The notes under the pieces were generated by a model that had not been told where the DNA came from, ran no database searches, and saw only the letters and a program-made list of their open reading frames with translations. This document shows, piece after piece, positions 1-22,647 of a stretch of 22,647 bases of DNA. Within the stretch, counting starts at the first letter, position 1; every line of letters begins with the position of its first letter. Origin of the DNA: a virus; the IMG/VR virus record IMGVR_UViG_3300031612_000079, positions 1 through 22,647 of that record; one strand, 5' to 3'. Made by a program: the position numbers and the translations under genes.

Positions 1-1
1 T

Positions 2-3000
2 CAATTTGTTTTTCCGGGAACACCACCTTCCTCTACAGCTCCTAATTTTGTTAGAAATGGTTATTTTGATGGAACTGTATCAGGAGGTAATACAGGTTTT
101 ATAAATAATGGTTCATATAATGATACAACAGGAGCTGTACAGCCCGGAGGTGTTGATACTTTTGATTGCGTAGGAACTGCTATTGCTGCAGGTAATATAA
201 GTGATGTTCCACCTTCAAGTGGAGACCAAAATCAATGGTGGTCATCTCATAGTCAATGTTATAATGCAGGTAATTCTCCTAGTATTTATAATCCTGTAAC
301 AACTCCTAAACCTCAGATGTTTCCCTCTCAAGGAGGAATGAGGTTAGAACGAGCCAATACTATAATTTCTTGTAGTAGTGGAGGGTTTTATGGTACTTCA
401 GGAATTTATCAGCTAATTACAGGACTGACTGCAGGAGTATCGTATAGGCTTGAGATTGATGTTGATAATCCCGACTTAAGCGGTTTGGGAAAACTTAAAA
501 TAGGCTCTCAAGCTCTTGTTGGAGGATTAACAGTAGGTGGTAAAACTTACACTAATTTAGGCGGAGATGCTTCAGGTATATACGGAAACACAGGGACAGC
601 AGGAGTATGGCAAGAACCACCGGGGACTAATACAGGAGCAGCCTATTATAATTGTCAAGATTCTATTACTCAAGTAGCTACTTTTGTATCACAAGGGGGG
701 AATGAGGTTTTTTCTATGGAGTGTTTTTTATTATCTCAGTCATTTTCTATAGGAAATAGAGTAGACTTTAATATGGTAAGAATATATGAAATACCTTTAG
801 CCCCTTACAATATAAGTACTATTTATGCTTTAGCTGATGCTAAAGATACGCCATCAGGTATTGGAACTTATACAGGAGATATTGTTATTGATGTTGTTCA
901 GGCTGAATTATTGTTTGATGCGATTATAATATCAGGCGATAGCTTCCCTATACAGGGTACTACTGCTTTAGGTGTTCAGCCTGTATCTTCTAATCCTATA
1001 ATTCTTTCTAATAACTCTGCTTGGAATCCTACTCATCCATTGACTTTAGGTATAAATTCAGCTAATTTTATTACTAACTTTAGTGATTCTGTAGCTCCAT
1101 TTAACCCTGAAGATAGATTCTTTGAGATATCAGTTGTGAGCGAAACAGGAGATGACGTAATAATAAGTGCTGCAGACTATCAATACACCTCATATAGTCA
1201 GAGTGTAACTACTGAGAATATAGATTATGAAAGGAGTATTGTTGGAAAACTAGAAGTTAGTAATAGTGAGGACTTCCCATTAAATTTATCTTATACTGTT
1301 TCTGATGGTAAAGATTTAGAGAGTAGATTTGGAGATTATTCTCAGACTTTTGAATTACCTGCAACCGCTAAAAACAATAAAATATTAAATAATATTTGGA
1401 AGTCAACTGTAGACCAATCACTAAAGAAAACATTTGGAATGAAGGATTGCAGAATATTGGTTGATGGGCTTCCGTTTTTTGAAGGTAGTATGCAGATTAA
1501 AAAATCATCACAAGACGGAAATCCTAAGTCATATTCCTGTACTATTTACGGAGGAAACTTTAGTTGGATGAGTCTTCTTAAGGATAAGTTTATGTGTAAT
1601 GTATTTGGAGATGATGAAGAATTTTTATATAATTATCAAGAGGTAGAAAATACTTGGACAAAGACATCTGCCACTAGTAATATTCAATACCCTTTAATAT
1701 CATATAAGGATTTCAATCAAAATGGAATACCTAATTATATTAATACTTTTAATGAAAACATAATACCCGATTTTCAACCTGCTTTTTATGTGATAAATTT
1801 ATTGAATAAAATATTTGAAGGAATAGGTTATACTTTAGACTCTACATTTTTAAATACTAATCACTTTAAAAGATTAATAAATACATTTCCTTTTTTAAGT
1901 AATGATGCAGAAGATGATGAGGCATTCTACAGCTGTAATCAGCATAGAGAAATAGGAGACGAGCAAATTGTAGATGACAATACAGATATAAATAGTCTCT
2001 CAGATTGGTCTACTTGTATTTTATCTACAAATGATGAAGACCAATCAAATTCCTATGATAATGTAACAGGAGTTTGGACTTGTCAAAAAGCGGGAGAGTA
2101 TGTTGTAAATGCTCAAATGGGATTTTTTTTATGGCTTAATTCAAGTGACCCTAGTAATGGTTGTTCTTTTTCTACATTACCTACTTGTCAATGGAATACT
2201 GATTTTGCTCTAGGAGTTGAAGACCTTTGGACTTGGAAGTCAAGAGTTAAAGTTACATATCTTACAAGTGGAAACAACGCATATGTAGGTACTACTGCTG
2301 CAGGATACGGACCAACTACAGCAGCACTATTAACCCAACAATATACTCCTTGCTTTGATTGCTCAGTTTCAGAACAACAGCTTCCTCCAGGAAGCATAAT
2401 CTTAGGAGTAGGAGACACTATTGAACTTCAAGGAAAGTTTATAGCTTCAAGTGTTACGGGAAGTGGAATCTGCAATCCTAGAGTTAGAAGTATGTTTGGT
2501 GCGAATGCAGGCGCTACTATACCTAATGGGGGGGTTAGAAGCCAAATGAGTGTTACTTATAATGCTTCAACTCCAACTATAGGTAATCCTGTTAGGTTTA
2601 ATAATATATTGCCTTGCGGATTAAGTCAAATAGAGTATATAAAAAGCATATCTCAATTATTTAATCTATACTTTACTACTGATGTTCAATCTAAAACTAT
2701 ATTTGTAGAGCCGTTTAATGAGTTTTACAAAAAAAAGTCAGATGGATTAGATTGGAGTATGAAAGTAGATTACAGCGAAGAGATACAGGATGAATATAAT
2801 ATAGGTCTTAAGAAAGAATTAAATATAGGGTATAAAGTAGACAATTCAGATGTGTTTGCAAGAATAACGAATGAAGAGCAGAATAGACATGAAGGAGACA
2901 CTCAACTATATAACTATAATGAAAACTTAGGAGAAGACTATGAATCAGGAACTGTAGATATAAATAATAAGGTATTTGCATCTTCTATTCAAGTTTGGGA

Positions 3001-3670
3001 TAATGATGCTCACGACAGCCCTAATGCTGATAAAGCTCCCGTAATGATTCCTGTTTTGTGGAATAAAGACTGTTATACAGGAATAGGAATTGGAAATACT
3101 CAAGGAAGACCATCTGAAATGATTACTAGTTTTACTCCTAGAATATTTTATTATTGTTGGGAAAATACCGTATCAAACACAACTATTCCGGGAGGAACTC
3201 TTGTTAATGCAGGGGGAACACAAACTTATTACTCAAGAATATTTAGTAGTGGTAGTGCTTTCCAAAATCAAACAGTATATCCTAGAGCAACACTTGTAGA
3301 TTGGGAGGAGCATAATCAAGCTGTATCTATGAGACCATCTCTATCTTTTACTGATGAATCATTTAAAGCTCCGGGTCAAGCAAGTACAAATGAAGTTCCG
3401 GGACTTTACTCAGTATACTACAAGAATATGATAGAGCAGCTAAAACAATCTCCTCGTATTAGAACAATTTATATTAATCTTAAACTGACAGATATATTAA
3501 ATTTAGATGTTAGGAAGTTAGTTTATCTTGATGAGTCTTGGTGGAGAATAAATAAAATATCAGAATATAGCCCTGCAAATAATCAATCAACGGCAGTAGA
3601 GCTTATACAATGGCTAGATGTTGGGTTTTATCCTTTATATACAGGTACTACAATTATAAACTACACATAA
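2..3670 (+). CDS. Tail tip/baseplate-like protein, 5' truncated by window edge
   Basis: The frame is open from base 2 with no stop, so the first ATG inside the window (317) is not the true start and the gene begins outside. The visible part is 1,222 codons. The first ~170 residues are Gly/Asn/Ser/Thr-rich and look like a carbohydrate-binding beta-sandwich: NGYFDG near the start, later LTAGVSYRLEID. Near bases 1245-1390 comes SDGKDLESRFGDYSQTFELP, a pattern I associate with large tail-tip proteins of Bacteroidota phages. A central region (about 1900-2600) is rich in Cys, Thr and Gly. The C-terminus, with WWRINKISEYSPANNQST, resembles the end of baseplate hub-like proteins. The next gene starts one base after the stop. 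Probable role: distal tail structure, possibly with host-surface contact; the exact position in the virion is inferred. The antisense frame at 2188-2418 is a shadow. Confidence 0.7.
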   Translation, partial: QFVFPGTPPSSTAPNFVRNGYFDGTVSGGNTGFINNGSYNDTTGAVQPGGVDTFDCVGTAIAAGNISDVPPSSGDQNQWWSSHSQCYNAGNSPSIYNPVTTPKPQMFPSQGGMRLERANTIISCSSGGFYGTSGIYQLITGLTAGVSYRLEIDVDNPDLSGLGKLKIGSQALVGGLTVGGKTYTNLGGDASGIYGNTGTAGVWQEPPGTNTGAAYYNCQDSITQVATFVSQGGNEVFSMECFLLSQSFSIGNRVDFNMVRIYEIPLAPYNISTIYALADAKDTPSGIGTYTGDIVIDVVQAELLFDAIIISGDSFPIQGTTALGVQPVSSNPIILSNNSAWNPTHPLTLGINSANFITNFSDSVAPFNPEDRFFEISVVSETGDDVIISAADYQYTSYSQSVTTENIDYERSIVGKLEVSNSEDFPLNLSYTVSDGKDLESRFGDYSQTFELPATAKNNKILNNIWKSTVDQSLKKTFGMKDCRILVDGLPFFEGSMQIKKSSQDGNPKSYSCTIYGGNFSWMSLLKDKFMCNVFGDDEEFLYNYQEVENTWTKTSATSNIQYPLISYKDFNQNGIPNYINTFNENIIPDFQPAFYVINLLNKIFEGIGYTLDSTFLNTNHFKRLINTFPFLSNDAEDDEAFYSCNQHREIGDEQIVDDNTDINSLSDWSTCILSTNDEDQSNSYDNVTGVWTCQKAGEYVVNAQMGFFLWLNSSDPSNGCSFSTLPTCQWNTDFALGVEDLWTWKSRVKVTYLTSGNNAYVGTTAAGYGPTTAALLTQQYTPCFDCSVSEQQLPPGSIILGVGDTIELQGKFIASSVTGSGICNPRVRSMFGANAGATIPNGGVRSQMSVTYNASTPTIGNPVRFNNILPCGLSQIEYIKSISQLFNLYFTTDVQSKTIFVEPFNEFYKKKSDGLDWSMKVDYSEEIQDEYNIGLKKELNIGYKVDNSDVFARITNEEQNRHEGDTQLYNYNENLGEDYESGTVDINNKVFASSIQVWDNDAHDSPNADKAPVMIPVLWNKDCYTGIGIGNTQGRPSEMITSFTPRIFYYCWENTVSNTTIPGGTLVNAGGTQTYYSRIFSSGSAFQNQTVYPRATLVDWEEHNQAVSMRPSLSFTDESFKAPGQASTNEVPGLYSVYYKNMIEQLKQSPRIRTIYINLKLTDILNLDVRKLVYLDESWWRINKISEYSPANNQSTAVELIQWLDVGFYPLYTGTTIINYT

Positions 3671-3671
3671 T

Positions 3672-4439
3672 ATGAAGAGAAAAATTAACATCCCAAGAAG
3701 TAATAATACTTCTAGGATTGGTTTCAATGAGATTGATAGTCAGAATATATCAGTAAGTGATACGGGAGTTGTAAATCTTTCAAAAGGAAATGTTTATTAC
3801 AATACTAATCCTGAAGGTGCTGAATTAATTACTAATGGAAAATTTTATACAAATAGTGGTTGGAGTGTATCATCAGCAGGTGGCTTTTTTTTTAATAATA
3901 GTCTAACTTTAAATAGCAGTCAAATAAACACAGAGGGAGGAGAGACAGTTTATTCAGCCTGTACACAAGTTGGAAGTATTTTTGAAATAGGTAAAACCTA
4001 CAAATTAGTAATAGAAAATTTGAATATTACAAGTGGCTCAATAGAGTTAAAATTTGGTCGCTCACATAATACTAATCCACCAAGACCTATTTTAACTGCA
4101 TCCAATAATGGAACTTATGAAGATACTTTTATAGCCCTTAATCAGAATGATGGTTTCACTATAAATAGTAATGGCAATACAGTTGCTTCTTTAAACAGTA
4201 TATCAATAAAAGAAGTAATTGGCAAGACAGAATCACTTTTAAATAAAGTGCTTATTAAGGATGAATGGGGTAACTATACTGAAATGTTAAGGAATTCTAA
4301 TATAGATGATGTATCTGAATCAGGTATTTATGTAAATAATCAATCAATTCAAAATAAAAACGTATATCAAAGAGGAAAAAAGGATGGTATACAAATAGGT
4401 GGTATTTTTTTTAAACCAACACCTAACGGCAGAAAATAA
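3672..4439 (+). CDS. Putative tail/receptor-binding protein with sugar-binding-like domain
   Basis: This 255-residue protein starts one base after the preceding stop and is clearly cotranscribed with it. Residues about 48-130 look like a carbohydrate-binding jelly-roll: ELITNGKFYTNSGWSV at its beginning, then GKTYKLVIENL and GSIELKFG, the same layout as the start of the upstream tail-tip protein. The C-terminal third (KDEWGNYTEMLRNSN onward) is polar and ends in a basic stretch. No signal peptide or membrane segment is visible. The place between the tail-tip and tail-completion genes suggests a minor tail or receptor-binding protein. The fold and the sugar-binding role are inferences from pattern only. 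Confidence 0.5.
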   Translation: MKRKINIPRSNNTSRIGFNEIDSQNISVSDTGVVNLSKGNVYYNTNPEGAELITNGKFYTNSGWSVSSAGGFFFNNSLTLNSSQINTEGGETVYSACTQVGSIFEIGKTYKLVIENLNITSGSIELKFGRSHNTNPPRPILTASNNGTYEDTFIALNQNDGFTINSNGNTVASLNSISIKEVIGKTESLLNKVLIKDEWGNYTEMLRNSNIDDVSESGIYVNNQSIQNKNVYQRGKKDGIQIGGIFFKPTPNGRK

Positions 4440-4442
4440 CAA

Positions 4443-4946
4443 ATGGGATACGAAATAATGGCTAAAGTATTATTTACTGAGGGAGAGCAAATGAAAAGTC
4501 TTCTTCAGCAAGAACTTATAGCTCAAGACCATATAGCTTCAGGTAATCTCCACGATTCTTTTGAAGTAGACTTCAATATTGTTGGGAGTTCTATTAACTT
4601 GAGCGTAACTAATACTGCGGGATATGCTATAGCAGTAGATGAAGGGGTAGGAGCAGGAACATTAGTAGGAATAACAAAGCTAATAGCTTGGGTAAAAGAT
4701 AAGCAAAGAAGAGGAAAAATGCTACCTTTTGATAATGAAATCGCAATAACTATAGCTCAAAGAGTACAGGACTCAATAAAAGCAGGAGGAACTACAAGTC
4801 CTAGAGGGTTTATAGGAAATGCAATGGAAACTGCTGAGAAAATAGGAATGTTTGAACGAATAGCAGCAGCAACAGGATTAGAGGTAGATGCAATTTTAGG
4901 AGAATCAGAAATAGATAATACATTAACAATAACCGCAACAATATAA
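4443..4946 (+). CDS. HK97 gp10-like tail completion protein
   Basis: The 167-residue product has the layout of HK97 gp10-type neck/tail completion proteins: SGNLHDSFEVDF near residue 33, a central AGYAIAVDEGVGAG, then a helical region with ITKLIAWVKDKQRRGK and AITIAQRVQDSIKAGG followed by TSPRGFIGNAM. In that family the protein caps the tail tube where it meets the head. Two starts are possible, ATG 4443 and ATG 4458 (MAKVLF); the second has the common ATGGCTAAA style of this genome, so the true N-terminus may be five residues shorter. It sits three bases after the upstream stop and four bases before the tape measure gene. Confidence 0.6.
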   Translation: MGYEIMAKVLFTEGEQMKSLLQQELIAQDHIASGNLHDSFEVDFNIVGSSINLSVTNTAGYAIAVDEGVGAGTLVGITKLIAWVKDKQRRGKMLPFDNEIAITIAQRVQDSIKAGGTTSPRGFIGNAMETAEKIGMFERIAAATGLEVDAILGESEIDNTLTITATI

Positions 4947-4950
4947 AATT

Positions 4951-7900
4951 ATGGCAGGAGCAGAACAGAAAATTATAGATGTAAAAATTAAAGGTGTTAA
5001 TGACCTTCTTAAATTAAGAAAGGCATTAAAAGACCTTAAAGATGAGCAAAAGAAAGTTACTCAGGTAAATAAAGAAGGAGAGAAAGAATGGATTGACAAG
5101 GAGAGAGCTATTGATAAAGCTACTAAAAAGTCAAGAAAATATAAAAAAGAATTAACTAGTGTAACCGCAAAAGAAAGAACGAACACAAAAGTTACTAAGC
5201 AGTCTACTATAGCTAAAAGAAATAATACTAAAGCAGGCAAGAAAATGGGTGCGAGTATGCTTAAAATGGCTGCAACTATAACGGCAGTTATTGGAACTGT
5301 TAGAGTTCTTAGTCGTGTTTTTGTAAGTGCATTTAAAACCTTTACTGAATTTGAATTCTCAATGGCTAAAGTAAGGGCAATATCAGGAGCTACTACGCAA
5401 GAGTTTATGGAGCTTACTGAAAGTGCTAAGGAATTAGGTCGTACAACATTCTTTACTGCAAAAGAAGTTGCTGAATTACAGGTTAGTTTTTCTAAGCTAG
5501 GATTTAGTGCTGAAGAAATAATGAAAGTACAAGCAGCTACACTTGATTTAGCAATGGCTACAGGAAGTGATTTAGCTAGAGCTGCAACAGTTGCAGGTTC
5601 AGCAGTAAGAGGTTTTGGTCTTGACGCTGACCAAGCAGGAAGAGTAGTTGATGTTATGGCTGTAGCATTTACTAGTTCGGCTTTAGATATTGAAAAATGG
5701 CAAACATCTATGACTAAGGTTTCTGCTATTGCCGCAGGAATGGGTGTTGATATAGAAGGAGTAGCTGCCGTAATGGGAACTCTTTCAGATACAGGTATTG
5801 AGGCTTCTATAGCAGGTACATCCTTAAGAAATATATTTTTAAAAATGTCAAATCCTACAGAGGCTCTAGCTAAAAGAATAGGATTTACAGTAAGTAGTAC
5901 CGAAGATATGATTAAGGCGCTTAAAGTACTTAAAAAGGGGCAAATAGGGCAATTAGAGATGCAGGGACTTGTAGATAAAAGACAAGTAATCGCTATGCAG
6001 ACTATGATTAACAGCGTTGACGAAATAGAAAAATATACATTCGCTTTAGATAACGCTTCAGGAGCAGGTAGAGAGATGGCTGCTATTATGGAAGATTCCA
6101 CTAAAGGGGCTTTTAAAAGATTTAGTTCTGCTTTGGAGGGTTTGTTCTTAGTTTTTTCTGAAAAGATTGCTCCTGTAATTAATAAAGTAACTAAAGGGAT
6201 GAGGGGTTGGATTGAGTTATGGACTAAAGCTACAGACAAGAAACTTTCTGATAGAATGGCTCTTCAAGCAAAGGAAATGAATAATTTATTTAAAGTTATA
6301 AAAAGTACAGGAGCTAGTGAAAAGACAAGGCAAATGGCTCTTAAAGAGCTAAACAGAAAGTATGGAGAATATTTAGAATATCAAGTTGATGATATACGAG
6401 ACACTAATTTGCTTAGGAAGGCTCAAGATGACTTAACTGCTTCATTTAAATCCAGAATGGCGGTGCAAGTAGTTAGAGAGGAATATACCGCTTATTTAAG
6501 AGAGAATGAAAAAAGGTTAAATGATACTTTTCAACTACGGAAAGACATAATGGATTTAGATGGTGTTATAGAAACTAAAGATGGTAAACTTTTTCAAAAA
6601 ATTGTTTCTCGTAATGCTGTTATTTCAAAAGGTGCTAAAGCGGCAATGGATGATGCTCAAGAGTTTTGGGACTTTCTATCTCCTCTTGACCTCGATGAAG
6701 AGGGTTTTGAAATTAAAGGCTTTATGCAGCAATTAGAAGGTGGTGTTGTTTTAGCTCAAGCCGCTTTAAATAATTTTCTTCTCATACCTGCAGAGTTTAT
6801 TAAAGACGCTGATAAGTTTGCTAAATTTAAGGTTTTAACGGAAGAGTTAGTAGAACTACAAAAGGAGGCCGCTAAAGCATCAGGAGATGAGGTTTATTGG
6901 CAGGAAAGACTTGCTGCAGTAAATTTAAAAATGAAAGAATTTATGCCTGCAGAAAATACTAATGGCACTCCCACACCTGACCCTGACCCTCCAGAGGATG
7001 TTAGAAATTTTATAAAAGAATTAGCTGATTATGAAATATCTATTACACAAGAAACTACAGGAAAGAAAGGTGAAATTAATGAGGATTATATTCAAAATTC
7101 TCAAGACAGAGAATTAGCTTTATTTGACAAAAAAGCAGAATTAGCAAAGGCAGAATTTGAGTTATATGCAGAAGGAGACCAAAGAAGAGCAGGATTTCAT
7201 CTTAAATTCCTGAAGGCTCAAGAAGCTGCAGATAAAGCACATCTTAAGGTTGAGATAGCTTCAATAGATAGATTATTAAAAGAAGAACTTAGAGGTATAA
7301 ATGAGCTTAAGAGAAAGAAAACTCATAGCACTATTGATATAGCTAATAAAGAATTACTAGCAGAGAAAGCTGCACTTCAAAAGAAATTAAAGGCTAATGA
7401 AGATTATTTTCAAGAATGGCTGAAGATTAAAAATAAAATGAATGATGTAGATGAAGAAATAATTGACAATGATTACCTAAAAGCAAAAGAACTCCAAAAC
7501 TTTAAAGTTGATATGGTTGCAGGTATGGCTAATATGACAATGGATATACTTCGTGATACTGCATCTAGGGAGTACGATAATGAAGTGGCAGAACTAGATA
7601 AAATAGATGCATTAAGAAAAACAACATTGGATAATCAACTTAAAGACGGGTTAATAAGTCAAGCTAATTATGATGGGGCTATTATACTTCAAGAACAAGA
7701 AACAAATCAGAAAAAAGAAGAACTAGAGATAGAGTATGCGAAAAAACAAAAGAAGATGGCTTTAACTCAAGTAATAATAGATGGAGCATTAGCGATAGCA
7801 AAGGCTTACGCACAGTCAGGGCCTTTAGGTACGTTTGTAGTTCCTCTTCTTATAGCTCAAACAGCAATGCAGTATGCTACTGTATCTAGCGCACAATTTC

Positions 7901-8262
7901 AAGATGGTGGAATGATTGAGGAGTTTGCAAATGGAGGTATGGTTAATGGTAGGTCTCACGCTCAAGGAGGAGAAAAATTCTCTGTTGGAGGAAGGGTTGT
8001 AGAGTTAGAAGGAGGTGAGGCTGTTATAAATAAAAAAAGTACAGCAATGTTTGGGAGACAATTATCAGCAATGAATGAAGCAGGAGGGGGCGCTAAGTTT
8101 GCGGACGGAGGATTACTAAACAACTCATCATTTATATCTGCTAGATTTAATTCCTTATCTTTAGGAGGCTCTAATAGTTCAGGAAGAGTAGTTGTAGTGG
8201 AGTCAGAGATAACGCAAAGTCAGAGAAAAGTAAAAGCAATTCAGTCTAATGCAAGTTTCTAA
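4951..8262 (+). CDS. Phage tail tape measure protein
   Basis: This 1,103-residue protein sets tail length. Residues 1-95 are Lys/Glu-rich and coiled-coil-like, residues about 100-128 form a hydrophobic stretch (MAATITAVIGTVRVL), and residues about 131-310 match the TIGR01760-type core: FEFSMAKVRAISGATTQEF, AKELGRTTFF, KLGFSAEEIMKVQAATLDLA and GTSLRNIFLKMSNP. Long charged helices follow, then a second hydrophobic segment near residue 960 and a Gly-rich C-terminus with SHAQGGEKFSVGG and ELEGGEAVINK. At about 1.5 angstrom per residue the tail would be near 165 nm, typical of a siphovirus; that is an estimate. A 392-codon antisense frame inside it is a shadow. No tail assembly chaperone pair is found upstream, where it is usual. 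Confidence 0.93.
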   Translation: MAGAEQKIIDVKIKGVNDLLKLRKALKDLKDEQKKVTQVNKEGEKEWIDKERAIDKATKKSRKYKKELTSVTAKERTNTKVTKQSTIAKRNNTKAGKKMGASMLKMAATITAVIGTVRVLSRVFVSAFKTFTEFEFSMAKVRAISGATTQEFMELTESAKELGRTTFFTAKEVAELQVSFSKLGFSAEEIMKVQAATLDLAMATGSDLARAATVAGSAVRGFGLDADQAGRVVDVMAVAFTSSALDIEKWQTSMTKVSAIAAGMGVDIEGVAAVMGTLSDTGIEASIAGTSLRNIFLKMSNPTEALAKRIGFTVSSTEDMIKALKVLKKGQIGQLEMQGLVDKRQVIAMQTMINSVDEIEKYTFALDNASGAGREMAAIMEDSTKGAFKRFSSALEGLFLVFSEKIAPVINKVTKGMRGWIELWTKATDKKLSDRMALQAKEMNNLFKVIKSTGASEKTRQMALKELNRKYGEYLEYQVDDIRDTNLLRKAQDDLTASFKSRMAVQVVREEYTAYLRENEKRLNDTFQLRKDIMDLDGVIETKDGKLFQKIVSRNAVISKGAKAAMDDAQEFWDFLSPLDLDEEGFEIKGFMQQLEGGVVLAQAALNNFLLIPAEFIKDADKFAKFKVLTEELVELQKEAAKASGDEVYWQERLAAVNLKMKEFMPAENTNGTPTPDPDPPEDVRNFIKELADYEISITQETTGKKGEINEDYIQNSQDRELALFDKKAELAKAEFELYAEGDQRRAGFHLKFLKAQEAADKAHLKVEIASIDRLLKEELRGINELKRKKTHSTIDIANKELLAEKAALQKKLKANEDYFQEWLKIKNKMNDVDEEIIDNDYLKAKELQNFKVDMVAGMANMTMDILRDTASREYDNEVAELDKIDALRKTTLDNQLKDGLISQANYDGAIILQEQETNQKKEELEIEYAKKQKKMALTQVIIDGALAIAKAYAQSGPLGTFVVPLLIAQTAMQYATVSSAQFQDGGMIEEFANGGMVNGRSHAQGGEKFSVGGRVVELEGGEAVINKKSTAMFGRQLSAMNEAGGGAKFADGGLLNNSSFISARFNSLSLGGSNSSGRVVVVESEITQSQRKVKAIQSNASF

Positions 8263-8273
8263 TAATTATTTTA

Positions 8274-8281
8274 TATATTTG
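8274..8281 (+). promoter_or_regulatory. Late-type promoter, -7 element TATATTTG
   Basis: TATATTTG matches the Bacteroidota -7 consensus TAnnTTTG exactly and is followed by CA. It lies in the 25-base gap after the tape measure gene. No clear -33 TTTG is present 19-21 bases upstream. The expected start of transcription (about 4-6 bases past the G) falls at or within two bases of ATG 8288. Confidence 0.5.
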
Positions 8282-8287
8282 CAGTAA

Positions 8288-8497
8288 ATGTTTGTAGATA
8301 AAAAAATAAAAGAAGCTCGCATATCAATATGCAAGTCTTGTGAATTTTACAGGAACTTTATAATGCTCAAAAAACCTATAATAACAAAAGGTTCTAGGTG
8401 TGGAAAGTGTTCTTGTTTTTTAGATGCTAAAGCAGGACTAACAAAAGAGTGGTTTGGAAAATGCCCAATAAATAAATGGGAAGAAAAAGGTTTGTAA
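8288..8497 (+). CDS. Small cysteine-cluster (zinc-binding-like) protein
   Basis: This 69-residue protein has six cysteines: C15 and C18 (CKSC), C38, C41 and C43 (CGKCSC), and C59 (GKCP). The arrangement ICKSCEFY ... CGKCSCFL ... KCPINKW resembles short zinc-ribbon proteins found among structural genes of many tailed phages; a metal-binding role is inferred from the cysteines. The start at 8288 is the only ATG that keeps the N-terminal helix before CKSC, and it lies six bases after a TATATTTG element. It begins a group of three small genes between the tape measure and the prohead protease. Function unknown. Confidence 0.6.
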   Translation: MFVDKKIKEARISICKSCEFYRNFIMLKKPIITKGSRCGKCSCFLDAKAGLTKEWFGKCPINKWEEKGL

Positions 8498-8517
8498 TTT
8501 AAAAAATAAAAGGCGTT

Positions 8518-8751
8518 ATGAAAGTGGTAGATGAGATTTCTAAATTAGTAACTGAGAAAGATAAAGAAATTATTTCTGATATATTTTTAGGTAGAAATAG
8601 TGAAGCTGAAACGCCTAAAGAAGACTTAAAGGTTTTATTTAATTTATGGGTTAAGTATATGCCTAGATATAAACAGAATTGGGGGTGTGGTTCTTGCCGT
8701 AATCTTGTTAATAATTTTTGGTATAAAGTTAATGAAACCTATAATAATTAA
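8518..8751 (+). CDS. Hypothetical phage protein with WGCGSCR motif
   Basis: This 77-residue protein starts 20 bases after the previous stop behind an A-rich leader (AAAAAATAAAAGGCGTT). The N-terminal half is charged and helical; the C-terminal half contains NLWVKYMPRYKQNWGCGSCR followed by NLVNNFWYK. I have an impression of similar W-x-C-x-S-C-R ... FWYK proteins in Bacteroidota phages but cannot name a family. Two cysteines alone would not make a full zinc site, although a dimer or partner could. It is cotranscribed with its neighbours, three bases from the next gene. No function assigned. Confidence 0.5.
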   Translation: MKVVDEISKLVTEKDKEIISDIFLGRNSEAETPKEDLKVLFNLWVKYMPRYKQNWGCGSCRNLVNNFWYKVNETYNN

Positions 8752-8754
8752 TAA

Positions 8755-9078
8755 ATGGCAGAAAGACAGAATAAATTAGAAATAGTATATGAGTATTTAG
8801 ATTTAATGGAAAAGCAAGTTAACTTAAGGATACCTAATAATGCTACTGTAAAAGATACTATATTGCATTTATTAGAAAGAGGTCTTATCCCGCCAAAGAA
8901 AGTTAGGAATTATATGATAGTTAATGACTTTGACCATCTATTAGTTTCAAATGAAGGAAATAGAACTCATACATTTATGGATATATCTATAAAATATGAA
9001 ATTACAGAAAGACAAGCTCAAACCATAGTATATAAAGAAAGAGGAAAGCACTCTCCTAAATATAACATCAGTTACTAA
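8755..9078 (+). CDS. Small helix-turn-helix-like protein
   Basis: This 107-residue protein begins ATGGCAGAAAGA, the usual start style here. Residues about 74-96 (MDISIKYEITERQAQTIVYK) read as a helix-turn-helix with the recognition helix at RQAQTIVYKE, as in Mor/C-type or small terminase-like DNA-binding modules. The N-terminal part is helical with no recognised domain. It lies directly upstream of the promoter for the protease-capsid genes, so it could regulate late transcription or take part in packaging; neither can be decided here. Last gene before a 54-base gap. Confidence 0.45.
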   Translation: MAERQNKLEIVYEYLDLMEKQVNLRIPNNATVKDTILHLLERGLIPPKKVRNYMIVNDFDHLLVSNEGNRTHTFMDISIKYEITERQAQTIVYKERGKHSPKYNISY

Positions 9079-9120
9079 AACTATTTCCAAAAACTTCGTA
9101 AATCTTTTCTTATCTCTTCT

Positions 9121-9128
9121 TATATTTG
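9121..9128 (+). promoter_or_regulatory. Late-type promoter, -7 element TATATTTG
   Basis: An exact TAnnTTTG match followed by CA lies in the 54-base gap before the prohead protease gene. Only CAAA separates it from ATG 9133, so the mRNA should begin at or next to the start codon. The upstream 35 bases are pyrimidine-rich and lack a recognisable -33 TTTG. Confidence 0.55.
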
Positions 9129-9132
9129 CAAA

Positions 9133-10131
9133 ATGCAAAGAGAATGGTATAAGATTAAAAATAAGTCATCTGAAGTTTCAGATATTTATTTATTCAATGA
9201 TATAGGTACTTTCGGAATAACAGCTCAAAGCTTTATTGACGAAATTAAAGAATACGAAGATAGAGAATTAAATATACACATTAATAGCTTAGGAGGAGAA
9301 GTGTTTGAAGGTATGGCTATTTACTCTATCATTCAAAGAAGAACATCCAAGACAACAGTTTATATTGAGGGGATAGCAGCAAGTATTGCTTCTGTTATCG
9401 CTTTAGCAGCAGATGAGGTAATAATGAGTGAGAATTCTTTACTAATGATTCATAATGCTTGGGGAGGAACTCAAGGAGAGGCTAAGGATATGAGAAAACA
9501 AGCTGAAATTCTTGAGAAAATTACAAATGAAATTGCTGAAGTATATGTTAAGAAAACAAAAATCCCCTACAACGAAATTGTAGAAATGATGGATGAAGAA
9601 ACTTGGCTAACAGCAGAAGAAGCAGTAGCATTAGGGTTCGTGGACTCCATCTCCGAGCCTATTCAAGTAGCTGCGAAGTATGATGTTTCAAAATATAAGA
9701 ACATCACAAATAAAAAGGTGGAACGAATTTTAAGTTTAACAAAAAAAAGAGAAATCAAAATGACAGAAGAATTAAAAACTTGGTTTAACTCAAAAGTAGA
9801 AGAAATCATTGCTAAGGTAAAAGATGGTAAAGGTGTTGAAACTGCTGAGTCTGTTAATGTTGAGGTTACTCTTGCTGATAATGAAGAAATTATAAATAAG
9901 TTTTCTGATTTAGACGGCAAGGTATCATCACTTAACAATTCTATTGCAGAATTAGAGGGGGAAAAAGAAACTCTAGTTACTGAAGTAGCAAGAATGAATG
10001 CTTTATTAAGTAAAGCAGACGCAAAGGGAACTGACACAATCGGAGAAGGCGACCCTAGTGTAGTAGAAAAAGTAGTAGTAAAAGATGCAAATAGTAACTT
10101 TTTTGATAATCTAGTATCAAAATTAAATTAA
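9133..10131 (+). CDS. ClpP-like prohead protease with C-terminal scaffold domain
   Basis: Residues about 15-175 form a ClpP-fold serine protease: INSLGGEVFEGMAIY near residue 50, nucleophile Ser84 in GIAASIASVIALA, and His107 in LLMIHNAWGG. The region DEETWLTAEEAVALGFVD matches the end of the ClpP fold, but which acidic residue completes the triad is not certain. Such proteases cleave capsid and scaffold proteins during head maturation. The last ~120 residues are charged with a predicted coiled coil (SSLNNSIAELEGEKETLVTE), as expected for a scaffold, and contain a possible internal start at Met210. The start at 9133 gives MQREWYKIKNK, typical for the family. The capsid gene follows after 26 bases. 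Confidence 0.88.
   Translation: MQREWYKIKNKSSEVSDIYLFNDIGTFGITAQSFIDEIKEYEDRELNIHINSLGGEVFEGMAIYSIIQRRTSKTTVYIEGIAASIASVIALAADEVIMSENSLLMIHNAWGGTQGEAKDMRKQAEILEKITNEIAEVYVKKTKIPYNEIVEMMDEETWLTAEEAVALGFVDSISEPIQVAAKYDVSKYKNITNKKVERILSLTKKREIKMTEELKTWFNSKVEEIIAKVKDGKGVETAESVNVEVTLADNEEIINKFSDLDGKVSSLNNSIAELEGEKETLVTEVARMNALLSKADAKGTDTIGEGDPSVVEKVVVKDANSNFFDNLVSKLN
9760..10131 (+). CDS. Possible in-frame internal scaffold protein (alternative start)
   Basis: ATG 9760 is in frame with the protease gene (codon 210) and is preceded by an A-rich stretch, AAAAAAAAGAGAAATCAAA, that resembles the translation starts of other genes here. Starting there gives 123 residues, beginning MTEELKTWFNSKVEE, that cover just the coiled-coil scaffold region without the protease. 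Lambda C/Nu3 and several other phages use such nested starts to make excess free scaffold. Use of this start is inferred. Confidence 0.4.
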   Translation: MTEELKTWFNSKVEEIIAKVKDGKGVETAESVNVEVTLADNEEIINKFSDLDGKVSSLNNSIAELEGEKETLVTEVARMNALLSKADAKGTDTIGEGDPSVVEKVVVKDANSNFFDNLVSKLN

Positions 10132-10157
10132 ATTAATAAACAAAAAAATAAAAAATT

Positions 10158-11267
10158 ATGGCAGCAGGAGATATAGCAGATAATGGTTTAGGGGGTACTT
10201 ATGTAGGTAGTTACGCAGCAGGTATCCTTTTAGAACCAATGTTCCGTTCAGATGATATTATGAAGAGTTATTCTATCTATCCAAACGTAAAGTATAAGCA
10301 GAACATTATGATGGCAAACAAATTAACTGACATTACAGCGGTTAATACAGGTTGTGGCGCAAATACGTGTACAGGAGCAAACTTGAACGATTTTGATATT
10401 ACTCAAAAAGTTCTTGAAGTACAAAATGTTTCTGTAAAACAAACTCAATGTTGGGATGAGTTCAAAGCAGAGGTAATTAGAGAGTCTTATAATGCAGGAG
10501 TAAATATGCCTGACTTAAATGGAACTCAATTAGCAGAAATTATTGGGAAAAGAGTACAGCAAGGTATTCAGCACGATACAGTAAGAAATATGTGGGCAGG
10601 AGATTCAGCTTTAAATTTAGGTGCAGCAAATTGCTCTTATGGTTCAATGGGAGATGGTCTATGGAAATTATTATCTGTAGGAAATGCAATCAATGGAACT
10701 CGTTTAAGAGAGATTACAGGAACTACAACAGCAGCTAATCTTATTGCAGTAGGAGCTGCTATATTGCCTACTGACGCAGAATTATTACTTACAACTGTAT
10801 TTGATACCGCACCTGCAGAATTACAACAAACTCCTGCAGGAGAGAAGAAAATGTTTGTTACTCCAAACATCTATAACGCATACTACGGAACTTTAACAGC
10901 ACTTGCTCCAACAATAGGAGCAGTTGATTACGGACATTCAGAAGCTCAATCAGGTGTTAATTACACAAAATTAAGATTCAGAGGCGTAGAGATTGTTCCA
11001 ATGTACGAATGGGATACTTCACTTACTGCATTAGCAGGAGCAACACATCCTGCATTGTTTACATCTGCAGCAGCAGCAGATTTAACTCAAGGTTGTATTT
11101 ATGCAGCTAAGAGGAACTTATTTATAGGTTCTGATGTTACTGCACCTGAGAATAATTTCAAAATGTTCTATGATGAGTCAGCAGAAGATATGAAAATTAG
11201 AGCTTACTTTACTATGGGCTTCCAATACGGTTGGAATTCTTTAGTGAATGGGGGAATGCTAGTATAA
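10158..11267 (+). CDS. Major capsid protein
   Basis: This 369-residue protein follows the prohead protease/scaffold gene directly and has the composition of a major capsid protein: Ala/Gly/Thr-rich with few Lys runs. It starts MAAGDIADNGLGGTYVGSYA, has a central MFVTPNIYNAYYGTL resembling capsid segments, FRGVEIVPMYEWDTS, and ends RAYFTMGFQYGWNSLVNGG. A strongly A-rich leader (AACAAAAAAATAAAAAATT) precedes the ATG, fitting high expression. Four cysteines at residues about 66-97 (TGCGANTC ... QTQCWD) are unusual and could make disulfides or simply be buried. The assignment to the HK97 fold is from context. The short antisense frame inside is a shadow. Confidence 0.85.
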   Translation: MAAGDIADNGLGGTYVGSYAAGILLEPMFRSDDIMKSYSIYPNVKYKQNIMMANKLTDITAVNTGCGANTCTGANLNDFDITQKVLEVQNVSVKQTQCWDEFKAEVIRESYNAGVNMPDLNGTQLAEIIGKRVQQGIQHDTVRNMWAGDSALNLGAANCSYGSMGDGLWKLLSVGNAINGTRLREITGTTTAANLIAVGAAILPTDAELLLTTVFDTAPAELQQTPAGEKKMFVTPNIYNAYYGTLTALAPTIGAVDYGHSEAQSGVNYTKLRFRGVEIVPMYEWDTSLTALAGATHPALFTSAAAADLTQGCIYAAKRNLFIGSDVTAPENNFKMFYDESAEDMKIRAYFTMGFQYGWNSLVNGGMLV

Positions 11268-11280
11268 TCAATTAATAGAG

Positions 11281-11302
11281 GTGGGGGTGTAAAAACCCCC
11301 AC
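11281..11302 (+). terminator. Strong hairpin after the capsid gene
   Basis: GTGGGGGT (11281-11288) and ACCCCCAC (11295-11302) pair perfectly over 8 bp with loop GTAAAA, 14 bases after the capsid stop. The following AACTTTAACCTT is only weakly U-rich, so this may be a leaky terminator or an mRNA 3' stabiliser that keeps capsid mRNA more abundant than the downstream genes. Confidence 0.6.
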
Positions 11303-11328
11303 AACTTTAACCTTAAAAAAATAGAAAA

Positions 11329-11907
11329 ATGGCAATAGATACAGGTATAGCATTAGACTGTGCACAATTAGTAGAGGTAGGAGGGTTGCAAAATATATTC
11401 GTTACTGACTTAGATAATTTAGCTACAGTAACAACAGGAGGTATAACTAAGTATACTAATTTAGTAGGAACTGTTGATTGGGCAATGTTTCAGTTGAAGC
11501 CTAATACAGCTACTTGGGCAACAACATCAACTAAAGAAAATGGAGTAACAAAGTTTGAGACTACAGTTTCTTGGTATGTTCCAAATATAGGAGAATCAAG
11601 ACTATCAGTATTAGAGGGAATGAAAAATAAATGTATCGTTGCTGTAGCAGAACTTAGAAATGGTAAATTTAGAACTTGCGGTATTAGTGAGGCTTTTGGA
11701 GGGTTTGGATTTAATCAATCATCAGCAACAGATTGGATATATAATGATACTTACGCTACTATGACAGTAGAAGAAACTAGTGGTGCAGATTTTGTAGACG
11801 GAAATGGAGCTACAATTACTTTAATGGCAACATCATTTGAAACTCCGAGACTATACACAGGAACAGTTACTTACGGAGCGGGTAATACTACTGCAGCTTT
11901 AACATAA
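11329..11907 (+). CDS. Putative major tail tube protein, copy 1
   Basis: This 192-residue protein is the first of two tandem paralogues. Shared blocks include the start MAIDTGIAL, then WAMFQLKPNTATW, ENGVTKFETTVSWYVPNI and MTVEETSGADFVDGNG. The beta-rich composition, size and place after the major capsid gene suggest a tail tube protein; a head decoration protein is the main alternative. It starts at ATGGCAATAGAT after an A-rich leader. The C-terminal ~15 residues (GTVTYGAGNTTAALT) differ from the second copy and are flexible. It sits downstream of a strong hairpin, so it is probably expressed by read-through from the capsid transcript. Confidence 0.55.
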   Translation: MAIDTGIALDCAQLVEVGGLQNIFVTDLDNLATVTTGGITKYTNLVGTVDWAMFQLKPNTATWATTSTKENGVTKFETTVSWYVPNIGESRLSVLEGMKNKCIVAVAELRNGKFRTCGISEAFGGFGFNQSSATDWIYNDTYATMTVEETSGADFVDGNGATITLMATSFETPRLYTGTVTYGAGNTTAALT

Positions 11908-11932
11908 TATATAAATTAAAAAATAAAATAAA

Positions 11933-12508
11933 ATGGCAATAGATACAGGTATAGCATTAAATTGTGACGCACTAGTTGAAGTTGGGGGTCTTATGAATAT
12001 TTATGTTACTGACATAAGTAATTTAACAACAGTTACTCCTGTTAGTTCATCAGTAGCTCACGACTACACAGCTCTTACATATGCAACTTGGGCAATGTTT
12101 CAACTTAAACCTAATACAGCTACTTGGGGAACAACATCTACAGTAGAAAATGGAGTTACTAAATTTGAAACTACAGTTTCTTGGTATGTTCCTAACATAA
12201 CATCTGAAAGTAGTGCAATTATAGAGAATATGAAGAATAAGTGTATAGTAGCACTTGGTCAATTTAGAAGCGGTAAGATATTGACTTGTGGTATTAGTGA
12301 AGAATATAAAGGTACGGGTAATGGAAGTGCTTATTGGAAGTATAATAAAACTTATGCAAAAATGACAGTAGAAGAAACTAGTGGTGCAGATTTCGTTGAT
12401 GGAAACGGGTTTACTATAACTTTAGTTGCTCCTTCTTTTGAGACTCCAAGAACTTATTCCGGAGCTATCTCTCCACTAACAGGAAATACTCAAGCTTCAA
12501 TAGCATAA
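11933..12508 (+). CDS. Putative major tail tube protein, copy 2 (paralogue)
   Basis: This 191-residue protein is a tandem duplicate of the gene just upstream, 25 bases away; by eye roughly 60% of residues are identical. Conserved blocks are MAIDTGIAL, AMFQLKPNTATW, VTKFETTVSWYVPNI, MKNKCIVA and TVEETSGADFVDGNG. It differs in an insertion near residue 37 (PVSSSVAHDY), in the region around residue 130 and at the C-terminus. Some DNA segments are still almost identical, for example ATGACAGTAGAAGAAACTAG in both copies, so the duplication is not ancient or the copies exchange sequence. They may form a mixed tail tube, or one may have a different role. A terminator follows 38 bases after the stop. 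Confidence 0.55.
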   Translation: MAIDTGIALNCDALVEVGGLMNIYVTDISNLTTVTPVSSSVAHDYTALTYATWAMFQLKPNTATWGTTSTVENGVTKFETTVSWYVPNITSESSAIIENMKNKCIVALGQFRSGKILTCGISEEYKGTGNGSAYWKYNKTYAKMTVEETSGADFVDGNGFTITLVAPSFETPRTYSGAISPLTGNTQASIA

Positions 12509-12546
12509 TAGCTTGAAACTGACGAATTTTAATAAATAAATAATAA

Positions 12547-12585
12547 AAGTAAAGGGTGTAAAAGCCTTTTACTTATATTTTCTTT
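12547..12585 (+). terminator. Intrinsic terminator overlapping the next promoter
   Basis: AAGTAAAGGG (12547-12556) pairs with CCTTTTACTT (12565-12574) over 10 bp with one G-U pair and loop TGTAAAAG. It is followed by ATATTTTCTTT. It ends the capsid/tail-tube transcript. Its U-tract runs into the TTTCTTTG element that probably starts the next transcript. Confidence 0.6.
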
Positions 12586-12586
12586 G
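12579..12586 (+). promoter_or_regulatory. Possible promoter, weak -7 element TTTCTTTG
   Basis: TTTCTTTG differs from TAnnTTTG at one fixed position and is followed by CA like the other late-type elements in this window. It lies immediately after a terminator stem and 3 bases before ATG 12590, so a transcript from it would be leaderless. The evidence is mostly position and analogy. Confidence 0.35.
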
Positions 12587-12589
12587 CAT

Positions 12590-12877
12590 ATGTGTGGGTG
12601 TAGTAATAAAAATAGTGTAGATTTACAAATAATTAAATTATATTTAGATATGGCAAAATATGAAGTTAAAGACAAATGGGTAAAAGAGGGCATATGTACA
12701 TTATTTGTTGATGATAAAAACGGTAATTTACAAATATGTTGGGATAATGCAAGTCAAGAAGATTTGGCTAGAGCTTATGAAGAGTTAAATGGTGCAGAAG
12801 TATTTATTAATAAAATAGAAAAACCAAGTGAAAAAGCAAAAACCAAAAAGCCAAGTAAAGCCATCAGTAAAGACTAA
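12590..12877 (+). CDS. Hypothetical small protein upstream of portal
   Basis: I place the start at ATG 12590, giving 95 residues beginning MCGCSNKNSVDLQ; a TTG two codons upstream lies inside the probable promoter and is unlikely. ATG 12650 (MAKYEVKDKW) is an alternative that has the typical ATGGCAAAA style. Residues 20-75 are a small mixed alpha/beta region (WVKEGICTLFVDDKNGNLQI) and the last 20 residues are a Lys-rich tail. The gene overlaps the portal gene by 50 bases in another frame. Small MCGC-type proteins next to portal genes look familiar from Bacteroidota phages, but I know no function. Confidence 0.55.
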   Translation: MCGCSNKNSVDLQIIKLYLDMAKYEVKDKWVKEGICTLFVDDKNGNLQICWDNASQEDLARAYEELNGAEVFINKIEKPSEKAKTKKPSKAISKD

Positions 12878-14168
12878 AGCTACAAGTAAGGAAAATGTTT
12901 ATGAGTTTGGAGTATTTAATTTAGCTGTTCCAAACAACATATCAGAGCCTAAAAATATTAAATCTCTAAGAACTAAGTATGTTCCCTTTGGAGACGACAA
13001 TCTGTTTCCTCAGTATCTAGCGGAGTTAAAAAGAAAATCATCTACGAATCGTTCGGTATTAGCACAAAAGACTATATTTACTAGTGGTGCTAAATTTGTA
13101 TGTGATAATCCTGAATTGAAAAAATTTGTAGAGGATGTTAATGCAGACCACGAATCATTAAGAGAGGTATTTAAAAAATTAGCTGATGATTACTATACAT
13201 TCGGTAATGCCTATATGGAGTGCGTTATGTATGATGGAGGTATTAATCTTTATCATTTAGATGCAACAAAAGTTAGAATTAGTAAAACAAATAAAGAAGT
13301 ATACATCAATTCTGATTGGTGTAGATATTGGGATAATGAAGAGAAGGTAACAAGAATACCTATATATCCTAGAGTAGCACACAATAAATTTGTAGTTCAT
13401 TTTAAAGACTACGAACCTACATTCAATTTTTATGGTCTTCCTGATTATGTTGCTGCATTAGAGCATATTGCAGTTGATTTTGAAATTGGAAAATGGAATC
13501 ACACTAAATTTAAAAATGGTTTTCAGCCTTCAGCAATCGTTGAGATTAATGGAGATATGGGAGAAGAAGAAGCTAAGAAATTAGTTAAAGAAGCACAAAA
13601 GAAATTTGTAGGAGAGGGAAATAATGGCAAGATTATGTTTATCGTTAAAAATGGAGATACTACTCCTGCTAACATTCAAGTTATAAAAGATGACCAAGAA
13701 GGAAGTTGGTTAGACTTACAAAGAGTTACTGACCAAAATATAATAACAGCTCATAGATGGCAGCCTTCTTTGAGTGGTATTGTCAGTTCAGGTAAAATGA
13801 ATAATACAGGAAGTGAAATTAGAATAGCTTATGACTTAGCTATGACTACAGTTATTAAAGATACTTCAGAGCTATTATTAAATGGAATAAGAAGGATTCT
13901 CTATAATGAGTTAGGATTTGACCCTAGAGATTTAAAAATACATTATGAGCCGCCTGTGTCTTACGCAAATGATATAGATGTTAAAGCTGTATTGACTATA
14001 AATGAGCAAAGAAGAATGTTAGATGAAGATTTACCAATGCTTGAAGGGGGGGATATGTTTGTTTCAGATAGAGAAGTTATAATTACTGATGAAACTGCTG
14101 ATGACCAACAAGAAGTTTATGAAGAAGAGGAAGAGGATGATTATAATGAAAATATAATAATAGAATAA
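12828..14168 (+). CDS. Portal protein
   Basis: The 446-residue product has portal features: VPFGDDNLFPQYLAELKRKS near residue 52, DYYTFGNAYMECV near 121, FYGLPDYVAALEHI near 201 followed by KWNHTKFKNGFQPSAIVEI near 222, and ITAHRWQPSLSGI downstream. Portals form the 12-subunit ring through which DNA enters and leaves the head. The C-terminus is very acidic (EEEEEDD). The start is unusual: a stop at 12816-12818 limits the frame, and GTG 12828 is the only plausible start before the conserved region, so translation begins inside the preceding gene. The adaptor-like gene follows one base after the stop. The terminase expected nearby is not in this window. Confidence 0.82.
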   Translation: MKKQKPKSQVKPSVKTKATSKENVYEFGVFNLAVPNNISEPKNIKSLRTKYVPFGDDNLFPQYLAELKRKSSTNRSVLAQKTIFTSGAKFVCDNPELKKFVEDVNADHESLREVFKKLADDYYTFGNAYMECVMYDGGINLYHLDATKVRISKTNKEVYINSDWCRYWDNEEKVTRIPIYPRVAHNKFVVHFKDYEPTFNFYGLPDYVAALEHIAVDFEIGKWNHTKFKNGFQPSAIVEINGDMGEEEAKKLVKEAQKKFVGEGNNGKIMFIVKNGDTTPANIQVIKDDQEGSWLDLQRVTDQNIITAHRWQPSLSGIVSSGKMNNTGSEIRIAYDLAMTTVIKDTSELLLNGIRRILYNELGFDPRDLKIHYEPPVSYANDIDVKAVLTINEQRRMLDEDLPMLEGGDMFVSDREVIITDETADDQQEVYEEEEEDDYNENIIIE

Positions 14169-14169
14169 T

Positions 14170-14769
14170 ATGGCAAATTTAAGACAATACATTCCACTAG
14201 CTACAGCAGGAGAAGTAATATCTCAATCCTTTACAAATTCCAATACAGACCCATATTTAATATCTAATGACACGATTGTTATGGCTGAATTGGCTCATAT
14301 AAAATCATTACTAGGTGTTAAGTTTTATGGAGAGCTAAAGTTACAAAATAACGGAGGAACTTTAAGTACGGAAAATCAAGACCTTATGACTTATTATCTT
14401 ATTCCTGCATTATGTTGGATGACTAGATTTGAAGTTATATTAGAAATACAAAATAATAGTTCTTCTGCAGGAGTTGTAACGAATTTAGATGAGTTTGCTG
14501 CCGCAGTTAGTCCTGCTGAATTAAATGTATATAGACAGAGTACATATAGAAAGGGTAAGTTATTTTTAAATGATATGATGGATTATATAAATGGAACTGA
14601 ACAAGCAGGAGATTACCCTACTTATGATGCTAATAAATCCTGCGGTAGCGATAAGGTTTGGAAAAATCACGGAATAGTAATGTATGATAGTATATATGAT
14701 AGAGATTTTTATGGTATTTGTGGTTCTTGCTATAATAACTCCTATAATAGCAGTTGTAATTGTAATTAA
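14170..14769 (+). CDS. Head-tail connector-like protein with Cys-rich tail
   Basis: This 199-residue protein lies one base after the portal gene, where connector/adaptor proteins are common. The N-terminal 150 residues are mostly helical: AELAHIKSLLGVKFYGELK, then LIPALCWMTRFEVILEI and LNVYRQSTYRKGKLFLNDM, resembling the helical adaptor proteins (DUF6712-like) I associate with Bacteroidota phages; that family name is tentative. The last ~50 residues are different: polar, Tyr/Asn-rich and with five cysteines (KSCGS, ICGSC, SCNCN), perhaps a metal-binding or disulfide tail. The antisense frame across its end is a shadow. Confidence 0.5.
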   Translation: MANLRQYIPLATAGEVISQSFTNSNTDPYLISNDTIVMAELAHIKSLLGVKFYGELKLQNNGGTLSTENQDLMTYYLIPALCWMTRFEVILEIQNNSSSAGVVTNLDEFAAAVSPAELNVYRQSTYRKGKLFLNDMMDYINGTEQAGDYPTYDANKSCGSDKVWKNHGIVMYDSIYDRDFYGICGSCYNNSYNSSCNCN

Positions 14770-14780
14770 AAAAATATCAA

Positions 14781-15431
14781 ATGGCAAGTAATGAACACGC
14801 ATATTTAAGCGAATCTAATCTTCATAATCCTAAAGGTCTTTCTTTAGCTCTTAATAATTCTATTTGTTCTAAAAGTAATTCAGGTCAATTAGAGTGGGTA
14901 AGTAAATCTTTTATAAAAACTGATACTAATGTATCTACAGGTTATTGCACTCTAGCTGCTAATTATAAGTATGCTGAAAGTCAAGTTCAAGGTCAGAGTC
15001 CATATGATATGAATCAAGATTACGGAAGTCCTACTATAGGTTCAGAAACAACAGTTTTACAAAAAAAGTTTTTTAAAATTTCAGATTTTGGTTTAGCTCA
15101 AGATGGAATAATAAATAGATGTATAGTTCAAGTTACAAATCAGCAAAGTGCTAATCCTTTTACATTGGCTTTAGTTAAATATACTCCTTCAAATATAAAT
15201 ACTCAGGCTTATCCTGTTGTTTTATTTGAAAAACAATTTAACGGAAACAGTAGTCAGGATAAGGTTTTCACTACAGAATTACTTACTAGTGAATATACAA
15301 ATACTTCAATATCTAAAGGAGACCATATATTCATAATGGCTAAAGGAATATCTAGCGGAGAAAGAGCTACAAGTGTAGGAAACTTAGTTCAAATTTCAGT
15401 AATAACACAAATAGGTTATTTAATTAATTAA
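14781..15431 (+). CDS. Predicted virion protein (NEHAYLSESNLHNPKG type)
   Basis: This 216-residue protein starts MASNEHAYLSESNLHNPKGL, a pattern (Asn/Asp-x-His ... Leu-His-Asn-Pro-Lys-Gly) that I recognise from the N-termini of structural or fibre-like proteins in Bacteroidota phages, where it may anchor the protein to the virion. The rest is beta-rich and Ser/Thr/Asn-rich with LEWVSKSFIKTD and a C-terminal ISVITQIGYLIN, as in a capsid fibre or decoration protein. It is followed two bases later by a tiny membrane protein gene. The virion role is inferred from composition and context. Confidence 0.45.
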   Translation: MASNEHAYLSESNLHNPKGLSLALNNSICSKSNSGQLEWVSKSFIKTDTNVSTGYCTLAANYKYAESQVQGQSPYDMNQDYGSPTIGSETTVLQKKFFKISDFGLAQDGIINRCIVQVTNQQSANPFTLALVKYTPSNINTQAYPVVLFEKQFNGNSSQDKVFTTELLTSEYTNTSISKGDHIFIMAKGISSGERATSVGNLVQISVITQIGYLIN

Positions 15432-15432
15432 C

Positions 15433-15603
15433 ATGAAAACAACAATACAAGATAGCGTGAAAGAATCAGTATTACTTTGGACAACAAATTTAGGAGCTAT
15501 AGGAATTGGCATTGCTGATTTTAATGCTTTATTAACTACAATATCCCTTAGCTTGGCTATAGGATTAACATTATATAATCAATATAAAAAAATAAATAAA
15601 TAA
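15433..15603 (+). CDS. Small membrane protein, possible holin
   Basis: A 56-codon frame (ATG 15433, TAA 15601-15603) fills the gap between two virion genes exactly: it starts one base after the upstream stop and ends one base before the next ATG. The product starts MKTTIQDSVKESVLLWTTN, has one long or two short hydrophobic segments (GAIGIGIADF and LLTTISLSLAIGLTLY) and ends with the basic tail NQYKKINK. Size and topology fit a small holin or other inner-membrane peptide. The tight packing supports a real gene. Confidence 0.6.
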   Translation: MKTTIQDSVKESVLLWTTNLGAIGIGIADFNALLTTISLSLAIGLTLYNQYKKINK

Positions 15604-15604
15604 A

Positions 15605-16096
15605 ATGGCGACAACAATAACACCAAGCGACTTATCTGTTACTTTAAATGATTCAATAACTTTAAACTCAAATTCTTATGGAGGGGTTACTCCTTTTGTT
15701 GTAGGTGGGTGTATGGCTGCAGACCAAAGGATAGTAGCTGTTGCTGTCAAGGCAATAACTGAAACTGTTCTTGGTTGGACTAATTTATTTTGGTATGATA
15801 CTACAAATCAACAGGGTCAGGGTGTTTCTTCTGAGTTTGCTTATTTAAGAGTAACCAATTTAGATACAGTAAATTATATACTTTTAAATGTTTTGTCTGC
15901 AACTGTAAACAATACTATTACTGTAAAATTAGCTGCAGGAGAGTCATATACACTTCAGAATGGTCAATTTTTATCTAGTACAACTGAATTGCGTACTGCT
16001 TACCCTGTACCTGTAAATATTAAACAGATAAAGGCTGCTTCAGATACGGCTATTGTTGATGTAGAAATACTAACTGTATTCAAGCCATCAGCATAA
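15605..16096 (+). CDS. Predicted virion structural protein
   Basis: This 163-residue protein starts at ATGGCGACAACA one base after the small membrane protein gene. It is beta-strand-rich with few charges: LSVTLNDSITLNSNSYGG at the start, LRVTNLDTVNYILLNVLS in the middle and LAAGESYTLQNG later. This pattern, with a VTN ... KLAAGESY element, fits a compact beta-sandwich such as a head decoration or fibre-tip protein. No catalytic motif or membrane segment is visible. It lies between the portal-linked genes and the lysis cassette. The specific role is unknown. Confidence 0.45.
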   Translation: MATTITPSDLSVTLNDSITLNSNSYGGVTPFVVGGCMAADQRIVAVAVKAITETVLGWTNLFWYDTTNQQGQGVSSEFAYLRVTNLDTVNYILLNVLSATVNNTITVKLAAGESYTLQNGQFLSSTTELRTAYPVPVNIKQIKAASDTAIVDVEILTVFKPSA

Positions 16097-16125
16097 TTAA
16101 ATCATTAATAAATAGATTTATTTCT

Positions 16126-16566
16126 ATGATTAGTAAAGAATGTAATGAAGATAAGGCAGGGTTGCTGCTTATCAGAGACACATTTACGGATAAGTCCGTT
16201 TTAGGTAAACTCTATTGTAATGGAGAATTTATTTCACATACTTTAGAATTAGCTTGGAAAAATAATAGAAAGAGTGTATCTTGCATTCCTAAAGGACAAT
16301 ACAAATGTAGGGTAAGATTAGCTAGAGAGAGTGCAAGCAGAGAATATGTTCACTTACTAGTAGAGGATGTTGAAAATCGTTCTTATATCTTGTTTCACCG
16401 GGGTAATGTCCCATCCGATAGTAAAGGATGTATATTAACAGGGACTCATAGAGCGGAAGAACCTGACAAAATTTTAGATAGTAAAATAGCTCACACTTAT
16501 TTAATGAAACATATATTAGGTAAGAATCTAAGTTTAAACATAAATTTAATAATTAAAAACAGATAA
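16126..16566 (+). CDS. DUF5675-type phage protein, probable lysis-linked enzyme
   Basis: The 146-residue product has the DUF5675 layout: LGKLYCNGEFISHTLELAWK (residues 26-45), SCIPKGQYKCRV (52-63), and SYILFHRGNVPSDSKGC (86-102) followed by ILTGTH. The conserved His91 and Cys102 in a HxGN ... D..GC arrangement recall the active site of L,D-transpeptidase-like or cysteine peptidase folds, so activity on peptidoglycan is possible but not shown. No signal peptide is present. It is one base from a holin-like gene, which supports a lysis role. It starts at ATG 16126 after an AT-rich 29-base gap. Confidence 0.65.
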   Translation: MISKECNEDKAGLLLIRDTFTDKSVLGKLYCNGEFISHTLELAWKNNRKSVSCIPKGQYKCRVRLARESASREYVHLLVEDVENRSYILFHRGNVPSDSKGCILTGTHRAEEPDKILDSKIAHTYLMKHILGKNLSLNINLIIKNR

Positions 16567-16567
16567 A

Positions 16568-16759
16568 ATGAAAAAATTTCTAAGTAAGTTCTTAATTGGA
16601 CAGATGTTCAAGAGTAAAAAGTTTTGGTATGCAATTAGTTCAGTATTAGTTCCCGCATTGGTAACCTATCTAGGTGTTGATGTTGAAACTGCTGAGAAAT
16701 TATTCCAAGCTTTATTAGTTTTAATTTTAGGTCAAGGAATTGCTGATATTAAAAAATAA
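16568..16759 (+). CDS. Holin-like small membrane protein
   Basis: This 63-residue protein has a basic N-terminus (MKKFLSKFLIGQMFKSKKFW), two hydrophobic segments (YAISSVLVPALVTYLGV and LFQALLVLILGQGIADI) separated by a short acidic turn (DVETAEK), and the C-terminus KK. This two-span topology with a charged tail fits a class II holin. It follows the DUF5675 gene by one base, and together they make the likely lysis cassette. It is the last protein gene before the non-coding 16760-16971 region. Confidence 0.6.
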   Translation: MKKFLSKFLIGQMFKSKKFWYAISSVLVPALVTYLGVDVETAEKLFQALLVLILGQGIADIKK

Positions 16760-16764
16760 AGTAT

Positions 16765-16772
16765 TATATTTG
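16765..16772 (+). promoter_or_regulatory. Late-type promoter of candidate small RNA, TATATTTG
   Basis: An exact TAnnTTTG match followed by CA lies six bases after the holin stop. A TTG at 16740-16742 is 22 bases upstream, slightly far for a -33 element. No ORF of useful size follows; instead there is a hairpin-terminator unit. Transcription should start near 16776. Confidence 0.55.
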
Positions 16773-16774
16773 CA

Positions 16775-16858
16775 TACCATTTCCTAGTTAGATATGGTAG
16801 TAGTAGTTTGATAAAATAGTTTTAGTTAGAAGAAAGGGGGGTAGTTTCCCCTTTTTTT
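16775..16858 (+). ncRNA. Candidate phage small RNA (~84 nt)
   Basis: The unit lies between a TATATTTG promoter and a strong intrinsic terminator and encodes no protein. The 5' end can form a 6-bp hairpin, TACCAT (16775-16780) with ATGGTA (16794-16799), 13-base loop. The loop contains TAGTTAGA (16785-16792), repeated exactly in the unpaired linker at 16823-16830. The 3' end is the terminator stem at 16833-16854 followed by T7. The linker TTTTAGTTA (16820-16828) is complementary to TAACTAAAA in front of three early genes (18221, 18543, 21120). No known RNA family is recognised. A simple terminator-plus-spurious-promoter explanation remains possible. Confidence 0.5.
16833..16858 (+). terminator. 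Intrinsic terminator, end of late region/small RNA
   Basis: AAAGGGG (16833-16839) pairs with CCCCTTT (16848-16854), loop GGTAGTTT, and the run of seven T (16852-16858) follows the C block. This is the clearest rho-independent terminator in the window and separates the lysis genes from the early region. Confidence 0.85.
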
Positions 16859-16882
16859 GCGTCTTGTTTATAATTTTTTTTG

Positions 16883-16890
16883 TATCTTGT
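16883..16890 (+). promoter_or_regulatory. Possible weak promoter before metallophosphoesterase gene
   Basis: TATCTTGT followed by GCA partly matches TAnnTTTG, just downstream of the terminator. TTTG at 16856-16859 is 23 bases upstream. If used, transcription would start near 16895 and give a ~77-base leader containing the TTGAAACTGCTG repeats. Confidence 0.3.
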
Positions 16891-16900
16891 GCAAGTTAAA

Positions 16901-16948
16901 AACACCTTGAAACTGCTGTGTATGTGCGTAAGGCGTTGAAACTGCTGA
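16901..16948 (+). repeat. Two direct TTGAAACTGCTG repeats with flanking stem
   Basis: TTGAAACTGCTG occurs at 16907-16918 and 16936-16947, 29 bases apart start to start, in the non-coding leader of the next gene. AACACCTT (16901-16908) can pair with AAGGCGTT (16930-16937) with one mismatch, putting the first copy in a loop. This may be an operator or an RNA protein-binding site. Confidence 0.5.
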
Positions 16949-16971
16949 CATTATAAACTAATAAATTTTAA

Positions 16972-18060
16972 ATGAAAGAATATGGACGAAGATTAAGATT
17001 ATCTACTGATGAAGAAAATCTTATATATAAGCACCGGGCAAAATCAGTAGACAATATAAATGATAACTCAGCATTAGACCTGCATTTATCTGAAAGAGGG
17101 ATAGAGCAAAAAGATGTTGTTTCCGTTAAGCATTGGCAATCAGCAAGTGGAGATTATAGATTCTCAATAGTTACAAAAGAAGACTATGGTTTAGATGAGC
17201 AACAAATATTTGACAACGTAAATAAATTTATAGAGGGATATTCTCCTGACTATAAAAAAATTGAAAGAAAAAAAGGAAATCATTTACTCGTAATAAATCC
17301 TGCTGATATTCATATTGGTAAGTATGCTAGTGCATTAGAAACAGGAGAAAAATATGACTGTGAAACTGCTGTAGAAAGAGTTTTAGAAGGAGTACAAGGT
17401 CTTATAAAAAAAGCTGAGGGTTTTGATATTGATAAGGTATTATTCTGTATTGGTAATGACATACTCCACACGGACTCCGTGCTTTCAGCAACTACTAGAG
17501 GTACATATCAGGACACCGATAAAAAATGGTGGGAGCATTATGAGATTGCTTTAATGCTTTATGTAAAATGCGTAGAGATGTTAAGGGAAATAGCACCGGT
17601 AGATGTATTACACAGTATGAGTAACCATGATTATCAAAGTGGATTTCATTTAGCACACACATTAAAGTCTTGGTTCAGAAAAGCAGATGACGTTAAGTTT
17701 GATATAAGCGTTTCAGCTCGTAAATATTATGTGTATGGATTAAATTTAATAGGATTAGAACATGGAGATTCTGCTAAGATGGATAAATTACCATTATTAA
17801 TGGCTAATGAGAAACCAAAAGAATGGGCAGAAACCAAATATAGGTATTGGTATTTACATCATTTACATCATAAAATAAAACATAAATGGTTAGATGCAAA
17901 AGATTTTATAGGTGTTACAGTTGAATATATGAGAAGCCCATCTTCGGCAGACAGTTGGCACTCAGCTAAAGGATTTTGTGGAGTACCACGAGCGTGTGAA
18001 GGATTCATTCACGATAAACAAAGTGGTCAGGTAGCTAGATTAACTCACTACTTTAATTAA
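16972..18060 (+). CDS. Calcineurin-like metallophosphoesterase
   Basis: The 362-residue protein has the metallophosphoesterase motifs in order: D112-I-H114 in NPADIHIGK, G161-N-D163 in FCIGNDILHTD, N218-H219-D220 in SMSNHDYQ, H264-G-D266 in LEHGDSAK, and the His cluster at 296-300 (LHHLHHK). These bind two metal ions and act on phosphoesters; phage members have been linked to nuclease (SbcD/Mre11-like) or phosphatase roles. The first ~95 residues are a separate N-terminal region beginning MKEYGRRLRLSTDEENLIYK that could be a DNA-binding extension. Only small variations from the classic GDxHxG motif are seen. It is the first gene after the late terminator; its stop codon overlaps the inverted repeat at 18059. 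The substrate is unknown. Confidence 0.75.
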   Translation: MKEYGRRLRLSTDEENLIYKHRAKSVDNINDNSALDLHLSERGIEQKDVVSVKHWQSASGDYRFSIVTKEDYGLDEQQIFDNVNKFIEGYSPDYKKIERKKGNHLLVINPADIHIGKYASALETGEKYDCETAVERVLEGVQGLIKKAEGFDIDKVLFCIGNDILHTDSVLSATTRGTYQDTDKKWWEHYEIALMLYVKCVEMLREIAPVDVLHSMSNHDYQSGFHLAHTLKSWFRKADDVKFDISVSARKYYVYGLNLIGLEHGDSAKMDKLPLLMANEKPKEWAETKYRYWYLHHLHHKIKHKWLDAKDFIGVTVEYMRSPSSADSWHSAKGFCGVPRACEGFIHDKQSGQVARLTHYFN

Positions 18061-18100
18061 CCCTTAATGAACAGTTGCTTAAGGGTTGCCTAAACCCTTA
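18059..18100 (+). repeat. Three AACCCTTA copies forming alternative hairpins
   Basis: AACCCTTAA (18059-18067), its inverse TTAAGGGTT (18079-18087), and AACCCTTA (18093-18100) lie in 42 bases. Copies 1 and 2 form a 9-bp stem with an 11-base loop; copies 2 and 3 form an 8-bp stem with loop GCCTA, so the two hairpins exclude each other. There is no U-tract after either. It could be an origin iteron set, an operator or an RNA switch. Confidence 0.55.
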
Positions 18101-18144
18101 TAGTAATAGTTATAGTAATAGTAATAGTTATAGTAAAAGTAATA
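18100..18144 (+). repeat. AT-rich tandem repeat (ATAGTAATAGTT units)
   Basis: The units read ATAGTAATAGTT, ATAGTAATAGTA, ATAGTT, then ATAGTAAAAGTAATA. It adjoins the AACCCTTA hairpins and lies upstream of an early promoter. Such easily melted repeats are typical of DNA unwinding elements at replication origins, but no DnaA boxes are seen, so the origin role is inferred. Confidence 0.5.
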
Positions 18145-18179
18145 ACACACAACTTTATTTAAAAAAAAGTATAAATAAG

Positions 18180-18210
18180 TTTGGTGTTTGTGTAAAAAAG
18201 AATATCTTTG
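18180..18210 (+). promoter_or_regulatory. Early promoter TTTG-N19-TATCTTTG
   Basis: TTTG (18180-18183), 19 bases, then TATCTTTG (18203-18210): a full match to the Bacteroidota -33/-7 consensus. It should start near 18215 and give a ~24-base leader containing TAACTAAAA. It drives the cysteine-rich, winged-helix and following early genes. Confidence 0.7.
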
Positions 18211-18238
18211 CCACGAACTTTAACTAAAAAAACTAACT

Positions 18239-18517
18239 ATGAGTAAAACTAATTTAACAAGCCCATGTTGTAATTCAGAATATGAAAAAGATACATTAAG
18301 CTATTGTTGTGGAGCAGAAATATCAGATAGCGGATTGTGTTATGAATGCAAAGACCACGCTGAATCTGAAGGATATATATGTGATGAATGTGAAGATTAT
18401 TTTGAGCAGCCTGAAGAAGAAAGATTTAATTGTGGTGCTTGTGGAGAGGATTTAGATGAAGATATAAGATATTGTTCTAAAGAATGTTCAGTATCAGATA
18501 ATACAGAAGGAGTATAA
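18239..18517 (+). CDS. Cysteine-rich multi-zinc-ribbon protein
   Basis: This 92-residue protein is the first gene after the best promoter in the window. It holds twelve cysteines in six pairs: SPCCN, SYCCG, GLCYEC, YICDEC, FNCGAC and RYCSKEC, enough for two to three zinc ribbons. It is strongly acidic between the pairs (DEDIRYC, EQPEEE), which argues against simple DNA binding and for a protein-protein or RNA polymerase-targeting adaptor. I recognise no named family. The leader TAACTAAAA lies 9 bases before the ATG. Being first in the early operon, it may be a host-takeover factor; that is a guess from position. Confidence 0.65.
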   Translation: MSKTNLTSPCCNSEYEKDTLSYCCGAEISDSGLCYECKDHAESEGYICDECEDYFEQPEEERFNCGACGEDLDEDIRYCSKECSVSDNTEGV

Positions 18518-18560
18518 ATAACTATTAACTATAAATAACTATTAACTAAAAATAACTAAG
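18515..18560 (+). repeat. 17-bp tandem repeat between two early genes
   Basis: TAAATAACTATTAACTA occurs at 18515-18531 and 18532-18548, followed by a partial copy (AAAATAACTAAG) to the next ATG. The first copy includes the upstream stop codon. It may be a slippage product kept as an A/U-rich translation leader, and it contains TAACTAAAA at 18543-18551. Confidence 0.6.
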
Positions 18561-18881
18561 ATGACTAAAACGCAAACGAGTGATATTCTACAACACTTAA
18601 AAGATGGTAGAAAACTTACACAAAAAGAATCAATAAATGAGTATGGTGCTTATAGACTATCAGCCATTATACATAGCCTAAGAAAAAAGGGACATTTAAT
18701 AGAAAGCATTCCTCTTAAAGTGCCTACGAGATATATAGCGAAAGATGGTAATCCAAAAATGGCAAACATTGTTGAATATAAATTAGATACAGATAACAAT
18801 ATGTTTGGTAAGAACTTTGATGAAAGATTAAAAAATTTTATGGGTTATCTAACTGATATAACAAATACACATTCAAAATAA
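18561..18881 (+). CDS. Winged helix-turn-helix protein (HTH_39-like)
   Basis: The 106-residue protein fits small phage winged-helix proteins of the HTH_39 kind: SDILQHLKDGRKLTQKESI for helices 1-2, NEYGAYRLSAIIHSLRKKGH for the recognition helix region, and IESIPLKVP for the wing. The second half (YIAKDGNPKMANIVEYKLD) is a short strand-rich end plus a charged helix. Such proteins are common in early phage operons and are taken to be DNA-binding regulators; no target is known. It follows the cysteine-rich gene after a 43-base repeat-containing leader and overlaps the next start by one base. Confidence 0.6.
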   Translation: MTKTQTSDILQHLKDGRKLTQKESINEYGAYRLSAIIHSLRKKGHLIESIPLKVPTRYIAKDGNPKMANIVEYKLDTDNNMFGKNFDERLKNFMGYLTDITNTHSK

Positions 18882-19504
18882 TGGGAAGAATGAAAGAAGA
18901 GTTTATGCAAATGAAACTGCAAGAGCAACAAGATGCAAGAGATATTATGGAAAAACACCATCCAATAGGACAAGAAAGATATGTGGATGAGGCAGAGTTT
19001 AAAAGAAATGAAATAATAGACGCAATGCACAATATTGAACAACAACCGAGTATTAATAAATTAAATAATAAAATGGCAAAAAAAACAATGCAGGAAAAAT
19101 TAACTCCACAAGTAAAGGAGACTAAAGAAGAGACTTTGAAGAGACTATTCTTAGCGAATGGCTTAGTAAAAGAAGACGTTTATAAAGACCAAAGAGGTTT
19201 TGTAATCATAACTAGAACAGGTATAGATAAGATTGTATCTAAACAAAATATAGCAATAGCATACGAGCCTGTTATAATGACAGAAGAATGGGTTGTCCTT
19301 AAAGCGACAGCAAGTATTGATGGTGGTGCTAAAAATTCTAGGGTAGTTATGAGTTTTGGAGAAGCATCAGATAAGAACTTAATGGGAGGTGGTAAGAAAT
19401 TTCCTGTTGCTATGGCTGAAAAGAGAGCAATGAGTAGAGTTGTATTGAAACTGACAGGATTTTATGAACAAGGAGTATTTGGTCAAGATGAGATTGTAGA
19501 CTAA
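18881..19504 (+). CDS. Candidate single-strand annealing/recombination protein
   Basis: This 207-residue protein has two parts. Residues 1-64 are a charged helical region beginning MGRMKEEFMQMKLQEQQDA; similar short sequences seem to exist as stand-alone phage proteins. Residues 65-207 carry FVIITRTGIDKIVSK, IAYEPVIMTEEWVVLKATAS, and near the end KFPVAMAEKRAMSRVVLKLTG. The AEKRAxxRxVLKL helix after a strand-rich domain resembles Rad52/ERF-type annealing proteins, which pair single strands in phage recombination; this is a pattern judgement. ATG 19073 (MAKKTMQEKL), after AATAATAAA, is an attractive internal start for the second part alone. Its stop overlaps the next ATG by one base. Confidence 0.45.
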   Translation: MGRMKEEFMQMKLQEQQDARDIMEKHHPIGQERYVDEAEFKRNEIIDAMHNIEQQPSINKLNNKMAKKTMQEKLTPQVKETKEETLKRLFLANGLVKEDVYKDQRGFVIITRTGIDKIVSKQNIAIAYEPVIMTEEWVVLKATASIDGGAKNSRVVMSFGEASDKNLMGGGKKFPVAMAEKRAMSRVVLKLTGFYEQGVFGQDEIVD

Positions 19505-19764
19505 TGGATTGGATGGACGAGGTTCTTGATGGTAAGCCTGAAGAAGCAGAAATTTGGAAGGTAAATTACATTGAGAGCCTCTTACATTACACCGCAATAC
19601 CAAATTCAGAACAGTTTGAGATAATGAACTCATTAGATATTCTTACTGATAGAGATGCGGATAAAATTATAAAATATATAAAAGAAAATGAAATATTCAA
19701 AGACCCAAAGCACCAATACGAGCAAATGCGAAAAAACGGAATGTTTACTGATAGAGATTCATAA
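19504..19764 (+). CDS. Hypothetical early protein
   Basis: This 86-residue acidic, helical protein begins MDWMDEVLDGKPEEAEIWK with its ATG overlapping the previous stop (TAATG), a sign of coupled translation. The C-terminus contains DPKHQYEQMRKNGMF, a motif I have seen at the end of small phage proteins of this kind but cannot name. The end overlaps the next frame by 77 bases. No cysteine cluster, membrane segment or catalytic motif is seen. Being next to a recombination-like gene, it may be a partner, without direct evidence. Confidence 0.55.
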   Translation: MDWMDEVLDGKPEEAEIWKVNYIESLLHYTAIPNSEQFEIMNSLDILTDRDADKIIKYIKENEIFKDPKHQYEQMRKNGMFTDRDS

Positions 19765-19951
19765 ACATCAAAGCAAGGCATATACTTATATTGTATCAAA
19801 TGGTTGCGAAATGTTAGGAGAACTTGTTGAGGATGATATACAAGGATTTCTAGGAGGTAAGGAAATGAAGAAGTTTTACAACTTAAATCAGAGAAAGTTC
19901 TTAGTTCCTGTAAACAGACTAAAAAGTATCATCAAACCTAAATACTATTAA
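19688..19951 (+). CDS. Hypothetical early protein, start uncertain
   Basis: The frame is 87 codons from ATG 19688, but its first 25 codons overlap the upstream gene in another frame and give a polar sequence (MKYSKTQSTNTSK) that looks like a frame by-product. The convincing part begins around LLIEIHKHQSKAYTYIV, with LGELVEDDIQGFLGG and a Lys-rich C-terminus RLKSIIKPKYY. No other ATG fits, so either the long overlap is real or translation starts at a non-standard codon near 19746, possibly reinitiating after the upstream gene. No family recognised. The next gene begins one base after the stop. Confidence 0.45.
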   Translation: MKYSKTQSTNTSKCEKTECLLIEIHKHQSKAYTYIVSNGCEMLGELVEDDIQGFLGGKEMKKFYNLNQRKFLVPVNRLKSIIKPKYY

Positions 19952-19952
19952 A

Positions 19953-20294
19953 ATGGCAAAAGTAAATAATTACGACAAAGTAAGAAACTCAAGGAATGAA
20001 CTTGAGGCTACTCTAAGAATTAGAGGAATATCAAAAAGAAGGTTCGGTAAAATATGTAATGTAAAAGGGACTACTATTGATAAGTACATAGAAAATCCTT
20101 ATATGTTAAGATACTACCACATGAGAAGACTTTCAAACTTTCTTAATATAGATGTAAGGGATATTATAGATATGATAGAGATAGACCTACCTAATGGAGA
20201 ACTTATTATAAAAGGGGAAGAGGACTTTAATCTAATAGATTCACTACCTTCAAAATATCAGAATCACGAACCTAAAAGCATTCTAAATGAGTAA
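19953..20294 (+). CDS. XRE/Cro-like helix-turn-helix regulator
   Basis: The 113-residue protein has a Cro/C1-type fold by pattern: LEATLRIRGISKRRFGKICN (helices 1-2), VKGTTIDKYIENP (recognition helix) and MRRLSNFLNIDVRDIIDMI (helices 4-5), residues about 17-72. The C-terminal 40 residues are acidic (KGEEDFNLIDSLPSKYQ). It probably binds DNA as a dimer and controls early genes. No matching operator could be assigned; the nearby AACCCTTA and TTGAAACT repeats are candidates. The stop overlaps the start of the next gene by 8 bases, so both are translated together. Confidence 0.6.
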   Translation: MAKVNNYDKVRNSRNELEATLRIRGISKRRFGKICNVKGTTIDKYIENPYMLRYYHMRRLSNFLNIDVRDIIDMIEIDLPNGELIIKGEEDFNLIDSLPSKYQNHEPKSILNE

Positions 20295-20733
20295 TTACTA
20301 TAATGAAATAGACGAGACGGTAATTAGCTATCTAGCATTTACTGAGGAAAGGAATGAACGAATTAAAAATGAAGTGTGCAGTATCTTTAAATTAAAATGG
20401 TGTGCAGTACAGTCAAAAAGCAGGACTCTTCCTGTTATGGAGGCTAGGAGACTTTACTGTGTAGTTTTAAGAAGGATATTCAATCTACCATTAGCGACAA
20501 TAGGAAAGTTTGTAAATACAAATCACGCAACAGTAATTCACGCAGTAAAGAAACACGATGTATTCTCTGAAGTATATCCTAGTTACAATAGAAACTTTGA
20601 TAGAATAAAATCAAAACTTATAGATGAGAATTGTCCTGAGTTTTATGAGGACGAACTAATTTTTTTAAAAAGGAAGAAGAAAAGAATACAGGAACAGATA
20701 GATAACTTAATAATAACAAAAAAAATCAATTAA
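20287..20733 (+). CDS. Stand-alone DnaA domain IV-like DNA-binding protein
   Basis: Residues about 25-90 match the C-terminal DNA-binding domain of DnaA: VQSKSRTLPVMEARRLYCVV, LPLATIGKFVN, and N79-H80-A81-T82-V83-I84-H85-A86, the DnaA signature (usually DHTTVLHA). No AAA+ motor, no Walker motifs and no DnaB-binding domain I are present in the 148 residues; the C-terminus is a charged helix (LKRKKKRIQEQIDNL). In DnaA this domain binds 9-bp boxes. Here it may recognise the phage origin, displace host DnaA or regulate transcription. It overlaps the XRE-like gene and precedes the SSB-like gene by one base. Confidence 0.8.
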   Translation: MSNYYNEIDETVISYLAFTEERNERIKNEVCSIFKLKWCAVQSKSRTLPVMEARRLYCVVLRRIFNLPLATIGKFVNTNHATVIHAVKKHDVFSEVYPSYNRNFDRIKSKLIDENCPEFYEDELIFLKRKKKRIQEQIDNLIITKKIN

Positions 20734-20734
20734 A

Positions 20735-20989
20735 ATGGCAGAAAAAAATTATGTAGCTAGTAGTATCAAAAAGGTAACTACTCAGTATGGAGATTTGTTT
20801 AACGCAAATTTCAAAATGGAAGACTTACAAAAAATAGCTAAAAGAGGTTGGGTAAATATTACAATAGCAGAAAGAAGAAACCCTTCAGAAAAAGGAGCAA
20901 CTCATTATGCTTATGAGAATACATACGAACCACCTAAACAAGATGATGTTAAGGTAGAGAAAGCAACTGATGATGACTTACCCTTCTAA
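20735..20989 (+). CDS. Short SSB-like protein ending DDDLPF
   Basis: The 84-residue protein ends in DDDLPF, the acidic tip by which bacterial SSB proteins recruit partner enzymes. Before it are a short linker (EPPKQDDVKVEKAT) and a strand-rich body: SSIKKVTTQYGDLFNANFKM, then GWVNITIAERRNPSEKGATH and YAYENTYEPP. The body is shorter than a classical OB-fold SSB (about 110 residues), so a reduced OB-fold or another ssDNA-binding fold is likely. Context (DnaA-like, replication initiator, DnaC-like genes) supports a role at the fork. The tip is seen directly; ssDNA binding is inferred. It is the last gene before a second early promoter. Confidence 0.65.
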   Translation: MAEKNYVASSIKKVTTQYGDLFNANFKMEDLQKIAKRGWVNITIAERRNPSEKGATHYAYENTYEPPKQDDVKVEKATDDDLPF

Positions 20990-21015
20990 AAGATTTAAAA
21001 ACAATGTATAAATAA

Positions 21016-21047
21016 TTTGGTCAATTCAAATTAATATTGTTTATTTG
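21016..21047 (+). promoter_or_regulatory. Early promoter TTTG-N20-TTTATTTG
   Basis: TTTG (21016-21019) and TTTATTTG (21040-21047) are 20 bases apart; the -7 element has one mismatch to TAnnTTTG and is followed by CA. It would start near 21052 and give a ~100-base structured leader before the replication genes. Confidence 0.5.
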
Positions 21048-21058
21048 CACAGAATTTG

Positions 21059-21109
21059 AGAGAAATGGAGATAACAGACCATTGGCAAATGCTTGAAACT
21101 CCTTTCTCT
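21059..21109 (+). promoter_or_regulatory. Structured leader RNA of replication operon
   Basis: AGAGAAATGGAG (21059-21070) can pair with CTCCTTTCTCT (21099-21109) over 11 bp with one bulged T (21066). Inside, CATT (21080-21083) and AATG (21088-21091) close a GGCA tetraloop. No known riboswitch class is recognised. The stem would bury the start of the small frame at 21065, suggesting translational or transcriptional control. Confidence 0.4.
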
Positions 21110-21118
21110 TTATTCTAA
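21065..21118 (+). CDS. Possible 17-residue leader peptide
   Basis: ATG 21065 opens a 17-codon frame (MEITDHWQMLETPFSLF) ending at TAA 21116-21118, inside the structured leader and after a GAGAGAA sequence. A ribosome on it would disrupt the 11-bp stem. It is far too short to be called on coding statistics; its position is the only support. Confidence 0.25.
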   Translation: MEITDHWQMLETPFSLF

Positions 21119-21151
21119 TTAACTAAAAACTATTAAATAAACTAAACTAAA

Positions 21152-21790
21152 ATGGCTAAGAGATTTACTGACACAGAAAAATGGAAAAAAGGATTCATAA
21201 GGAGTTTACCACCATCATATAAACTTCTTTGGTTGTATATGTTAGATGATTGTGATAATGCAGGAGTTTGGCAGGTAGAGGTTGAGGTGGCATCAATAAG
21301 AATAGGAGCAAAACTAAATGAAAGGGAGGCATTGAAACTGTTTGGAGATACTGTTATTAGTTTTGATGGAGGTAGTAAGTGGTTTATTAAAGAGTTTGTT
21401 AAGTTTCAGCAAGGAGTTAATCATATAGCAGAACTTAATAGCAATTCAAACCCTCATAAAAGCATTTTAAGACTAGTAGAGCAGTATAAGTTGCTTGAAT
21501 TAGAAGATAACCCTAAAGAGTACATTGAAGAGGTTAAAGAAGCTAAGAAGAGTAGTAGGTTTGTTAAGCCTACAATGGATAATGTTGCTGACTACTGTAT
21601 TGAAAGAAAAAGTAACGGAAACAATGTAGACCCTGTTAAATTTGTAAACTTCTATGACAGTAATGGATGGAAGGTAGGTAAAAATCCTATGAAGGATTGG
21701 AAGGCTTGTGTTAGGAGTTGGGAGGCAAACACACCTAAAGATAAGATGGGCAGAAAAGAATTAGCTAATAAAGATTATAATAAATTTTAA
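21152..21790 (+). CDS. Phage replication initiation protein
   Basis: The 212-residue protein has the two-part layout of phage replication initiators/replisome organisers. The N-terminal part (about 1-110), with KWKKGFIRSLPPSYKLLWLY and LDDCDNAGVWQVEVEV, is the winged-helix start seen in many phage replication proteins. The C-terminal part (about 137-195) reads FVKPTMDNVADYC, PVKFVNFYDSNGWKVGKNPM and KDWKACVRSW, a DnaD-like/initiator tail probably contacting the helicase loader. The gene directly upstream of a DnaC-like loader fits. It would bind the phage origin, not identified with certainty; a link with the 18059-18144 repeats is possible. Its leader contains TAACTAAAA 23 bases before the ATG. 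Confidence 0.72.
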   Translation: MAKRFTDTEKWKKGFIRSLPPSYKLLWLYMLDDCDNAGVWQVEVEVASIRIGAKLNEREALKLFGDTVISFDGGSKWFIKEFVKFQQGVNHIAELNSNSNPHKSILRLVEQYKLLELEDNPKEYIEEVKEAKKSSRFVKPTMDNVADYCIERKSNGNNVDPVKFVNFYDSNGWKVGKNPMKDWKACVRSWEANTPKDKMGRKELANKDYNKF

Positions 21791-21791
21791 T

Positions 21792-22370
21792 ATGAGAACA
21801 CTAGAAGAGACATTAAAAAATGCAACTCATATTAAGGTTAGGGATTACAAGAGGTATTCTTTTGGAAATATTGAGGAGTGTACTGTATTATTTTGTGAAG
21901 CATTTAGGCTTGTAGATAAAACAGTTACCAAGTATAAGCATCTACCTGAGTATAATGAAGTTATAAAATGGCTATCAGATACAGAAGGAAAAGGATTATT
22001 TTTGTTAGGAAACTGTGGTAGAGGTAAGTCTGTAATACTTACAGGAGTATTGCCTTTGATATTCAATGCAAAGATTGGTAAGATTCTTAAACCTATTCCT
22101 GCTAGAAAGCTACATACAGTTACAGAATATAAATCTCCATTCATTGTGATTGATGATATTGGTACGGAAGAAATCATAAATGACTATGGAACTAAAATTG
22201 ATGCAGTAGAAAATGCTATATTTGAGGCTGAAGATGATTTAAAATTACTATTATTGACCTCTAATTTAGACGCTAACGCAATTAAGCATAGATATGGGGA
22301 TAGAATATATGATAGGATAAGAAGATTGTGTAAGGTGGTCTTTATGAAGGGCGATAGTTTAAGAGAATAA
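21792..22370 (+). CDS. dnaC-like: DnaC-like AAA+ helicase loader
   Basis: This 192-residue AAA+ protein has Walker A G73-N-C-G-R-G-K-S80 in LFLLGNCGRGKS, Walker B FIVIDD (117-122), sensor 1 in LLLLTSNLD (N158) and an arginine finger region YDRIRRL (R177/R178) after RYGDR. That is the layout of DnaC/IstB-type loaders, which open the replicative helicase ring onto DNA. The N-terminal ~55 residues are short compared with E. coli DnaC, so helicase contact may differ. The start lies one base after the initiator stop, showing cotranscription. The helicase partner is outside the window or from the host. An antisense frame inside is a shadow. Confidence 0.85.
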   Translation: MRTLEETLKNATHIKVRDYKRYSFGNIEECTVLFCEAFRLVDKTVTKYKHLPEYNEVIKWLSDTEGKGLFLLGNCGRGKSVILTGVLPLIFNAKIGKILKPIPARKLHTVTEYKSPFIVIDDIGTEEIINDYGTKIDAVENAIFEAEDDLKLLLLTSNLDANAIKHRYGDRIYDRIRRLCKVVFMKGDSLRE

Positions 22371-22373
22371 ATA

Positions 22374-22580
22374 ATGTATATACCTAAACATAAAAATAGT
22401 ATGAAATGTCCAAAGTGCCACCAAGCGTTACTATGGGGAGGAGATAATAGTCACGAGGATTTAGGAGATGAAGGGGAATTTATAATATCTAATAATACTT
22501 GCGATAATGATGAATGTAATGTTGATTCTGTTTGCATAAGAACAATACATATTGAAATGGAATACTCAGAAAATAATTAA
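22374..22580 (+). CDS. Small zinc-ribbon-like protein
   Basis: The 68-residue protein has CPKC near residue 12 and later cysteines in NTCDNDEC and SVC, giving five cysteines plus a possible histidine (HEDLGDEG), enough for one zinc ribbon. It begins MYIPKHKNSMKCPKCHQALL three bases after the helicase-loader stop; an internal Met10 before KCPKC is an alternative start. It is strongly acidic in the middle. Such small proteins often follow replication genes in phages; their job is unknown. It is the last gene before the window ends. Confidence 0.6.
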   Translation: MYIPKHKNSMKCPKCHQALLWGGDNSHEDLGDEGEFIISNNTCDNDECNVDSVCIRTIHIEMEYSENN

Positions 22581-22647
22581 TAATAAATAAAGGGTAAGAC
22601 CTAAAAGCGTTTAATTTTTCAGACCTGAGTAGTAGAGGGGGGGTTTG

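Follow-up and report, generated by a model that had tools for sequence, protein, structure and literature searches.

What is encoded in the short gap between the holin-like gene and the early genes of a tailed phage, where a promoter element and a terminator are present and a reading frame is not? The question is raised by a virus record (IMG/VR record IMGVR_UViG_3300031612_000079), the whole of which, 22,647 nucleotides (22.6 kb), was analyzed and is called the window here. The window carries the tape measure, ClpP-like head protease, and portal genes of a tailed phage, and its structural genes are followed in order by a DUF5675 gene, a holin-like gene, the gap, and the early genes. The 63-aa holin-like protein (16568–16759, + strand) has no family match, and the first early gene after the gap is a DNA repair exonuclease-like gene (16972–18060, + strand; phrog_704, E = 1.3e-65). 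Genes are labeled early on the basis of gene content and position. Here, we argue by comparison of related phages that the gap very probably encodes a trans-acting antisense small RNA of ~80 nt, which would most likely repress the translation of early genes.

A DNA-level search for the nearest phage records returned none. Named phages compared through the exonuclease protein are <60% identical, and the two regions inspected have different gene neighborhoods. A search of Genome_contigs found neither a copy of the RNA nor a relative of the exonuclease, and therefore provides no prophage and no named host. The promoter type and the distant named Flavobacterium phages suggest a flavobacterial affiliation of the phage group.

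Elements of the Predicted Small RNA Unit

A sequence-only reading of the gap had described a promoter element just after the holin stop codon, a 5′ hairpin, an exact direct repeat, a G-C terminator stem followed by seven T, and the lack of a coding frame, and all of these were recovered. The holin-like reading frame ends at 16759 and the −7 promoter element TATATTTG lies at 16765–16772 (+ strand), with TAnnTTTR at the equivalent place in nearly all copies of the unit. The primary flavobacterial sigma factor has the consensus TAnnTTTG, and its element spans −12 to −5 (PMC6847099, PMC9723704), which places the transcription start near 16777 and gives a predicted RNA of ~82 nt (16777–16858, + strand), consistent with the promoter spacing, the terminator, and the conservation of the unit in relatives. 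Folding gives a 5′ hairpin, UACCAU/AUGGUA (16775–16799, + strand; TACCAT at 16775–16780 and ATGGTA at 16794–16799), the stem of which is two pairs shorter if the RNA starts exactly at 16777. The hairpin loop CUAGUUAGA (16784–16792, + strand) constitutes a putative antisense segment 1, whose complement CTAACTA occurs at 18233–18239, and an unpaired linker (16800–16829, + strand), ending in UUUUAGUUAG (16820–16829), constitutes a putative segment 2. The direct repeat TAGTTAGA is found once in the loop (16785–16792) and once before the terminator (16823–16830). The intrinsic terminator, a G/C stem-loop with T7, occupies 16829–16858 (+ strand) and was recovered by a terminator scan, which over 3 kb returned 2 overlapping terminator-like sites against 0.8 expected. 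The 87-nt fold has a z of −2.4, and 3 of 200 shuffles fold equally well. Taken singly, the window sequence is only modestly better than chance, and the case is made by the comparative evidence. No open reading frame of at least 50 aa was found in the gap. A peptide encoded by the small RNA was also considered and rejected, as the gap lacks such a frame and frames are not preserved between close copies (by eye).

At the sequence level, the unit has the layout of a free-standing gene in that the −7 box is kept and a terminator is present, with a weak −33 box. In the window, the nearest TTG lies ~22 nt upstream of the −7 box (by eye), many other copies likewise have a weak −33 element, and some −7 boxes read TTTA. 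Such weak and partly degenerate elements, together with the position of the RNA directly 3′ of the holin-like gene and a common terminator, favor a different origin, in which processing of the late lysis mRNA would release its 3′ end as the RNA, which would have no promoter of its own and would still act as a late antisense brake on the early genes. We consider this origin unlikely, given that TAnnTTTR is kept directly after the holin stop codon in every class and in nearly all copies while its two middle bases vary, as those of a working −7 element would. Late expression had been proposed on the grounds that the promoter is of a late type. That argument is not supported, because the TAnnTTTG consensus also precedes the early operon, where an equal element lies at 18203–18210. 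The RNA may be transcribed from its own promoter, early or constantly, or may arise late as the end of the lysis mRNA.

Conservation and Structure of the Unit in Related Phages

A scan of IMG/VR with the exonuclease protein and pieces of the RNA yielded 179 loci that carry the exonuclease, some of which overlap on one contig so that the counts do not represent independent genomes. The RNA unit lies between the holin-like and exonuclease genes in 144 of them, 33 are without the unit, and 2 are too short for a call. The unit falls into nine sequence classes, assigned by patterns chosen post hoc after the sequences had been viewed: A (62 loci), B (7), C (11, including the window), C2 (1), D (21), E (24), F (16), G (1), and H (1). 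In class A, conservation is 0.83 for the RNA unit and 0.54 for the four-fold-degenerate sites of the adjacent exonuclease gene (404 of 406 pairs), and the corresponding values are 0.90 and 0.72 in class D, 0.85 and 0.63 in class E, and 0.95 and 0.70 in class F. The recurrence of the unit at 144 of 179 loci and its conservation beyond that of the four-fold sites indicate that the gap is not an ordinary spacer. None of the covariance models of Rfam 15 matched the window or eight relatives, one for each of the classes A–H, at the gathering score, and a search of the window region at E ≤ 1 returned only chance microRNA models.

Covariance in relatives had been named as a check of the hairpin. The terminator stem shows two-sided compensatory changes at 6 of 10 pairs in a first alignment; an alignment of class D, which has ragged ends, was inspected by eye only. 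A 5′ hairpin, assessed by folding each sequence singly, is present in every class with differing arms (among them AUUACC/GGUAAU, UAUUCC/GGAAUA, ACUCCC/GGGAGU, GACAGG/CCUGUC, and GAAAGG/CCUUUC). MAFFT with RNAalifold across mixed classes recovered the terminator alone, as the hairpin arms vary by class and are split by gaps. The RNA thus combines a conserved structure with unpaired, conserved segments suited to pairing.

Further Sequence Features of the Locus

Several other features accompany the unit. The element TGAAACTGCTG occurs six times in the window (9837, 14090, 16684, 16908, 16937, and 17361), always on the + strand, and shuffled sequences give 0 copies. Two of the copies stand 29 nt apart within the exonuclease leader, which has three copies in one relative (L008). 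The element could be an iteron, a recombination site, or a protein-binding site. The exonuclease gene of the window is without a TAnnTTTG box and has TATCTTGT at 16883–16890, ~80 nt upstream of its ATG; this sequence resembles the alternative flavobacterial TAnnTTGY box (PMC9723704). At four loci (L029, L033, L034, and L041), the exonuclease gene lies in another neighborhood without the holin-like gene or the RNA.

Complementarity to Early Leaders in the Window

The 9-mer TAACTAAAA, the complement of the part UUUUAGUUA of segment 2, occurs outside the RNA gene at only three places in the whole window on either strand. Each of them, at 18221, 18543, and 21120, falls within the leader of an early gene, and the corresponding start codons are ATG 18239, ATG 18561, and ATG 21152, respectively. 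The 7-nt complement of the repeat, CTAACTA, has a single + strand copy in the window, at 18233–18239, which abuts the start codon at 18239. The leader before this start codon, called O2 and belonging to the early operon that follows the exonuclease gene (18203–18241, + strand; promoter TATCTTTG, leader ending in TTTAACTAAAAAAACTAACT), can therefore pair with both segments in antiparallel order through 9 bp and 7 bp, with a binding ΔG of −13.4 that ranks 4 among 28 gene starts. The leader before ATG 18561, the start of a winged-HTH protein (18518–18563, + strand), contains TAACTAAAA at 18543–18551 and ranks 2 of 28 with a ΔG of −17.3. The best-bound start is that of a 212-aa early protein at 21152 (leader 21105–21154, + strand), where TAACTAAAA at 21120–21128 is accompanied by further collinear pairing (ΔG −21.0, rank 1 of 28).

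When accessibility was included in the binding energies of the 28 starts of the window, the top six were, in order, 21152, 18561, 19953, 18239, 19504, and 16972, all of them early, and early starts bind better than late ones (Mann–Whitney P = 0.0018). The direct repeat is part of a predicted antisense sequence matching early leaders, because its complements sit at early starts and the binding ranks early genes first. For class C, to which the window belongs, the 9 + 7 bp pairing with O2 alone is no better than non-cognate pairing in the class matrix, and the evidence from O2 alone is modest.

Joint Change of the RNA and Its Putative Targets

The RNA of class A has two nearly invariant and little-paired segments, GAGUGUUUUC (hairpin loop) and UAGUUAGUAGUUAAG (linker). 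The class A O2 leaders, for example ACTAACTAACTATTAAC-GAAAACAC-..ATG, carry the complements of the two segments, which are arranged antiparallel and end close to the AUG; the loop GAGUGUUUUC, complementary to GAAAACAC, occupies the place of segment 1 of the window. Other classes have different segments and correspondingly different leaders. In class D, UAGUUUUUUUGGGUU pairs with AACCUAAAAAAACUA through 15 bp with one G-U, and exact matches reach 18 nt, ending at the AUG, in the class G locus (L134), 15 nt in one class E locus (L147), and 12–13 nt in several class A loci. In phages without the RNA, complementary sequences of the class A type are absent from the O2 leaders, and these leaders score lowest or near lowest.

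The match between RNA class and O2 leader class was assessed for eight classes, with scores and permutations run on whole RNA segments and leaders. The true assignment ranked 1 of 40,320 permutations by summed ungapped complementarity, 3 by longest match, and 2 by RNAduplex energy. When the classes A, B, C, and C2, which are related and not fully independent, were merged, the true assignment still ranked 1 of 120, with only 120 permutations left. A same-strand control, in which the segments themselves rather than their complements were matched, gave no signal (z of 0.4 versus 4.7). Owing to the repetitive nature of the motifs, a weaker signal (z of 2.5) persisted with reversed leaders. Class-matched pairing was seen again in classes A, B, and D for a second leader, O3, which precedes a peptidase-like gene.

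A class-specific match of this kind would also be expected if the motif were the DNA operator of a phage repressor, present in the leaders and inverted in the gap without any regulatory RNA, since operators likewise coevolve by class and the leaders lie directly downstream of promoters. Such an operator appears very improbable, as the match is strictly antisense with a null same-strand control, falls where a covarying, terminator-bearing RNA is unpaired or only weakly paired, and involves two separate segments that pair in a collinear antiparallel manner with varying spacers.

The complementarity to translation starts of mRNAs encoded elsewhere exceeds chance on whole contigs as well. Across ten long contigs, 56 of 181 (31%) sense 9-mer complements of the cognate RNA lie in leaders, taken as the 45 nt before a start codon, against 12.1 (6.7%) expected, and the fraction for RNAs of other classes is 215 of 1213 (18%; Fisher P = 4.7e-5); on one class E contig (G012), the enrichment is not significant (P = 0.33). 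With accessibility counted, the best-bound gene start is an early-region leader in 9 of 9 relatives. The putative targets are leaders before zinc-ribbon-like, winged-HTH, peptidase-like, and unnamed early genes. Unconstrained duplex scanning of whole contigs with RNAduplex was not discriminating, with coding windows dominating because the hairpin arms pair with GC-richer coding sequence, and it was replaced by segment scores and accessibility-aware binding energies.

These distant matches also bear on a simpler account, that the unit is only a transcription boundary or attenuator, made up of a terminator that closes the late operon and a cis leader of the exonuclease gene. The unit does end in a terminator and sits between late and early genes, and the RNAs of classes E and F are partly complementary to the exonuclease start (by eye). 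The account is nonetheless very unlikely, given that the exonuclease genes of classes A and D have their own TAnnTTTG element just before the ATG, and that a conserved linker and matches to distant leaders would be superfluous for a plain terminator.

Two observations concern the range of targets among classes. At L136 and other class E and F loci, the RNA is complementary to the adjacent exonuclease start in addition to other leaders (for example, TAAACAATGAAA in L136), and target sets may differ by class. In class D, a leader AAACCCTTAAAAACTAAAAAA is found near the start of two contigs, before ATG 424 in G006 and ATG 728 in G009, ahead of a 338- or 429-aa gene, and looks like a third target operon.

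Proposed Mechanism

Conservation, covariation, position, and complementary targets thus lend strong support to the sequence-only reading of the gap as a discrete small RNA; its proposed late expression is not supported. The joint change of the RNA and its putative targets in relatives suggests that the RNA is a switch acting on early genes. In the mechanism that we propose, the RNA would be transcribed from its own TAnnTTTG promoter element and ended by the intrinsic terminator. The 5′ hairpin would present one antisense segment, in its loop or, in some classes, just 3′ of the hairpin, and the unpaired linker ahead of the terminator would serve as the second. Both segments would pair antiparallel with the short leaders that immediately precede the start codons in several of the phage's own early genes, so that the covered translation start region would block ribosome loading and turn the early genes down. 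Production of the RNA, its pairing in the cell, and the repressive outcome are what we infer from these comparisons. Bacteroidetes initiate translation without Shine–Dalgarno pairing, and secondary structure in the start region hinders initiation (PMC6847099), which is the reason that repression of the early genes is proposed.

The occasion for this turn-down could be the move to the late phase or superinfection by a related phage. No integrase family was detected in 14 related contigs, 11 of them >30 kb, and a lysogeny switch is therefore less likely. A more tentative suggestion, which we regard as doubtful, is that the RNA is an immunity determinant of these apparently virulent phages, with the RNA class corresponding to an immunity group and a resident RNA silencing the early genes of newcomers of the same class. 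The suggestion comes from the resemblance of the pattern, matched within and mismatched between classes, to heteroimmunity such as that of the c4 RNA of P1/P7; if true, it would explain why the RNA and leaders diverge jointly into many mutually mismatched classes.

Relation to Known Systems and Significance

The c4 RNA of P1/P7 is likewise structured and encoded by the phage, it covers the translation start region of a phage mRNA as an antisense RNA, and its specificity differs between related phages and results in heteroimmunity (PMC12197685). The RNA described here shares, at the level of sequence, the complementarity to translation starts and the specificity that differs between related phages. 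c4 targets the ant mRNA, whereas the putative targets here are early leaders rather than an antirepressor. Unlike c4, the present RNA is a unit of its own, encoded at distances of up to several kilobases from its putative targets, would address several early genes, has no gene context in common with c4, and belongs to phages without a detected integrase (14 contigs).

The antisense RNAs P22 sar and lambda OOP are each encoded opposite a single target, unlike the RNA here, which is encoded elsewhere and is predicted to pair imperfectly with multiple targets. Like it, they are short phage RNAs that lower phage gene expression by pairing (PMC12197685). VpdS of VP882 and PreS of lambda are also phage-encoded, trans-acting, and base-pairing, with VpdS affecting mRNAs of the phage and of the host (PMC12197685). 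Both are Hfq-dependent and belong to temperate phages of proteobacteria, and PreS is described for the host target dnaN; here, by contrast, the phages belong to another phylum, and the coevolving phage targets can be read off their genomes.

The T4 protein RegA is a translational repressor that acts at the start regions of several early phage mRNAs and shuts them off, a comparable job that would be performed here by RNA instead of protein. A review covers translational control in T4 (PMC3014915). Most of the phage regulatory RNAs described in another review are from temperate proteobacterial phages, and most have a single target or act on the host (PMC12197685). Here, a large marine group of Bacteroidetes-type phages in which no integrase was detected carries an RNA whose targets appear to be several early mRNAs of the phage itself. 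The repeated rewriting of the antisense segments jointly with the leaders constitutes unusually direct comparative evidence for the targets, in a phylum that lacks Shine–Dalgarno sequences and in which translational control is little known. An early-to-late switch or an RNA-based superinfection immunity in these phages is thereby made directly testable.
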